Assembly: GCF_039535475.1 (NCBI RefSeq)
Contig: NZ_BAAAXG010000004.1
Coordinates: forward strand, 1-64,000
Source of the DNA: Streptomyces showdoensis
Lineage (GTDB): Bacteria; Actinomycetota; Actinomycetes; Streptomycetales; Streptomycetaceae
Reading direction: 5' to 3'
DNA length: 64,000 bases
Below, piece after piece: positions 1 to 64,000 of the stretch. Every line of letters starts with the position of its first letter. Position 1 is the stretch's first letter. Made by a program: the position numbers and the translations under genes. The notes under the pieces are model-generated. The model ran no database searches and was not told the origin of the DNA. It was given only the letters and a program-made list of their open reading frames with translations.

Positions 1-266
1 GCGGCCGTCGTCAGGATCGCGCACCTTGTCGAGGAGACCGACGGCGGGTCAGCCGGCTGGACGACCTCGGCGATGGTGGAGCGGTCCAGGCCCACCCGTT
101 CGCCCACGGTGCGCTGGTCCAGGCCCGCTCGGCCAGCAGGGCGTTGAGGACGCCGGAACTGGGGGAGTGATCCTCCTCCGAGACCATGGTCGTCACAGCA
201 GTGATGCGCGCTGCTGGAGTCGCCGGGCGAGATGCCGGGGTGCGTGGTCATGTCCACCGCGGCCAT
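1..266 (-). pseudogene. pcaV: MarR-family regulator of the pca operon (PcaV type), frameshifted and cut by the window edge
   Basis: Reading leftward from an ATG at 266, with AGGAGG at 272-277, the peptide is clearly MarR-like but jumps frame repeatedly. Recognisable pieces in order are MAAVDMTTHPG, LARRLQQ, TTMVSEE, VLNALLAE, the winged-helix core LDQRTVGERVGLDRSTIAEV, SRLTRR and GLLDKVRDPDDGR. Restoring the expected peptide needs at least five, probably about eight, single-base insertions or deletions, mostly in G or C runs. In S. coelicolor the MarR repressor PcaV is divergent from pcaI and answers to protocatechuate; position and sequence fit that. Because the peptide is conserved between the breaks, error-prone sequence at a contig end is more likely than gene decay. 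The C-terminal half lies outside the window. Confidence 0.75.
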
Positions 267-389
267 GGTGCGCCTCCTGTGCCGTTTTCGTCGTCGGGTG
301 CACGGAACGATACCCCGCGCTGCCGTGCTCCGGCGTTCGGACCCGTTGACGAAGGGTGTTCGGGTGCCAGCATGGCCCGGTCGGGGCAG

Positions 390-409
390 TTAGTCAGTGC
401 ACTGACTAA
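390..409. promoter_or_regulatory. Perfect 20-bp palindrome, probable PcaV operator
   Basis: TTAGTCAGTG is followed directly by its exact reverse complement CACTGACTAA. It lies between the divergent regulator start (266) and pcaI (487), the usual place and symmetry for a MarR-family operator. Assignment to PcaV is inference from position. Confidence 0.7.
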
Positions 410-486
410 ATTCTGCGACGGTCGACGACATCGACCGCCCGATCTTCCGTATTGCTTCCGCTCGGATCGAAACGAAGGGCCTCCCC

Positions 487-1262
487 ATGGACAAGGTGGT
501 CGCCACCGCCGCCGAAGCGGTGGCCGACGTCCCCGACGGGGCGTCGCTCGCCGTGGCGGCTTCGGCCTCAGTGGCGTACCGAACGTCCCTCATCCAGGCG
601 CTGCACGAACGCGGCGTCAGCGGCCTGGGCGTCGTCTCCAACAACTGCGGGGCCATGGACTCCGGCCTCGCCGTCCTGCTCGTCGCGGGCCGCATCGCCC
701 GCGTCACCGGCTCGTACATCGGCGCCAACAAGGAGTTCGCCCGCCAGTACCTCGGCGGCGAACTGGAGGTCGAGCTGATCCCGCAGGGCACCCTCGCCGA
801 ACGCCTCCGGGCCGGCGGCTGCGGCATCCCCGCCTTCTACACCCCCGCTGGCGTCGGCACCCAGGTCGCCGACGGCGGACTGCCCTGGCGCTACGACGGC
901 GAGGGCGGGGTCGCGCTCGCCTCCCCGGCGAAGGAGGTGCGGGAGTTCGACGGCGTCCCGCACGTCCTGGAGCGCGCCATCCGCACCGACTTCGCACTCG
1001 TCCGCGCCGCCAAGGGCGACCGGCACGGCAACCTCGTCTTCCACGCCTCCGCCCGCAACTTCAACCCGCTCGCCGCGATGGCCGGCCGGATCACGGTCGC
1101 CGAGGTCGAGGAACTGGTCGAACCCGGCGCCATCGACCCCGACCGGGTCCACCTCCCCGGATCTTCGTCCAACGGGTCGTCGCCCTCACCCCCGCCCAGG
1201 CCGCCGCCAAGGGCATCGAGCGGCGCACGGTCTCCGCGCCCGCGGTACGAGAGACGGAGTAG
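487..1262 (+). CDS. pcaI: 3-oxoadipate CoA-transferase subunit A (frameshifted as read)
   Basis: Subunit A of the enzyme that moves CoA from succinyl-CoA to beta-ketoadipate. The ATG at 487 gives [20 protein letters not shown], the family N-terminus. The conserved glycine-rich segment [11 protein letters not shown] is present only in another frame between about 556 and 588: one base seems missing near 556 and one extra near 588. A further missing base near 1159 throws the C-terminus ([20 protein letters not shown]) out of frame. The native stop is TAG at 1260-1262. Read literally, the third shift fuses PcaI in frame to PcaJ as one 486-residue ORF. With the three corrections it is a normal PcaI of about 258 residues. 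First gene of the pca operon. Confidence 0.8.
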
Positions 1263-1269
1263 GCCCGGC

Positions 1270-1947
1270 ATGACCTGGAACCGCGAGCAGATGGCCGCCC
1301 GAGCCGCCCGCGAACTGCGCGACGGACAGTACGTCAACCTCGGCATCGGCCTGCCGACGCTCATCCCCAACCACCTCCCCGCAGGCGTCGAGGTCGTCCT
1401 CGAATCCGAGAACGGCATCCTCGGCACCGGTCCCTACCCCACCGACGACCACGTCGACCCCGACCTCATCAACGCGGGCAAGGAGACCGTGACCGTCCTC
1501 CCCGGCGCCTCCTTCTTCGACTCCGCCCTCTCCTTCGGCATGATCCGCGGCGGTCACATCGACGTCGCCGTCCTCGGCGCCATGCAGGTCTCCGCCCGCG
1601 GCGACCTCGCCAACTGGGCCGTCCCCGGCCGCATGGTCACCGGCATCGGGGGCGCGATGGACCTGGTCCACGGCGCCCGCACGGTCATCGTCGTGATGAC
1701 CCACACCGCCAAGGACGGCACCCCGAAGGTCGTCGAGGAGTGCGATCTGCCCCTCACCGGGCGCGCCTGCGTCGACCGCATCGTCACCGACCTCTGCGTC
1801 CTCGACGTCACCGGCGACGGGCTCGTCCTCGTCGAGACCGCCCCGGGCGTGACGGCGCAGGAGGTCGCGGAGAAGACGGCGGCACCGGTGCGGATCCCGT
1901 CGGCCCCGACGCGGGGAGACCTGACCGCCCCGACGCCGGGAGACTGA
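1270..1947 (+). CDS. pcaJ: 3-oxoadipate CoA-transferase subunit B
   Basis: 225 residues; partner of PcaI, acting on beta-ketoadipate and succinyl-CoA in the cytoplasm. The ATG at 1270 follows the pcaI stop by 7 nt, with GGAG at 1256-1259. Family hallmarks are [13 protein letters not shown] near residue 27 and [13 protein letters not shown] near residue 50, which carries the catalytic glutamate region of class I CoA-transferases, followed by [14 protein letters not shown]. The C-terminus ([12 protein letters not shown]) runs into a tandem repeat that continues past the stop, so the last dozen residues look like recent repeat-derived sequence. In S. coelicolor the next gene is pcaF; here it is missing. 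Confidence 0.93.
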
Positions 1948-2240
1948 CCTCCCCGACGCCGGGACCCGACCGCCTGGACGCCCGGAACCCGACCGCCCCG
2001 AGGCCCGGAGACTGACCGCCGGGCCCCACCTGGCCCCACCCGGACCCACCCGGCCCCACCCGGGCCCGGCCCAAGCGCCCCGGCCTCCCGGGCCGCCCGG
2101 GTTCCCCCGGCCCCCCCGGGCCGCCCCGGCTTCCCCCGGCCTCCCGGATTTCCTCGGCCTCCCGGATCTCCCGGGCTTTCCTGGCCGACAGGTCCCGGCG
2201 GACTTCCCGAACCCCCTGGACCGACCGGTCCCGCCACGTA
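1895..2240. repeat. Low-complexity tandem repeat tract between pcaJ and pcaH
   Basis: Degenerate units related to GACCGCCCCGACGCCGGGA cover the end of pcaJ and the first 70 bases after it. They are followed by GGCCCCACCCGGACCCACCC-type and CCCCGGCCTCCCGG-type units up to about 2180. In the 327 bases between pcaJ and pcaH I find no gene: the long open frames on both strands are simple Gly/Pro/Arg repeats. The tract occupies the place where pcaF usually lies. Confidence 0.75.
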
Positions 2241-2274
2241 CCACCCCGCCCCCGATCCACCCCCAGGAGCCTCC

Positions 2275-3051
2275 ATGGCCGACCTCACCCAGGCGCACAT
2301 AGACGCCGAGATCGACGCCCACCAGGACGCCTACGACAAGGCCCTCGCCGCCGGCGGCGCGCCCCGTCACCACCCGCCGCGCGACTACGCCCCCTACCGC
2401 AGCTCGCTCCTGCGCCACCCCCGGCAGCCGCTCGTCGCGGTGGACGGCGCGGGGGACCCCGACGCCGTCGAGCTCACCGGGCCCGTCTTCGGGGTCACCG
2501 ACGTCACCGAGACCGACAGCGACCTGACCCGGGCGCACACCGGCGAGCCCCTGGGGGAGCGGATCACCGTGTCCGGCCGCCTCCTGGACCGGGAGGGCCG
2601 TCCGGTCCGGGGCCAGCTCATCGAGATCTGGCAGGCCAACGCCTCGGGCCGGTACGCCCACCTCCGCGACCAGCACCCGGCGCCGCTCGACCCGCACTTC
2701 AGCGGGGTGGGCAGAACCCTGACGGATGATCAGGGACGGTACGCCTTCGCCACCATCAAGCCCGGCGCCTACCCCTGGCGCAACCACACCAACGCCTGGC
2801 GCCCCGCCCACATCCACTTCTCGGTCTTCGGCACGGCGTTCGCGCAGCGGCTCGTCACCCAGATGTACTTCCCCGGGGACCCGCTCCTCGCCCACGACCC
2901 GATCATGCGCTCGGTCACCGACGGCGCCGCACGCGAACGGCTCGTCGCCCGTTACGAACACGGCCTGTCCGCACCGGAGTTCTCCCTCGGCTACGCCTGG
3001 GACATCGTCCTCGACGGGCCCGCCGCCACCTGGACCGAGGAAGGACGCTGA
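2275..3051 (+). CDS. pcaH: Protocatechuate 3,4-dioxygenase beta subunit
   Basis: 258 residues. With PcaG it forms the non-heme Fe(III) intradiol dioxygenase that opens protocatechuate to 3-carboxy-cis,cis-muconate. The ATG at 2275 has CAGGAG about 6 nt upstream. The conserved core is visible: GQLIEIWQANASGRYAH near residue 120, then YPWRNHTNAWRPAHIHFSVF near residue 165, holding a Tyr ligand region and the HIH pair that coordinates iron, followed by LVTQMYFPGDPL. Full family length, no disruption. The pcaG start lies 4 nt past the stop. Confidence 0.96.
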   Translation: MADLTQAHIDAEIDAHQDAYDKALAAGGAPRHHPPRDYAPYRSSLLRHPRQPLVAVDGAGDPDAVELTGPVFGVTDVTETDSDLTRAHTGEPLGERITVSGRLLDREGRPVRGQLIEIWQANASGRYAHLRDQHPAPLDPHFSGVGRTLTDDQGRYAFATIKPGAYPWRNHTNAWRPAHIHFSVFGTAFAQRLVTQMYFPGDPLLAHDPIMRSVTDGAARERLVARYEHGLSAPEFSLGYAWDIVLDGPAATWTEEGR

Positions 3052-3055
3052 CCTC

Positions 3056-3631
3056 ATGACCCTGCCGCCCACCCCCTCCAGCACCGTCGGACCCTTCTAC
3101 GGCTACGCCCTGCCCTTCCCCGGCGGCGAACGGATCGCGCCCGAGGGGCACCCCGAGCGCATCACCCTCCACGGATACGTCCGCGACGGCGCGGGCGACC
3201 CCGTACCCGACGCGCTCCTGGAGTTCTGGCAGGCCGCCCCCGACGGCTCCCTGTCCGGGGCGCCCGGATCGCTGCGCCGGGACCCGGTCACCGGAGGGTT
3301 CCTCGGCCGCAACGGCACGGACTTCACCGGGTTCGGACGCGTCGCCACCGACGCCGACGGCCACTACACCGTGCACACCCTGGCGCCCGGCAGCTCCGGC
3401 GCCGCCCGCAGTCTCGGTCAGCCCCACATCGCCCTCGTCGTGTTCGCCCGCGGGCTCCTGCACCACCTCCACACCCGCGCGTACCTCGCCGACGGGCCCG
3501 ACCCCCTGCTCGACCGGCTCCCGGCCGAGCGGCGCGCCACGCTGATCGCCGCAGAGGAGCCCCACCGCACCCACCGCTTCGACATCCACCTCCAGGGCGA
3601 GGGCGAGACGGTCTTCCTGGAGTTCCCGTGA
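3056..3631 (+). CDS. pcaG: Protocatechuate 3,4-dioxygenase alpha subunit
   Basis: 191 residues; the non-catalytic homologous subunit of the intradiol dioxygenase. It opens with [18 protein letters not shown], the alpha-subunit N-terminus that lines the active site, then [11 protein letters not shown] and [21 protein letters not shown], where the beta-subunit HIH iron ligands are replaced, as usual in alpha chains. The ATG at 3056 follows pcaH by 4 nt. Its TGA (3629-3631) overlaps the GTG of pcaB, implying translational coupling. Confidence 0.95.
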
Positions 3632-5166
3632 CCGACCCGACCGACCCGACCGGCCCGATTGGCGTGACCGGCCCGACCGGCCCGACCGACCCGACCGGCC
3701 CGATTGGCGTGACCGGCCCGACCGGCCCGACCGGCCCGACCGACCCGACCGGCCCGATTGGCGTGACCGACCCGACCGGCCCGACCGCCGAGCCGGACCT
3801 CGACGCCGGGCTCCTCGACCCCGTGCGGGCGGGCTCGCCCGCCGAGGCCGCCACCGGTGACGCCGCGTTCCTGCGGGCCCTCCTCGACGCCGAGGCGGCC
3901 CTCACCCGCGCCCAGGCCGCCGTCGGGGCGGCGCCCGCCGAGGCCGCCCGCGCGGTCACGGAGGCGGCGGCCGACACCTACCGCTTCGACGTCCGGTCGA
4001 TCGCCCTGCGCGCCCGCGGCGGAGGCAATCCCGTGATCCCCCTCGTCGCGGACCTCACCGCGACGGCGGGGGAGTGGGGTGCGTACGTGCACCGGGGCGC
4101 GACCAGCCAGGACATCCTGGACACGGCCGCCATGCTGGTGGCCGCCCGCACCCTCGGGGCCGTCCTCGCCGACCTCGCCCGCACGGAATCGGCGCTGGCC
4201 GGCCTCGCCGCCGCGCACCGCGACACCGCGATGCCCGGCCGTACCCTCACGCAGCACGCCGTCCCCACCACCTTCGGTCTGAAGGCGGCCGGCTGGCGTT
4301 CGCTCGTCCTCGACGCACGGGACCGGTTGCTCGCCGTACGGGACGGGCTGCCCGCCCAACTCGGCGGCGCGGCCGGGACCTTGGCGGCCTTCGCCGATGC
4401 CTGTGCCGCCATTGACGCCATTGACGCCGACGCCGACAGCGGGGCCGAGGGCGCGGCCGCGCTGCCCGCCGCGTACGCCCGCGAGCTCGGGCTCGCCGTA
4501 CCCCTCATCCCCTGGCACACCCTGCGCACCCCGGTCGCCGACCTCGCGGGCGCGCTCGCGCTCACCGCCGGTGCTCTGGGCAAGATCGCCACCGACGTGC
4601 TGACGCTCTCCCGCACCGAGATCGCCGAACTCGCCGAAGGGACGGGCGGCGGATCCTCCGCCATGCCGCACAAGGCGAATCCCGTCCGCGCGATCCTCGT
4701 CGCCTCGGCCGCCCGCCGCTCCCCGCACCTCGCGGCGAGCCTCTACGCCTGTCTGCCGGCCGAGGACGAGCGGCCCGCGGGCGCCTGGCACGCCGAATGG
4801 GAGCCGTTGCGCGAACTGCTGCGGCTCACCGGAGGTGCCGCCCACCACACCGCCGCGCTCGCCGAAGGGCTGCGCGTCGACGCGGCGGCGATGCGCGCCC
4901 ACCTGGACGTCACCGGCGGACTCCTCGTCTCCGAACGCCTCTCGGTCGTCCTCGCCCCGCTCCTCGGACGGGCCCGGGCCCGCGCGCTGCTGACCGAACT
5001 CGCCGCCCGCACCCGCGCCGAGGGGCGCGGCCTGGCCGAACTGCTCGCCGAGGCCGCCGCCGGCGTACCGGAACTGGCCGGCGTCGACCTGGCCGAGCTG
5101 ACCGATCCCACCCGTGCCACCGGCCTGGCCGGACACCTCACCGACCGTGCCCTGGAGCGACGTTGA
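3628..5166 (+). CDS. pcaB: 3-carboxy-cis,cis-muconate cycloisomerase with a collagen-like N-terminal extension
   Basis: 512 residues, fumarase/aspartase superfamily. It converts 3-carboxy-cis,cis-muconate to gamma-carboxymuconolactone. The catalytic domain begins near residue 55 ([17 protein letters not shown]); the signature [17 protein letters not shown] lies near residue 345. The first 50 or so residues are Thr-Asp-Pro-Thr-Gly-Pro repeats encoded by a DNA tandem repeat and are not part of the family. The GTG at 3628 overlaps the pcaG stop. An in-frame GTG at 3763 (V46) would give a family-length protein of 467 residues but has no visible ribosome site, so I keep 3628. Confidence 0.92.
3634..3786. 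repeat. In-frame tandem repeat encoding the PcaB N-terminal extension
   Basis: About three copies of a 45-54-bp unit built from ACCGACCCGACCGGCCCG and ATTGGCGTGACCGGC, encoding [12 protein letters not shown] motifs. Each unit includes a GTGACC that resembles the real pcaB start, so it probably expanded from the original start region. Confidence 0.85.
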
Positions 5167-6470
5167 CCCCCACCGCGAGCCTGTACCACCGTGCCGAAGG
5201 CCCGGCCTCCGGGCCCGTCCTGATCCTCGGGCCCTCGCTCGGGACCTCCACCGCCCTGTGGGACGCCGTCGCCCCGGAGCTGTCCCTCACCCACCGGGTC
5301 GTCCGCTGGGACCTGCCCGGCCACGGCCGTTCGCCCGCCGGGCTGATCGGACCGGGGGCGACCGTCGCCGATCTGGCCCGGCTCGTCCTCGACCTGGCCG
5401 ACGCGCTGGGCGCCGACCGCTTCTCGTACGCCGGGGTCTCCCTCGGCGGCGCGGTCGGCCTCCACCTGGCCGCCCACCATCCGGAGCGGATCGAACGGCT
5501 CGCGGTCCTCTGCTCCTCCGCCCACTTCGGCGGCTCCGCCCCCTGGACCGAGCGGGCGGCCACGGTGCGCCGCGAGGGCCTGGCGGGGCTGGCTGCGACG
5601 GCCGACGCCCGCTGGTTCACGCCCGGTTTCACGGTGCCGCGCCTGGTCGAGGACCACCGGGCCGCCGACCCCGACGCCTACGCGGCCTGCTGCGACGCCC
5701 TGGCCGCCTTCGACCTGCGCGAACGCCTGCCCGACATCGCCGCGTCGACCCTGCTGATCGCCGGCCGCGAGGACCCGGCGACGCCCCCGGCCCACCTGCG
5801 CGAGATCGCCGACGCCGTCCCCGGCGCGGCCCTCACCGAACTGCCCGGCGCCTCCCACCTCGCTCCGGCCGAACGGCCCGAACCGGTGCTGGCAGCGCTG
5901 CGTGCCCACTTCGCCGGTACTTCCGCTCGGAGCGGAATGAAAGTGCGCCGCGACGTGCTCGGCGACGCGCACGTGGACCGCGCCCAGGCCCGGCAGACTC
6001 CGTTCACGGCCCGTTTCCAGGACTTCATCTCCCGCTACGCCTGGGGCGAGATCTGGACCGACCCCACCCTCTCCCGCCGCGAGCGCAGCCTGATCACCCT
6101 CACCGCCCTCGTCGCCCACGGCCACCACGACGAACTCGCCCTGCACGTACGGGCCGCCCGCCGCAACGGCCTCACCCCCGACGAGATCGCCGCCGCCCTC
6201 CTCCAGGCCGGTGTCTACTGCGGCGTCCCGGCGGCGAACGCGGCCTTCGCCGTCGCCCAGCGCGTCCTGGAGGAGGAACCCGGTGCCGCCGGCGGCACGC
6301 CGAACGGCACGCCTCCCGGCACCCCTTCCCGAACCTCTCACGTCTCGCCGCCCGGCACCCCTTCCCGAACCTCTCACGTTTCGCCGCCCGGCACCCCTTC
6401 CCGGACCCCTCACGACGCGTCGCCCGGCGCGCCGCTCAGTACGCCGGAACCCGGGCGAACCGCTCCGTGA
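5163..6470 (+). CDS. pcaL: Fused 3-oxoadipate enol-lactonase / 4-carboxymuconolactone decarboxylase
   Basis: 435 residues combining PcaD and PcaC, which catalyse consecutive steps from gamma-carboxymuconolactone to beta-ketoadipate. The N-terminal alpha/beta hydrolase (about residues 5-255) has the nucleophile elbow GVSLGGA, the GREDPATPP acid region and GASHLAP with the catalytic His. The decarboxylase domain (about 260-375) carries [19 protein letters not shown] and [15 protein letters not shown]. The tail beyond about residue 380 is a 12-residue repeat ([12 protein letters not shown]). The start is TTG at 5163-5165, overlapping the pcaB stop TGA at 5164-5166. The 3' end overlaps the convergent pobR end by 35 bp. 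PcaL fusions are normal in streptomycetes; the repeat tail is not. Confidence 0.94.
6313..6424. repeat. 36-bp minisatellite at the 3' end of pcaL
   Basis: Three copies of a 36-bp unit beginning CCCGGCACCCCTTCCCGAAC, the first two nearly identical and the third diverged. The unit is a multiple of three and stays in frame, adding 12-residue repeats to PcaL. Confidence 0.85.
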
Positions 6471-8088
6471 CGTGGAGGTCCGCCTCGATGCCGCGGATCG
6501 CCGCGGCGAGTTCCGGGAGGACGTCGGCCACGCACTCCTCGCGGGACCTGCGGGCGCTGTGCAGGGCGACGTTGACCGCCGCGACGACCGAGCCCGCCCG
6601 GTCGCGCACCGGCATGGCGATCGAGCGCAGGCCGACCTCCAGCTCCTCGTCGACCAGCGCGTACCCCTGCCGTCCCACCTCCTCCAGGAGCGCGCCGAGC
6701 TCCGCGCGGCCGGTCACCGTGTACGGAGTGAGCGGGGCCGGCTGGGTCCGTGCGAGCCGTTCCGCGCGTTCTTCCGGGGCGAGCCCGGCGAGCAGGACCC
6801 GGCCCATGGAGGTGGCGTACGCGGGGAAGCGGGTGCCGATGGTGATGTGGACGTTCATGATCCGACTGGTCTCGACCCGGCCCGTGTACTGCACCTCGTC
6901 GCCCGCGAGCACGGCCAGCGAGGTGGACTCGCGCACCCGCGAGGCGAGGTCGGCGAGATGCGGCTGGGCGACGCGGGTGAGCGTGGTCCGCGACAGCGGC
7001 GGGAAGCCCAGCGACAGCACCCGCGGGGTGAGCCGGAACGTCCGCCCGTCCTGCGCCACGCAGCCCAGGTGCTCCAGTGTGATGAGGGCCCGCCTCGCGG
7101 TGGCCCGGGCGAGCCCGGTCGCCTCGGCGACCGCCGTCAGGGGCAGCGCCTGCCGGCCCTCGCCGAACGCGGTCAGCACGGTCAGCCCGCGCGCCAGTGA
7201 CTCGACGAACTCCCGGCCCAGCTCCTGCTTGGAGGCCCCGGTCCAGGAGGCGAGCCCGGTCGCCGCGGCCGGAGCCGCCGTCGGTGCGTCCCGGAGGACC
7301 CGCTCCATCTCCGCGGCCGCGTCCCGCAGGTGCGGCAGCAGGGCCTCGGGCAGGGAGGCGGCGTCGTGGCGGCTGGTGTGGCTGACGGTGCTCAGCACGC
7401 AGACGATCCGCCCCGCGTGGTCGCGCACCGGCACCGAGAGCGCCACGAGTCCGGGTTCGATCAGCTGGTCGTCCAGCGCCCAGCCGCGTTCCCGCGCCTC
7501 GGCGACCCGTACGTCGAAGGCGTCGGGCAGGCCGGCCGGCCGGGGCGCGGCGGGAAACCCGAGCGCGTCCGGATCGACGGTCCGCCGCTCCCGCCACCCC
7601 TCCCAGGCGCTTTCGTTCCACTCGGAGGCGAACAAAGCACCCGGCGCGGTGCGCTCGGCCGGCAGCAGATCGCCGATGCGGAAGCTCACGGACATCGCCC
7701 GTCGCCGGGTCGCCTGATGGATGAACCGGATGCCGTCCCCGTCGGCCACTGCGAGCGACACCGACTCGTCCAGCGCGTCGGCGAGCGCGTCGGCCCGGCC
7801 GCCGAGCAGGTCCGGCAGGCGTACGGAGGCCAGGTAGGCGTTGCCGAGTTCGAGCAGGCGCGGGGCGAGGACGACGTCCCGGCCCTCGGCCCGTACGTAT
7901 CCCATGCGGGAGAGCGTCGCGGTGATCCGGTCGACCGTGGACCGGGCGAGCCCGGCGGCGCGCTCCAGCTCGCCCACCGGCATCCGCCCGCCGGCGTCGG
8001 TGAGCCGGCGCAGCACGTCGACCCCGCGCAGGAGCGGGGTGACGGCCTCGGGCGGCGGGGCTGCTGTCGGGTCGTGCGTCGGTGGCAT
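6436..8088 (-). CDS. pobR: Double-IclR transcriptional regulator of 4-hydroxybenzoate catabolism (PobR type)
   Basis: 550 residues, about twice a normal IclR protein. Two complete IclR units are in tandem. The first winged helix is at about residues 17-75 (MPVGELERAAGLARSTVDRI) with its effector domain to about 245. The second winged helix is near 285-345 (LTAVAEATGLARATARRALI) with a second effector domain (PLSRTTLTRVAQPHLADLA onward). S. coelicolor PobR is described as an unusual concatenated IclR protein controlling pobA; architecture and divergence from pobA both match. ATG at 8088 chosen for the GGAG about 6 nt upstream; an ATG at 8181 lacks such a site. Confidence 0.88.
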   Translation of the reverse strand: MPPTHDPTAAPPPEAVTPLLRGVDVLRRLTDAGGRMPVGELERAAGLARSTVDRITATLSRMGYVRAEGRDVVLAPRLLELGNAYLASVRLPDLLGGRADALADALDESVSLAVADGDGIRFIHQATRRRAMSVSFRIGDLLPAERTAPGALFASEWNESAWEGWRERRTVDPDALGFPAAPRPAGLPDAFDVRVAEARERGWALDDQLIEPGLVALSVPVRDHAGRIVCVLSTVSHTSRHDAASLPEALLPHLRDAAAEMERVLRDAPTAAPAAATGLASWTGASKQELGREFVESLARGLTVLTAFGEGRQALPLTAVAEATGLARATARRALITLEHLGCVAQDGRTFRLTPRVLSLGFPPLSRTTLTRVAQPHLADLASRVRESTSLAVLAGDEVQYTGRVETSRIMNVHITIGTRFPAYATSMGRVLLAGLAPEERAERLARTQPAPLTPYTVTGRAELGALLEEVGRQGYALVDEELEVGLRSIAMPVRDRAGSVVAAVNVALHSARRSREECVADVLPELAAAIRGIEADLHVTERFARVPAY

Positions 8089-8192
8089 GCGGTCTCCGTC
8101 GTGGATCTTCGGTCCACCGTAGTGAACACGGCAACGGCGGGGTGCGGCGGGCCGTTGACACCGACACCCGGCCGCACCCACACTCCCAGCAG

Positions 8193-8216
8193 CATAGTGA
8201 AGAGATCTTCACTATG
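8193..8216. promoter_or_regulatory. Palindromic operator candidate between pobR and pobA
   Basis: CATAGTGAAGA and its perfect reverse complement TCTTCACTATG are separated by GA, 74 nt before pobA. A third half-site TAGTGAA lies at 8120-8126, nearer pobR. This arrangement fits a PobR operator controlling both divergent genes; binding is inferred. Confidence 0.65.
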
Positions 8217-8289
8217 CGAACAACGTGAACAGCTTCGCTCTCGAACGCGAGAACGCACGCGAGAACCAGCGCGACGACGAGGAGAACCC

Positions 8290-9474
8290 ATGCACACCAC
8301 CGTCGGCATCATCGGCGGAGGCCCTTCCGGCCTGCTCCTGGCCCGGCTGCTGCACCGGGCGGGCATCGACAGCGTCGTCCTGGAGAGCCGTGACCGCGGC
8401 TACGTCGAGCGCCGCCAGCGGGCCGGCATCCTCGAACAGGCCACCGTCGACGCCCTGCGCGCGGCGGGCGCGGGCAGCCGCCTCGACGCCGAGGGCATTC
8501 CCCACGACGGCATAGAGCTGCGCTACGAAGGCCGCGCGGCCCGCATCGACTTCCCCGGGCTCACCGGCGGCCGACGGGTCTGGGTCTACGCGCAGACCGA
8601 GGTCGTCAAGGACCTCGTCGCCCTCCAGCTCGCCGAGGGCGGCCCGCTCCTGTTCGGGGCCGAGGTCACCGCCGTCGAGGGCGCCGACACCGACCGTCCC
8701 CTCGTCCGCTACACCCACGAGGGCCGCGAGCAGACCCTCACCTGCGACTACGTCGTCGGCTGCGACGGCTTCCACGGCGTCACCCGCAACGCGGTCCCCG
8801 AAGGCGAGCGGCGCACCTACGAGCGCACGTACCCCTACTCGTGGCTGGGGATCCTGGCCGACGCCCCGCCCGTGTACGACGAGCTGATCTACGCGCACTC
8901 CGAACGCGGCTTCGCCCTCGCCAGCATGCGCTCGCCCTCCGTCAGCCGCCTCTACCTCCAGGTCCCCAACGGGACCGACCCGGCCGACTGGCCCGACGAG
9001 CGCGTCTGGGACGAACTCGACGCCCGCCTCTCCCTCCGCGCCGACCCCGCCTGGCGCCTGAAGCGCGGGACCGTCACACAGAAGTCGGTTCTCCCCATGC
9101 GCAGTTCGGTGACCGAGCCGATGCGCTACGGCCGGATCCTCCTCGCCGGCGACGCGGCCCACATCGTCCCGCCGACCGGCGCCAAGGGCCTCAACCTGGC
9201 GGCCGCCGACGTCATCGTCCTCGCCCGCGCCTTCGCCCACCTCAAGGAGACCGGCTCGACCGAACTCCTCGACACCTACTCCGACACGTGCCTCCGCCGC
9301 GTCTGGCGCGCCGAACACTTCTCGTACTTCATGACGACGACCCTCCACACCGACCCGGCGCAGTCCCCCCTCGACACCCGCCTCCAGCAGTCCCAGCTCG
9401 ACCGCATCGCCACCTCACCGCACGCCGCCGCCGAACTCGCCGAGAACTACACGGGGCTGCCGCTCGCCCCGTAG
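8290..9474 (+). CDS. pobA: 4-hydroxybenzoate 3-monooxygenase
   Basis: 394 residues, the standard length. FAD/NAD(P)H flavoprotein hydroxylase that makes protocatechuate from 4-hydroxybenzoate and feeds the pca operon. The N-terminus has the Rossmann motif GIIGGGPSGLLLARLL; the middle has DYVVGCDGFHG (the DG motif that helps bind FAD and NAD(P)H); the third FAD motif is GRILLAGDAAHIVPPTGAKG near residue 280. ATG at 8290 with GAGGAGAA immediately upstream. Divergent from pobR across 201 bp containing the palindrome. Confidence 0.96.
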   Translation: MHTTVGIIGGGPSGLLLARLLHRAGIDSVVLESRDRGYVERRQRAGILEQATVDALRAAGAGSRLDAEGIPHDGIELRYEGRAARIDFPGLTGGRRVWVYAQTEVVKDLVALQLAEGGPLLFGAEVTAVEGADTDRPLVRYTHEGREQTLTCDYVVGCDGFHGVTRNAVPEGERRTYERTYPYSWLGILADAPPVYDELIYAHSERGFALASMRSPSVSRLYLQVPNGTDPADWPDERVWDELDARLSLRADPAWRLKRGTVTQKSVLPMRSSVTEPMRYGRILLAGDAAHIVPPTGAKGLNLAAADVIVLARAFAHLKETGSTELLDTYSDTCLRRVWRAEHFSYFMTTTLHTDPAQSPLDTRLQQSQLDRIATSPHAAAELAENYTGLPLAP

Positions 9475-9531
9475 GGCGCCCGGCCGTACCGTGCGTGGCG
9501 CGCCGGACCGCGCCGGGTGCGCCGTACCGCG

Positions 9532-10059
9532 TCAGGGGCGTGGCCAAGGGCGTCCGTCCAGGCGCTCGATGTCCTGGTTGAAGCGCTGGAGGGCGGCGGC
9601 GAAGGCGGCCACCTCCTCCGCGGTCCAGTGCTCCAGGACCCGTTCCAGGCCCTGGACGTTGAAGGTGCGGTCGGATGCGAGGCGGCGTTCGCCCTCCTCG
9701 GTGATGCGGAACTTGCGGGCGATGCCGCCGTCCGGGTCGGGGATGCGCTCGACGACGCCGGCGCGGAGCATCGCGGCGGTCTGCCGGTTGAGCGTGGAGG
9801 CGTCCAGGCCGAAGGCCTCGGTCAGCTGGCTGATCGACATCGGGCCGTCCATGCGGATCCGGCTGAGCAGGACGTACGCGCTGCGGTCGAGGTGCCATCC
9901 GGCGGCGCGCGAGCGGGGCGCGTAGAGGTGGGAGTGGCGCCCGAGGAGCATGGTCTCGAACTCGATCAGGTGCGTGGGCTTGTCCTTCGGGTCCCGAAGG
10001 TCCCTCGGTTCCTTCGGGTCGTGCCGGTCCTCGGGGGCCTTCGGAGCCATCTCGTTCAT
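9532..10059 (-). CDS. MarR-family transcriptional regulator
   Basis: 175 residues. After a charged N-terminal stretch rich in Asp, Pro and Lys (about 1-30) comes a MarR winged helix with MSISQLTEAFGLDASTLNRQ as recognition region, followed by the wing (DPDGGIARKFRITEEGERRL). It is divergent from an MFS exporter and an SDR gene, the usual layout for a MarR repressor of an efflux or detoxification unit. ATG at 10059 preferred (AGGA about 8 nt upstream); an upstream ATG at 10161 would add a cysteine-rich peptide with no family similarity and would run through the operator region. Confidence 0.88.
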   Translation of the reverse strand: MNEMAPKAPEDRHDPKEPRDLRDPKDKPTHLIEFETMLLGRHSHLYAPRSRAAGWHLDRSAYVLLSRIRMDGPMSISQLTEAFGLDASTLNRQTAAMLRAGVVERIPDPDGGIARKFRITEEGERRLASDRTFNVQGLERVLEHWTAEEVAAFAAALQRFNQDIERLDGRPWPRP

Positions 10060-10100
10060 CCGGGTCCTGTCGGGGCGGGGCGGTCGTTCCAGGGGCGTAT

Positions 10101-10149
10101 CACACAGCATATGCAGCCTGCATTGCTTGTGCATGATGCATATGGTGTG
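10101..10149. promoter_or_regulatory. Nested inverted repeats between marR and the MFS gene
   Basis: The outer arms CACACAGCATATGCA and TGCATATGGTGTG are near-perfect complements about 21 nt apart. Inside lies ATGCAGCCTGCAT (10111-10123), a 6-bp inverted repeat. This AT-rich island in GC-rich DNA is the probable divergent promoter and MarR operator. Confidence 0.6.
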
Positions 10150-10214
10150 TACGTTGCACATTGCCTGTGGTCCGTCCGTCCGGCCGCACGGCGTACGCCG
10201 ATCGAGGAGAAGCC

Positions 10215-11669
10215 ATGTCCGCCCCCACCCCAGCCGCCCGCCCCGGAGGCGCCGGCGGCATCGTCGGCGTGCTCGCGCTGGCCGGCATCGTCGCCGCGCT
10301 GATGCAGACGCTCGTCGTCCCCCTCATCGGCGACCTGCCCGCACTGCTCGGCACCAGCGCCTCCGACGCCTCCTGGGTGATCACCGCGACCCTGCTCGCC
10401 GCCGCAGTCGCCACCCCCGTCGCCGGCCGCCTCGGCGACATGTACGGCAAGCGGCGCCTGCTCATCGCCTCCACCGTCCCGCTCGTCGCCGGCTCCGTCG
10501 TCTGCGCCCTGTCGAGCTCGGTGGCCCCGATGGTCGTCGGACGCGGGCTCCAGGGGCTCGGCATGGGCGTCGTACCGCTCGGCATCAGCCTCCTGCGGGA
10601 CGTCCTGCCGCCCGAGAAGCTCGGCTCCTCGATCGCCCTGATGAGCGCCTCCATGGGCGTCGGAGGCGCCCTCGGCCTGCCGTTCTCCGCCGCCGTCGCC
10701 GAGCACGCCAGCTGGCGCGTGCTGTTCTGGGTCGCCGCCGCCCTCAGCCTGCTCGTCGGCGTCCTCGTGTGGCTGGTCGCCCCGACCGGCCGGATCGCCC
10801 CCGCCGCCGGCCGTTTCGACGTCCTCGGCGCCCTCGGCCTCGGCGGCGGACTCGTCGCCCTGCTCCTCGCCGTCTCCAAGGGCTCCGGCTGGGGCTGGGG
10901 CAGCGCCACCACGCTCGGCCTGTTCGGCGCCGCGGTCGTCGTCCTGCTCGCCTGGGGCCGGTGGGAGCTGCGCACCCGCGACCCGCTCGTCGACCTGCGC
11001 GTCACCGCCCGGCCGCAGGTCCTGATGACCAACGCCGCCTCGGTCCTGGTCGGCTTCTCCATGTACGCGCAGTCGCTCGTCATCCCGCAGCTCCTGCAGT
11101 TGCCCGAGGCGACCGGTTACGGACTCGGGCAGTCGATGATGGCCATGGGTCTGTGGATGGCCCCGGCGGGCCTGATGATGATGGCCCTCGCCCCCCTCGG
11201 CGCCAAGCTCTCCGCCGCCCGCGGCCCCAAGGTCACCCTCGCCGTCGGCAGCCTCGTCATCGCCGTCGGCTACCTCTCCTCGCTGCTCCTCATGGGCACC
11301 ACCTGGGGCCTGCTCACCGTCACCCTCGTCTGCAACACGGGTGTCGGTCTCGCGTACGGCGCGATGCCCGCCCTCATCATGGGAGCCGTCCCGCAGGCCG
11401 AGACGGCGTCCGCCAACAGCTTCAACACCCTCATGCGCTCCATCGGCAGCTCGGTGTCGGCCGCCGTCATCGGCGTCGTCCTCGCCCAGCTCACCACCGA
11501 CTTCGGCAGCCACGCGCTGCCCTCCGAGAACGGCTTCCGGCTGGCGCTGCTGATCGGCGGAGGCGTGGCCCTCGTCGCCGCGGCCGTGGCCGCCCTCATC
11601 CCCGTACGCCCGCTCGCCGCCCCCGTCGCCGAGCCGCGGCCCGCCCCGGCGGCCGGCACCGCGGCCTGA
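10215..11669 (+). CDS. MFS transporter, EmrB/QacA (DHA2) type
   Basis: 484 residues with about 14 predicted hydrophobic segments, the layout of drug:H+ antiporters of the DHA2 group. Motif A-like sequence GRLGDMYGKRRLLI follows TM2 near residue 77, and the motif C-like GVGGALGLPFSAAVAEH lies near residue 150. ATG at 10215 has GAGGAGA upstream. It forms a probable operon with the SDR gene 34 nt downstream, under the divergent MarR regulator. The substrate cannot be told from sequence; location beside aromatic catabolism genes is suggestive only. Confidence 0.9.
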   Translation: MSAPTPAARPGGAGGIVGVLALAGIVAALMQTLVVPLIGDLPALLGTSASDASWVITATLLAAAVATPVAGRLGDMYGKRRLLIASTVPLVAGSVVCALSSSVAPMVVGRGLQGLGMGVVPLGISLLRDVLPPEKLGSSIALMSASMGVGGALGLPFSAAVAEHASWRVLFWVAAALSLLVGVLVWLVAPTGRIAPAAGRFDVLGALGLGGGLVALLLAVSKGSGWGWGSATTLGLFGAAVVVLLAWGRWELRTRDPLVDLRVTARPQVLMTNAASVLVGFSMYAQSLVIPQLLQLPEATGYGLGQSMMAMGLWMAPAGLMMMALAPLGAKLSAARGPKVTLAVGSLVIAVGYLSSLLLMGTTWGLLTVTLVCNTGVGLAYGAMPALIMGAVPQAETASANSFNTLMRSIGSSVSAAVIGVVLAQLTTDFGSHALPSENGFRLALLIGGGVALVAAAVAALIPVRPLAAPVAEPRPAPAAGTAA

Positions 11670-11703
11670 GCGGCCCGGCACCCACGAACGGAAAGAACAC
11701 CCC

Positions 11704-12555
11704 ATGACCCACGCCCAGGACCCCCACGCCGCGGACCCCCACGCCCAGGACCTCCGCGCCACCCGCCCCCAGAACGGCCTCGTCCAGGACTTCGCCGGGC
11801 GCACCGCCGTCGTCACCGGAGCCGGCTCCGGCATCGGCCGCGCCACCGCCCTCGCCTTCGCCGAACGCGGCGCCCGGGTCGTCGTCGCCGACCTGAACGC
11901 CGAGTCCGCCGCCGAGGTCACCGCCCTGATCCAGAAGGCCGGAGGCGCCGCCGTCGCGGTCATCGGCGACCTCAGCGAGCAGGCGGTCGTCGACCGGGTG
12001 GTCGCCGCGGCCCTCACGCACCCCGGCTCCGAGGGGCAGGGTGGCATCGACGTCCTCGTCAACAACGCCGGGATCATGGACAGCATGTCCGCCGTCGCCG
12101 ACGTGACGGACGCCGAGTGGGAGCGGCTGCTGCGGATCAACCTCACCGCGCCGTTCCTGCTGACCAGGGCCGTCCTGCCGCACATGCTCGCGGCGGGCCG
12201 CGGCGCCGTCGTCTTCACCGCGTCCGAGGCGGGGCTGCGCGGCTCCGCGGCGGGCGCCGCCTACACCGCCGCCAAGCACGGGATCGTCGGCCTGACCAAG
12301 TCGCTCGCCGTGACCTACCGCCACCGGGGCATCCGTGCCAACGCCGTCGCGCCCGGCGGAACGATCACCAACATCCGCTTCGACGTCGACCCGGAGGCCG
12401 CCGGACCGCAGGCGCTCGGCGCCTACATGGGCAACGTCGGGCAGCCCGCCGAGGCCGAGGCCCAGGCGGCGGCGATCGTCTTCCTCGCCTCCGACGCGGC
12501 GAGCAACATCAACGGCGCCGTGCTGCCCGTGGACGGCGGCTGGTCGGCCGTCTGA
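11704..12555 (+). CDS. SDR-family NAD(P)-dependent oxidoreductase
   Basis: 283 residues, classical short-chain dehydrogenase. Cofactor motif TGAGSGIGRA near residue 38, NNAG near 117, catalytic Ser in TASEAG, YxxxK in YTAAKHG near 190, and the C-terminal INGAVLPVDGGW. The first 25 or so residues (repeats of D-P-H-A) are extra to the family. It starts 34 nt after the MFS gene with GGAAAGAAC upstream and is probably cotranscribed with it. The specific substrate is unknown. Confidence 0.93.
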   Translation: MTHAQDPHAADPHAQDLRATRPQNGLVQDFAGRTAVVTGAGSGIGRATALAFAERGARVVVADLNAESAAEVTALIQKAGGAAVAVIGDLSEQAVVDRVVAAALTHPGSEGQGGIDVLVNNAGIMDSMSAVADVTDAEWERLLRINLTAPFLLTRAVLPHMLAAGRGAVVFTASEAGLRGSAAGAAYTAAKHGIVGLTKSLAVTYRHRGIRANAVAPGGTITNIRFDVDPEAAGPQALGAYMGNVGQPAEAEAQAAAIVFLASDAASNINGAVLPVDGGWSAV

Positions 12556-12596
12556 CCGTCGACATCCGACTGCCGACGTCGGACGGAACGCCGGAG

Positions 12597-13439
12597 CTAC
12601 GGCCGGCGGCGCGGCTTCCCCGAGCGTCCGCTCTTGGGGGCCGCGCCCCCGGCCGGCTTGCGCCGCCCGCCCGCGCCCTGAGGCTTCTGCCCCTGCTTCT
12701 GGCCGCCCTGCTTCTGCCCCTGCCGCTGGCCCTGCTTGGGCTTCGCCGCCCCGGCGGCCTTCTGCGTCTTCTGGGCCTTCTCGGCCTTCTGGGCCTTCTC
12801 GTCGGGGCGCCGGCCGCGTGAGCTGTTCACCGTCCGCCCGCGCACGATCCCGATGAAGTCCTCCACCAGATCGGTGGTGGCCTCCTCCGGCCACGACAGC
12901 GCGATCTGCGACTGCGGGGTCCCGTGCAGCGTCCGGTACGTGAGGTCCTTGCGGTGGTGCAGCCGGGCCAGCGACTGGGGCACCGCGAGCAGGCCGATGC
13001 CCGCCGCCACCAGCTCGATCGCGTCCGCCGTCGTCGCCGGCCGCTCGAAGGCGGGACGGCCCGGCGGCCGCTCCCACTCCAGCGTGTCGTCCAGCGGGTG
13101 CAGCACGATCTCGTCGGCGATGTCCTCGACGCCGACCTCGTCCGCCGCGGCCACCACGTGGTCCTTGGGGACCACCACGACCGTCGTCTCCGTGTACAGG
13201 GGGATCGCGCTCAGTTCCGTACGGTCGACCGGCAGCCGCAGGAAACCCGCGTCGGCCTTCCGCTCGCGCAGCAGCCCGGCCACCTCGGCGGCCTCGACCT
13301 GCAGCAGCTCAAGCCGGACGTCGGGCAGTCGCTCGTTCCAGATCCGCACCCATTTCGAGGGCGTCACCCCCGGCACGTACGCGAGCCGGAAGGCGGGGGC
13401 GGAAGGGGCGGGGGTGGGGGTTGCGTCCGAGCCTGTCAC
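12597..13439 (-). CDS. LysR substrate-binding-domain protein lacking the DNA-binding helix-turn-helix
   Basis: 280 residues. Residues about 17-205 match the LysR effector-binding fold (FRLAYVPGVTPSKW, KADAGFLRLPVD, VELVAAGIGLLAVPQSLARL-like region). There is no N-terminal winged helix; the protein starts directly at the effector domain. The last 75 residues are a low-complexity basic tail rich in Lys, Gln, Gly and Arg. The GTG start at 13439 is preceded by TAATCT (13446-13451) at 6 nt, so the mRNA is probably leaderless. It is divergent from DUF5997 with only 58 bp between. It may sense a ligand without binding DNA alone, possibly with the neighbour; this is inference. Confidence 0.85.
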   Translation of the reverse strand: MTGSDATPTPAPSAPAFRLAYVPGVTPSKWVRIWNERLPDVRLELLQVEAAEVAGLLRERKADAGFLRLPVDRTELSAIPLYTETTVVVVPKDHVVAAADEVGVEDIADEIVLHPLDDTLEWERPPGRPAFERPATTADAIELVAAGIGLLAVPQSLARLHHRKDLTYRTLHGTPQSQIALSWPEEATTDLVEDFIGIVRGRTVNSSRGRRPDEKAQKAEKAQKTQKAAGAAKPKQGQRQGQKQGGQKQGQKPQGAGGRRKPAGGAAPKSGRSGKPRRRP

Positions 13440-13497
13440 CTGCCCAGATTACCGGCCGTGGTCGGCGGCGGCGCACCCGCCCGATATTCTTGTCAGC
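13440..13497. promoter_or_regulatory. Compact divergent promoter pair with leaderless -10 boxes
   Basis: On the minus strand TAATCT (13446-13451) lies 6 nt before the GTG at 13439. On the plus strand TATTCT (13485-13490) lies 7 nt before the ATG at 13498. Neither gene has a Shine-Dalgarno sequence, which agrees with leaderless transcription. Confidence 0.55.
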
Positions 13498-13905
13498 ATG
13501 ACGCAGCACCAGACCGCCCAGACGATGAAGCCCGCCACCGCGGCGAAGAAGCTGGGTGTGTACCTCGACGCCACCCCCGCCGACTTCCGCGAGGGCGTCG
13601 TATCCCGCGCCGAGCTCAACGCGCTCCAGACCGACCCGCCGGAGTGGCTGCGCGAGCTGCGCCGCACCGGCCCGCACCCGCGCCCCGTCGTGGCGGCCAA
13701 GCTGGGCATCTCCATCTCCGGCCTCGCCCGCGGCGGTGTCACGGAGGCCCTGACCACGGAGCAGATCGACGCGCTCAAGGACGAGAACCCGGAGTGGCTG
13801 CAGAAGGAGCGCGCCACCCAGGCCGAGGTCCGCAAGGAGACCGTCCGCATCAAGGAGATGAACGCCGAGAAGGCCGCGAAGGCCGCCAAGGCGCAGGACG
13901 CCTGA
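13498..13905 (+). CDS. DUF5997 family protein
   Basis: 135 residues, a small actinobacterial family of unknown function. The body consists of a Pro/Ala/Lys-rich start (PATAAKKLGVYLDATPADFR), a conserved central part (LNALQTDPPEWLRELRRTGP) and a helix-turn-helix-like stretch (RPVVAAKLGISISGLARGG, about 67-85). The last 25 residues are highly charged (EVRKETVRIKEMNAEKAAKA). It is divergent from an HTH-less LysR protein, a pairing worth testing functionally. No enzymatic motif is visible. Confidence 0.82.
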   Translation: MTQHQTAQTMKPATAAKKLGVYLDATPADFREGVVSRAELNALQTDPPEWLRELRRTGPHPRPVVAAKLGISISGLARGGVTEALTTEQIDALKDENPEWLQKERATQAEVRKETVRIKEMNAEKAAKAAKAQDA

Positions 13906-13994
13906 GCCTCTCCGCATCCTCCGCATCCGTCGTTCGGCGCCGGTCGGGCGTATTTCGGGTGCGGCCGCGCCACCCCCGGTGATGCAATCGTCGG

Positions 13995-15002
13995 ATGCGG
14001 GATGACGCGGGGACGACGGTCGACCGGGGGCAGTACGCCGACGCGGTGACCCCCTGGGACGACGCCGTCTGGCGGGCGTCCGCCCTCGGCTGGGCGGAGC
14101 GCGCGCTCGCCCGCCACGGGCTGCGGGAACGGGGCCCGCGCGAGGTCCGGATCCGGCCCTGGTCGGTCCTGGTCCGCTTCCGCGTCGGTACGGGGGAGCG
14201 CGACGCGGTCTGGTTCAAGGCCAACCCGCCCGGAAGCGCCTTCGAGGCGGCCTTGGGCGGGGCCCTCGCCGACTGGGTCCCCGAGCACGTGGTGACCCCG
14301 CTCGCCGTCGACGCCGGCCGCGGCTGGTCCCTCCTCCCCGACGGCGGCCCGCTCCTGCGCCAGGCGCTCGACGCGGGCGCGGCGGGCCCGGAGTCCTGGG
14401 AGGCGGCCCTCGGCCAGTACGCCATGATGCAGCGGGCCCTCACCCCGTACGCGGACCGCCTCACGGCCCTCGGCGTCCCCGGCGCGGGCCACGGCGACCT
14501 GCCGCACGTCTTCGACGCGCTCGTCGAGGACAATCCCCGGCTCGGGCCGGACACCCGCCGAGCGCTGAGGGACGGGCGCCCGCGCCTGACCGGCTGGTGC
14601 GCCGAACTCGCGGCCACGGGCATCCCCGACTCGCTGGACCACAGCGACCTCCACGACGCCCAGCTCTTCGCCCCCGCCCCCGGCCGCTACACCTTCTTCG
14701 ACTGGGGCGACGCCGCCGTGGCCCACCCCTTCACCAGCCTCCTGGTCCCCGCCCGCGCCGCCCGCCGGCGCTACGGCCCCGAGGTGCTGCCCCGCCTCCG
14801 CGACGCGTACCTCGACCCCTGGACCACCCCCGCCACACCCCTCCGTGACCTCCGCCGCGCCGTCACCCTGGCCACCCGCCTGGCCACCCTCAGCCGAGCC
14901 GTCTCCTGGCAGCGCCTCTTCCCCGGGACCCCGCGCGGCGAGGGGGACGAGGCGAGCGCGTACTGGGTGGGCGAGCTGTTCGCCGAATCGACGGTCGTCT
15001 AG
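13995..15002 (+). CDS. Aminoglycoside phosphotransferase-like (APH) family protein
   Basis: 335 residues. The kinase-like C-lobe is recognisable: LDHSDLHDAQLFA near residue 215 supplies the catalytic HxDxxxxN-like loop (with Gln in place of the usual Asn) and FFDWGDAAVAHP the magnesium-binding Asp. The N-lobe is poorly conserved, with VWFKANPPGS as the likely lysine strand. Such proteins phosphorylate small molecules; this one has no visible resistance context and no partner. ATG at 13995; no strong ribosome site. The 89 bases before it show nothing else. Confidence 0.78.
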   Translation: MRDDAGTTVDRGQYADAVTPWDDAVWRASALGWAERALARHGLRERGPREVRIRPWSVLVRFRVGTGERDAVWFKANPPGSAFEAALGGALADWVPEHVVTPLAVDAGRGWSLLPDGGPLLRQALDAGAAGPESWEAALGQYAMMQRALTPYADRLTALGVPGAGHGDLPHVFDALVEDNPRLGPDTRRALRDGRPRLTGWCAELAATGIPDSLDHSDLHDAQLFAPAPGRYTFFDWGDAAVAHPFTSLLVPARAARRRYGPEVLPRLRDAYLDPWTTPATPLRDLRRAVTLATRLATLSRAVSWQRLFPGTPRGEGDEASAYWVGELFAESTVV

Positions 15003-15234
15003 AGGCCCCGTACCCCTTCCCCGTCCGTACGCCGATCAGCGCTGGCCCGGGCACGGCAGCCGGTGCCTGACTCCCGTTGACGACGCGGCTCTTCTGCGCC
15101 GCTGGCAGGAACAGTGGCGAGCGCAGCTGTTCTTCGCCGGAGCTCCCCACCGGAGGTGGTGGTCGACCGGCCGCCCCGGATCCCCGGGGCGCCGCGCAGG
15201 CCGCCGCCCGGTCGGCCGGTGGGAGAGTGCGGGC

Positions 15235-15897
15235 ATGGACATTGCCGACCGCACGCTGACGGTGGACGTGATCGCGGCACTGACGTACTGGCCGGGAATC
15301 ATCTGGGGCGGTCAGGAGAACCCTCCGGACCCGGTGGATCTCACGGTGCTGCCGCCCTTCTTCGACGAGGTGCTGCAGGAGCTTCCCTGGTGGAACCGCG
15401 ACTGGCGGATCAGCCACGTCGAACCGGGTGTTCCTCTGGAGATCGGCACCGGCCATCACGGCCACCCTTCGCCTTTCACCGAGGTGTCGGTGCCGGGCGC
15501 GGTCGGTCCCGCCGGTGGCGAGAGCCTGCCCTTCGTCGCGAAGGTCGGATTCGCCGGTGACCGGCTGATCCGGTTCCACGCCAAGGTCGGCGAGGTGGTC
15601 CTGGCTCCTGCCGTCACCCCCGCCGGGCGGCTGGAGCCGCACCCGTTCGCAAGGGTGCTCACCGGGTTGATGGACCTGCGCGGGATCCCGGTCCGGACGA
15701 TGGCGAGGGAAACCGCACGGTCCATGTCCACCATCCACATGCTGCGCAGTGGCCGACACAATCCGGATCCGCTTCTCACTCGGGAGATCGCCAGGGTCCT
15801 GGGCATGTCCGAAGCGGACGTCAGGGTCATCGCCGGACTCGACGACGGCAGTTCGGAGGAGCGACGAACAGGTGACGGACCCTGCTCGGGAGGGTAG
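15235..15897 (+). CDS. Hypothetical protein with C-terminal XRE-like helix-turn-helix
   Basis: 220 residues, unrecognised N-terminal two thirds (about 1-150, Trp-rich start WPGIIWGG and WWNRDWRISHVEP), then a helix-turn-helix of the Cro/C1 kind at about 158-205 (LMDLRGIPVRTMARETARSM then LTREIARVLGMSEADV). ATG at 15235 with GGGAGAG 8 nt upstream. It may be a regulator whose N-terminal domain binds a ligand; function unknown. The 232 bp before it hold no convincing gene. Confidence 0.7.
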   Translation: MDIADRTLTVDVIAALTYWPGIIWGGQENPPDPVDLTVLPPFFDEVLQELPWWNRDWRISHVEPGVPLEIGTGHHGHPSPFTEVSVPGAVGPAGGESLPFVAKVGFAGDRLIRFHAKVGEVVLAPAVTPAGRLEPHPFARVLTGLMDLRGIPVRTMARETARSMSTIHMLRSGRHNPDPLLTREIARVLGMSEADVRVIAGLDDGSSEERRTGDGPCSGG

Positions 15898-15944
15898 GCG
15901 GCGCGGCGATCGCGGCAAGTGCTCTGTCGCAGTACATCCGGTAC

Positions 15945-16703
15945 CTACCGGGGGAGTTGTGCGTGCGCCTGCTCCGTCACGGGAAGGCACTCCGCGAGCA
16001 GGTCGACGACGTCGCGCCAGGCGCGCTGCGCGTGCCGCGGGTGGTAGCCGACGCCCGGGACGATCGGGTGGTCGACCGTCGGGTGGTGGAAGGCGTGCAA
16101 GGCGCCGCCGTAGACCGTGAGGCGCCAGTCGACGCCCGCGGCCTGCATCTCGGCGGTGAACGCGTTCCGTTGCGCGGGCGACATGATCGGGTCTTCCGAG
16201 CCGACCCCGGCCCACACCGGGCAGCTGATGCGCGCCGCCTCGCCCGGTCGGCCCGTGGTCAGTCCGTTGACCGTCCCGATCGCGCGCAGGCTGACGCCGT
16301 CGCGCCCGAGTTCCAGCCCGACGGCGCCGCCCGTGCCGTAGCCGACGGCGGCGATCCGGTCGGGATCGGTCCGCGGCTCGGCGCGCAGCACGTCGAGCGC
16401 CGCGTGGCCGATGCCGCGCATCCGCCCGGGATCGGCGAGCAGCGGCAGGCAACGGGCCAGCATCTCCTCGGGGTCGTCCAGATAGCGCCCGCCATGAAGG
16501 TCGAAGGCCAGCGCTACGTATCCCAGCTCGGCGAGGGCGTCGGCCCGTCGGCGCTCGACGTCGCTGAGCCCCGTGCCCTCGGGCCCGAGCAGCACCGCGG
16601 GCCGGCGGCCGACGCCGGCCGGGAGCGCTAGGTGCCCGATCATCGTCAAACCGTCGGCCGGATACTCGACCGTACGCGTCGTCACCGTCGTCTTCGTCGT
16701 CAT
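15945..16703 (-). CDS. Dienelactone hydrolase family protein lacking the nucleophile
   Basis: 252 residues with a dienelactone-hydrolase alpha/beta fold: GRRPAVLLGPEGTGLSDVE, GYVALAFDLHGGRY, then the nucleophile elbow and GALHAFHHP with the His region. At the elbow the sequence reads AAVGYGTGGAVGLE, where the family has Cys (GYCFGG): the catalytic Cys or Ser is replaced by Gly. The codon is GGC with clean flanks. It may be a non-catalytic binding protein or use another chemistry. ATG at 16703 starts MTTKTTVTTRTVEYPADG; further upstream starts would add a non-conserved Arg/Ser-rich stretch. Confidence 0.82.
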   Translation of the reverse strand: MTTKTTVTTRTVEYPADGLTMIGHLALPAGVGRRPAVLLGPEGTGLSDVERRRADALAELGYVALAFDLHGGRYLDDPEEMLARCLPLLADPGRMRGIGHAALDVLRAEPRTDPDRIAAVGYGTGGAVGLELGRDGVSLRAIGTVNGLTTGRPGEAARISCPVWAGVGSEDPIMSPAQRNAFTAEMQAAGVDWRLTVYGGALHAFHHPTVDHPIVPGVGYHPRHAQRAWRDVVDLLAECLPVTEQAHAQLPR

Positions 16704-16874
16704 GGACTGGACCGTAGTGATCGTCGAGCCCGGTGCGGGCGGTGTTCTGCTCCGGGCAGAACCGTGCCGGGAGCCCTCTGAAGTGCGGCGAGGGTCCACA
16801 GGAAGCCGACACGAAGCCCGCCCACGCGGCTGCGCTCCCGGATCACCGGCCCGGGCAGACCGCGGGACGTGAGG

Positions 16875-17462
16875 TCAGAGCTTGGGCGCGAGACGGTACT
16901 CGTGCGGGTGGCGCCGGAGTCGGGGCGAGGTGAGCTCCAGGGCTCGGTTGTCCCGGCCGGCAGCCATCTGGTCGAGCCAGCGTTCGTACCAGGCGAGGAA
17001 GTCCGCGGCCGAGGACACGTTCGGACCCCAGAAGCCGTCCGCGTTGCCGATGATCACGCGGCCGGTGAGGGGGCCGGTCACGCCGATGAGGGTGAGATCG
17101 CTGCAGCCCCGTTCGATGACGTGCAGGAAGAGGTCACCGGCGCGGGTGGGGCGGTAGGCGCGGTGGAAGCCCCTCGGGCCGTCTGCGGCGGCCGCGGGGG
17201 CCATCGTAAAGAGGCCGCAGCGTTCCAGTGGGATCAGACCGTAGTACGGGGATGCGCCGCTGCCGCCCACGTGGGTGAGGAAGTCTCGGTAGGGGGGCGG
17301 GAGTTCCACGTCGTGCTCGGCCTCGAAGGCGTCCACCCGCGCGTCGGACAGGCGGCGGCCGAGCCGGAACGCGTGCCGCTCCTCGCCGAAGGAGTGGCTC
17401 CGGTGGGGTGCGTAGGGGATGCGCGCCAACTTGCGGCGCAGCCGCGGGATGCGGGAGTCCAT
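16875..17462 (-). CDS. SMI1/KNR4 family protein
   Basis: 195 residues. The SMI1/KNR4 fold is shown by LSDARVDAFEAEHDVELPPP followed by YRDFLTHVGGSGASPYYGLIPL (about 40-80) and by a C-terminal SSAADFLAWYERWLDQM. Such domains act in bacteria as immunity proteins against polymorphic toxins or as stand-alone scaffold proteins. No toxin gene is adjacent, so an immunity role is not supported here. It starts 13 nt upstream of nothing and ends 171 bp before the DLH-like gene. Confidence 0.82.
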   Translation of the reverse strand: MDSRIPRLRRKLARIPYAPHRSHSFGEERHAFRLGRRLSDARVDAFEAEHDVELPPPYRDFLTHVGGSGASPYYGLIPLERCGLFTMAPAAAADGPRGFHRAYRPTRAGDLFLHVIERGCSDLTLIGVTGPLTGRVIIGNADGFWGPNVSSAADFLAWYERWLDQMAAGRDNRALELTSPRLRRHPHEYRLAPKL

Positions 17463-17475
17463 GAGGGCTCTTCTC

Positions 17476-18173
17476 TCAAGTCGCCCCCAATCTACCGCTC
17501 GGGCCCGGGCGGGGCGCCGGGCTACGCCTCCGGTGCTTCCACTTGGCCTCGGTGAGGCGCTCCCGGGTCTCGCTCTCGGGGACGATGGCGCCCGAGGCGG
17601 CCCAGCCGCCGGGCGGCACGGTCGCCATGGGGCGAGTGGCGGGGAGGGGGACCGGGTCCCCCACGAAGTCCCAGTGCGGCGGGGTCTCGGAGGTCCTGAC
17701 CAGCTTGCGGCCGTGGTGGATCTCGCGGAACACGTAGGAGTGCGCGAGCTCGCCGTCGGGTCCGGGATGCGGATTCTCCGGGGAGGCGGTGGTTCCCTCG
17801 CCCTGTTCCTCGATCACGCCGATGGCCTTCTCGGCCGCGCCGAGGGTGGTGATCGCCACGACGTCGTTGCCCGCGCCGTGCGACGGCGCCATCGTGCGGA
17901 CGAGCTGCCGCTGCCCCGAGATCACGTCCGGGTGCGTGCGGAACGCGTCGCGGATCGCCGTGTGGAACGCGCCGATGGACGGACCCGGCGAGGCGGCCCT
18001 CGCCAGGGGGCGTCGGGCTCCTCGATCCGCGAGAACAGCTCCGCGGACTCCCTCGAGAGTCCGCTCAGTGACACGACGAGTCCCGGCCGCACCCCGCCGG
18101 GCAGCGGCCCGGGATACGCCGGGGCCGTGCTCGGGTGGGCCAGCTGAGGGGTGCCGCCTGGCCGCCGTCTCAC
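17476..18173 (-). pseudogene. Ferritin-like (VioB/iminophenyl-pyruvate dimer synthase-type) protein, 5'-truncated and frameshifted
   Basis: Two overlapping frames form one protein. The first (from 18173) reads PAYPGPLPGGVRPGLVVSLS up to RIEEPDAP. After a one-base loss near 17995 the second continues ARAASPGPSIGAFHTAIRDA and ends with AHSYVFREIHHGRKLVR then WDFVGDPVP, typical of the second half of this ferritin-like family. The first half with its metal ligands is missing: upstream sequence belongs at once to the next gene, whose stop is at 18184. Thus this is a remnant with both a 5' deletion and a frameshift, unlike the indels at the left edge, which leave domains complete. Confidence 0.72.
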
Positions 18174-18183
18174 TTCGAGCGCC

Positions 18184-19371
18184 TCACTCCGAGCGGGGTT
18201 CCGAGCCTCCGAAGTCCGGCGTGGTGAAGTCGGGCCCGGGCGAGGCGGGTCGGGACCCGTCCGTCGTGTCGGCGAAGTCCGGGCTCGTGAAGTCCGGGCT
18301 GGTCAGGCCCGCGCTCGCGAAGTTCGGCCTCGTGTAGCCGAGATTCGGGAGGCGGTCGGACGAGCGGTACGTCATGTGCCGGGCGGGACCGGTGTCCGGG
18401 GGATCCAGCGCGGTGTGCAGGAACGGCACGATGCCGCGTTCCAGCAGAGCGTTCCGCCACGCCTCCCTGGCGCGTGACACGTCGTCCTCAAGGTCCTCGG
18501 CCTCCTCCTCGGCCTCCTCCTCGTCGTCGTCCGCCGGCGGCCGGCCCGCGCGCAGGGCCGTGACGACGAGTCCGGCGGCGGCGAAGAGGACGCCCGCCCC
18601 GGCGAGCGCCGCGAACCACCAGCCCGCACCCGTCAGGGCGCCCGCGAACGACGACCGCGGGTCGAGCAGCGTCAGCACGTAGCCGATCAGCAGGAAGACC
18701 AGTGCCGCCGCACCCGACAGCACCGGCACCAGGACCGCGGCCACGGCGAGCAGACCCGCTCCGGCCGCCTCGGGGTCCGGGGTCCCGCGCCCGGCCGGCC
18801 GCGCGGCATGGGGCGTGCGGCCGACCGCACGCCGCTCGGAAGCGGGCGGTGTGCGTGTCTCAGTGGTCTTCGGCGTCTTCGGCGTCTTCGGTTCCTCCGG
18901 GCGTACGTGCAGCCCGAGCAGGGCCGCCAGCAGCCGGCGGCGGAAGGACATCCCGGCCCAGCGCAGGGGGGAGACGCCGACGCCGCGGCCCCCGGCACCC
19001 AGCACGGCGGCCCCGAAGCGGTGGCCCGGACCGGGCGCGGCAGAGCGGCGCTCGGCGGCCCCGGCGCCGGAGCGGGGGAAGGCGGGTGCCGAGCGTCGCC
19101 TCCCGGACGACGGCGCGGCAGCGGAGGCCGCGGACCGGGACGCCTGGTCGCGGTGTTCCTCGCGGACCTTCACGTAGTGCGCGTACTCGGCCGCCGCGGT
19201 CGAGGTGATGAGGCCGGTGGCGGCCAGCGCCATGGTGCGCAGCTCGTCGGTGTCGAGCCTCTCTCCGACGGCCCGCAGCTCCGGCCGTTCCCGGGCGGCG
19301 AGGAGCACGTCGTCGAGGAGGCGCTCGTACTCGGGGCGGTCCTCCCTCAACAGGTGTACGTGGCTGTTCAC
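18184..19371 (-). CDS. Hypothetical membrane protein with C-terminal Pro-Asp-Phe repeats
   Basis: 395 residues, unrecognised. An N-terminal soluble helical part (about 1-75), an Arg/Ser-rich linker, two membrane segments (GLLAVAAVLVPVLSGAAALV and WWFAALAGAGVLFAAAGLVV) around residues 220-290, an acidic stretch (DDDEEEAEEEAEDLEDD), then a tail with repeated SPDFTSPDFA-like motifs. The GTG at 19371 has GGAGG 4 nt upstream and overlaps the stop of the preceding gene (GTGA), so the two are translationally coupled. Confidence 0.72.
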   Translation of the reverse strand: MNSHVHLLREDRPEYERLLDDVLLAARERPELRAVGERLDTDELRTMALAATGLITSTAAAEYAHYVKVREEHRDQASRSAASAAAPSSGRRRSAPAFPRSGAGAAERRSAAPGPGHRFGAAVLGAGGRGVGVSPLRWAGMSFRRRLLAALLGLHVRPEEPKTPKTPKTTETRTPPASERRAVGRTPHAARPAGRGTPDPEAAGAGLLAVAAVLVPVLSGAAALVFLLIGYVLTLLDPRSSFAGALTGAGWWFAALAGAGVLFAAAGLVVTALRAGRPPADDDEEEAEEEAEDLEDDVSRAREAWRNALLERGIVPFLHTALDPPDTGPARHMTYRSSDRLPNLGYTRPNFASAGLTSPDFTSPDFADTTDGSRPASPGPDFTTPDFGGSEPRSE

Positions 19372-20132
19372 GGGCCCTCCTCCCCGAGTGCCGGCCCCTG
19401 CTGCCATCGTGGCGCGCCTCGACCGTCGAGGCCAGGCCCCCTTCCGTCGGACGGGTCGGCGCGGAAGGGGACGTCACCGGTCCGCCGGGGGTCCGGGAGC
19501 TGCGGCTGCTCCGCGGGGAGTTCGCCGCTCGGGGGCGCCGGGGGCTGGGAGTCCGCCGTGGCGGGCCGCACCGGCGAACGCATGCCACGGGCGGGGGAGT
19601 GCGGTCCTTCCCGCGGCGCGGTGGGCGGGGCCGGCTGTTCCTCGGCGAGTGCGGACGACCACGCGGGTCGGGGCGGCCGGCCGAGGGTGCCCGGGTCGCT
19701 CAGGGGGCCCGCCCCCACCGCCCCGCCGGCCACGGCCGTCGGGGCCTCGGTTTCCGCGACCGCCCCGGCGGGCTGCCGTTCGCCGGTCACCGCCTCGTTC
19801 ACCGACTGGATGCGGCCCAGTTGGGTGAGCAGCATGGGGGCCGAGATTCCCACGACGAGGGCGGCGTACCCGCCGGTGATCTGCCCGGTGGTCCCGAACA
19901 GCACCGCCGCCCCGGCGCCCATCACGCTGTGCACGAGGGCCGCGGCGGTGTCGACGGCGGGGTCGAAGTAGGCCTTGAACCGCGGGGCCTCTCCTTCTGC
20001 GGCCTCCGCCGGGGTCAACTGCCGGTAGGCGCGGCGGTCGCCCTGCCAGGAGACGAACCGGGTGTACAGGTCCAGTGCGCCGCGCAGCAGGCCTCCCGCC
20101 GCCCCTAACAGGATCAAGGTCGGGACGTCCAC
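19368..20132 (-). CDS. Hypothetical membrane protein, coupled to the downstream gene
   Basis: 254 residues, unrecognised. It begins with a hydrophobic segment (TLILLGAAGGLLRGALDLYT), has two more near residues 65-105 (AAALVHSVMGAGAAVLFGTT and AALVVGISAPMLLTQLG), and ends in a 120-residue Pro/Ala-rich disordered tail. The GTG at 20132 has AGGAGA 6 nt upstream; a much longer frame reaching 21017 overlaps the methyltransferase and is rejected. Its TGA overlaps the next GTG by 2 nt. The pair probably forms one membrane complex; function unknown. Confidence 0.72.
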   Translation of the reverse strand: MDVPTLILLGAAGGLLRGALDLYTRFVSWQGDRRAYRQLTPAEAAEGEAPRFKAYFDPAVDTAAALVHSVMGAGAAVLFGTTGQITGGYAALVVGISAPMLLTQLGRIQSVNEAVTGERQPAGAVAETEAPTAVAGGAVGAGPLSDPGTLGRPPRPAWSSALAEEQPAPPTAPREGPHSPARGMRSPVRPATADSQPPAPPSGELPAEQPQLPDPRRTGDVPFRADPSDGRGPGLDGRGAPRWQQGPALGEEGP

Positions 20133-20278
20133 GGTCTCCTCTGGATGTCGGCGCTGACGCCTGGTGGAGAGCTTCCGGTCACGGGGTGATCGTAGAGCCG
20201 CCGGTCCGCCCCGGGGAAGGGAGTTGATGTGCGCCGGGGCGGGAGCGGCCACGCCCCGGCCACTGTCCTGGGCCTCGG

Positions 20279-21064
20279 TCAGTCGCCCCGGCGTCCGATC
20301 AGGTGCAGCAGTCTCGCCGTGTGCTTGTACGGGGTGCGGCCGGCCGTCTCGATCTCCAGCCGCTCCAGGTGGGCGTAGTAGGCGGGGTCGTACTTGAGCG
20401 TGTCGTCCGGGATGTAGTCGCAGAACACCCGGATCCCGTAGTGGTGCACTTCCGAGCAGCCGAGGACGCGGAGCGCGTCGCCGAGCTCTTCCGCGGTGTG
20501 CAGCCGGAGTTCGGCGTCGAACATCTCGGTGTGGACGGTGTCGGCCCGCAGGGCGGTGAGGACGGCTTCGGGGTCCATCGTCCGCACCGCCGCCCGCAGG
20601 GGCTCCGAGTGGCGGTTCATGGCGATCACCGACACCAGACCGCCCTCCCGCAGCGCGCCGAGCGCCACGCCGAGGGTTCCCTCGGTGTCGGGCGTGTAGG
20701 GCAGCACGCTGTGGCAGAGGACGACGTCGAAGGCGCCGTACGCCAAGTGGTCCGGCAGCGCGGCGACATCCGCCTCGACGCAGGTGATCCGGTCGGTCAG
20801 GCCCGCCGCGGCGGCGCGTCGGGTCGCGGTCGCGAGCATGACCGGGGCGTGGTCGACGACGGTCACCCGGTGGCCGCGCGCGGCGAGCCGCACCGCGTCG
20901 CCGCCGTCGCCGCCCCCGAGGTCGAGGACCCGCAGGGGGCGGTCCTCGTCGAGGTGGCGGCCGAGGTCGGCCTCGGCCACGGCGTACCGCAGCCGCCCCC
21001 ACGGCGCGTCCTGCCACTCCTGCCAGGCGGGGACCGCCGTATCGAACTTCTCGTGGTCAGCCAT
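20279..21064 (-). CDS. Class I SAM-dependent methyltransferase (SmtA/CmoM-like)
   Basis: 261 residues. Motif I VLDLGGGDGGDAVRLAARGH near residue 46, followed by VTVVDHAPVML, CVEADVAALP and FDVVLCHSVLPY, is a complete SAM-binding Rossmann fold. C-terminal HHYGIRVFCDYIPDD resembles the CmoM/SmtA branch that modifies tRNA, but the substrate cannot be fixed. ATG at 21064. Encoded on the same strand downstream of mgtA but separated by a strong terminator. Confidence 0.88.
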   Translation of the reverse strand: MADHEKFDTAVPAWQEWQDAPWGRLRYAVAEADLGRHLDEDRPLRVLDLGGGDGGDAVRLAARGHRVTVVDHAPVMLATATRRAAAAGLTDRITCVEADVAALPDHLAYGAFDVVLCHSVLPYTPDTEGTLGVALGALREGGLVSVIAMNRHSEPLRAAVRTMDPEAVLTALRADTVHTEMFDAELRLHTAEELGDALRVLGCSEVHHYGIRVFCDYIPDDTLKYDPAYYAHLERLEIETAGRTPYKHTARLLHLIGRRGD

Positions 21065-21076
21065 CCGCCGACACTA

Positions 21077-21119
21077 TCCCCCGCCCTCCGGAAGGGGTCG
21101 GCTTCCGGAGGGCGGGGGA
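21077..21119 (-). terminator. Perfect 18-bp stem terminator after mgtA
   Basis: TCCCCCGCCCTCCGGAAG (21077-21094) pairs perfectly with CTTCCGGAGGGCGGGGGA (21102-21119) around a 7-nt loop, 24 nt past the mgtA stop. Confidence 0.85.
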
Positions 21120-21143
21120 CGGGGGGAGAGGCGGGGAGGTGGC

Positions 21144-23882
21144 CTACAGCCAGGTGCCGAAGCGCCGGATGTACAGCGTCTTCACCAGCTGCGTGAGGGC
21201 GCAGTACGCGAGCAGTACGCCGATCAGCCACGGGAAGTACCCGGCCGGCAGGGCCACGAAGCCGAGGCTCTCCGCGAGCGGTGAGAACGGGAGGTAGAGG
21301 CCGGTCAGCACCGCGAGGACCGTCATCACCATGACCGGCCAGGAGGCGCGGGACTGGACGAACGGGATCTTGCGGGTGCGGATCATGTGGACGATCAGGG
21401 TCTGCGACAGCAGTCCTTCGACGAACCAGCCGGACTGGAAGAGCGCCTGCTCGGCCGGGGTGTTCGCGGCGAACACGTGCCACATCACGAGGAACATGGC
21501 GATGTCGAAGATCGAGCTGATCGGGCCGATGGTGACCATGAACCGGCCGATGCCCTTGGCGTCCCAGTTCCGCGGCTTGCGCAGGTACTCCTCGTCCATG
21601 CGGTCCCACGGGGTGGCGAGCTGGGCGATGTCGTACACCAGGTTCTGCACCAGCAGCATGATCGCGAGCATCGGCTGGAACGGGATGAACGCGCTGGCGA
21701 CGAGCACCGAGAAGACGTTGCCGAAGTTCGACGACGCGGTCATCTTGATGTACTTGATGGTGTTGCCGAAGGTCGTGCGGCCCTGGATCACGCCCTGTTC
21801 GAGGACGGTGAGGTCCTTCTCCAGGAGGATGATGTCGGCGGACTCCTTGGCGATGTCGACGGCCGTGTCGACCGAGATGCCGACGTCGGCGTCGCGCAGC
21901 GCGGCGGCGTCGTTGATGCCGTCGCCGAGGAAGCCGACCGTGTGGCCGTCCGCCTGCAGGGCACGGACGATCCGCGCCTTCTGTACGGGGTTGACCTTGG
22001 CGAACACGGCGGTGCGCGTGGTCAGTTCGCGCAGCTCCGCGTCGTCGAGGCCGTCCAGTTCCGCGCCGGTGACGACGTGGCCCACGTCCAGGCCGACGTC
22101 CGCGCAGACCCGCGCGGCCACCAGCTCGTTGTCACCGGTGATCACCTTCACCGCGATGCCCTTGTCGGCGAGACCCGACAGGGCGGCCGCGGCGTCGGCC
22201 TTCGGCGGGTCGAGGAAGGCGAGGAAGCCGACCAGGGTGAGGTCCGACTCGTCCGCCACGGTGTACGCGCTCCGCGGCGAGGACAGCGTACGGGTGGCCA
22301 CCGCGAGGACCCGCAGGCCCTGGCGGTTGTCGTCCTGCGCGATGCGGGTGACCTGCGCCCGCAGCCGCTCCGTGAGCTCGACGGTCTCGCCCCGGTCCCG
22401 CACGCGGGTGCAGAGGGCGAGGACCTCCTCGACGGCGCCCTTGGTGATCAGGATGTGCTCGGGGGCCCCGGCGGGCCCGTCCTGCCCGTCCGTTTCGAGG
22501 AGGCCGTTGCGGTTGAGGACCACGGACATGCGCCGGCGTGCGAAGTCGAAGGGGATCTCGTCGACCATCGAGAACCGCGCGTCGACGACAACCTCCTCGG
22601 CCTCGTCGACGCGGTCGACGACCGCCTGGTCCATGAGGTTCTTCAGCCCCGTCTGGAAGTGCGCGTTGAGGTAGCCGTACTCCAGGACCTCCCGGTCCTC
22701 GTCGCCGTGGACGTCGAGGTAGCGGTCGAGGACGATCCGGTCCTCGGTGAGGGTGCCGGTCTTGTCCGTGCACAGCACGTCCATCGCGCCCAGGTTCTGG
22801 ATCGCGTTCAGCCGCTTGACGACGACCTTCCGCTTCGCCATGGCGACGGCGCCGCGCGCCAGGTTGGCGGAGACGACCATCGGCAGCATCTCGGGGGTCA
22901 GGCCGACGGCGACGGCGATGGCGAACAGGAAGGCCTCGTCCCAGTCGCCCTTGGTCAGACCGTTGATCGCGAAGACGACCGGCACCATCACCAGCATGAA
23001 GCGGATCAGCAGGAAGCTGACCTTGCGCACGCCGGTGTCGAAGGTGGTCTGCGGGCGCTCGCCGACGAGGGAGCCGGCCATCGAGCCGAAGTAGGTGTCG
23101 GAGCCGGTCGCGACGACGACACCGGTGGCGGTGCCGGAGGTCACCGACGTACCCATCAGGCAGAGGTTGCCGGCCCCGATCGGGTCGGTCGTCCCCGGCT
23201 GTCCGTGGTCGACGCCCCGGATGTCGTCCTTGGCGACCGGCAACGACTCGCCGGACAGGGCGGCCTGGGAGACCATCAGGTCCTTGGCGGCGATCAGCCG
23301 CAGGTCGGCCGGGACCAGGTCGCCGGCGGCCAGTTTCACGAGATCGCCGGGGACGACCCGGTCCATGCCGACCTCGCAGGGCGTGGGCGCGCTGCTGCGG
23401 CCGGCCCTCCGCACCACGGCGGTGGTCGTGGTGACGAGCTGCTTCAGCGCGTCGGCGGCGCGGCCGGAGCGGTACTCCTGCCAGAACCGCAGCACCCCGC
23501 TGATCAGCACCATCACCGACAGGATGACGACGCCCGGGTCGGCGGGGTCCTGCCAGTACATGACGGCGGCCAGGAAGACCAGCACGGCGATGAAGGGGTT
23601 GGCGTACGCCTTCGCGAGCTGGACGTACCAGCGCGGCGCGCGCTCCTGGGCCACCGTGTTCGCACCGTGGCGCTCCAGGCGGGCGGCGGCCTCGGCCCGG
23701 CTGAGGCCGTTGCGGGTGGCGCCGAGGTCCCGCAGCACGCGGTCGCCGGGGTGGACGCTGAGTTCGACGAGCCGGGCGCCGACCCGGCGGGTCCGGGCCT
23801 CCAGCTCGGCTGCCTTGCGCTCGCGGCGGGTACGGGTGCCCCGGCCCGGCGGAGCGAGCTTCTCAGGGGTGAGCATGGTCAT
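21144..23882 (-). CDS. mgtA: Magnesium-translocating P-type ATPase
   Basis: 912 residues, P3B-type ATPase importing Mg2+ across the cytoplasmic membrane. Phosphorylation motif CTDKTGTLTED near residue 370, VKVITGDNE, and the hinge FLGDGINDAAALRDADVGIS near 640. N-terminal membrane pair at about 80-125, others after 280 and a C-terminal cluster ending near the stop. ATG at 23882 chosen for GGAGGA 7 nt upstream; the longer frame from 23933 adds 17 residues without support. A long upstream region with several hairpins precedes it and a strong terminator follows, so it is a monocistronic unit. Confidence 0.92.
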   Translation of the reverse strand: MTMLTPEKLAPPGRGTRTRRERKAAELEARTRRVGARLVELSVHPGDRVLRDLGATRNGLSRAEAAARLERHGANTVAQERAPRWYVQLAKAYANPFIAVLVFLAAVMYWQDPADPGVVILSVMVLISGVLRFWQEYRSGRAADALKQLVTTTTAVVRRAGRSSAPTPCEVGMDRVVPGDLVKLAAGDLVPADLRLIAAKDLMVSQAALSGESLPVAKDDIRGVDHGQPGTTDPIGAGNLCLMGTSVTSGTATGVVVATGSDTYFGSMAGSLVGERPQTTFDTGVRKVSFLLIRFMLVMVPVVFAINGLTKGDWDEAFLFAIAVAVGLTPEMLPMVVSANLARGAVAMAKRKVVVKRLNAIQNLGAMDVLCTDKTGTLTEDRIVLDRYLDVHGDEDREVLEYGYLNAHFQTGLKNLMDQAVVDRVDEAEEVVVDARFSMVDEIPFDFARRRMSVVLNRNGLLETDGQDGPAGAPEHILITKGAVEEVLALCTRVRDRGETVELTERLRAQVTRIAQDDNRQGLRVLAVATRTLSSPRSAYTVADESDLTLVGFLAFLDPPKADAAAALSGLADKGIAVKVITGDNELVAARVCADVGLDVGHVVTGAELDGLDDAELRELTTRTAVFAKVNPVQKARIVRALQADGHTVGFLGDGINDAAALRDADVGISVDTAVDIAKESADIILLEKDLTVLEQGVIQGRTTFGNTIKYIKMTASSNFGNVFSVLVASAFIPFQPMLAIMLLVQNLVYDIAQLATPWDRMDEEYLRKPRNWDAKGIGRFMVTIGPISSIFDIAMFLVMWHVFAANTPAEQALFQSGWFVEGLLSQTLIVHMIRTRKIPFVQSRASWPVMVMTVLAVLTGLYLPFSPLAESLGFVALPAGYFPWLIGVLLAYCALTQLVKTLYIRRFGTWL

Positions 23883-24684
23883 GGCGAATCCTCCCTCCGG
23901 GTCCCCGGGCACGCCGAAGCGACGCCGGGACACGGAGCGGTCGTGGACGCACGGACGACGCGAAGCGCCCGGGCGACGGATAGGGACGGGTGATGTGGGT
24001 ACGCGGTCGACGCACGGGTCGACTCGGGCTTCGGGGCGCGGGTCGGCACACGCGTCGGCAGACGCGCGTCACGCACGGCGGGCGGTGCACGCGTCGGTAC
24101 GCATGGCCATGGGTACGGTGATGCGCAAGGCGATACGTGCGGATCCACGCACACCCGTACACGCGTGGGTGCCCGTCAGAGGGTCACGTACGGGAAGGCG
24201 TCGCGGAGGAGCGGCGCGGGGGAGTTGCCGGAACGGGCCGGGAACGGCCGGGCCCCGAGGGGCGTCGAGACGCCTGGGTCAGCCGACCGGCAGGGTGCGG
24301 CAAGGACTTCCTTCGGGACTCATCCCGAACACCTCCTCGCCTCGCACCGACACGACCGTCGCCCCACCGCACGTGACGTGCGGCCCGGGAGCCCGAAGGC
24401 TCTACCTCGCGGCGACACCTCGACCGTACCCCATGCCGAAGCGGCACCGATCGGGACCAAAGTCCCGCACGGACCGGGTCGTACGTCCGCGACGGGCGCC
24501 TGACCAGCGGCTTCGTGGCCGGGGCGGTGCTGAGGAACCGTCACGGAATGGTCGGTCCTCTACCGATGGCGGTGATGTGGGCATGTCGGTGGGGCTTCGT
24601 AGGATGCGCTCGGGCCTAGTCGATCATGTGTCGACCGCGGCCCTGCCGCCTCCCTTCCACCTGCCTGTTCGAGGAGTTCCGAGA
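23883..24684. other. 802-bp region between divergent mgtA and the secreted glycosidase gene
   Basis: No convincing protein gene. Overlapping frames on both strands between 23863 and 24503 have mixed third-position bases and no ribosome sites. The part from 23990 to 24190 is unusually rich in ACGCG, CACGCG and GTACG words. The part from 24300 to 24405 holds a cluster of short hairpins. It must contain promoters for both divergent genes. Confidence 0.6.
24302..24403 (-). promoter_or_regulatory. Cluster of four hairpins upstream of mgtA, possible structured leader
   Basis: As RNA on the mgtA strand: GAGCC-UUCG-GGCUC (24390-24403, a very stable UUCG tetraloop), CCGCACG-3 nt-CGTGCGG (24367-24383), TTCGGGA-4 nt-TCCCGAA (24312-24329), and AAGGA-2 nt-TCCTT (24302-24313). 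All stems are perfect. The cluster is 420-520 nt from the mgtA start. It does not contain the M-box consensus that I know, so any magnesium sensing is speculative. Confidence 0.4.
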
Positions 24685-26355
24685 GTGAGACGCATACGCC
24701 GCATCACGGCCCTGACCGTTGCGCTGGGCGCACTGGTCACCGTTGCGCCCGCGACCGCCACGGATGCCGCGTCCACGGACGCCGCGGCGACCGCCCCGGT
24801 GGGCCGCATGCCGCTGGGGCCCGACGACCTGGTGACCGTGGCGAAGCCCGCGCAGACGCCGGCGGAGGGGATCACGTACGAGAAGTACACCCAGGGCCGG
24901 GCCACCGACGTGTGGTCGGTCGAGGTGCTCATCAAGCAGCCCTCCACCTGGTCGGCCGGCCGCAAGGAGAACGCCGACGCCGTGGTCGCCGCACTGCAGG
25001 CCAAGCAGTTCGCCGCCCGGGTGGACACGTGGGAGCTCCCGGCCGGACCGGGCGTCGGGGCGGGCCTGCCGCGCCAGTACACGGTGCGCGTGGGCGCCTT
25101 CGCCCCCGATCGCTCGGCGGACGCCGCGGCACTGCTGAAGTCCCTGCAGGCGGCCGGATTCACCGGGCGGACCGTCTACACGGCGCAGGACGGCAACCCG
25201 AGCACGGGCCCGTGGGAGGTGCGGGTGGTGCGGGTCGACCCGTCGGCCGCCCTCACCTTCAAGGCTGTCCACGGAAGCGACGTCGCCCGCGCGGAGACGG
25301 TGCGGGACATGGGCGCGGCGGCCGGCGCCCTCGTCGCGGTCAACGGCTCCGACTTCGACATCGACTCCCCGAACAACCCCGCCTTCTCCGACTACGACGG
25401 CGACCCGCAGGGTCTCTACGTGCGCAGCAAGGACCTGCTCAGCGAGGCCAACAACGGCCGCACCGCGCTGCTCCTCGAAGGAACGGGTGCCCGGGTCCGG
25501 GTCGACGAGGTCAGCACGCGGACCCAGGTGACCGCGCACGACGGCGCGGTCAAGGTGATCGACGGCATCAACCGCGCGACCGGACGCAACGTGGGCTGCG
25601 GCGGTGTCGGCGACGACCGCCGCAGGAACGCGAAGGACGAACTCGTCCTCGAACTCCGGCCGGTGCGCAACACGCTGTGCGTCGACCCCGACGAGATCGT
25701 CGTCTTCCGTCCGGAATGGGGCACCGACACGCCCTCTCCGGCGGCGGGCGACAGCGTGGACGTCGTCATGGACGGCAACTGGGTCGTCACCGGCCTCCGC
25801 CAGCCCGCCGGCGGCCCCGTCCCCGCGGGCGGCCGCGTCATGCAGGGGATCGGCGCGGGCGCGGACTGGCTGCGCGCCCACAGCACGGTCGGCAAGGCGT
25901 TCAAGCCGGGTACGAGCATCACGGACTCCCAGGGCGCGTCGGTGAGCGGGTCCGCCCTGTCCGCCGTGGCGGGCGGCGGCCCCGCGCTCGTCCGCGACGG
26001 GGAGATCCTGGTGAACGCCGACGCCAACGGGATGCTCAACCCCGACACGAACGTCGTGACGAGCGGCGTCGTGCAGCGCCATCCCCGCACCCTCGCCGGG
26101 GTCACGGCCTCGGGGGAGCTGCTCCTCGTGAACGTCGACGGACGGCTGCCGCAGACCAGCGTCGGCGTCACCGTCCACGAAGCCGCGGCCGTCATGAAGT
26201 GGCTCGGCGCGAAGGACGCGCTCAGCCTCGGCTCCGGGGGCGACACGACCCTGCTGATCAACGGCACCCTCTACAACCGCCCCATGGACAGCTGGCAGGC
26301 GGCCGCGTCCGTCGAGCGCAAGGTCGGCAACGCGGTCGTCGTCGTCCCGCGCTGA
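24685..26355 (+). CDS. Secreted phosphodiester glycosidase (NAGPA) domain protein with SPOR-like N-terminal region
   Basis: 556 residues. Signal peptide MRRIRRITALTVALGALVT with an AXA-type site. Residues about 75-185 show SPOR-like repeats (RQYTVRVGAFAPDRSADAAA, LLKSLQAAGFTG), the fold that binds denuded peptidoglycan glycans. The rest matches the phosphodiester glycosidase domain (VAVNGSDFDIDS near 225, SLGSGGDTTLLINGTLYNRP near the C-terminus). The likely role is hydrolysis of glycosyl phosphodiesters in the cell envelope. GTG at 24685 with GAGGAG 8 nt upstream; upstream frames reaching 23095 are not supported. Monocistronic. Confidence 0.88.
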   Translation: MRRIRRITALTVALGALVTVAPATATDAASTDAAATAPVGRMPLGPDDLVTVAKPAQTPAEGITYEKYTQGRATDVWSVEVLIKQPSTWSAGRKENADAVVAALQAKQFAARVDTWELPAGPGVGAGLPRQYTVRVGAFAPDRSADAAALLKSLQAAGFTGRTVYTAQDGNPSTGPWEVRVVRVDPSAALTFKAVHGSDVARAETVRDMGAAAGALVAVNGSDFDIDSPNNPAFSDYDGDPQGLYVRSKDLLSEANNGRTALLLEGTGARVRVDEVSTRTQVTAHDGAVKVIDGINRATGRNVGCGGVGDDRRRNAKDELVLELRPVRNTLCVDPDEIVVFRPEWGTDTPSPAAGDSVDVVMDGNWVVTGLRQPAGGPVPAGGRVMQGIGAGADWLRAHSTVGKAFKPGTSITDSQGASVSGSALSAVAGGGPALVRDGEILVNADANGMLNPDTNVVTSGVVQRHPRTLAGVTASGELLLVNVDGRLPQTSVGVTVHEAAAVMKWLGAKDALSLGSGGDTTLLINGTLYNRPMDSWQAAASVERKVGNAVVVVPR

Positions 26356-26434
26356 CCTCGCGGCACGCGGTCACGGGGTTACGGGCCCTCGCCGTCACGG
26401 GCCTTGAGGCCAACGCCCCATCGGGGCCACGCGG

Positions 26435-27490
26435 TCACACGGAACGCGATGCCGCGCCGGGCGCCGGTGCGCCGCCCAGCACCGCCGGTACGGAGTCGCG
26501 CAGAGCCCGGGTGAGGGCGGCGACCGCGGGGTGCGGGGCCGCGCCGCCGCGGAAGGCGACCCTGGTGCGCCGCCGTACCGGGAGCGGCGTGAGGCGCACG
26601 TCCGGCGGGGGCGCCAGCGCCCCCAACTGCGGGACGACCGCCACGCCCTGGCCGGCCGCCACGAAGGCCAGCACGGTGGCGAACTCGTCCACCTGATGCC
26701 GTACCCGGGGCGCGAACCCGGCGGCCCGGCAGACCCGTTCGGTGACGGCGCGGCAGAGGGTGTCCGGCGCCGACACGATCCAGGGCGCGTCCCGCCAGGG
26801 GGTGAGGGCCGAGAGGTCGCCCGGACCTCCCGAGGCCCGGCCGGAGTCCGCCCCGGCCCCGGGCTCGGCCCCGGGCTCGGCCCCGGGCTCGGCCCCAGGC
26901 TCGGCCCCGGGCTCGGGCTCGGCCCCGGCCCCGGGCTCGGCCCCAGGCTCGGCCCCGGGCTCGCGCGTGGCGAGGAACATGGCCTCCTCGCACAGCGGCT
27001 CCTCCGCGAGCCCCGGTTCGAGCGCCGCCGGCACCAGGTCGTAGCCGTGGACGAGTGCCACGTCCAGGTCCCCCGCGCGCAGGGCGTGCGCCACGCCGGC
27101 CGGGTCCACCTCCGAGACCATCGGTTCGAGCGCCGGGTGCCGGGCGGCGAGCAGCACCAGCGCCCCCGGCAGGATGGCACGGGTCGCGGTCGGGAAGGCG
27201 CCGATGCGCAGCGGCCCCGCCGGACCGCCGCGCGCCTCGGCGAGCTCGGCGGAGGCCAGTTCGAGGCGTTCGAGCACCGCCTCGGCGTGCCGGACCAGCT
27301 TCTCCCCGGCGGGCGTCAGCCGCACCCGCCGCCCGGTCCGTTCGAGCAGCGGCACCCCGGCCTCCCGCTCCAGGGTGCCGAGCTGCTGCGACACGGCGGA
27401 CGGGGTGAAGGCCAGGGCTTCCGCGACGGCGGCGATGGTCCCGCGCAGGGCCAGTTCGCGCAGCAGGCGCAGGCGTCGTACATCGAGCAT
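26435..27490 (-). CDS. LysR-family transcriptional regulator with a Pro-Gly-Ala-Glu repeat insertion
   Basis: 351 residues, longer than the usual 300. The N-terminal winged helix is normal (LRLLRELALRGTIAAVAEAL then FTPSAVSQQLGTLEREAG). The effector domain begins at about 90 (GPLRIGAFPTATRAILPGAL). It is interrupted around residues 173-213 by repeats of PGAEPGAE encoded by a DNA minisatellite, after which the second subdomain resumes (APWIVSAPDTLCRAVTERVC). The ATG at 27490 lacks a ribosome site; TAAGCT 6 nt upstream suggests a leaderless start. Divergent from a DapA-like gene, the presumed target. Confidence 0.88.
   Translation of the reverse strand: MLDVRRLRLLRELALRGTIAAVAEALAFTPSAVSQQLGTLEREAGVPLLERTGRRVRLTPAGEKLVRHAEAVLERLELASAELAEARGGPAGPLRIGAFPTATRAILPGALVLLAARHPALEPMVSEVDPAGVAHALRAGDLDVALVHGYDLVPAALEPGLAEEPLCEEAMFLATREPGAEPGAEPGAGAEPEPGAEPGAEPGAEPGAEPGAGADSGRASGGPGDLSALTPWRDAPWIVSAPDTLCRAVTERVCRAAGFAPRVRHQVDEFATVLAFVAAGQGVAVVPQLGALAPPPDVRLTPLPVRRRTRVAFRGGAAPHPAVAALTRALRDSVPAVLGGAPAPGAASRSV
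26851..26973. repeat. In-frame GGGCTCGGCCCC minisatellite inside the LysR gene
   Basis: About nine 12-bp units (GGGCTCGGCCCC with A and G variants) fill 120 bp of the effector-domain coding sequence and keep frame, adding about 40 residues of P-G-A-E repeats. Confidence 0.85.
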
Positions 27491-27504
27491 CAGCTCAGCT
27501 TACG

Positions 27505-27518
27505 TTTCGGATCGGAAA
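27505..27518. promoter_or_regulatory. Candidate LysR-binding inverted repeat
   Basis: TTTCGGATCGGAAA sits between the divergent LysR and DapA-like starts. It has T and A at the ends of a short dyad, as LysR boxes often do. Weak evidence. Confidence 0.3.
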
Positions 27519-27561
27519 AGCGAACTGGACCTGAGGGGTCCGGCGCGCCCACCCTCGTTCC

Positions 27562-28557
27562 ATGGCACATGCACAGGACTTCAGCCCCTACGGGATCCAC
27601 GTCCCCCTCATCACGCCCTTCGCGCGCGACGGCCGCCCCGACCTCGACGCCCTGGCCGGCCTCGCCCGCTCCGTCCTCGACGACGGCGCCGCCGGCATCG
27701 TCGCGCTCGGCACGACCGGAGAGGCGGGCGCGCTCGACGCGGACGAGCGCCGGGCCGTCGTCGACACCTGCGCGCGGGTCTGCCGCGAGCGCGGCGCCCA
27801 GCTCGTGGTCGGCGCGTCCGGCGGCGCCACGGCCGCCGTCGGCCGGGACCTCGCCGGCCTCGGGCGGTGGCCGGAGGCCCGCGCCGCCCTGGTCACCGTG
27901 CCCGCCTTCGTGCGGCCCTCGCCGGAAGGAGTGCTGGCCCACTTCGCACGGCTCGCCGCGGACAGCCCCGTACCGCTGGTCGCCTACCACATCCCGTACC
28001 GCACCGGCCGGCCGCTGGACGCCGCCACCCTGCGCGCGCTCGGGAGCGTGCCGGGTGTCGTCGGGGTGAAGTACGCGACCGGCTCCGTCGACGAGGACGC
28101 CGTCACCCTCCTCGGCGACCTGCCGCCGGACTTCGCCGTACTGGCCGGCGACGACGTCTTCGCCTCGCCGATGCTCGCCCTCGGCGCGAGCGGCGGCATC
28201 CTCGCCTCGGCGCACCTGGCCACCGGCCGCTTCGCGGAGCTCGTCGAGGCCTGGCGGACGGGCGACACGGTACGGGCCCGCGGGCTCGGCCACCGGCTGG
28301 CCCGGCTGTCCGCACTGCTCTTCGCCGAGCCCAATCCCACCGTCGTCAAGGGCGTCCTGCACGCCCAGGGGCGCATCCCCACCCCGGACGTCCGGTTGCC
28401 GCTGCTCCCGGCCGGGGAGGAGTCCGTCGCGGCGGCCCTGAGGGAGGCGGTGGAGGCGGTGGAGCCGCTGGGACGTGGCCTCGTCCCGCCTGCCGATCCG
28501 GGTCCCGGCCTCGGCGCCGAGGGGACGGCCGCCGCCGCGCCGGCCGCCAGGAGGTAG
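27562..28557 (+). CDS. Dihydrodipicolinate synthase/N-acetylneuraminate lyase family protein
   Basis: 331 residues, class I aldolase TIM barrel. Visible hallmarks: GIVALGTTGEAGAL near residue 48 (the GTTGE motif), YHIPYRTGRPLD near 140 with the catalytic Tyr, and VVGVKYATGS near 165 with the Schiff-base Lys. The last 30 residues are an Ala/Pro-rich tail. The true DapA for lysine biosynthesis usually lies in another context; divergent pairing with LysR suggests a catabolic aldolase or dehydratase acting on a sugar acid or hydroxyproline-type substrate. The substrate is unknown. ATG at 27562, with no clear ribosome site. Confidence 0.85.
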   Translation: MAHAQDFSPYGIHVPLITPFARDGRPDLDALAGLARSVLDDGAAGIVALGTTGEAGALDADERRAVVDTCARVCRERGAQLVVGASGGATAAVGRDLAGLGRWPEARAALVTVPAFVRPSPEGVLAHFARLAADSPVPLVAYHIPYRTGRPLDAATLRALGSVPGVVGVKYATGSVDEDAVTLLGDLPPDFAVLAGDDVFASPMLALGASGGILASAHLATGRFAELVEAWRTGDTVRARGLGHRLARLSALLFAEPNPTVVKGVLHAQGRIPTPDVRLPLLPAGEESVAAALREAVEAVEPLGRGLVPPADPGPGLGAEGTAAAAPAARR

Positions 28558-28624
28558 CGGCGCGGACCGGGCCGTCCCGCCCGGCCTGCTTGTCCGCCCC
28601 TCCGGCCGCCCTTACCGTGCCGAC

Positions 28625-29278
28625 GTGGACCTCTTCTCCCGTTCCTGGTCGGCCCTGCTCTCGGCGGTCGCCGACACCCCGGACGAGGACTTCGCGCGGC
28701 CCTCCGGCTGTGCCGGCTGGCTCGTGCGGGACCTGGTGTGCCACCTGGTCATCGACGCCCAGGACGTCCTCATCACCCTGGCCACCCCCGCCGCGACCGC
28801 GCCGACCGTGGACGCGTACACCTACTGGAAGCTGGTCGAACCGCCGACCGGCGACGATCCGCTGGACGCCCTGATCCCCCGGCTGGCCGCCGCCTACGGC
28901 GACCCCGGGCTGCTCAGGTTCCACCTGGACGACGTGGGGTCCGCGGCGGGCCGGGCCGCGGAACTCGCCGACCCCGACGCCCGCGTGGGCACCCGCGACG
29001 AGGTGCTGACGGTCGGCGACTACCTCTCCGCGTACGTCCTCGAATGGACCCTGCACCACCTCGACCTGACCGCCCACCTGCCGTCGGCGGCGCGGCCCCC
29101 CGCCGCGCCGCTCGCGGCGGCACGCGCCTCGCTGGAGCGGATCGCGGGGACCGTGTTCCCGGCCACCTTCACCGACGAGGACGCGCTGCTGGTCGGCACC
29201 GGTCGCCGCACCGCGACCGGCGCGGAGGCGAGCGCCCTCGGACCGTTCGCCGCGCGGCTCCCGCTCGTCCTCGGCTGA
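28625..29278 (+). CDS. Maleylpyruvate isomerase N-terminal (mycothiol-dependent, DinB-like) domain protein
   Basis: 217 residues, TIGR03083-like four-helix metalloprotein. Conserved points are RPSGCAGWLVRDLVCHLV (about 27-45), whose His is one metal ligand, and LEWTLHHLDLTAHLP near 135 with the HxxxH-type pair. Such proteins often use mycothiol as a cofactor in actinobacteria; which electrophile is handled is unknown. GTG at 28625, following the aldolase gene by 67 nt on the same strand, may be cotranscribed with it. Confidence 0.82.
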   Translation: MDLFSRSWSALLSAVADTPDEDFARPSGCAGWLVRDLVCHLVIDAQDVLITLATPAATAPTVDAYTYWKLVEPPTGDDPLDALIPRLAAAYGDPGLLRFHLDDVGSAAGRAAELADPDARVGTRDEVLTVGDYLSAYVLEWTLHHLDLTAHLPSAARPPAAPLAAARASLERIAGTVFPATFTDEDALLVGTGRRTATGAEASALGPFAARLPLVLG

Positions 29279-29312
29279 GCGGGGGCCGGGCCGTCCGGGG
29301 GACGTCCCGAGG

Positions 29313-30194
29313 TCAGCAGGTGGCTCCGGCCGCCTGCCGGATCAGGTGGGCGACGACGTCGGGGTGGGACATCATCGCCACGTGAGAGGAGTCGATCTCG
29401 ATCGTGTGGGACTTGGCCCGCTCGGCCTCGAACCGCTCCAGGTCGGGTGCGATCGCCTTGTCCTGCCGGGCCACCAGGAACCAGGACGGAATCGTCTTCC
29501 ACGCCGCCGCGGTCGCCTTCTCGGCGAACCCCGCGGCCGTCACGGGGCGCTGTTCCGTCGCCATGATCCGGGTCTGCTCCTCGGGCAGGTCGGCGGCGAA
29601 CACGCCGTGGAACCTGTCGTTCTGGATGTACAGGTCCGTCCCGCTGCCGGTGCCGTCGGTGTACGGGACGGGCCTGATGGCCGTCCCCAGCTCGCTGCCC
29701 GGGAACTTCTCGGAGAGCTCGGCCGGGGACTCCCCCTTGTCCGGCATGAAGGCGGCGACGTAGACGAGCGCCTTGACGTTGGCGTTGCCGGCCGCGGCGC
29801 CGCTGATCACCGCGCCGCCGTAGGAGTGTCCGGCCAGGACGATCGGGCCCTCGATGCTCTTGAGGACGCTCGCCACGTACGTGGAGTCGTTGCTCAGGCC
29901 GCGCAGCGGGTTCGGCGGGGCGACGACCGGATAGCCCTCGTGCTGGAGCCGGTCGACCACGTCGTTCCACCCCGACGCGTCGGCGAACGCGCCGTGCACG
30001 AGGACCACCGTCGGCTTGGCGCCGTGGCTCCGCGGGGCGGGCGAACCTTCATTCGCCGCGGCGGGCCCGGCGGCCCACGCGGACGAGGTCAGCAGGAGCG
30101 CCAGGGCCCCCGCCCGACGGACGCGGCGGAGGCTCGGGTCCCGCCGACGGGTCTGCCCGCGCCCGTCGTGACACCCTCGGCGCCCGCCCGCCAT
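29313..30194 (-). CDS. Exported alpha/beta hydrolase
   Basis: 293 residues. N-terminal export signal: a basic stretch ([14 protein letters not shown]) followed by ALALLLTSSAWAAGPAAA. The hydrolase has VVLVHGAFADASGW (oxyanion region), nucleophile elbow LAGHSYGGAVISG near 135, and C-terminal SSHVAMMSHPDVV with the catalytic His. It resembles the salicylate-esterase-like group of alpha/beta hydrolases. ATG at 30194 with GGGGAGGGG upstream; a start at 30278 is less likely. Convergent with the preceding gene. Confidence 0.85.
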   Translation of the reverse strand: MAGGRRGCHDGRGQTRRRDPSLRRVRRAGALALLLTSSAWAAGPAAANEGSPAPRSHGAKPTVVLVHGAFADASGWNDVVDRLQHEGYPVVAPPNPLRGLSNDSTYVASVLKSIEGPIVLAGHSYGGAVISGAAAGNANVKALVYVAAFMPDKGESPAELSEKFPGSELGTAIRPVPYTDGTGSGTDLYIQNDRFHGVFAADLPEEQTRIMATEQRPVTAAGFAEKATAAAWKTIPSWFLVARQDKAIAPDLERFEAERAKSHTIEIDSSHVAMMSHPDVVAHLIRQAAGATC

Positions 30195-30500
30195 GACGCC
30201 CCTCCCCGCGCCCGCCGCGACGGGAGAGGTGAGGGGTGAGGTGACGGGCGCGGCGACGGGCGCGGTGAGGGCCGCCACGGCGAGCAGGGCCCGGAGCGGC
30301 CCCAGGGTGGGTCATTCCGCGCCAAGTGCGGGCCAATGTTGTCGGATTGCTGTCACGTCAGATCAACAACGTGTAACGAAAAGGGTCTTGCCGGGCAGAA
30401 TCCTTCCCTCCGGTACCTGTGGCCTGGGATCTTGCGTCCACCCCACACATCACAGGACCCGGACGGCGCCACCAGCGTCTCCGGGCCATCGGAGGACGCA
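30195..30500. other. 306-bp divergent intergenic region before the subtilase gene
   Basis: No gene seen. The left third is Gly/Ala-coding-like repeat-rich DNA (GCGCGGTGAGGGC, GACGGGCGCGGCGA). The middle is less GC-rich (30340-30390, with GTTGT and ACAAC arms flanking GCTGTCACGTC), probably the promoter zone of the downstream protease. Confidence 0.45.
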
Positions 30501-32324
30501 TTGTTTTCCCACATATCCAGCAGGCTGAGACTCCCGATCGCGGCCGCTGCCGTCGTCAGCGCCGCCGTCGCCCTCGCCACCCCCGCCCAGGCCGCGCAGG
30601 CGACCGGACCCGAGGTCCCCGCCGCCACGGCGAGCACCCGGGCCGCGACCGCCCCGCAGACCACCGCGACCGCCGCCGGCGCCTGGGCCGCCGGCACCCG
30701 CGCCTACCTGGTGATCACCGCCCCCGGTGCCACCGCCTCCGCGCAGACGGCCGTCACCGCCAACGGCGGCACCAACTTCGCCGTCTACGACGCCATCGGC
30801 GTCATCGTGGCCCACTCCACCAGCGCCTCCTTCGCCGCCACCCTGCGCGGCGTCTCCGGTGTGCAGCAGGTCGGCGCGACCCGTACCTCCGACGTCCCCG
30901 CCGACGCCTACTCCCCGGCGCTGCCCGCGAACCCGACGCAGGCCACGACGACGCTGACCGAGTCCAACCGCTGGGACATGACCCAGATCAAGGCCGACCA
31001 GGCCTGGGCTGTCAGCACCGGTTCCTCCTCGGTCAAGGTCGGTGTGCTGGACACCGGCGTCGACGACCAGCACCAGGACATCGCGCCCAACTTCAACGCC
31101 GCCGACTCCGCCTCCTGCGCCTACGGCAAGGCGGACACCCGCGCCGGCGCCTGGCGTGACGTCGGCACCCACGGCACCCACGTCGCCGGCACGATCGCCG
31201 CCGCGAAGAACGGCAAGGGCGTCATCGGCGTCGCGCCGGGCGTGAAGATCTCCTCGGTCCGCATCGCGGAGCCCACCAGCAGCCTGTTCTTCGCCGAGAA
31301 CACCATCTGCGGCTTCGTCTGGGCCGGTGACCACGGCTTCAAGGTCACCAACAACAGCTACTACACCGACCCGTGGCAGTTCAACTGCCCGGACAACGTG
31401 GACCAGGCCGCCATCATCGAGGGCGTCCGCCGTGCCCAGGCGTACGCCGAGGGCAAGGGCTCGCTCCAGGTCGCCGCCGCCGGCAACTCGAACTACGACC
31501 TGGCGAACAAGACGACCGACTCGGAGAGCCCCAACGACTCCACCCCGGTCACCCGCACCATCACCAACGCCTGCATCGACATCCCGACCGAGCTGCCGGG
31601 CGTCGTGACCGTCGCCGCGCAGGCCAGCGGCGGCGCCAAGGCCTCGTACTCCAACTTCGGCAACGGCGTCATCGACGTCGCCGCGCCGGGCGGCGACGGC
31701 GCCACCCAGGTCTACTCGACGCTGCCGGGCGGCAAGTACGGCAACATGAGCGGCACCTCGATGGCCTCCCCGCACGTCACCGGCGTCGCGGCCCTGATCG
31801 CCAGTGCCAACCCGACCTACACGCCGGCGGACATCCGCGCCGCGCTCGCCACCCAGGCGAACGACAAGGCCTGCCCGTCCGACACCCGCTGCCAGGGCAC
31901 CACGGCCAAGAACGGCTTCTTCGGTGAAGGCGCGGTCGACGCCCTGAAGGCGGTCGGCGGCGGCACCACGCCCCCCACCGGCCCGTACTTCGAGAACCTC
32001 AACGACGTCACCATCGTCGACAACGCCACCGTCGAGAGCTCCATCGCGGTCTCCGGCGTCACCGGCAACGCCCCCGCCACCCTCAAGGTCGGCGTGGACA
32101 TCAAGCACACCTACCGCGGCGACCTCGTGCTCACCCTCGTCGCCCCGGACGGCACGGTGTACCCGCTGGAGGACTTCTCCAACAGCGACAGCGCCGACGA
32201 CGTCCTGAAGACGTACACCGTCAACGCCTCCTCCGAGGTGGCCAACGGCACCTGGAAGCTGCGCGTCCAGGACGTCGCCAGCCAGGACACCGGCCGCATC
32301 GACGCCTGGAACCTCACCTTCTGA
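30501..32324 (+). CDS. Secreted S8 subtilisin-like serine protease with P-domain
   Basis: 607 residues. The TTG at 30501 has GGAGGA 5 nt upstream and opens a signal peptide (LRLPIAAAAVVSAAVALATP, AQA cleavage). A propeptide runs to about 165. Catalytic triad: VGVLDTGVDDQH (Asp), GTHGTHVAGTIAA (His) near 220, MSGTSMASPHVTGVAA (Ser) near 415. After a Gly/Thr linker the last 115 residues form a proprotein-convertase P-domain (TYRGDLVLTLVAPDGTVYPL). Extracellular proteolysis is the expected role. Ends before a strong shared terminator. Confidence 0.92.
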   Translation: MFSHISSRLRLPIAAAAVVSAAVALATPAQAAQATGPEVPAATASTRAATAPQTTATAAGAWAAGTRAYLVITAPGATASAQTAVTANGGTNFAVYDAIGVIVAHSTSASFAATLRGVSGVQQVGATRTSDVPADAYSPALPANPTQATTTLTESNRWDMTQIKADQAWAVSTGSSSVKVGVLDTGVDDQHQDIAPNFNAADSASCAYGKADTRAGAWRDVGTHGTHVAGTIAAAKNGKGVIGVAPGVKISSVRIAEPTSSLFFAENTICGFVWAGDHGFKVTNNSYYTDPWQFNCPDNVDQAAIIEGVRRAQAYAEGKGSLQVAAAGNSNYDLANKTTDSESPNDSTPVTRTITNACIDIPTELPGVVTVAAQASGGAKASYSNFGNGVIDVAAPGGDGATQVYSTLPGGKYGNMSGTSMASPHVTGVAALIASANPTYTPADIRAALATQANDKACPSDTRCQGTTAKNGFFGEGAVDALKAVGGGTTPPTGPYFENLNDVTIVDNATVESSIAVSGVTGNAPATLKVGVDIKHTYRGDLVLTLVAPDGTVYPLEDFSNSDSADDVLKTYTVNASSEVANGTWKLRVQDVASQDTGRIDAWNLTF

Positions 32325-32367
32325 GGCACTGAACGGGCGCGGTCGCAGCAGCGGCCGAATCGAGCAG

Positions 32368-32408
32368 CGCCCCGCCCCCGCCGTGAACACCACGGCAGGG
32401 GCGGGGCG
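32368..32408. terminator. Strong bidirectional terminator between the subtilase and GH64 genes
   Basis: CGCCCCGCCCCCGCCGTG pairs with CACGGCAGGGGCGGGGCG with a single mismatch around loop AACAC; it lies between convergent genes. Confidence 0.88.
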
Positions 32409-32425
32409 TTCGCCGTTCCCGGAGC

Positions 32426-33667
32426 TCAGTCGAGCGGGTCCAGCGTGAGGAACGCCTGCCGCGGATCGCCCTCGTGGACCAGCGACTCCTGCGCGCCGAC
32501 GTCGTCGAAGGCGAAGCCGTACGCCTTGCCGTCGGCCATCTGGGCGTGCACCGCGCGGGAGTAGTGGTTGGTCACCGCGTCCTGGTAGAAGCCCGCCGGT
32601 GAGGTGTCCGGCTGGCGGGGGTTGGTCAGCAGGGTCGAGCGGTTGTAACCCGCGCAGAGCGTACGGGAGATGGGACCGCGCACCTGGTCGTTCGGGGCGT
32701 CCAGGAGCTTGTGGCAGCCGAAGACGCTGTCCGAGTCGGGCTTGCGGAACGAGGTCACGACCGCGCCCGAGGCGTCGGTGAAGTTCATCGTGTCGCCGGA
32801 CACCCGGCCGTGGTACGCGAGCGACGGGCGGTCCGCGAAGGGCGTCACGGTCAGCGTCGTTCCGGCGTACCGGGCCCAGACGCGGTCGACGTAGCCGGCC
32901 ATCGCGTCCCGTGGCAGCGCGCCCGCCTCGATGCCGTGGCCCGGCGCGAGCGCGCGCAGCGGGGTGCCGTCGGACCGCGTCCGGATCAGCCCCGCCCAGC
33001 CGCCGGGCTGGGCGCGCAGCGCGTCGAAGAAGCCGCGGTAGCCGCCGGGCTTGAGGTGCCCGGTGGTCGCCACGGCGCCGTCCGGCCGCTTCACGCCGAC
33101 GGCGTACGGCGCCGAGAACATGTCGACCTGGGTGCTGTTGATCCACAGCCCGCCGCCGTCGAGCGTGTACTCCGACCAGTTGAAGAGGATGTCCCGGTTG
33201 GGGTCGCTCGGGTTCTGGACGGCGGGCTGCACGAGCCCGCCCGTGGCCACCTGGAAGACCAGCTTCTTCCCGTAGCTGAAGTAGACCCGCCCCGAGAACC
33301 TGGGCATCCGCAGGGTGAGGGACCGCCCCGCCGCCGGGCCCGGGATGGAGGCGTCGGGCGCCGGTACGGGGACGGGGCCGCCGGCCGGCCAGGGGTGGAA
33401 GGCACCGGCCGCGTCGGCCCAGCCCTGCCGGCCCGTGGAGAGCTCGGTGCCGAGGTTGTAGAGGTAGACCGGCTCGGTGCGGCGGGAGTCGTTCGTGACG
33501 GTGAGGGGGATGGTGGCGGGAACGGCCGCCGCCGCCCCGGTGACGGCTCGGCCGATGGCGGTCTCGGCGGTGGCCCGAGCGCTGGGGGAGGGCGCGACGA
33601 GCGCCGCGACGGCGGCCACGGGGGTGAGGAGGGCGAGGGCGGTCCTGCGCCGGGTGGGGGAGGGCAC
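32426..33667 (-). CDS. Secreted glycoside hydrolase family 64 beta-1,3-glucanase
   Basis: 413 residues. Signal peptide ([20 protein letters not shown], then PSPSARA). The mature protein matches GH64 laminaripentaose-producing glucanases: a thaumatin-like start (TIPLTVTNDSRRTEPVYLYN), FSGRVYFSYGKKLVF, DILFNWSEYTLDGGGLWINS near 165 carrying the catalytic acids, and FGCHKLLDAPND. It would degrade fungal cell-wall beta-1,3-glucan outside the cell. GTG at 33667 with GGAG 8 nt upstream. A LacI-type palindrome lies 44 nt before the start. Confidence 0.9.
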   Translation of the reverse strand: MPSPTRRRTALALLTPVAAVAALVAPSPSARATAETAIGRAVTGAAAAVPATIPLTVTNDSRRTEPVYLYNLGTELSTGRQGWADAAGAFHPWPAGGPVPVPAPDASIPGPAAGRSLTLRMPRFSGRVYFSYGKKLVFQVATGGLVQPAVQNPSDPNRDILFNWSEYTLDGGGLWINSTQVDMFSAPYAVGVKRPDGAVATTGHLKPGGYRGFFDALRAQPGGWAGLIRTRSDGTPLRALAPGHGIEAGALPRDAMAGYVDRVWARYAGTTLTVTPFADRPSLAYHGRVSGDTMNFTDASGAVVTSFRKPDSDSVFGCHKLLDAPNDQVRGPISRTLCAGYNRSTLLTNPRQPDTSPAGFYQDAVTNHYSRAVHAQMADGKAYGFAFDDVGAQESLVHEGDPRQAFLTLDPLD

Positions 33668-33710
33668 GGGGGCTCCTTGGGGGGACGGACCGAGTGGGGG
33701 GAATCCGCTG

Positions 33711-33724
33711 TGAGAGCGCTCTCA
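33711..33724. promoter_or_regulatory. LacI/CebR-type operator upstream of the GH64 gene
   Basis: TGAGAGCGCTCTCA is a perfect 14-bp palindrome differing by one symmetric base pair per half from the CebR box TGGGAGCGCTCCCA that represses cellulose and glucan genes in streptomycetes. It probably couples the glucanase to glucan-derived sugars. Confidence 0.7.
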
Positions 33725-33810
33725 GAATGTGAGCGTCACCCTCGCCCTGTCAAGGTTCCGGGATGGAGGAGGGGTGCTCAACCTCCCCTCCCCGCACGGA
33801 GGTTGTGTGA

Positions 33811-35982
33811 TCAGCGCCAGGCGGGATGGCCCTCCGGGGCGCTGCCGGTCGTCAGCCTGCGCTCGCCCGTTCCGTCCGCGCGCACCGCCCAGACGGCCGG
33901 CGTCTCGTACGGGCCGCGGACGAAGGCCAGCCAGCGTCCGTCCGCCGACCACGCCGGATCCATCTCGTGGGCCCCGGTCACCACCAGCGGCCGGTCGCCC
34001 GTCCCGTCCGTGCCCACCAGGCGGATGTCGCCCTTGGTGCCGCCCTGGTACGTGCCCGCCGTGTACGCGAAGGTACGGCCGTCCGGCGACCAGACGGCGT
34101 CCAGTGCCGGGTGCGGCAGGCGCGTCACCTGGCGCGGGGCCCCGTCGGGGGCGGACGGGTCCACCACGTGGATCTGCCAGTCGCCCGGAGTGGTCTCCAG
34201 GGAGACCGCGATCCGGGTCCCGTCCGGCGACCAGGCGGGGTCCTCCACGCGCCGGGTGCCGCTGGTGAGCTGCCGCGCGGAGCCGTCGGCCACGTCGACC
34301 GCGTACAGCTGCTGCACCCCGTCCTTCTTGCGCAGCACGGCGAGCCGGGAGCCGTCGGGGGACCAGGAGACGCGGCCGCCCGAGATCTCCGCGATCCGGC
34401 GCTCGCCGGAGCCGTCCGCGTTCGCCGTCCACACGGCCGTGCCCCCGGGCGTGACCCGGGTGAAGGCGAACGACCGCCGGTCGGGAGCCCATTGCGGCAG
34501 GACGTCGCAGGTCCCGTCGGGCAGCAGGCGCCGGGGCCGGTCCGTCGCCGCGGGCCGGACGGCGATCGCCCCGTGGCAGGCCTTGGGCCAGCCGGGTGCG
34601 GTGTCCTGCCGTACGAGCAGCGGCGCGGTCGGGAACGCGGCGGGTCCCGGGGTTCCGGACGACGCGCCGGTCTTCGGCTTGTCCCCGCCGCCCGGGGCGC
34701 CGGTCCACGGCTGCCAGACCAGGAGGCCCGCGGTGGCGCCGACGCCGCACACGAGCAGAGCGGCGACGACGGCGGTGCGCCGGGCCGGGCGCCGCCCCTC
34801 GCGCGGCCCGCCGGAGCCGGAGCCGGAGCCGGGGAGCGTGGGGGTCGGGGCGGGGAGGGGTTCCGTTCCGGCCGTGCCGTCCGCGGGTCGCACGGGGACG
34901 GTGACGGGCGGTTCCGGGGCCGCGACGGTCACCGCGGGTTCCGGTGACGGCTCCGGCCGGGCGTCGGGAGCGCCCTGCTGCGCGCCGTGCCCGACTCCGT
35001 ACGGGGATCCGTGCTCGGCACCGTGTCCGGCGCTCTGATCGGCGCCCCGCTCGCCACGTTGCCCGGCGCCGTACGGAACGCCCTGCTCGGCGCCCTCGTC
35101 GGCGCCCCGCTCAGCGCTCTGGGGCCCGCCGAGCAGCCGTGTGGCCTCGGCCGGCAGCCAGCCCCCGTCCGCCTGGTGCCGGACGGTCAGCGACTGGAGG
35201 AAGGCGGTGGGGGCGGGTCTGTCCCCCGGGTCCTTGGACAGGCAGGCCAGGACGGGGGCGCGCAGCGACGCCGGGACGGCGCTCAGGTCGGGCTCCTCGT
35301 GCACCACCCGGTACAGCCGGGCGGCCGACGGCCCGTCGCCGAACGGCGAGCCGCCGGCCGCCTCGGCGAGGACCACCCCGAGCGCGAACATGTCCACGGC
35401 CGGGGTGATGGCACCGCCCATGAGCTGCTCGGGCGCGAGATAGCCGGGCGTGCCGACCTGGAACCCCGTCTGGGTCAGGGCGGCCGTGCCGTCCAGGGCC
35501 CGCGCGATGCCGAAGTCGATGACGCGGGGGCCGTCCTCGGCGATGATGATGTTGGCGGGCTTGAGGTCGCGGTGGACCACCCCGGCCCGGTGGATCGCCT
35601 CCAGGGCCTCCGCGAGGCCCGCGGCGAGGACGGTGAGGCTGTCCTCGGGGAGGGGCCCCACCCGGTCCAGGACCGCGCGCAGGGTCGGCCCGGGGACGTA
35701 TGCCGTCACCAGCCAGGCGGGGTCGGCGTGCGGGTCGGCGTCGACGACGGGGGCGGTGTGGAAGCCGCCGACCTGCCGGGCCGCCTGCACCTCACGGGCG
35801 AAGCGGCGCAGGAACTCCGGGTCGGTGCCCAGCTCGGGGCGGACGACCTTGACGGCGACCGCCCGGCCGGACTGCGAACGGCCGAGGTAGACGACGCCCA
35901 TGCCGCCCTGGCCGAGGCGCCCGACCAGTCGGTATCTGCCCCCGCCGACCGACTCCGGGTCGTTCGACTCCAGCGGCTTCAT
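33811..35982 (-). CDS. Ser/Thr protein kinase with extracytoplasmic PD40 (TolB-like) beta-propeller
   Basis: 723 residues. Kinase domain about 15-275: GRLGQGGMGVVYLG, VAVKVV (ATP-binding Lys), HRDLKPANIIIAED, VIDFGIAR, GTPGYLAPEQ; all catalytic residues present. A Gly/Ala/Glu/His linker with degenerate repeats (GAGQRGERGADQSAGHGAEH) and a Pro-rich stretch lead to one membrane helix (TAVVAALLVCGVGATAGLLV) near 425. The outside part has six or so PD40 repeats with SPDG/SADG turns (VSWSPDGSRLAVLR, PAWSPDGTRIAVS). The propeller probably senses an external ligand. ATG at 35982 with GAGGGGG upstream. Confidence 0.92.
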   Translation of the reverse strand: MKPLESNDPESVGGGRYRLVGRLGQGGMGVVYLGRSQSGRAVAVKVVRPELGTDPEFLRRFAREVQAARQVGGFHTAPVVDADPHADPAWLVTAYVPGPTLRAVLDRVGPLPEDSLTVLAAGLAEALEAIHRAGVVHRDLKPANIIIAEDGPRVIDFGIARALDGTAALTQTGFQVGTPGYLAPEQLMGGAITPAVDMFALGVVLAEAAGGSPFGDGPSAARLYRVVHEEPDLSAVPASLRAPVLACLSKDPGDRPAPTAFLQSLTVRHQADGGWLPAEATRLLGGPQSAERGADEGAEQGVPYGAGQRGERGADQSAGHGAEHGSPYGVGHGAQQGAPDARPEPSPEPAVTVAAPEPPVTVPVRPADGTAGTEPLPAPTPTLPGSGSGSGGPREGRRPARRTAVVAALLVCGVGATAGLLVWQPWTGAPGGGDKPKTGASSGTPGPAAFPTAPLLVRQDTAPGWPKACHGAIAVRPAATDRPRRLLPDGTCDVLPQWAPDRRSFAFTRVTPGGTAVWTANADGSGERRIAEISGGRVSWSPDGSRLAVLRKKDGVQQLYAVDVADGSARQLTSGTRRVEDPAWSPDGTRIAVSLETTPGDWQIHVVDPSAPDGAPRQVTRLPHPALDAVWSPDGRTFAYTAGTYQGGTKGDIRLVGTDGTGDRPLVVTGAHEMDPAWSADGRWLAFVRGPYETPAVWAVRADGTGERRLTTGSAPEGHPAWR

Positions 35983-36032
35983 GCTGCCCCCTCGCGCGAT
36001 GTACCGGGACAGGATCGCGCCCGGCGGGGCGA

Positions 36033-36356
36033 TCAGTCCAGCGAGTGCTCCTCCCAGGTCTCGTCGTCGGGGTCGAACTCGGTGTGCGCGGACTCCCAGG
36101 TGGCCGAGGCGAGCTCGACGCCGGGGACGGCGCCGAGGAGGGCGACCGGGTCGATGAAGTGGGCGAGGGAGCCCGAGGGGTCCACGTCGATGGCCTCGAC
36201 GGCCTGGGCGCGCTCGTCCTCCTCGAGGTACTCGTCGTCCTTGACCTGGGTGAGGGCGGCGGCCTTGAGCGCCTCCTCGTCGGTGATCTCGGCGACGAGT
36301 TCGATGGTGACGCGCACGTAGCGCGGAGTGGACTCGGAAGGGTCGGTGCTGGTCAT
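36033..36356 (-). CDS. Small acidic conserved hypothetical protein
   Basis: 107 residues, strongly acidic, not assigned to a family. Starts MTSTDPSESTPRYVRVTIEL, with a middle part YLEEDERAQAVEAIDVDPSG and end FDPDDETWEEHSLD. No membrane segment or catalytic motif. It lies directly upstream of the kinase gene on the same strand (50 nt from the kinase start), so cotranscription is likely. Confidence 0.72.
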   Translation of the reverse strand: MTSTDPSESTPRYVRVTIELVAEITDEEALKAAALTQVKDDEYLEEDERAQAVEAIDVDPSGSLAHFIDPVALLGAVPGVELASATWESAHTEFDPDDETWEEHSLD

Positions 36357-36510
36357 CCGGGCAGCTTAGGCGACGGGAGCCGCACGCGCGCCCCCCGGGC
36401 GTCCCTCCGTTCGAAGGTCCGGCACCGGGACCGTACGATCGGTGGCGGCTCTCCCGGTGGGCGGGCCCGGGCCGGTCCGAAGGACACGGCCCAGGGGATC
36501 CGGGGGAGCG

Positions 36511-36702
36511 ATGGAGCGGGGAGGCCCGGGGACGGACTTCGACGTGGAGACGGCGCCGTACGGACGCCGTGTCCCGGTGCGGAGGCTGCCGCGGCATCCG
36601 CAGCGGACCCGTCCGGGGTCGCTCGGGGGCTTCTTCCTCGCGGCCACGCGGCCGGACGCGGCTCAGCCGGGGTCGGACAGGGGCCGGGCCACGACCCCCT
36701 GA
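36511..36702 (+). CDS. Possible 63-residue protein
   Basis: ATG at 36511 with GGGGGA 4 nt upstream and GC-rich third positions, but no similarity I recognise. It overlaps the convergent gene at 36663-36908 by 40 bases. Apart from this frame, the 306 bases between 36357 and 36662 show nothing. Confidence 0.3.
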   Translation: MERGGPGTDFDVETAPYGRRVPVRRLPRHPQRTRPGSLGGFFLAATRPDAAQPGSDRGRATTP

Positions 36703-36908
36703 GGGGCCTCCTGGTGGCCGCCGGAGGCGAGGACGCGCACCTCGTCGCGGTCGCTGATCTCGGCGCGGATGATGCCGGTCGGATCGGCGTACACGGGGTG
36801 TCCGCCGGGCCCCTTGGCGGCGGTCCGCGCGACGACCACGAGGTCCTCCGCGGCGCCGTCGCCGCCGGAGAACACCAGCTCGTACCTGCGTGCGCTCACC
36901 CGGCTCAT
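36663..36908 (-). CDS. Small conserved streptomycete hypothetical protein (DUF6296-like)
   Basis: 81 residues: RRYELVFSGGDGAAEDLVVV, then GPGGHPVYADPTGIIRAEIS and VRVLASGGHQEAPQ. The pattern resembles a small streptomycete family of unknown function that I believe is DUF6296. It starts 1 nt after the stop of the N-formylglutamate amidohydrolase gene and is probably translated from the same mRNA. Confidence 0.68.
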   Translation of the reverse strand: MSRVSARRYELVFSGGDGAAEDLVVVARTAAKGPGGHPVYADPTGIIRAEISDRDEVRVLASGGHQEAPQGVVARPLSDPG

Positions 36909-36909
36909 T

Positions 36910-37788
36910 TTACGCTTCCTCGCAGGCCGGGGCCTTTCCGACGGCCTCCGTGGGAGGGTTTCCGGACGCCTGGGGGTCCTGGCCGCCGAGCGCGTCGACC
37001 AGCTCGGCGAGGGCGGTGCCCAGGGCCCGCACGCCCGGACCCGCCGGGCCTCCCGGTTCGGTCATGTACCCGTCGCGGCGGATCTCCACCATCAGCGCGC
37101 CGACCCGCGGGTCGCGCCGGTAGTGGGCCAGGGGCACGTACGTGCCCGCGAAGGGGCTGTCCGTGCCGACCTCGCCGAACCCGGCGAACGCATTCCGGGC
37201 CGCCGCGAGCAGCGCGGGCGGCGTGTGGAAGGCGTCCGTGCCGAGGCAGACCGACGGGCGGGGGCCTTCGCCGTGCAGTTCGTACGGGAGGGTCCTCGTC
37301 GGGTACGAGTGGACGTCCACGATCACCACACGGCCGGCCGTCTCCAGGCGTTCGGCGACCGCGTCGGCCATCGCCCTGGCGTACGGGTGGAAGTAGCGGT
37401 CGAGGAGCGGCGCCGGGTCGAAGCCGTCCGGCCGCAGCTCGGCCCGGTGCGTGGTGCGGGTGTAGACCGCGCCCATCCCGACGGCCAGCATCTCCTCGCG
37501 CTCGTCCGGGAACCGCTCGGGGTCGACGACCAGCCGGGAGAGCCGGTTGACGAACCGCCAGGGGGTGGTGCCGGCGCTCGCCGCGGCCTCGGCGGCGATG
37601 TCCTCCGTGTACGCGTCGGTGATGTGGTCCAGTTCGCGCTCCAGCTCCTCGTCGCCGAGGACGATGCCGGCGCGGACCGCGTCCGGGATCACGCGCGAGG
37701 AGTGCGGCACGTGCAGCAGGACGGGGGAGTGCGCAGCGCCCGGGAGGAGCCGGTAGGAGGCGGTGGGCTGCGGCGGGCGGTCGGTCAT
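36910..37788 (-). CDS. N-formylglutamate amidohydrolase
   Basis: 292 residues, zinc hydrolase that splits N-formylglutamate or related N-formyl amino acids, normally the last step of a histidine degradation route. Motifs: VLLHVPHSSRVIPD near 24 with a metal His, DHITDAYTEDIAAEA near 53, RFVNRLSRLVVDPERFPDE, VVIVDVHSYPT near 160 with another metal His. ATG at 37788 with GAGGAAAGG 6 nt upstream. No hut genes nearby, so the exact substrate is open. Confidence 0.9.
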   Translation of the reverse strand: MTDRPPQPTASYRLLPGAAHSPVLLHVPHSSRVIPDAVRAGIVLGDEELERELDHITDAYTEDIAAEAAASAGTTPWRFVNRLSRLVVDPERFPDEREEMLAVGMGAVYTRTTHRAELRPDGFDPAPLLDRYFHPYARAMADAVAERLETAGRVVIVDVHSYPTRTLPYELHGEGPRPSVCLGTDAFHTPPALLAAARNAFAGFGEVGTDSPFAGTYVPLAHYRRDPRVGALMVEIRRDGYMTEPGGPAGPGVRALGTALAELVDALGGQDPQASGNPPTEAVGKAPACEEA

Positions 37789-37838
37789 CTGGCCTTTCCT
37801 CGGTCGGTGGGCCGGCGCGTGGGAAGTCGGCGCCGGGG

Positions 37839-38801
37839 TTACGGGAGTGCCGAGCCCCGGGCCGTGATCCAGAGCGTGTACCACTCCTCGTGGGTCAGCC
37901 GCGGCTCGCCGGCCGCCGCGTCCCGGCAGGCGCGGACGCGGGCCGGGTCGGTCGTGCCGACGACCGGGACGACGCGGGCCGGGTGCCGCTGGAGCCACCA
38001 CAGGACGACGGTCTCCGGGGTCGTGCCCTTGGCCTCGGCCAGTTCGGCGACGAGCGCGGCCGTCGCGTGCTCCTCGGGGGTCTCCTGGCGTCCGGTGTAG
38101 CGGCCCTGGGCCAGCGGTCCCCAGGCCTGGAGGCCGATGCCGTGGGTGAGGCAGTGCTCGATCGTGCCCGCGGGGAAGCCGTTGGCCGCCGACGCCGGGG
38201 TGTTCACGAGCACGCCGTCCTCCAGCCAGTCCCGGCGCAGCAGGCTCATCTCCAGCTGGTTGGCGGTCAGCGGCAGGCTCAGCCGCTCCTGGAGGCGGGC
38301 GATCTGCGGCGCGTTCATGTTGGAGACGCCGAACCGGCGCACCAGACCCTGCCGGTGGAGCGACTCCAGGGCCTCCGCGACGTCCGCGGGGTCGGCGAGC
38401 GGGTCGGGGCGGTGCAGCAGGAGCACGTCGAGGACGTCGGTGCGCAGCCGGGTGAGGCTCTCCTCGACCTTCCGCACGATGGTGTCGCCGCGCAGGTCGT
38501 ACATTCCGGGCCGGCCGCCCTCGGCGAGCCGGATGCCGCACTTCGACTGCAGGGTGATCCGCTCGCGCAGCCCCGGCGTACGGTCGAGGATCTCGCCGAA
38601 GACGGCCTCCGCCTTGCCGTGCCGGTAGATGTCGGCGTGGTCGAAGGCGGTGATGCCGCTGTCCAGGGCGGCGTGGACGGTCGCCTCGGCGGCGTCGATG
38701 TCGGCGGCGGTGTAGGGGCTCTCGTCCCAGCTCCCGCCGAGGCCCATGCAGCCGAGGACGAGGCGGTCGGTGCGGCGGTCGGACGTCTGATGTGCGGTCA
38801 C
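37839..38801 (-). CDS. Aldo/keto reductase
   Basis: 320 residues, YdhF-type aldo/keto reductase. Catalytic tetrad visible: Asp and Tyr in ITAFDHADIYRHGKAE near 50, Lys in LQSKCGIR, His in LLLHRPDPL near 125. NADPH-binding end: VVPVVGTTDPARVRACRDAA. The GTG at 38801 starts MTAHQTSDRRTDRLVLGCMG. It is 50 nt upstream of the amidohydrolase start on the same strand, so they may be cotranscribed. Substrate unknown. A longer frame reaching 41129 is an antisense-like shadow of the MMPL gene. Confidence 0.9.
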   Translation of the reverse strand: MTAHQTSDRRTDRLVLGCMGLGGSWDESPYTAADIDAAEATVHAALDSGITAFDHADIYRHGKAEAVFGEILDRTPGLRERITLQSKCGIRLAEGGRPGMYDLRGDTIVRKVEESLTRLRTDVLDVLLLHRPDPLADPADVAEALESLHRQGLVRRFGVSNMNAPQIARLQERLSLPLTANQLEMSLLRRDWLEDGVLVNTPASAANGFPAGTIEHCLTHGIGLQAWGPLAQGRYTGRQETPEEHATAALVAELAEAKGTTPETVVLWWLQRHPARVVPVVGTTDPARVRACRDAAAGEPRLTHEEWYTLWITARGSALP

Positions 38802-38920
38802 GGGGCCAGCCTGCCACAGGGCGTCGGCCGCACCGGCGGCCCGGCCCCGCTCCTCCGCCCCCTCCCACCCCTCCGCACGCCCCCCGTCCCCCCGCCCCCC
38901 GACCCGTCCGGCCGGGCCGC

Positions 38921-41200
38921 TCAGCTGGGCCGGACGGGCGTCTCTGCGTCGCGCTCCAGCGCGGCCTCGCCCTCGGTGTCCAGGTGCGGCAGCACCCGGT
39001 CGAGCCAGCGCGGGGTCCACCAGGCGCGGGCCCCGAGCAGGGTCATCACCGCGGGCACCAGGAGCAGGCGCACGATCGTGGCGTCGATGAGGACGCTCGC
39101 CGCGAGGCCGAGGCCCAGCATCTTGACCACGATGTTGTCGGAGACGATGAAGGCCGCGAAGACGCTGACCATGATCAGCGCGGCGCAGGTGATCACCCGG
39201 GCGGTGATCTCCAGCGCGTGCGCGACGCTCGCCTTGGAGTCGCCGGTGCGCAGCCACGCCTCGCGCACCCGGGACAGCAGGAAGATCTCGTAGTCCATGC
39301 TCAGGCCGAAGACGATCGCGAACATCATCATCGGTACGTAGCTCTCGACGGGCACCTTGCCGGAGACGCCGAGCGCCGGACCGCCCCAGCCCCACTGGAA
39401 GACGGCGACGACGACCCCGTACGAGGCCGCGATCGACAGGACGTTGAGCACGGCCGCCTTGACCGCGACGAGGAGGCCGCGGAACACGGTGAGGATGACC
39501 AGGAAGGCCAGGCCGACGACGACGGCGATGATCAGCGGCAGGCGGCTGGAGACGATGTCCAGGAAGTCGACCTGGGCGGCGGTGGTGCCGGTGACGTAGG
39601 TCTGCGCGTCGGTGCCGGCGACCGCCTGGGGGAGGACGTCGTCGACGAGGTGGTCGGTGAGCTGGGTGGTGCGCTCGTCCTGCGGGGCGGCGACCGAGTA
39701 GGCCGTGCCGATGAGGACGTCGCCGTCCGGGGTGGCCTTCAGCTGGGTGATGGAGGCCGCGTCGGGGACGTCGGTGAGGGACTTCTGGAGTTGCGTGGCG
39801 AGCGCGGCCCGGTCCGCCTGCGGCACGTTCGTCTGGTCGACGACGAGGGTCAGCGGGCCGTTGGCGCCCGGTCCGAAGGCGGTGGAGATCAGGTCGTAGG
39901 CGCGCCGGTCCGTGAAGGACTTGGGGTCGGCGCCGTCGCCGATGTGGCCGAGCTGGATGAAGAACAGCGGGATGGCCAGGATGACGAGGGTCACGACTCC
40001 GCAGGTGAGGAAGGTCCAGGGGCGCCGCTCGACCCGCTGGGCGTAGCGGTGCCAGGTGCCGTGCGCCGTCGCGCCCGGCTCGGCGTCGGTCTCGGCGACC
40101 GGTTTGCGGACGTGGTAGCGGTCGATGCGGCGGCCGACGAGGCCCAGCATCGCGGGGACCAGGGTGAGGGCCGCGAGCACGGCGGTCACCACGGTGAAGG
40201 CCGCCGCGAGCCCGAGTTTGCCGATGAAGGTCACGCCGGAGACCCACAGGCCGGACAGGGCGATGATCACGGTGCAGCCGGAGACCAGGACGGCCCGGCC
40301 GCTGGTGGTGGTGGCCAGGCCCGCGGAGTCGGCGGGATCGTGGCCGTCCATGATGTTCTGACGGTGCCGGGTGATGAGGAACAGGGCGTAGTCGATGCCG
40401 ACGCCCAGTCCGATCATGGTGGCGAGGGTCGGTGAGACCGTGCCGAAGGTGAAGGCCGCCGCGGTCAGGCCGAGCAGGGCGAGCCCGCAGATCGCTCCGA
40501 TGAGGGCGGTGACCAGCGGCAGGACGGCCGCGATGACGCTGCCGAAGCCGATCAGGAGGACGACGATGGCCACCGCGAAGCCGATGGCCTCGCTGGTGCG
40601 GTCGTCGGGGGCGGGCCGGGCCAGTTCGCCGAGCGTGCCGCCGTATTCGACGGTGACGCCCGCGTCGCGGAGCGGCTGCACCGCCGAGTCGACGCCGTCG
40701 AGGTACTCGGTGCCGAGGGTGGACGGCGGGACGCTGAACCGCACGGTGATGTACGCGGTCTTGCCGTCGGTGGACAGCGGCCCGGTGTTGGGCACCGAGG
40801 ACGGGGTCGTGGGCGGGGGAGTGCCCGGCGGGGGCAGCGGGTTCTGGGCGCTGAGCACGTCGGGCAGCTTCTGCAGCGAGGCGACCGCCGAGTTCACGGC
40901 GGACGCCTCGTCGGTAAGCGGTTTCGAGGGGTCGTTGAGCACGATCTGGGCGCCGTACCCGCCGGCGGCGGGGTCGTGCGCCTTCAGGACGGCCAGCCCG
41001 TCGGCCGACTGCACTCCGGGGAGCGTGAAGTTGTCGGAGTACTGCCCGCCGACCGCCCGATTGGCGAACTGCAGGCCCACGAGGGCCGCCAGCCACAGCA
41101 CGATGACGACGACGAACCGTCGGGCACACCAGTGCCCGAGCCGGTAGAGGGCACTCTTACGCGGTGCGAGCCCGCCCGTGGCGGGGTCCTTTGCGCTCAT
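38921..41200 (-). CDS. MMPL/RND-family transporter
   Basis: 759 residues in the pseudo-twofold MMPL layout: one membrane helix near 30, a large external loop (about 50-195), five helices (195-370), second helix near 410, second loop (435-580), five more helices. The conserved [22 protein letters not shown] motif in the first half ([20 protein letters not shown]) and [18 protein letters not shown] in the second are the proton-relay signatures. Streptomycete MMPL proteins export lipids or drugs. No lipid biosynthesis genes nearby. Confidence 0.92.
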
Positions 41201-41347
41201 GACGTGGCCACGTTCCGGTAGGGGAGTCCCCGAGCGGAGGCGGCGGCTACAGCGCGTCTTGCCGTACGGCCTCCCTGGCTCGTGCCTCCTCAGCCAATTG
41301 TTCGCCCTCGCAGGCGGGTCGGCATCTCGGGGCCGCGGAGGTCCGCC

Positions 41348-41794
41348 TCACGGCCGGTCGGGCCCCCGGAACGGCAGCGTCTGGCTGTAGACGACGCTGG
41401 TGGTCGTGGAGCCGAGGCCGGCCAGTTCGTCCATCAGCGCCTCAAGGTGGCCCATCGAGGTCGCGGCCACCTTGAGGGTGTAGCAGTCGTCGCCGGTGGT
41501 GCGCAGGCACTCCAGGATCTCCCGCCGCTCGGAGAGCAGCCGGCGCAGCGGCTGGTGCCGGTTGCCCGGGTACTTCAACCGGACGACGGCGAGCACCGGA
41601 TAGCCGACCTTCGACAGGTCGACCGCCGCGTGGTAGCCGGTGATGACCCCCAGGGCCTCCAGCTGGCGCACCCGCTCCGTGGTGGCCGAGGGGCTCAGGC
41701 CGACCCGCCGCCCCAACTCGCTGAGCGAGAGACGGGCTTCCTGCTGCAACCGGGCGATGATCGCCCAGTCGACGTCGTCGAGATTCGCGGTCAT
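41348..41794 (-). CDS. Lrp/AsnC-family transcriptional regulator
   Basis: 148 residues: N-terminal helix-turn-helix (ARLSLSELGRRVGLSPSATT, about 20-40) and C-terminal RAM effector domain (GYPVLAVVRLKYPGNRHQPL, then CYTLKVAATSMGHLEALMDE). Divergent from the LLM/deaminase pair across 93 bp, and thus their probable regulator, most likely responding to an amino acid or related small molecule. Confidence 0.92.
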   Translation of the reverse strand: MTANLDDVDWAIIARLQQEARLSLSELGRRVGLSPSATTERVRQLEALGVITGYHAAVDLSKVGYPVLAVVRLKYPGNRHQPLRRLLSERREILECLRTTGDDCYTLKVAATSMGHLEALMDELAGLGSTTTSVVYSQTLPFRGPDRP

Positions 41795-41851
41795 GAGGCG
41801 ACCCTACCGGGAAATCCACGGGAGAAGGGCTTCGGAAAAGGGAGTTCGCTC

Positions 41852-41881
41852 TTCAATCGTCCATGATCGCCGGGATAGCCT
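41852..41881 (+). promoter_or_regulatory. Leaderless promoter of the LLM gene
   Basis: TTCAAT (41852-41857) and TAGCCT (41876-41881) with 18 nt between; the -10 lies 6 nt before the ATG at 41888, which has no ribosome site. Confidence 0.45.
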
Positions 41882-41887
41882 CCGACC

Positions 41888-42685
41888 ATGCAACTAGGCG
41901 TCAACGTACCGAACTTCGGACCCGGCACCGATCCCGGGACGCTGCGCGACTGGGCGCGGGTCGTGGAGGGTCTCGGCTTCGACCTGCTCATGGTCTCCGA
42001 CCACGTGGCCGTCACCCCGGACGTGGCCGAGCGCTACCCGGAGCCGTTCTACGAGCCCTTCACCACGCTGTCCTGGCTGGCCGGCGTCACCACCCGGGTG
42101 CGGCTCGGCACCACCGTGCTCGTGCTGCCCTACCGTCACCCCCTCCTGGTGGCCCGCATGGCAGCCAACCTGGACGCGCTCAGCGGTGGACGGCTCGTGC
42201 TCGGCGTGGGCGTCGGCTGGGCCCGCCGGGAGTTCGAGGCGCTCGGCGTGCCCTTCGCCCGGCGCGGGCGCGTCACCGACGAGCACCTGGCCGCCCTGCG
42301 CGAGGCCGGCATCGGCTCCGTACCGCTGTGGGTCGGCGGCAACAGCGAGGCGGGCGTCCGCCGCGCCGTCCGGTTCGGCGACGCCTGGCACCCGCTGCGG
42401 GGCACGCTGCCCTGGATGGGCTCGGTCGTGCGGAGCCACGCGCTGCCCGGGTTCGCGCCCCGCATCGCGCTGCGGCTGACCGACGCGCCCGTCGACGACC
42501 CCGAGCGGCTCGCCGGGGTCGGCTCCCTCGAACAGGTCCTCGACGACCTCGAACAGCTGCGCCTGCTCGGCGCGGGCACCGTCGTGCTCGACCCTTACCA
42601 CGGAGACCCGGAGGCCACCCGCCGGCCGCACACCGCCTGGCGGGACCTCACCACCCTTGCCGCACACCGGAGGACCGCACCGTGA
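41888..42685 (+). CDS. LLM-class F420-dependent oxidoreductase
   Basis: 265 residues, luciferase-like TIM barrel, TIGR03619-type. Hallmarks: LGVNVPNFGPGTDPGTLRDW, LMVSDHVAVTPDVAERYPEP, TTVLVLPYRHPLLVARMAAN, LDALSGGRLVLGVGVGWARREFEALG region near 100. F420H2 is the expected cofactor. It ends in TGA overlapping the GTG of the deaminase gene, so the two enzymes are made together; a redox step plus a deamination on one substrate is a reasonable guess. Confidence 0.9.
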   Translation: MQLGVNVPNFGPGTDPGTLRDWARVVEGLGFDLLMVSDHVAVTPDVAERYPEPFYEPFTTLSWLAGVTTRVRLGTTVLVLPYRHPLLVARMAANLDALSGGRLVLGVGVGWARREFEALGVPFARRGRVTDEHLAALREAGIGSVPLWVGGNSEAGVRRAVRFGDAWHPLRGTLPWMGSVVRSHALPGFAPRIALRLTDAPVDDPERLAGVGSLEQVLDDLEQLRLLGAGTVVLDPYHGDPEATRRPHTAWRDLTTLAAHRRTAP

Positions 42686-43122
42686 TCACCCCCGCCGACG
42701 AGAAGCTGCTGCGCCGTGCCGTCGACCTCGCCGCCCGCGCCGTCACCCTCGGCGACGCACCGTACGGCTCGCTGCTCGCCGCACCCGACGGCACCGTCCT
42801 CGCCGAGGCGCACAACACGGTGCGCCGGGACGACGACATCACCGCCCACCCGGAGCTGAAGCTGGCCCGCTGGGCGGCGAGCGAACTCGACCGCGAGACC
42901 GCCGCCCGCACCACGATGTACACCAGCTGCCAGCCCTGCGGCATGTGTGCGGGCGCTCTGGTGCGCTCCGGCCTCGGCCGGGTCGTCTTCGCGCTCTCCA
43001 CGGAACAACTGGTCGCGCTCAACCCGGAGTCGGGCGCCTGGCCGACCGTGCCGCAGGACGGCCCGGCCCTGTTCGACGCCGCCCGAGGCCCCATCGAGTC
43101 GTACTACGGGGCGAAGGGCTGA
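42682..43122 (+). CDS. Nucleoside/guanine deaminase-like (CMP/dCMP deaminase family) protein
   Basis: 146 residues, zinc-dependent deaminase fold. The metal site is present: H-P-E in ITAHPELKLARWAAS near 55 (family usually H-A-E) and the PCxxC motif in CQPCGMCAGALVRSG near 90. The GTG at 42682 overlaps the LLM stop. Related proteins deaminate guanine, cytosine or nucleoside analogues. The fixed pairing with an F420 enzyme and Lrp regulator suggests a catabolic or detoxifying role rather than nucleotide salvage. Confidence 0.87.
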   Translation: MITPADEKLLRRAVDLAARAVTLGDAPYGSLLAAPDGTVLAEAHNTVRRDDDITAHPELKLARWAASELDRETAARTTMYTSCQPCGMCAGALVRSGLGRVVFALSTEQLVALNPESGAWPTVPQDGPALFDAARGPIESYYGAKG

Positions 43123-43148
43123 CGCGCGAACCGCCCGCCGAAAAAGCG

Positions 43149-43193
43149 TTGTCCACCCGGGCCCGCTTCTCCCTAGACTCCCCGAAGCGGGCC
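43149..43193 (+). promoter_or_regulatory. Promoter candidate with overlapping 10-bp inverted repeat
   Basis: TTGTCC (43149-43154) and TAGACT (43174-43179) are spaced 19 nt. GGCCCGCTTC (43160-43169) and GAAGCGGGCC (43184-43193) are perfect arms that bracket the -10, so the repeat could be an operator or a 5' hairpin for the leader-EF-G transcript. Confidence 0.5.
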
Positions 43194-43240
43194 GACAGGC
43201 CCGACCCGTCACCACCGCAGAGCCACGAAGGGAGCCGACC

Positions 43241-43345
43241 GTGCGTGCCCACGTCACCACCGCCGCCGTCGTCTCCCGCGCCCGGTACGACGTGATCCTG
43301 GCCTCTTCGTCCGTCCGGTGCCGGCTGCGCGGCCGGCACCGCTGA
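43241..43345 (+). CDS. Leader peptide (34 residues) upstream of the EF-G paralogue
   Basis: GTG at 43241 with GGGAG 6-7 nt upstream, TGA at 43343-43345. The peptide starts MRAHVTTAAVVSRARYDVIL and ends VRCRLRGRHR, with five Arg codons and one Cys codon in the last nine. It lies 62 nt after a promoter candidate and 111 nt before the EF-G paralogue. Its last eight codons and stop overlap a perfect 10-bp hairpin. This is the classic layout of a regulatory upstream ORF. It could sense ribosome stalling (drug) or an amino acid (Arg or Cys supply); it also weakly resembles the short Arg/Cys leader peptides seen in streptomycetes. Confidence 0.55.
   Translation: MRAHVTTAAVVSRARYDVILASSSVRCRLRGRHR
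43316..43341 (+). promoter_or_regulatory. Attenuator-like hairpin at the end of the leader ORF
   Basis: CGGTGCCGGC (43316-43325) pairs perfectly with GCCGGCACCG (43332-43341) around TGCGCG. The right arm reaches 2 nt before the leader stop codon, so a terminating ribosome would melt it. Confidence 0.6.
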
Positions 43346-43456
43346 CCCGCGACGAGGACGGATCCACGCACGCCTTTCCCGACTTCCGCGTGCCCGGCCC
43401 GCCGTCACGGCAATCGCGCTGCCCAGCCACCGCTTCGCACGCGAAAGACCACCATC

Positions 43457-45490
43457 ATGCGTACCACCGGAAACGCCCGCACCGCCGTCCGCAACCTCGG
43501 CATCCTGGCCCACGTCGACGCCGGCAAGACCACCCTCACCGAGCGGTTCCTCTTCCTCACCGGTGCCATCCACAAGCGCGGCGAGGTCCACGACGGCACC
43601 ACCGTCACCGACTTCGACCCGCAGGAGCGCGACCGCGGCATCACCATCTCCGCCGCGGCCGTCAGCTGCGACTGGGCCGGACACCGGCTGAACCTGATCG
43701 ACACGCCCGGGCACGTCGACTTCTCCGACGAGGTGGAACGCGCGCTGCGCGTCCTCGACGGCGCCGTCGCCGTCTTCGACGGCGTGGCGGGCGTCGAGCC
43801 GCAGAGCGAGTCGGTGTGGCGCCAGGCCGACCGGCACGGGGTCCCGCGCATCGCCTTCGTCAACAAGCTCGACCGCGCGGGCGCCGACCTCGACACCGCC
43901 GTGCACTCCCTGCGCACCCGGCTCGGCACCGTACCGCTGCCCGTCCAGCTCCCCATCGGCAGCGAAGCCGCCTTCACCGGCGTCGTGGACCTGGTCCGCA
44001 TGCGGGCGTACGCGTGGCCGGACGGGGCCGACACCTGCACCGAGGGTCCCGTGCCCGAGGAGCTGCGGGACGAGGCCGCACGCCGCCGGCGCCGGCTGAC
44101 GGAGACGGTCGCGGAACTGCACGCCGCCGCCCTGGAGGAGTACTGCGAGCTCGGCACGCTCACGGAGCCCACGCTGGCCGCCGCGCTGCGCGACCTCACC
44201 CTCTCCGGCGAGGCCGTCGTCGTGCTCTGCGGCTCCGCCTACCGCAACCGCGGCATCGAACCGCTGCTCGACGCCGTCGTCGCCTACCTGCCCGCGCCGA
44301 CGGACCTGCCGCCGGTCCGCGGGGACCGCCCCGCCGACCCGGAGGCGCCGTTCACCGCGCTCGCCTTCAAGGTGAGCGCCACGCCCACCGGCCGCCTGAC
44401 CTACCTCCGCGTCTACGCGGGAACGATCCGCAAGGGGGACACCGTGCTCGACACCACCGCGCGCCGCAGCGAACGGATCGCCCGGATCCTGCGGGTCCAG
44501 GCCGACCGGACCACGGAGGCGGACCGGGCCGTGGCCGGCGACATCGTCGCCGTCGTCGGCCCGAAGGCCGCCCGCGCCGGTGCCACGCTCTGCGCCCCGG
44601 ACGCGCCCATGCTGCTCGAACCGCCCGTCTCCGCCGACCCGGTCGTCTCCGTGGCCGTCGAGGCCCGGCGGGGCCTCGACACCGAACGCCTCGCCGCCGC
44701 CCTGGCCCGCCTCGCCGAGGAGGACCCGTCGCTGGTCGTGCGCACCGACCCGGAATCGGGCCAGACGGTGCTGTCCGGCCTGGGCGAGCTGCACCTGGAG
44801 GTGGCGGTGGAGAAGCTGCGCCGCGCCCAGGGCCTGGAGGTCACGGTGGGCCGGCCGCGCGTGGCGTACCGGGAGACCGTCGTCCGGGGCGTCACCGGAC
44901 TCGCGTACCGGCACGTCAAACAGGACGGCGGCGCGGGCCAGTTCGCCCACGTCGTCATCGACCTCGCACCGCTGGAGGGGGCGGACCGGGAGGAGGCTCC
45001 GGGGGCGCCGGACTTCGTCTTCCGGTCGACCGTCACGGGCGGCCGCGTCCCGCAGGAGTTCGTGCGCGCGGTCGAGGCCGGCTGCCGCGACGCCCTCGCC
45101 GAGGGCCCGCTCGGCGGCCATCCCGTCACCGGCGTGCGCGTCACGCTCACCGACGGGGCGACCCATGTGAAGGACTCGTCCGAGCTCGCCTTCCGGGCCG
45201 CGGGCCGCTTCGCCCTCCGCGAGGCGCTCCGGACGAGCGAGCTGGCGCTGCTCGAACCGGTCGCCGAGGTCACCGTGACCGTGCCCGACAGCGCCGTCGG
45301 CTCCGTCCTCGGCGACCTGTCCGCCCGGCGCGGCCGGGTCACCGACTCGACCACCCGGGGCGGTACGGCGGTCCTGACGGCCACGGTGCCGCTGGCCGAG
45401 CTCTTCGGCTACGCGTCCCGGCTCCGCGGGCGCACCCAGGGCCGCGGGACCTTCACCACGCGTCCGTCGGGGTACGCCCCGGCCGGCTGA
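43457..45490 (+). CDS. EF-G-like translation GTPase (second EF-G / ribosomal-protection-like paralogue)
   Basis: 677 residues, shorter than housekeeping EF-G (about 700-710). GTPase motifs are G1 [13 protein letters not shown] near 19, G2 [10 protein letters not shown]3 [18 protein letters not shown]4 NKLDRAGAD. Domains II to V follow in normal order (VALTP-like [51 protein letters not shown]). It is not in an str operon but alone, downstream of a leader ORF with a hairpin. Streptomycetes carry extra EF-G/TetM-like GTPases; drug tolerance or a specialised translocase are both possible. Ends before a strong terminator. Confidence 0.88.
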
Positions 45491-45537
45491 GCGGCAGCGC
45501 GGCCCGCGGGGGGCGCGGAGCACCCCGGAACACCGCA

Positions 45538-45572
45538 AGGCCGGCCCGGCGCCAGGGGCGTCGGGCCGGCCT
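45538..45572. terminator. Bidirectional terminator between the EF-G paralogue and argG
   Basis: AGGCCGGCCCG (45538-45548) and CGGGCCGGCCT (45562-45572) pair perfectly, with an inner GCGCC/GGCGT stem in the loop. Similar GGCCGGCC words follow in 45580-45610. Confidence 0.75.
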
Positions 45573-45623
45573 CGGGGCGGGGCCGGCCCCGGGGGGTGGG
45601 CCGGCCTCGGGGGAGGGGTCGGG

Positions 45624-47113
<1,490 letters not shown>

Positions 47114-47242
47114 AGCCCCCTCCGGAAGCCCGCCGTCCGCCCCGCCTGTCCGGAAAGCGGGGGTGCGGGTGGTGCGCCCCCGCACGGCTCCCCGATAGTC
47201 GTCGACGGGCAGCAGCGCCGGACCCGACGGACTGGGGAGCAC

Positions 47243-48193
47243 GTGGACGCACAGGACGCGCGAGAGCAGGTCATCACCTCGGGGCCGGAGCCCCACGGCG
47301 GCCCCGTCGTCACCCCGGCACGCCGCCTCAGAGCGACCGCGGTCGGCGGCGTGGCCGTGCTGCTGTGGGCGTCGCTCGCCCTCTTCACCACGCTCACCGG
47401 GCGGATCCCGCCGTTCCAGCTGACCGCCATGGCCTTCGCCGTCGGCGGGCTCCTCGGGCTGCCGCGGGCCCTGCGCGGCGGTGCCGCGCTCGTGCGCGGG
47501 CTGCCCGCCGGGGCCTGGGTGCTCGGGATCGGCGGACTGTTCGGCTACCACTTCTTCTACTTCCTGGCCCTGCGCAACGCCCCGCCCGTCGACGCCGGCC
47601 TCATCGCCTATCTGTGGCCGCTGCTCATCGTGGTGTTCTCCGCGCTGCTGCCGGGCGAGCGGCTGCGCTGGTGGCACACGGCCGGCGCGGTGCTGGGCCT
47701 CGGCGGCACCTTCCTGCTCGTGACCGGCGGACAGGGCGTCCAGTTCCGCGGCGAGTACCTGCTCGGCTACGTCGCCGCCGCCGTCTGCGCCGTGGTGTGG
47801 TCGGTGTACTCGGTCGCGAACCGGCGCTACCCGCAGGTCCCGACGGACGCCGTGGCCTTCTTCTGCCTGGCCACCGCCGCCCTCGCGGCCGCCGCCCACC
47901 TGCTCTTCGAGACCACCGTCCGGCCCGAGGGCTGGCAGTGGCTCGCCGTGCTGGCCCTCGGCGTCGGACCGGTCGGCGGCGCCTTCTACGTCTGGGACCA
48001 CGGCACCAAGCACGGCGACATCCGGCTGCTCGGCACCGTGTCGTACTTCGCCCCGCTGCTGTCCACCGCCCTGCTGGTGGCGACGGGACGGGCCGCGGCG
48101 AGCTGGCCCGTCGCCGTCGCCTGTGTGCTGATCACCGGCGGCGCGATGCTCGCCTCGGCCGAGGCCCTGCGCGCCGCGCGCCGCCGGAGATAG
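47243..48193 (+). CDS. EamA/DMT-family transporter
   Basis: 316 residues with ten hydrophobic segments arranged as two EamA repeats (GGVAVLLWASLALFTTLTGR at the start, YVAAAVCAVVWSVYSVANRR for the second half). Such proteins export metabolites, often amino acids or related compounds. The GTG at 47243 follows GGGGAG and is preferred to the ATG at 47102, which lies in the argG promoter. Divergent from argG, which hints at but does not prove arginine-related export. Confidence 0.85.
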   Translation: MDAQDAREQVITSGPEPHGGPVVTPARRLRATAVGGVAVLLWASLALFTTLTGRIPPFQLTAMAFAVGGLLGLPRALRGGAALVRGLPAGAWVLGIGGLFGYHFFYFLALRNAPPVDAGLIAYLWPLLIVVFSALLPGERLRWWHTAGAVLGLGGTFLLVTGGQGVQFRGEYLLGYVAAAVCAVVWSVYSVANRRYPQVPTDAVAFFCLATAALAAAAHLLFETTVRPEGWQWLAVLALGVGPVGGAFYVWDHGTKHGDIRLLGTVSYFAPLLSTALLVATGRAAASWPVAVACVLITGGAMLASAEALRAARRRR

Positions 48194-48208
48194 GGGACCG
48201 ACGGCCGG

Positions 48209-50014
48209 TCAGGCGTCCACCGGCCACGTGCCCCGGCGGACCATTTCGGTCACCTTCTCGGCGCCGTTGGCCCGGACGAGGAGTTCGAGCCGCATCCGCT
48301 CGATGTCCTCCGCGCTCCACTGTTCCGTGGCCATCGTCGCCTTCTCGTGCGACCAGCCGTTGTCGTAGTGCCGGACGACGTAGTCCTTCTGGAAGTCCCA
48401 CATCTTCGTGCCCGGCAGCGGGGTGACGATGAACGGGTTCGCGTACGCCATGCCGTGGCCCATCAGGGTCACCGCGTAGTCGATGGTCTTCTCGATCTGC
48501 TCCAGCGACTCGACGTACGGCTCGGCGCCGGGGCGCTCGGGCGGATTGACGAAGCCGAGCATGAATCCGCCGGTGACCTGGATCCCGTACTCGGTGAACA
48601 TCTCGACGATTTCCCCCGTGGCCTGCTGGAAGGCGTTGAGCCGCGGCTTGCCCGACTGCTCCAGGCTGTCCTCGTTGGCGCTCTCCACCGCCAGGTACAC
48701 GCTGTAGCAACCGCCGTCCGCCATCGCCCTGATGAGGTCCCGGCAGGTGAGCCCGTCGCGCATCGCCGCGAGCACGTTCCGGAAGTTGGGGTTGCGCCGC
48801 TCGGACTCGGCCATCGTGGCGGCGAAGCTCTCGCCCAGGTGCAGCAGCACCAGGTTGAACAGGCTCAGGCCGCCCTCCTCGACCCACGGCAGGTCGTGCT
48901 TGCGGAGCAGCTCGAAGACCCGCATCGCGTACAGCGGGTCGTGCAGCAGGTGGTCGTCCTCGATCAGGACCTCCGTCACGCCCCGCTTGGTGATCTCGCC
49001 GAGGTGCAGGTCGAACCAGTCGGTGCCGAGCGCCCGCCACGGCCCGTTCACCATCGGGATGTAGCAGAAGTCGCAGCCGACGTTGCAGCCGATCGTCGAG
49101 AAGATCTGCGCCCACGAGCCGTGCGCCCGCACCCGCTTGCCCGACGAGTGGTACGCCTGCTCGTACTGGCTCATGTCCAGCAGCCCGAAGTCGGGCAGCG
49201 GCATCATGGCGAGCCGCTGGTCGAGCCCCTGCCGCTTCGGCAGGATCCGCATGTAAGGGGAGGACGCCGTCGTCCGCACCACCGCGCCGTCCGCGCGGCG
49301 GTACGCGATGCCCGGCACGGCGTCGATGTCGCCGCCCTCCTCGGTCAGCGCCTGCAGCAGGGCGGTGAAGGTCTGGTCGGCCTCGTTGATGACCACGTGG
49401 TCGAACGGCGAGTCGGGCACCGAGTAGCGCCAGTCGCCGCTCGGGTGCGCCCCGCCGGTGACCGTGACGATCGACGGGTCGATGTCCTTGACCAGATCGG
49501 CGAGGGCGCGGGCGTTGCCCCACTGGACGGTGTAGATGCACTGGACGCCGATCACGTCCGGCTCGTACTCCTCGATGACCGCCCGTAATTGGGCGTCGTC
49601 GAGGCCGTAGCGGACCAGGTTGCTGCCGCCGCCGAGGTCGACCAGGTGGCGCTCCTGCTCCCAGCCGGCGAAGGGCGAGTCGACGATCTTCACGTCGAAG
49701 CCCGAGAGCCGGGCGTTGGTGGCGATGCGCAGCAGGCCGATCGGGGTGCCGGCCCGCTTCATGACCTCGAAGGTGTCCAGGCCGAGGGCCCGGAAGCTGC
49801 TCCGTTCCGGGGAGGGTTCCACGACCCGCGTGTACGAGGGCACGAGGAGCAGGACCCGCGGCGCCTCGCCGCGGGCGCGCCGCCGGGTGCCGGAGACCGA
49901 CGTGCGCAGAGAGGGGCGGCCCAGGTGCCGCAGCGGCCGGCGCTGCGGGGCGCTGGAGAACGTGACGGTGGGGTTCTCGATGAGCACGGGCGAAGGGGAA
50001 ACGTTTCGCGACAC
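48209..50014 (-). CDS. Cobalamin-binding-domain radical SAM protein
   Basis: 601 residues. The first 55 residues are basic and Pro-rich, then a B12-binding-like Rossmann domain (about 55-230: VLLLVPSYTRVVEPSPERSS, VTVTGGAHPSGDWR) and a radical SAM core with Cys motif TIGCNVGCDFCYIP (CxxxCxxC) near 310, plus YLAVESANEDSLEQSGKPR and GFMLGFVNPPERPG. A class B methyltransferase or rearrangement-type enzyme is likely. No biosynthetic partner is adjacent, so the substrate is unknown. GTG at 50014 with GGAG 5 nt upstream. A perfect GAAACGTTTC palindrome overlaps its first codons. Confidence 0.86.
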   Translation of the reverse strand: MSRNVSPSPVLIENPTVTFSSAPQRRPLRHLGRPSLRTSVSGTRRRARGEAPRVLLLVPSYTRVVEPSPERSSFRALGLDTFEVMKRAGTPIGLLRIATNARLSGFDVKIVDSPFAGWEQERHLVDLGGGSNLVRYGLDDAQLRAVIEEYEPDVIGVQCIYTVQWGNARALADLVKDIDPSIVTVTGGAHPSGDWRYSVPDSPFDHVVINEADQTFTALLQALTEEGGDIDAVPGIAYRRADGAVVRTTASSPYMRILPKRQGLDQRLAMMPLPDFGLLDMSQYEQAYHSSGKRVRAHGSWAQIFSTIGCNVGCDFCYIPMVNGPWRALGTDWFDLHLGEITKRGVTEVLIEDDHLLHDPLYAMRVFELLRKHDLPWVEEGGLSLFNLVLLHLGESFAATMAESERRNPNFRNVLAAMRDGLTCRDLIRAMADGGCYSVYLAVESANEDSLEQSGKPRLNAFQQATGEIVEMFTEYGIQVTGGFMLGFVNPPERPGAEPYVESLEQIEKTIDYAVTLMGHGMAYANPFIVTPLPGTKMWDFQKDYVVRHYDNGWSHEKATMATEQWSAEDIERMRLELLVRANGAEKVTEMVRRGTWPVDA

Positions 50015-50339
50015 GAGCGCTCCATCTGTCCGATGCGAATGGACAATGAGCTCAGATCGTGAACCCGCACGGACCGCGCGGGCGCTGTTTCCCCGCTCAA
50101 TGGCGCGAATGCACACGCCCGCCGCGCAATGCGTCCGGATCCGGCGGAAAGCCCGGTACGCGATGTGACGCCCTCGCCACCCCGGGTGAAACGGAACTCC
50201 GGCATCGGATTCGCCCGCCGCCCGGCCGTGAATGGTCGGTGCCCGGGGTTGGGGCTACTGTCGAGGTATAGGCCAGAGGTGCGCCCGCGCCCCCGCGGTC
50301 TCGGAGGCGGAATCGCGCGGCGTGCGAAAGGAGCCTCCC
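50015..50339. other. 325-bp divergent region between the radical SAM gene and the sugar ABC operon
   Basis: No gene. A TATAGG at 50267-50272 is the only AT-rich hexamer near the ABC operon and may be its -10. The palindrome GAAACGTTTC at 49998-50007, just inside the divergent gene, resembles LacI-family half-sites. Confidence 0.45.
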
Positions 50340-51431
50340 ATGACCCGAACATTGCGCGCCGCGATAGCCCTGGCGGGGACCGCGGCGCTCTCCCTCGGAG
50401 TGGTGTCGACGAGCGGGGCCCTCCAGCCGGGTTCGGCGCAGAGCAAGGCCGAAGAGATCCGCATCGGGCTGCTCCTCCCGGAGAGCAAGACCACGCGGTA
50501 CGAGAAATTCGACCGGCCGTACATCGAGCAGAAGATCCAGGAGCTGGCGCCGGGCGCCCAGATCGACTATTACAACGCCGCCGAGAGCGCCACCACCCAG
50601 CAGCAGCAGGTCAACACCGCGCTCGCCAAGGGCGACAAGGTGCTGATCCTCGACGCGGTGGACGCGAAGTCGATCCAGTCCTCCGTGCAGAAGGCCCATG
50701 ACGCGGGCGTGAAGGTCGTCGCCTACGACCGCCTCGCGCAGGGTCCGGTCGACGCCTACGTCTCGTACGACAACCGCGAGGTCGGCAGGCTCCAGGGCAC
50801 GGCCCTGCTGGCCGCCCTGGGCGACAAGGCCAAGAGCGGCGACATCGTGATGCACAACGGGTCGCCGACCGACCCGAACGCGGCCGAGTTCAAGGCCGGT
50901 GCGCACTCCGTCCTCGACGGCAAGGTGACGATCGGCAAGGAGTACGACACCCCCAACTGGGACCCGAACAACGCCAACCAGCAGATGTCCGGCGCGATCA
51001 GCGCGCTCGGCAAGGACAAGATCGTCGGTGTCTACTCGGCCAACGACGGTCTGGCCGCCGGCATCTCGACCGCCCTCCAGGCGGCCGGCCTGAAGGTGCC
51101 GCTGACCGGACAGGACGCCCAACTCGACGCCATCCAGCGGATCCTGCTGGGCACCCAGACCATCACCGTCCAGAAGCCGTACAAGCCGGAGGCGGACATC
51201 GCCGCGACCATGGCCGTCGACTTCGCCCAGGGCAAGTCGCTGCCCGCCGACCTCGTCCCCGTCACCAAGACCAGCGGCAGCGGCGAGAAGGTGCCGTCCA
51301 ACCTGCTCAAGCCGGTCGTCGTGAACAAGGACAACATCAAGGACACGGTCGTCAAGGACGGCATGTACACCGTCCAGGAGATCTGCACCCCGGCCTACGC
51401 GGCGGCGTGCAAGCAAGCCGGCCTGACGTAG
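50340..51431 (+). CDS. xylF: Sugar (xylose-type) ABC transporter substrate-binding protein
   Basis: 363 residues. Sec signal RAAIALAGTAALSLGVVSTS without a lipobox Cys. The mature part is a type I periplasmic-binding fold of the XylF/RbsB class: IGLLLPESKTTRYEKFDRPY, LILDAVDAKSIQSSVQKAHD, VVAYDRLAQGPVDAYVSYDN, and ANDGLAAGISTALQAAGL. The XylF subgroup has YDR and YVSYDN, both present. ATG at 50340 with AAAGGAG about 6 nt upstream. First gene of a three-gene operon. Confidence 0.87.
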   Translation: MTRTLRAAIALAGTAALSLGVVSTSGALQPGSAQSKAEEIRIGLLLPESKTTRYEKFDRPYIEQKIQELAPGAQIDYYNAAESATTQQQQVNTALAKGDKVLILDAVDAKSIQSSVQKAHDAGVKVVAYDRLAQGPVDAYVSYDNREVGRLQGTALLAALGDKAKSGDIVMHNGSPTDPNAAEFKAGAHSVLDGKVTIGKEYDTPNWDPNNANQQMSGAISALGKDKIVGVYSANDGLAAGISTALQAAGLKVPLTGQDAQLDAIQRILLGTQTITVQKPYKPEADIAATMAVDFAQGKSLPADLVPVTKTSGSGEKVPSNLLKPVVVNKDNIKDTVVKDGMYTVQEICTPAYAAACKQAGLT

Positions 51432-51440
51432 TCGGAGGCG

Positions 51441-52271
51441 GTGGAATTGCCGGAAGCACCTGTGCTGGTACTGCGGGGGATCTCCAAGCGGTTCGGCGCG
51501 GTCCAGGCCCTGTCGGACTTCGACCTGGAGGTCCACGCCGGTGAGGTCGTCGCCCTGGTCGGCGACAACGGCGCCGGCAAGTCGACCGCCGTCAAGTCGA
51601 TCGCCGGGGTCAACCCGCCCGACGAGGGCGTCATCGAATGGCAGGGGCGGCCGGTCTCGATCGGCCGTCCCCACGACGCCCAGAACCTCGGGATCGCCAC
51701 CGTCTACCAGGACCTCGCCCTGTGCGACAACCTCGACGTGGTCGGCAACCTCTTCCTCGGCAGGGAACTGCGCCGCTTCGGGGTGCTCGACGAGGTCCGC
51801 ATGGAGCAGCGCTCCCGCGAACTGCTCGACACCCTGTCCATCCGCATCCCGAGCGTCCGCATCCCCGTCGCCTCCCTCTCCGGCGGCCAGCGCCAGACCG
51901 TGGCGATCGCCCGCTCCCTGATCGGCGATCCCAAGGTCGTCATCCTGGACGAGCCGACCGCCGCGCTCGGCGTGGAGCAGACCGCCGAGGTCCTCGACCT
52001 GGTCGAACGGCTCCGCGGCCACGGCCTGGGCACCATCCTCATCAGCCACAACATGGTCGACGTGATGGCCGTCGCCGACCGGATCGCGGTCCTTCGGCTC
52101 GGCCGGAACAACGGGTTCTTCGACAAGAACGCCACCACGACCGAAGAGATCATCTCCGCGATCACCGGCGCCAGCGACAGCGCCGTCACCCGCCGCCAGG
52201 CCCGTATCCGCGAGGAACGGGAAGCCCGCGGCGAGCGCGGGGGCCCGGGGCGACGGGAGGAGGAGCGATGA
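51441..52271 (+). CDS. xylG: Sugar ABC transporter ATP-binding protein (single NBD)
   Basis: 276 residues, a single ATPase module rather than the double RbsA/XylG type. Walker A GDNGAGKSTAVKSIAG near 41, Q-loop, signature VASLSGGQRQTVAIARSL near 140, Walker B VVILDEPTAALG, His in LISHNMVDVM. The tail is highly charged (Arg/Glu). GTG at 51441 follows the binding-protein gene by 9 nt (GGAGG at 51433-51437), and the TGA overlaps the permease ATG. Confidence 0.9.
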   Translation: MELPEAPVLVLRGISKRFGAVQALSDFDLEVHAGEVVALVGDNGAGKSTAVKSIAGVNPPDEGVIEWQGRPVSIGRPHDAQNLGIATVYQDLALCDNLDVVGNLFLGRELRRFGVLDEVRMEQRSRELLDTLSIRIPSVRIPVASLSGGQRQTVAIARSLIGDPKVVILDEPTAALGVEQTAEVLDLVERLRGHGLGTILISHNMVDVMAVADRIAVLRLGRNNGFFDKNATTTEEIISAITGASDSAVTRRQARIREEREARGERGGPGRREEER

Positions 52272-53539
52272 AGCGCGCCGGCGACCCCGACGACCGCGAC
52301 CGCGTCGCCCCCGAGGCGATGCCCGCCGTCGACAGCCGTCTGATCGTCCGCGAGGAGGGACTGCGCGGCTACCTGGGCGAGTTCCGCCGCAAGCTGCGCA
52401 GCGGCGAACTCGGCTCGCTGCCCGTCGTGGTGGCCGTCATCATCATCTGGACGGTCTTCGGCAGCCTCAACAGCGCGTTCCTCTCCGCGCAGAACCTCTC
52501 CGACCTCAGCCAGCAGATCGTCGGCACCGGCATGATCGCCGTCGGCATCGTCTTCGTCCTGCTGCTCGGCGAGATCGACCTCTCCGTCGGCTCCGTCAGT
52601 GGTCTGTGCGCCGCCCTCTTCGCCGTGCTCAACGTCATCAACGGGATGAACCAGTGGCTGGCGCTGCTGGTCGCCCTGGCCGGGGGAGCGGCCGTCGGAC
52701 TCATCCAGGGATTCTTCTTCGCCAAGGTCGGCGTGCCCGCCTTCGTCGTCACCCTGGCCGGCAACCTCGCCTGGAACGGCCTGATGCTCCAGGTGCTCGG
52801 CAGCAGCGGCACGGTCAACATCCCGAGCGAGAGCATCGTCTCCAAGCTCTACTCGACGATCTTCCACAGCCCCGCGGCCGCCTACGTGGCCGCGGGCGTC
52901 GGCGTCGGGCTCTTCCTGCTCTCCTCGCTGCTCGACGCCAAGCGCCGCCGGTCGGCCCGGGTGCCGTTCCGGCCGGTCGCCGAGATCGTGCTGCGCACGG
53001 TCGTGATCGGGGCCATCGCCTTCGCCGCCGCGTACATCCTCAACCAGTACCAGGGGCTCCCGCTGGCCCTGCTGGTCTTCCTGATCCTGCTGGTGGTCGT
53101 GGACTTCGTGCTGCGCCGCACCCGCTACGGGCGGCAGGTCTTCGCGGTCGGCGGGAACATCGAGGGCGCCCGGAGGGCCGGCATCGGCGTGCCGTTCATC
53201 CGCATGAGCGTCTTCACGGTCTCCGGCCTGATGGCCGCGGTCGGCGGACTCTTCCTGGCCGGACAGATCCAGTCCGCGAGCCAGACCTCCGGCGGCGGCA
53301 ACCTGCTCATGAACGTCATCGCCGCCGCGGTCATCGGCGGCACCAGCCTGTTCGGCGGCCGGGGCTCGGTCTGGTCGGCCCTGCTCGGCTCCCTCGTCAT
53401 CGGCTCGATCCAGTCGGGCATGAACATCATGGGTGTCAGCAACGCCGTCCAGTTCATGATCACCGGCTCGGTGCTGCTCGCCGCCGTGGTCGTCGACTCG
53501 CTGTCCCGGCGCAGCCAGAAGGCCGCGGGCCGGGCCTGA
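52268..53539 (+). CDS. xylH: Sugar ABC transporter permease (XylH/RbsC type)
   Basis: 423 residues with about ten to twelve membrane segments and the family core EIDLSVGSVSGLCAALFAVL near 105, which is the conserved loop of branched-sugar permeases, and GGTSLFGGRGSVWSALLGSL near 360. ATG at 52268 overlaps the ATPase stop (ATGA) with GGAGGAG upstream. With XylF and XylG it forms a complete pentose-type importer. No regulator gene of ROK type is adjacent, unlike some streptomycetes. Confidence 0.88.
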   Translation: MKRAGDPDDRDRVAPEAMPAVDSRLIVREEGLRGYLGEFRRKLRSGELGSLPVVVAVIIIWTVFGSLNSAFLSAQNLSDLSQQIVGTGMIAVGIVFVLLLGEIDLSVGSVSGLCAALFAVLNVINGMNQWLALLVALAGGAAVGLIQGFFFAKVGVPAFVVTLAGNLAWNGLMLQVLGSSGTVNIPSESIVSKLYSTIFHSPAAAYVAAGVGVGLFLLSSLLDAKRRRSARVPFRPVAEIVLRTVVIGAIAFAAAYILNQYQGLPLALLVFLILLVVVDFVLRRTRYGRQVFAVGGNIEGARRAGIGVPFIRMSVFTVSGLMAAVGGLFLAGQIQSASQTSGGGNLLMNVIAAAVIGGTSLFGGRGSVWSALLGSLVIGSIQSGMNIMGVSNAVQFMITGSVLLAAVVVDSLSRRSQKAAGRA

Positions 53540-53594
53540 CGGGACGCGCTCCGGAAGGGGGCCCGCCCCGGAGTTCAAGATCATCGCGTGCAGA

Positions 53595-54212
53595 ATGACC
53601 CGTATGACCCTGACGAACACACCCAGGACGGCCACGGTCGACGACGCCGCACTCATCGGCGGCATTCTGACCCGCGCCTTCGACGACGACCCGATGATGC
53701 GCTGGTTCTTCCCGGAGGACGCCTCCCGCGCGGCCTCGCTGGGCCGTTACTTCGCCACGATCTTCACCCGGCAGTACGTCCACCACGGCGTGTGCGAGCG
53801 CACCGACGCGGCCGTCTCGTTCTGGGTGCCCGCGGCGGCGCAGGAGAAGGCGGTGCCCGACGAGGAGACCATCGAGGAGCTGAAGGGCATCCTCGGCGAC
53901 CGGGTCGGGCAGTTCGGCGCGGCCGTCGAGACCGCCGCCGCGCACGCGCCCCGGGAGCCGCACTGGTCCCTGTCGCTGATAGGCGCCGACCCGGCCGCGC
54001 AGGGGCAGGGCCACGGGTCCGCGCTGCTGCGCTCGGGCCTGGCCCGGGCCGACGCGGAGGGCATGCCGGTTTACCTGGAGTCCTCCAAGGCGTCCAACAT
54101 CCCGGTCTACGAGCACTTCGGCTTCACCGTCCGCGAGGAGGTGCCGCTGCCCGGTGACGGCCCGATGCTCTGGGGCATGTGGCGCGAGCCGCGCCGCCCG
54201 GCCGGCGCGTAG
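53595..54212 (+). CDS. GNAT-family N-acetyltransferase
   Basis: 205 residues. Acetyl-CoA site ADPAAQGQGHGSALLRSGLA near 135 (Q/R-x-x-G-x-G/A) and VYLESSKASNIPVYEHFGFT near 160. The N-terminal half (TRAFDDDPMMRWFFPEDASR) resembles the group of small-molecule acetyltransferases. ATG at 53595; an ATG at 53604 is an alternative. The gene ends before a shared terminator. Confidence 0.87.
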   Translation: MTRMTLTNTPRTATVDDAALIGGILTRAFDDDPMMRWFFPEDASRAASLGRYFATIFTRQYVHHGVCERTDAAVSFWVPAAAQEKAVPDEETIEELKGILGDRVGQFGAAVETAAAHAPREPHWSLSLIGADPAAQGQGHGSALLRSGLARADAEGMPVYLESSKASNIPVYEHFGFTVREEVPLPGDGPMLWGMWREPRRPAGA

Positions 54213-54238
54213 CCGGAACGGCGGGAACGGCGGGAACG

Positions 54239-54278
54239 GGGAGCGCCCCGGGGCCTCGTGGGCCTCCGGGGCGCTCCC
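54239..54278. terminator. Bidirectional terminator between the acetyltransferase and subtilase genes
   Basis: GGGAGCGCCCCGG (54239-54251) and CCGGGGCGCTCCC (54266-54278) pair perfectly around a 14-nt loop. Confidence 0.85.
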
Positions 54279-54350
54279 GTACACCGGCTCGGACACGTCG
54301 TGCGCGCCGCTGGGGTGACGGGCCGTCGTGCGGCTACCGGGACTGCGGGA

Positions 54351-55566
54351 CTACGGGACGAGCCGCAGCAGGCGGTTCGGGGAGCCGCTGCCCGGGCTGG
54401 TCACCTTGTTCGGCGTGGAGCCGTTGATCAGGGCCGTGGCGACCTGCGCCGGGGTGGCGGAGGTGTGGCCGGCGAGGTAGACGGCCCGCGGCACCGGCGA
54501 CGTGCGGGGTGGCCATCGAGGTGCCGGAGATGGTGTTGGTGGCCGTGTCACCGGTGTTCCAGCCCGCGGTGATCGAGACGCCGGGGGCGAAGAGGTCGAG
54601 CACCGAGCCGTAGTTGGACCAGCTCGGCTTGGCGTCCGAGCTGTCGGTGGCGCCGACGGTGAGGGCGGCGGCCACCCGGGCCGGGGACGTGGAGGACGCG
54701 TTCGTGCCGGAGTTGCCGGCGGCGACCGCGTAGGTGACGCCGTCCGCGATGGAGGTCTTCACCGCGTTGTCCAGGGCGGTGGAGGCGCCGCCGCCGAGCG
54801 AGAGGTTGGCGACGGCCGGCGCGCCCGCGGCGTGGTTCGCGGTGACCCAGTCGATGCCCGCGATGACGCCGGCGGTGGTCCCGGAGCCGTTGTTGTCGAG
54901 CACGCGGACGGCCACGATCCTCGCCGCCTTCGCCACGCCGTACGTCTTCCCGGCGATGGTGGTGGCGACGTGCGTGCCGTGCCCGTTGCCGTCCTGCGCG
55001 ACCGCGTCGCCCTCGACCGCGTCGTAGCCGTTCACGGCGCGCCCGGCGATCTCGGAGTGGCTGATCCGGACGCCCGTGTCGATGACGTACGCGGTGACGC
55101 CGCCGCCCGCGCTGTCGGGGTAGGTGTACGTGCCGGAGAGCGGCAGGGCGGCCTGGTCGATGCGGTCCAGGCCCCAGGGGGCGTTGGTCTGCGTGGCGTC
55201 GGCGCGGACCACCTGGTTCTGCTCGACGGACGCGACGGCGGGGTCGGCGGCGAGGCGGCGGGCCGCGGCGGCGTCGAGCCGGGCGGTGTAGCCGTTGAGC
55301 GCCGAGCCGAAGGTCTTGCCGACCGTGCCGCCGTAACCGGCTATGAGCCCGCGGCCCTTGGCGGAGGCGGCCGCGAACCCGGCGCCCTGCTTGAGGGTGA
55401 CGATGTAGCTGCCGGGCACCGCGTCGGCCGAACCGGCGGCGAGCACGACGCCCTCGGCCGGGGCGGCCTGGGCGGGGACGGCGGCGAAGGTGCCCAGGAG
55501 GGCGGCCGCGGTCGCGGCGGAGACCGTCACGGCGAGGCGGGCCTTGGAGTTCTTGAGAAGTGCCAT
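54351..55566 (-). CDS. Secreted S8 subtilisin-like protease, frameshifted near the C-terminus
   Basis: About 404 residues when corrected. Signal peptide MALLKNSKARLAVTVSAATA ending AVPAQAA, inhibitor-type propeptide (PGSYIVTLKQGAGFAAASAK), catalytic domain with AYVIDTGVRISHSE (Asp), GNGHGTHVATTIAG (His) and ISGTSMATPHVAGAA (Ser), close to streptomycete subtilases of the proteinase K group. After the Ser motif one extra G near 54507 shifts frame; the native sequence continues VYLAGHTSATPAQVATALIN and ends NRLLRLVP at 54351. Read literally it gives a Arg/Pro-rich end at 54334. ATG at 55566; the GAGGAGG is rather distant (about 11 nt). Confidence 0.8.
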
Positions 55567-55966
55567 TACGAGGGAGTCCTCCTCTTGGCGGCGCGCCCTG
55601 GGCGGGGCGGCGCGACTGTGGGGGCTGCGTGCGCTCGCACGCATCGCCGGGGACGGGGGGTTCCGTTCCCGGCGTGAGCAGCAGCCTGGCCGCGCTTCGG
55701 GGTGTGGCTCAAGGGAGTTGGGGTCTTGTCATGCATCCGCCATGCCGCCGCAATCGAACTCGCGATGAACGCGGATCAACCGGACAGCGAAAGGTCGAAG
55801 CCCGGCCAATGGCCTGATCCGGAGGCGGCGGGGACCGCCGGGCCTCCGTCGGCAACCCGGGCCGGGCTCCGGGCCGGGCTCCGGGCCGGGCGGGAGGGAC
55901 GGGCGACAGGGCGCGGGCGCATGCCGCGCCGTGGGTCCCGGCAAACGGGACATACCCCATCACCTG
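55567..55966. other. 400-bp divergent region between the subtilase and the PP2C gene
   Basis: No supported gene. It holds a hairpin TGCGTGC-4 nt-GCACGCA at 55626-55643 in the subtilase leader, three copies of CGGGCCGGGCTC-like words at 55858-55895, and CATCA-CC-TGATG (55958-55969), a palindrome touching the PP2C start. Confidence 0.5.
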
Positions 55967-57127
55967 ATGTATGCCTTTCACATGGATCCCCACCGGCAGG
56001 CCTCCGCCGTCCCCCGCCTCACCCGGCGCGGCGGCCGGCTGTTGCTCGCCGTCCCCTTCGTGATCATCGCGGTCATCACGGTCGTGGACGTCCTGTCGCC
56101 GCCCGACGTGCACCTGGGGCCGTTCCTGATCGCCGCCCCCGCCGTGACGGCCTCGTTCGCGGGAGCGCGGATGACCGCCTTCGTGGGCGCCGTCGCGGTG
56201 CTCGCCCAGTCCGTCGTGGCCGTCGCGCGGACCAGCCTCACGGACCTCAACCACACGTACCAGATCATCGCGCTGGTCCTGATCTCGGTCATCGCGACCT
56301 TCTTCGCCCACCTGCGCGAGCGGGACGAGAACCGGGTCCGGCGGCTCCGCTCCATCGCTCACGCCGCACAGAGCGTCGTCCTGCGCCCGCTGCCGCACCG
56401 GGCCGGACCGCTGCACATCGCCTCGGTCTACCTCGCGGCGGAGGAGGAGGCCCAGATGGGCGGCGACCTCTACGCGGCGGCCCGCACCGCGAACGGGACG
56501 CGGCTGCTCATCGGGGACGCCCGGGGCAAGGGCCTCGACGCGATCGGCGAGGCCTCCCTGGTCCTCGGCGCCTTCCGGGTCACCGCCCGCCGCGAGCGGG
56601 AACTGCCCGACCTGATCGGACACCTGGAGGCGGGCGTCGGCTCGGCCGAGGTCACCGAGGGCGAACCGGGCACGGGAGCCGGCGCCGAGGCGGCCGACGA
56701 CACCGCGGACGAGGCCTTCGTCACCGCGCTGGTCCTCGACATCCCCGACCGGGAACCGGTCGTACGGCTCGTCAACTGCGGGCACCCGCCGCCGCTGCTC
56801 CTGCGACAGGGCCGGGTGATCCCCCTCGACACCGCCGACGCGAGCCCGCCGCTCGGCCTGTCCGACGTCCTCGCGCCGGCCGTCACCGTGGAGACCTTCC
56901 CCTTCGACGTCGGCGACGTGCTGCTGCTCTACACCGACGGGGTCGTCGAGGCCCGCGACAGCTCCCGCGCCTTCTACCCGCTGACGGAACGTCTGAAGGC
57001 CTGGACCGGGGACGACCCGCCGACCCTGCTCGGCCGGCTGCGCGCCGACCTCCAGGCGTACGCGGGCGGCCACCTCGGCGACGACGCGGCGCTCGTCGCC
57101 GTCGAACGGCTCGCCCCCGAGCCGTAG
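55967..57127 (+). CDS. SpoIIE/PP2C-type serine phosphatase with N-terminal membrane region
   Basis: 386 residues from ATG 55967 (ATG 55982 is equally possible; neither has a clear ribosome site, and a palindrome covers the first). Three membrane segments in residues 25-115 (LLLAVPFVIIAVITVVDVLS, MTAFVGAVAVLAQSVVAVAR, IIALVLISVIATFFAHLRER). The phosphatase domain follows with MGGDLYAAARTANGTRLLIG (metal Asp), DARGKGLDAIGEAS, LVNCGHPPPLLLRQG and VLLLYTDGVVEARDS. Such enzymes dephosphorylate anti-anti-sigma factors in streptomycete stress control. Confidence 0.87.
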   Translation: MYAFHMDPHRQASAVPRLTRRGGRLLLAVPFVIIAVITVVDVLSPPDVHLGPFLIAAPAVTASFAGARMTAFVGAVAVLAQSVVAVARTSLTDLNHTYQIIALVLISVIATFFAHLRERDENRVRRLRSIAHAAQSVVLRPLPHRAGPLHIASVYLAAEEEAQMGGDLYAAARTANGTRLLIGDARGKGLDAIGEASLVLGAFRVTARRERELPDLIGHLEAGVGSAEVTEGEPGTGAGAEAADDTADEAFVTALVLDIPDREPVVRLVNCGHPPPLLLRQGRVIPLDTADASPPLGLSDVLAPAVTVETFPFDVGDVLLLYTDGVVEARDSSRAFYPLTERLKAWTGDDPPTLLGRLRADLQAYAGGHLGDDAALVAVERLAPEP

Positions 57128-57172
57128 GCCGTGTCCGGAACTCCCGCCCGACCGAGTGCCGAGTCGTACGGC

Positions 57173-57721
57173 TCAGACCTCGGGAAGCGAGGGGTGGGGC
57201 GTCCACGGCTCCGGCGCGCTGACGGCCCAGCGCTCGTGGTCCCGCCAGCCCCCGTCGATGTAGAGATAGCCGGGCGACATCCCCTCGTAGCGGAAGCCGA
57301 GCCGCCGCACCAGTGCCAGGGACGGCTCGTTGCCGGGCTGGATGTTGGCCTCCAGCCGGTGCAGCCGCAGGTCGGTGAAGGCGTGCTCCAGGGTGAGGGC
57401 GATGCCCTCCGTCATGTACCCCCGCCCCGCGGACGGGGCGAAGGCCGCGTAGCCGAGGGACGCGCCCTGGTAGCGGCCCCGGATGATCGAGTTGATGTTC
57501 ACCATCCCGGCGGCCGCACCGGTCTCCCGCACCCGGACGAGGAAACCCCGGTTCGCGTCGTCGTCGAAGCGGCGCATCCACACGCGGAAGTCCTCCGCGG
57601 TGCCGGGCAGCTGCATCCAGGGCCCGTGCAGCTCGGCGCTGGCCCGCACGAGGGCGCAGAACTCGTCCTGGTCGGAGAGGGTGAGCGGGTGAAGGGCGAC
57701 CCGTGGCGGAAAGTTGACCAT
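57173..57721 (-). CDS. GNAT-family acetyltransferase (RimJ/RimL type)
   Basis: 182 residues. Core: ASLGYAAFAPSAGRGYMTEG near 85 with the acetyl-CoA loop, LHRLEANIQPGNEPSLALVR near 120, and LGFRYEGMSPGYLYIDGGWR, the RimJ/RimL pattern that acetylates protein N-termini or small amines. ATG at 57721. It lies convergent to the phosphatase gene with 45 nt between. Confidence 0.87.
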   Translation of the reverse strand: MVNFPPRVALHPLTLSDQDEFCALVRASAELHGPWMQLPGTAEDFRVWMRRFDDDANRGFLVRVRETGAAAGMVNINSIIRGRYQGASLGYAAFAPSAGRGYMTEGIALTLEHAFTDLRLHRLEANIQPGNEPSLALVRRLGFRYEGMSPGYLYIDGGWRDHERWAVSAPEPWTPHPSLPEV

Positions 57722-58007
57722 GGACCAACGTTAGGCGACCGCCCCCTGCTGAAGCGCCGCCCCGTACCCCCGCGACCGGGCCACCCTCCCCGGGTTCCCC
57801 CACCGACTCCACGAGGGCGAGCGCCGGACGCCTCGGCAGACGCGGCACGCGACAGCGCGAACCGGGCGCCGTCGGCGGGGACGGCGGGGACGGCCGGGAC
57901 GCCGGACGGCGCCTGACACCCCGTGAGGCGTACGGCCTGCGGGCCCGCCCCACCCGTCACGGCCGGGCGGCGCAACCGCGGACGGTCCGCCGGCGTCCCT
58001 GCCGGGT

Positions 58008-58379
58008 ATGAGCGAGCAACCGACGTCCGACGACCGCACGACCGCCGAGAGCGCCGGCGGCTGCCTCCTCGCCGCCTCGGGAGCGCTCGCCGGGCTGCTC
58101 TACTGGGCGCCGCGCGCCGCCTTCAGCATCGACGGCGGGTTCGAGGGGCACGCCCGCGACCTGACCGTCGTCTTCGTCGACCTCCCGCTCATCCTCCTCG
58201 GTGCCACCGTGCTGCCGCTCGTCGCCTGGCTGCTGACGCTCCGCCGGACCCGGAGCGCCCGCAGAGCCTGGCCGGCCGCCCTCGCCGCCCTGCTCGCCCT
58301 CGGCCTCTTCCTGTTCGGCGTGGACGTCTGCTGGGAGCCCCGGCAGCTGCCCGACCCCGGGTACCGCGGCGGGATCTGA
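58008..58379 (+). CDS. Small membrane protein
   Basis: 123 residues, unrecognised. Three hydrophobic segments (LLAASGALAGLLYWAPRAAF, VVFVDLPLILLGATVLPLVA, AALAALLALGLFLFGVDVCW). No domain known to me. The ATG at 58008 has no strong ribosome site. It lies 80 nt before the next membrane gene on the same strand. Confidence 0.6.
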   Translation: MSEQPTSDDRTTAESAGGCLLAASGALAGLLYWAPRAAFSIDGGFEGHARDLTVVFVDLPLILLGATVLPLVAWLLTLRRTRSARRAWPAALAALLALGLFLFGVDVCWEPRQLPDPGYRGGI

Positions 58380-58459
58380 GCGGCGCGTTCGGGCCCACCT
58401 GGCCCTTCGGGGCGCGGCGGAGGAACGTCCGGGCCCGTCGGCGTGGTTACGGTGGGCCG

Positions 58460-59083
58460 ATGCGACGCGTTCCCCGGTGGGCCCTGATCTCCTCGGGGTG
58501 CGCCCCGGTCCTCCTCATCGGCGGCTGGACGGTCGCGGGAATCCTGGAGGGCCCGGGCTACGACCCCGTCACCCAGACCATCAGCGTCCTCGCCGCGTAC
58601 GGAGCACCCGGGGCCTGGGTGATGACCGGCGCGCTCCTCGGCCTCGGCGTCTGCCACCTGTTCACCGCCTGGGGACTGCGGACCGCCGCGCCCGCCGGAC
58701 GGATCGCGCTGGCCGCCGGCGGCGTGACGGCGCTCGTCGTGGCGATGCTCCCGGCGCCCAGCAGCGGGGGATCGCTGCGGCACGGCTCGGTCGCCGCCGT
58801 CGGCTTCGCCTGCCTGGCCGTCTGGCCGGTGCTGGCCGCCGAGCGCGCGGGGCCGGCGCCCTGGGGCCTGCGGCCGACGCCCGCCGTCGCCGTGACCGCG
58901 CTCATGGGGCTCGGGGCGGGCTGGTTCCTCGTCGACATGCAGCGGCAGGGCGGCGCCGTCGGCGTCGCCGAACGGCTGGTCACCTGTGTGCAGTCGGTCT
59001 GGCCGCTGGTGGTCGTGGTCTCCTGCCTGCTCCACGCGAAAGGCGGACACCGACCCCCGAGGGAGTCGATGTCCGCCTCGTGA
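58460..59083 (+). CDS. DUF998 family membrane protein
   Basis: 207 residues with six membrane segments. DUF998 hallmarks: ILEGPGYDPVTQTISVLAAY near 30 and GLGVCHLFTAWGLRTAAPAG; LRHGSVAAVGFACLAVWPVL lies near 120. Function of the family is unknown. ATG at 58460. Ends at the foot of a terminator hairpin. Confidence 0.85.
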   Translation: MRRVPRWALISSGCAPVLLIGGWTVAGILEGPGYDPVTQTISVLAAYGAPGAWVMTGALLGLGVCHLFTAWGLRTAAPAGRIALAAGGVTALVVAMLPAPSSGGSLRHGSVAAVGFACLAVWPVLAAERAGPAPWGLRPTPAVAVTALMGLGAGWFLVDMQRQGGAVGVAERLVTCVQSVWPLVVVVSCLLHAKGGHRPPRESMSAS

Positions 59084-59112
59084 TCAGCCGACGCCGGAGG
59101 GCGTCGGATCAC
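59081..59112. terminator. Bidirectional terminator between DUF998 and the secreted hydrolase gene
   Basis: CCGACGCC-GGAG-GGCGTCGG (59088-59107) is a perfect 8-bp stem, extended outward by GTGAT/ATCAC with a small bulge. Confidence 0.7.
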
Positions 59113-59155
59113 ACCGCGTCGTATGACACCGCGTCGGCTTCACGCGCCGTCGGCT

Positions 59156-61969
59156 TCACGCCGCGTCCCGCACCGTGCCCGTGACCTCGGGGCCCAGGAC
59201 CGGATCCCAGTTCTCGTCGTAGGTCGTCAGGCGGCCCCGCAGCGACTCGGCCGGCTCGGCGAGCGTGTCCTTGACGGTGGGCACCCGCACCTCGGCCGTC
59301 GTCTTCCCGGCCGGGATGTTCACGGACAGGTACAGCCCGCTGCCCTCGTTCGCCTGGGACAGCGCCACCGGCGGGTCCGGCACGTGGCCGAGCTGCTCCT
59401 CCAGCCAGGCCCGGTCGACGTCGGCCGTGGACAGCTCGGCGCCGCCGGTGACCGGCTCCAGGACGATGGCGCCCATGATGTCGACGTCGGCGGGCTCCGA
59501 GAGGTTCACCCGCCAGGTCAGCGCGGCGCCCTCGGTCACGTCGGCCGCGACGGGCGTCAGGGTGACCTTGGGCATGGGGTCGTCGTTCTTGGCGGTCACG
59601 CCGCCGCGGTGGGAGCCGACCACGGTGCCGCGCACGGCCTTCACGAAGGCGTCCTGCGACAGGTCGTAGCCGAAGCGGGTGTTGCCCTTCACCTGCACCG
59701 AGACGTCGATGTCCTGACGTCCGGGGCGCACCGTCACCAGACGGGAGGCGATCTGGTCGCTGCCCGGCTTGGGGACGAACAGCCGGACCTGGCCGCTGCC
59801 CTGTCCGGTGACCCGCACCGGCACCCGGTACGTGCGGACGCCCGAGTTGCCCTCCTTGACCGTCAGACGGCCGATGTCGACCCGCGCGAGCGGGGCCGGG
59901 CGGACCGCGGCGGTGCCGGGGCGCCAGCCCCACGCGTCCATCAGCCAGGCGCGGCCGTTGCGGCTGCGCGGGGTGAGCTCGAGCGCGGTGATCCGCTTCA
60001 GGTCCAGCCGGGCCCGGGTCGCGGCGGTCAGCGGCACGCGGATCTCGCGGGCCCAGGAGGAGGCGGTCCGGGGGCTGCCCGGCATGCCGTCGACCGTGGT
60101 GCGGCCCAGGACCGCCCGCTTGCCGGTGGCGTCGGTCACGGCGATGTCCAGCTGGGTGCCGGTGCTGTTCGGCGGCGCGAACAGGCGCAGCGCCAGGGAC
60201 TGCGAGCCGGCCAGCGAGACCGGTCGCTTCGCGCGCACCGCGACGGGCGTGCCCGGGTTGGTCCAGCGCAGCGCGACGGCGTCACGGCCGGGTTCGGGCG
60301 CGGCCTCCCAGTACGCGAAGTGCGGCGAGCCGCCCTCCTCGGGGGGCAGGCAGGAACGGGCCGGGTTCGGGTCGACCTGGGCGCAGAGGCGGCCGCCGGC
60401 ACCGGAGACGGTGACCGAGGGGCCCGGCAGGAAGGCCTGGGTGCGCTGCCCGCCGACGGCGTGGGTGACGACCTGCGCCGGGCCGGCCGAGGGGGCGCGC
60501 CGGCCGGTGCCGTCGAGCAGCGGCCGGACCCGGTCGTCGCCGCCGACGAACAGGCGGGCGGCGGCCGCGATGTAGCTGGCGCCCGCGGTCTGCTGCTGCG
60601 CGGCGGTCAGCCGGGTGCGCGTGCCGGGGGAGCAGAGCGGGTCGGTGCCGTCCTCCGACGAGAAGTCGTCGAAGGCGGGGGCCTTCGCCTGGCCCGGGGT
60701 CCACTCGCTGTTGAAGTAGTTGTGGTTCGCGCCGACCATGTAGACCGAGCTGTGCAGGGCGGCGCCCTGGCTCACGCCGCGGGTGCCGTCGGTGTAGATC
60801 TGGCCCTGGAGGTCGGACACGTCGCCGTCGCAGCCCGGCAGGATCGTCGCGGAGGGCACGTCGGGGGCCGGGTTCTGGCCGAAGATCGTGGGCCCGATCA
60901 GGACGTTGCCGCGGATCTTCCACCGTACGGGGCCGCGGTAGCCGTCCTGGCCGGCGGGGGCCGGGTAGAGGCTGTCCATCGCCGCCCGGTTGACGCCCTC
61001 GCCGCCACGGGAGTGGCCGACGAGCAGCACGCGGTCGAGGTCCGCGGGACCCGTGGCGCGGACGGCCGCCGGGGCGGAGGCCCGGTTGGCGGCCCAGCCG
61101 GCCCAGCGGGCGAGGTGCTGGCGGACGAGCGAGGAGCGGGCCTGGGCGCCGGCGTCCTCGGCCTGCCAGTCCTGCCCGTTGATGCCGTTGGCGGAGATGG
61201 ACACCGTCACGAAGCCCTGGGACGCGAGGAGCTTCTGGGCGTTCAGGTACCCCAGGTGGCTGGGGATCTGCTTGGTGCCGGGGGCGCACGGCCAGTCGCC
61301 GGTGACGTCCTCGGTGCCGGGCTTGTAGCAGGTGCCGTGGCGGCCGTGCAGGAACAGGGCCACCGGCCGCTTGCCGGGCGCGTTGGTCGGGCCGACGACG
61401 ACGGCCTGCATCTCGACGGGCTTGGGGAAGCCGGGCAGCGCGACGGAGTTCAGCGTGTACTCGCCGCTGCTGGTCCGGTACGGCCCGGCCTTGCCGGGGT
61501 CGACCGGGTTCGCGGGCAGCTGGGCCTGCGGCCGCGCGGCAGGGGCGGACGGGCGGTTGTGGGCCGAGCGGGCGGGCGCGGCGGCGTCGAGCCGCCGGCC
61601 GCCGGCCGTCACCCTCAGGTCGGTGTTCTCGTCGATCCTCAGGTCGCCGAGGGGCAGCCGGAAGGTCCGGCCGTCCTTCTGGGGCTCCGGCAGGCCGAGC
61701 AGCCGGTCCCCGACGCGGAACTCGACCCGGGCGTCGCCCATGCGGACGGGCTCGGACGAGGTCCACACCAGGTGGCCGTCGGCGCCGGTCCCGGATATCC
61801 GCCAGCCCTCGGGCAGGCCGTCGCCCCCGGCTCGGCTGCCCGGGGACGCCGTCGGCGATCCGGGGGTCGGCTGCGCGAACGCCGGCAGGGGCGACGCAGC
61901 CGCTATCGCGACCAGCGCCACGGCGGTGGTCACGCCGCGTGTGACACGTATCAAAGCGGTCTTCCTCAC
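59156..61969 (-). CDS. Large secreted alpha/beta hydrolase with C-terminal Calx-beta-like domains
   Basis: 937 residues. Signal peptide TAVALVAIAAASPLPAFAQ. Residues about 40-125 form a beta-rich N-domain. The hydrolase domain (about 145-520) has ALFLHGRHGTCYKPGTEDVT, nucleophile elbow LLVGHSRGGEGVNRAA near 310, a Cys pair, and MVGANHNYFNSEWTPGQ with the likely His. After a jelly-roll-like part (500-700), two Calx-beta-like stretches (TVKEGNSGVRTYRVPVRVTG and DVTEGAALTWRVNLSEPADV) close the protein. It probably acts as an extracellular esterase or lipase. GTG at 61969 preferred over ATG 62014, because RKTALIRVTRGVTT makes a proper signal start. Confidence 0.82.
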   Translation of the reverse strand: MRKTALIRVTRGVTTAVALVAIAAASPLPAFAQPTPGSPTASPGSRAGGDGLPEGWRISGTGADGHLVWTSSEPVRMGDARVEFRVGDRLLGLPEPQKDGRTFRLPLGDLRIDENTDLRVTAGGRRLDAAAPARSAHNRPSAPAARPQAQLPANPVDPGKAGPYRTSSGEYTLNSVALPGFPKPVEMQAVVVGPTNAPGKRPVALFLHGRHGTCYKPGTEDVTGDWPCAPGTKQIPSHLGYLNAQKLLASQGFVTVSISANGINGQDWQAEDAGAQARSSLVRQHLARWAGWAANRASAPAAVRATGPADLDRVLLVGHSRGGEGVNRAAMDSLYPAPAGQDGYRGPVRWKIRGNVLIGPTIFGQNPAPDVPSATILPGCDGDVSDLQGQIYTDGTRGVSQGAALHSSVYMVGANHNYFNSEWTPGQAKAPAFDDFSSEDGTDPLCSPGTRTRLTAAQQQTAGASYIAAAARLFVGGDDRVRPLLDGTGRRAPSAGPAQVVTHAVGGQRTQAFLPGPSVTVSGAGGRLCAQVDPNPARSCLPPEEGGSPHFAYWEAAPEPGRDAVALRWTNPGTPVAVRAKRPVSLAGSQSLALRLFAPPNSTGTQLDIAVTDATGKRAVLGRTTVDGMPGSPRTASSWAREIRVPLTAATRARLDLKRITALELTPRSRNGRAWLMDAWGWRPGTAAVRPAPLARVDIGRLTVKEGNSGVRTYRVPVRVTGQGSGQVRLFVPKPGSDQIASRLVTVRPGRQDIDVSVQVKGNTRFGYDLSQDAFVKAVRGTVVGSHRGGVTAKNDDPMPKVTLTPVAADVTEGAALTWRVNLSEPADVDIMGAIVLEPVTGGAELSTADVDRAWLEEQLGHVPDPPVALSQANEGSGLYLSVNIPAGKTTAEVRVPTVKDTLAEPAESLRGRLTTYDENWDPVLGPEVTGTVRDAA

Positions 61970-62032
61970 GATCGGTCTCGTGAGGGCACCTGCGGTGTCC
62001 CGGTCTCCCGGCATCCCCCGTACCTGGTGCCC

Positions 62033-62057
62033 CCCCTCGTCCCCGGAGGACGAGGGG
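62033..62057 (-). terminator. Hairpin between the phosphodiesterase and hydrolase genes
   Basis: CCCCTCGTCC-CCGGA-GGACGAGGGG, a perfect 10-bp stem 64 nt before the hydrolase start. It most likely ends the upstream phosphodiesterase transcript. Confidence 0.65.
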
Positions 62058-62192
62058 AGGGAGCTGTGGGTTGCCTCAAGACGGCGTCAAAAACCGGCCA
62101 GATCAAGGAAAAGAGTTCCGGTGCGGCACCGACGGGCGGACTCGGGCGGACTCGGGCGGCGGAGAAGGGGCGGCGCGGGGGTGGTGAGGGGT

Positions 62193-63038
62193 TCAGACCG
62201 CGAAGGCGCGGCCGTCCAGGGTCCAGTGGGGGTCCGGCGCGATCCCGAGGGCCGTGTAGACGTGCGCGGCGACGTCCGCGTGGTGCAGCGGTCCCGCCGG
62301 GGCCTGCCCGGGCGGCAGGCCGGGGCCGCACGCCGCGATCCACGCCGTACGCTCCAGCTCGCTGCGCCCGCCGTGGCCGCCCTCCTCCCGGTGGCCGTGG
62401 TCGGTCACCACGATGACCGTCCACTCCTCGCCCGCGCGTTCGCGCCGTCCGTGTACGGCGTCGAGGACGCGGCCGAGCCGCCGGTCCGCGGCCTCGACCG
62501 CGGCCCGGTACTCCGTGCCGCAGCCGACGAAGTGGGCCGTCTCGTCGACGGCGCCGAGGTACACGAAGCCGGCGTGGAACTCCTCGTCGAGGCACAGCAG
62601 GTGCTCCGCCTCAGCGGTGACCCGCTCGTCGGTCTCCTCCCACGCCTCGGGGGTGTCCTCGGCCGGGGCGACGTATCCGAGCCGGGTGGGCGCGACGAAC
62701 AGCGGGCCGCCCTGCCGGGCGAGGAAGAGGGGCTCCCAGCCGCCGACGGCGAAGGTCCGGCGCCCGCAGTCGGCGGCGAGCCGGGTCGTGAAGTCGGGGA
62801 AGACGTCGAGGCGGTTGCCGTCGAGGCGGTTGCCCCAGACGCCGTGCTTGGTGACGCCGACGCCGGTGACGATCGTCGTCCAGCAGGGGCCCGACATCGT
62901 GGGGGTGCCGGCGTCCACCTCGACGGGCGCGAGGAAGCCCGCGCGGGCGATGCCGTCGAGGTGCGGGGTGTCCAGCTCGGGCAGCAGGTCGAGGCGTACG
63001 CCGTCGATGCCGATCACCAGAACGCGGGAGGTCTCCAT
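62193..63038 (-). CDS. Type I phosphodiesterase/nucleotide pyrophosphatase-like (alkaline phosphatase superfamily) enzyme
   Basis: 281 residues. Starts METSRVLVIGIDGVRLDLLP (first metal Asp), nucleophile Thr in DAGTPTMSGPCWTTIVTGVG near 43, the GVWGNRLDGNRLDVFPDF loop, GAVDETAHFVGCG near 165, and VIVVTDHGHREEGGHGGRSE near 210 with the metal Asp/His cluster. No signal peptide, so cytoplasmic. It follows a GH36 alpha-galactosidase gene on the same strand (75 nt apart), which suggests a shared role in using a phosphorylated or phosphodiester-linked sugar. Confidence 0.87.
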   Translation of the reverse strand: METSRVLVIGIDGVRLDLLPELDTPHLDGIARAGFLAPVEVDAGTPTMSGPCWTTIVTGVGVTKHGVWGNRLDGNRLDVFPDFTTRLAADCGRRTFAVGGWEPLFLARQGGPLFVAPTRLGYVAPAEDTPEAWEETDERVTAEAEHLLCLDEEFHAGFVYLGAVDETAHFVGCGTEYRAAVEAADRRLGRVLDAVHGRRERAGEEWTVIVVTDHGHREEGGHGGRSELERTAWIAACGPGLPPGQAPAGPLHHADVAAHVYTALGIAPDPHWTLDGRAFAV

Positions 63039-63113
63039 GGGGGTTCCAAGTGGTCGTGTGCGGGCGGGGTGCGGGCGCGGGACCGTCGGCGGTGCCGTCC
63101 GGCCGCGCCGGGG

Positions 63114-64000
63114 TCAGGAAGGGGTCACGCGGCGCAGCCGGATCAGCCGGCTCGCGTGGTCCCCGGCCGGGAGCCGCAGGTCGAGGCCCCGGTGGACCAG
63201 GACGGCCCCGCTGTGCACCTCGTCCAGGTCCGGGTCCAGATAGTGGGCCGCGGGGTCGAGCGCGGGCAGCCGTACCGGTGCCGCGGCGTGGCCGTAGCGG
63301 GTCGTGGGGCGCCAGGCCAGGACCACGTGGTCGCCGCCGTCGGGGGCCGCGTAGTGGACGGCGGTGACGGCGCTCGCGGCGATAGCGGCGCCGACCGGAC
63401 CGGCCGGGCCGAGGCGGTGCTGGATCCCGTGCTGGACGAGCGGGCGGACGCTCTTGTACTGCGCCACGAACCGGGCGGCCTCCGCCAGCTCCTCCTCCGT
63501 CCACTCGGTCAGGTTCCCGCCGATGCCCAGGGCCCCGGCCATGGCGACGTGGAAGCGGAAGCGCAGCGGGGTGCGCCGGCCGGTGGTGGTGTTGGGGCTG
63601 TCGGTGACCCAGGAGGCCATGGCCTGGGCGGGGTAGAGCCGGCTGAAGCCGTCCTGGATGCCGATCCGGTCGACCGGATCGGTGTTGTCGGAGACCCAGA
63701 CCTGGTCCGTACGGGCGAGGATGCCGAGGTCGGCCCGCCCGCCGCCGCCCGCGCACGCCTCGATCCGCAGTCCGGGATGGGCGGCCCGCAGCCGGTCCAT
63801 GATCCGGTAGACGGCCCGGGTGTGGTCGATCCAGAGGCGGTCGGGGTCGGGGTGGCCGGCCCAGCCGGCTTCCGTGAAGGCCCGGTTGGCATCCCACTTG
63901 AGCCAGTCGACCCGGTTCTCGCGCACGAGCCCGTCCAGGGTCCGCCAGGCCCAGTCCGCCACCTCGGGGCGGGCGAAGTTGAGCACCAGCTGGTTGCGGA
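63114..64000 (-). CDS. Alpha-galactosidase, GH36/GH27 clan (C-terminal part; 5' end outside the window)
   Basis: At least 295 residues visible, reading in from the right edge. The nucleophile lies in VDWLKWDANRAFTEAG, the conserved LKWDxN motif of GH36; the acid/base Asp in DQVWVSDNTDPVDRIGIQDG; GIEACAGGGGRADLGILAR-type motif (RIEACAGGGGRADLGI) is also present. The C-terminal beta-sandwich begins at about HYAAPDGGDHVVLAW. It probably releases alpha-galactose from oligosaccharides and is cotranscribed with the phosphodiesterase. The N-terminal beta-domain and the start lie outside. Confidence 0.9.
   Translation of the reverse strand, partial: RNQLVLNFARPEVADWAWRTLDGLVRENRVDWLKWDANRAFTEAGWAGHPDPDRLWIDHTRAVYRIMDRLRAAHPGLRIEACAGGGGRADLGILARTDQVWVSDNTDPVDRIGIQDGFSRLYPAQAMASWVTDSPNTTTGRRTPLRFRFHVAMAGALGIGGNLTEWTEEELAEAARFVAQYKSVRPLVQHGIQHRLGPAGPVGAAIAASAVTAVHYAAPDGGDHVVLAWRPTTRYGHAAAPVRLPALDPAAHYLDPDLDEVHSGAVLVHRGLDLRLPAGDHASRLIRLRRVTPS

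Follow-up and report, generated by a model that had tools for sequence, protein, structure and literature searches.

The window, a 64,000-nucleotide stretch of Streptomyces showdoensis DNA (NZ_BAAAXG010000004.1, positions 1 to 64,000), carries a gene for a second elongation factor G (EF-G2, 677 aa) at 43457-45490. This gene and the leader features described below lie on the forward strand. The EF-G2 product scored 765.3 bits against the EF-G model TIGR00484, above the cut-off of 659.4, which agrees with the ribosome-acting GTPase named in an earlier sequence-only reading of this DNA; it stayed under the cut-off for tetracycline ribosomal protection proteins (NF012153, 371 bits vs 775). The gene is preceded by a GAAAG ribosome-binding site (43443-43447), and argG, coding for argininosuccinate synthase, lies convergent to it on the minus strand (45624-47093). 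An EF-G match was present in all 150 congeneric genomes searched, the genome of the window included. EF-G2 itself was found in at least 66 of the 150, again counting the own genome, the other copies showing 73-84% identity to it and ordinary EF-G about 50%.

Upstream of EF-G2 we found a leader ORF of 34 codons (43241-43345; VRAHVTTAAVVSRARYDVILASSSVRCRLRGRHR) that runs from a GTG start to a TGA stop (43343-43345) and is preceded by the Shine-Dalgarno (SD) sequence AAGGGAG (43228-43234), as the sequence-only reading had proposed. Within it lie the five codons GTG ATC CTG GCC TCT (43292-43306), hereafter the core, which encode Val-Ile-Leu-Ala-Ser in the window and Val-Ile-Leu-Val-Ser in most loci. 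The stem P1 (43316-43325 with 43332-43341, loop TGCGCG at 43326-43331) is a perfect 10-bp stem and covers the last codons, as had been claimed; it ends 1 nt before the stop codon and thus abuts rather than overlaps it.

Conservation of the leader and its candidate WblC-like promoter

A core and a stem arranged in the same way were present at 62 of the 66 congeneric EF-G2 loci read, the window included. The four unusable loci were L032 (adapter-like scar), L046 and L062 (contig ends) and L065, where EF-G2 has no leader and other DNA stands in its place, a case that counts against the explanation favoured below. The leaders of the L032 and L046 genomes were found elsewhere in the same assemblies, at L072 and L073. 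The adapter sequence at L032 and L072, both from one public assembly, presumably derives from a transposase adapter, and EF-G2 and its leader are probably on separate misassembled pieces there. A second comparison used the best 80 of 456 relatives with a species name, of which two were dropped for too little upstream DNA; the resulting 78 loci partly overlap the first set and span Streptomyces, Kitasatospora, Streptacidiphilus, Nonomuraea, Planotetraspora and Kribbella. P1 (at least 8 of 11 pairs) was kept in 78/78 of these named-species loci; 77 have the core, 77 the 3' element described below and 76/78 all three. The core is lost in Streptomyces hokutonensis (L193), which likewise counts against the favoured explanation. 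From the comparison between species, it is very well supported that a leader-plus-RNA element upstream of EF-G2 has been under selection.

The interval marked by the sequence-only reading begins at a −35-like hexamer, TTGTCC (43149-43154). Together with GAAAAA (43140-43145), which lies 3 nt before it, and the −10 candidate TAGACT (43174-43179), which follows after a 19-nt spacer, it makes up a candidate WblC/WhiB7-like promoter (43140-43179). The promoter proposed earlier can be kept as a candidate similar to those of the WblC antibiotic response; scanning 43100-43500 for a strict sigma-70 consensus gave no promoter. The WblC target pattern given for S. coelicolor in PMC7157823, a source available in part, is GAAAWY, 3 nt, a −35 TKGMNN, 16-19 nt and TANNNT, with the −35 as its less conserved part. 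A loose form of it (GAAAWN-N3-N6-N15-20-TANNNT), the only form that the window fits, occurred upstream of 47/62 leaders and in 0.13% of shuffled regions. GAAAWY with the N16-19 spacing was found at 29/62 loci (shuffles, 0) and the full pattern including the −35 TKGMNN at only 3/62 (shuffles, 0), the window being in neither group; the latter count speaks against the favoured explanation. The same source names the gene fusB (SCO6589) in a sentence listing genes activated by WblC together with their paralogues. Its place in that sentence leads us to take it as one of the activated genes, which the available text does not say outright (PMC7157823), and SCO6589 is assumed to be the orthologue of EF-G2 in the window.

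Leader ORF and RNA fold

An SD sequence and start codon were found in 61 of the 62 first-set loci. The first SD-linked start, taken in any frame, was in frame with the core in 59/61 first-set and 77/77 named-species loci (L053, L160, L193 and L204 left unscored), over in-frame start-to-core distances of 18 to 72 nt. The exceptions were L034 and L055, each with a start-like codon ahead of the in-frame one; L053 has GGG at the expected start codon position, which counts against the favoured explanation. Within the core, the Val codon was GTG in 62/62 loci, for a homozygosity of 0.47 predicted from codon usage. Ser was kept in 62/62 by TCT (34) or TCC (28) and never by TCG, though TCG is the commonest Ser codon in EF-G2. 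The spacing from the core to the P1 loop was 33 nt in 62/62. All 61 leaders with a defined stop terminate at the foot of the P1 5' arm or beyond, so that a terminating ribosome should cover that arm; the earlier suggestion that a ribosome reaching the stop melts the hairpin fits this geometry. Seven of the 61 stop before the Arg-rich end, within the P1 5' arm or at its foot, and in three leaders of a second family (L076, L081 and L107) the core-to-loop spacing is altered and a different frame runs through the P1 region, with P1 kept. These comparisons argue that the leader ORF is translated up to the core and that Val-Ile-Leu-Val-Ser, not the peptide past it, is what is conserved. The leader peptides gave no convincing family in Pfam or NCBIfam. 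An internal start before GTGTC was rejected because it occurs only with GAG before the core. Ribosomal frameshifting was also discarded: the spacing would fit, yet slippery codons are not kept.

Folding of the window sequence by itself (43200-43470) was unremarkable (z −1.54; 16/200 shuffles as good), and the claim of a stem therefore rests on comparison between species. For this, alignment A1 was made of 55 of the 62 loci, leaving out L040, L058 and L061 (variant 3' element) and L043, L047, L049 and L054 (long spacers). In A1, two-sided changes occurred at 5 of the 11 consensus pairs of P1 and 89.1% of its cells were paired, one inner pair being mismatched in 23/55 sequences. Swapping the P1 arms between species cost 2.6 kcal/mol (z −8.8, 0/3000 permutations).

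Duplex energies revealed a second, long-range helix, P2, between 43347-43361 and 43399-43410, which is interrupted in the window. Own strands paired better than swapped ones in the first set (−17.09 vs −14.62 kcal/mol, 0/5000, n=62; window −14.6) and in a second set from which 16 loci shared with the first and L173 (variant 3' element) had been excluded (−16.96 vs −13.84 kcal/mol, 0/5000, n=73), in permutations that do not remove relatedness, which can likewise favour own pairs. P2 is also kept by two-sided sequence changes, as in L026, L030 and L208, which argues that the pairing is real despite relatedness. Its column count was poor (70.1%) because bulge positions move. The variable stretch between the two strands is itself paired (z −12.2). 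After P2 comes a conserved 3' element, AAUCGCGC (AATCGCGC at 43412-43419 in the window), whose CGCGC (43415-43419) is the complement of the P1 loop GCGCG and would form a third helix, P3. The two sides were compatible with pairing in 62/62 loci of the first set and 89/90 of the second (16 loci in common), the exception being L173 and the other departures G-U wobbles. P3 stays a predicted helix because both of its sides are near-invariant. Taken jointly, P1, P2 and P3 exceeded shuffled alignments in paired cells, two-sided cells and covariation score (0/500 reach them); the 11 pairs that changed on both sides were matched or exceeded in 107/500 shuffles, which counts against the fold.

The leader SD has a partner of its own: GGGAG (43230-43234) is complementary to CUCCC (43273-43277), which lies inside the leader ORF upstream of the core. 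This leader-SD helix was stronger with own than with swapped strands (−16.8 vs −15.65 kcal/mol, 0/5000, n=60; z −4.2, 0/3000, n=61). According to the sequence comparison, P1, P2 and the leader-SD helix co-evolve, and we infer from the modelled pairings that P1, P2 and P3 adopt a pseudoknot-like fold. RNAalifold proposed a rival pairing, P0, between the core and AUCGC of the 3' element. Its fit to 58/62 loci counts against the favoured explanation; it showed no covariation (z −0.5) and is kept as an alternative only. The 5' UTR (43187-43227) can hold a GC-rich hairpin (GGGCC GACA GGCCC), for which the mean z was −0.66 over 54 loci, 21 of them below −1. Competition of the 5' UTR with the P2 3' strand was weak (119/3000) and was set aside.

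Association of the leader with EF-G2

A covariance model, R1, was built from the 24 of 62 leaders with a variable stretch of at most 110 nt between anchors. It found one clear copy in its own genome (E 6e-16), the next match having an E of 0.19. Among 51 congeneric genomes 26 were matched, 25 of which belong to the 26 with EF-G2 among the matches listed. The 26th EF-G2 genome, without an R1 match, ends at a contig edge, and in the remaining R1-matched genome, G013, EF-G2 is present and had been split in the first search. In 51 second-family genomes R1 matched 10, eight with EF-G2 and two (G468 and G416) with an EF-G2 ORF that looks truncated or frame-broken; in G469, one of the eight, more than 1 kb separates the leader from EF-G2. 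Clear R1 matches in the 102 genomes thus trace to EF-G2 or to apparently decayed copies of it, for G012 and G017 via broken assemblies, and no match before another gene was seen in these genomes save at the misassembled L072.

At L215 and L216, leader and fold are kept before EF-G2 copies with an ORF that seems truncated or frame-broken. By eye, P2 of the apparently decayed L216 is a compact, plain short hairpin. EF-G paralogues of another family, 54-55% identical to EF-G2, occur at L089 and L092. Within about 450 nt upstream, on the reverse strand, they have a different leader ORF, ending in HRFTLASIAARG and HRFTLASTAARG, respectively, with an A-rich promoter-like stretch before it and similar hairpin-prone DNA after it. 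The arrangement may be another leader switch, independent of the first, upstream of an EF-G paralogue. Positions 1-1280 of L213 hold a further EF-G paralogue (56%) with a promoter-like TAAAACCCGTGG...TACGCT and, by eye, no such leader ORF.

Possible readings of the leader and their meaning

We consider it rather probable that EF-G2 is regulated in cis by the 5' leader of its mRNA, in a way that depends on ribosome position. The leading edge of a ribosome lies at its mRNA entrance, and this position was used for placing ribosomes relative to P1. With the P site on the Val or the Ser of the core, the leading edge would just reach the foot of P1. The P1-P2-P3 fold would stay intact when a ribosome slows down or stalls at the core, or when the leader is not translated, and a ribosome finishing the leader would cover the P1 5' arm and open P1. 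If the leader resembles other antibiotic-induced ones in this respect, EF-G2 expression would be permitted when it is folded and lowered when it is unfolded; as a net result, WblC-driven transcription would be gated by the translation state. Such a ribosome-gated reading of the leader is likely, and a dependence of RNA stability on ribosome position fits both the geometry and the covariation, as judged from sequence comparison and the predicted fold.

As to the output, no terminator-like site was found in 43100-43500, and a stretch with five T in 8 nt occurred between P1 and EF-G2 at only 11/62 loci. The EF-G2 ribosome-binding site showed no co-evolution with the spacer (z +1.6), the 3' element (z +1.7), the core (z −0.9) or the P1 and P2 strands (z +0.7 and +0.4). 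The predicted accessibility of the EF-G2 SD was the same under three ribosome positions, including those with core and stop masked (0.44, 0.44 and 0.44), and that of the start codon was hardly altered (0.31, 0.27 and 0.29). These accessibility values, and the failure to find a terminator-like or strict sigma-70 site, weigh against the favoured explanation. Because the EF-G2 ribosome site had no partner among the elements tested, we prefer control via completion of transcription or survival of the mRNA, with early termination or mRNA decay as the presumed output. The variable stretch contains more C than G in 55/58 loops (C 0.41, G 0.30; EF-G2 coding sequence, C 0.36, G 0.38). Rho loading on it was not adopted as an explanation because the stretch is itself paired.

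The switch in pairing that the sequence-only reading had envisaged is too simple for these results, since P1 is part of a larger P1-P2-P3 arrangement, and neither a terminator nor a co-evolving sequestration of the EF-G2 ribosome-binding site was found. It had also missed P2, the 3' CGCGC element and the leader-SD helix. A lack of conservation, which it had named as refuting its proposal, was not borne out, as ORF and stem proved conserved. Its observation is confirmed and its interpretation as a whole is partly supported.

Under a narrower version of the ribosome-gated reading, which we regard as possible though doubtful, the element measures translocation capacity, so that its input would be the activity of the very factor family that it controls. 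The strong pseudoknot at the mRNA entrance, just past the nascent Val-Ile-Leu-Val-Ser segment, would need EF-G-driven unwinding. Where EF-G activity is short, as with fusidic acid, tetracycline or limitation of the factor, the ribosome would pause at the core, the knot would stay folded and spare EF-G would be made. It is rather unlikely that the leader is instead an RNA that binds a ligand or a protein, in the manner of a riboswitch or for autoregulation, with the ORF only overlapping it and translation doing no more than helping or hindering its folding. The resemblance of P1-P2-P3 to an aptamer-like pseudoknot, the near-invariance of loop and 3' element and the invariance of the core GTG at the nucleotide level would suit such an RNA. 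In contrast, changes in start-to-core length preserve the frame, an SD and a start are almost always present (61/62), Ser is kept through two codons, and no Rfam family exceeded its gathering threshold in 43000-43700, the only region searched (best 19.4 bits vs 53.4).

In erm-type regulation, a stalled leader ribosome releases a sequestered ribosome site. Translation attenuation of this kind, with leader RNA sequestering the EF-G2 ribosome site until a ribosome stalls, would use the same anatomy of leader ORF plus hairpins, and a possible SD hairpin can be made out by inspection at several loci. However, the EF-G2 ribosome-binding site has no co-evolving partner among those tested and the ribosome-position simulations gave no clear change in accessibility, and we judge this mechanism unlikely. 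A classical attenuator responding to amino-acid or Arg/Cys limitation, read through the C-terminal Arg-rich codons, is highly improbable. Most first-set leaders do have an Arg-rich end such as RCRLRGRHR, but the early stops in 7/61 leaders and the changed frame in L076, L081 and L107 speak against this end as the sensor, and the Arg-rich codons themselves form P1.

Among known systems, the uORF attenuator of whiB7/wblC is alike in its place in the WblC circle, its leader ORF and an RNA structure that reads the translation state. Its switch consists of a Rho-independent terminator and an antiterminator according to the portion of the review PMC11550727 that was available, whereas in the EF-G2 leader no terminator was found and a P1-P2-P3 pseudoknot-like element is present. 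The toiL uORF of E. coli topAI-yjhQ senses ribosome-targeting drugs by stalling and alters RNA structure; the proposal in the available part of PMC12121999 is that it acts on the ribosome-binding site of topAI, and a pairing of that kind is not supported for the EF-G2 leader. In S. coelicolor, the leaders of are5sc, which is counted in the WblC regulon, and of tiaA resemble the EF-G2 leader as Streptomyces uORFs that precede ribosome-protecting factors, and differ in being short (MLV and MVGDDDISG), in their predicted terminator switches and in a start-codon stall (PMC12421871, available in part). The ilvB-II motif of Corynebacterium is likewise a structured leader that was found comparatively and proved to be a uORF; it differs by its Ile/Leu/Val codons, its intrinsic terminator and its gene (PMC11109978, available in part). 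The terms 'elongation factor', 'fusA' and 'EF-G' are absent from the main text of PMC8079986, on S. lividans leaders, and of PMC11109978, a survey of RNAs in 50 genomes. Our literature search returned no title or abstract describing the element; it lay outside most subscription papers, so the element may already be published. To our knowledge, a leader ORF combined with a covarying pseudoknot-like fold, with no visible intrinsic terminator or sequestration of a ribosome-binding site, is an uncommon layout.

The element may represent an RNA family that Rfam has yet to include. A second EF-G is retained by many Streptomyces and by some actinomycetes outside that genus. If the ribosome-gated reading is true, translation itself would gate the synthesis of EF-G2, in addition to transcription of the WblC type, and the element would offer an assayable handle on how actinomycetes sense ribosome trouble.
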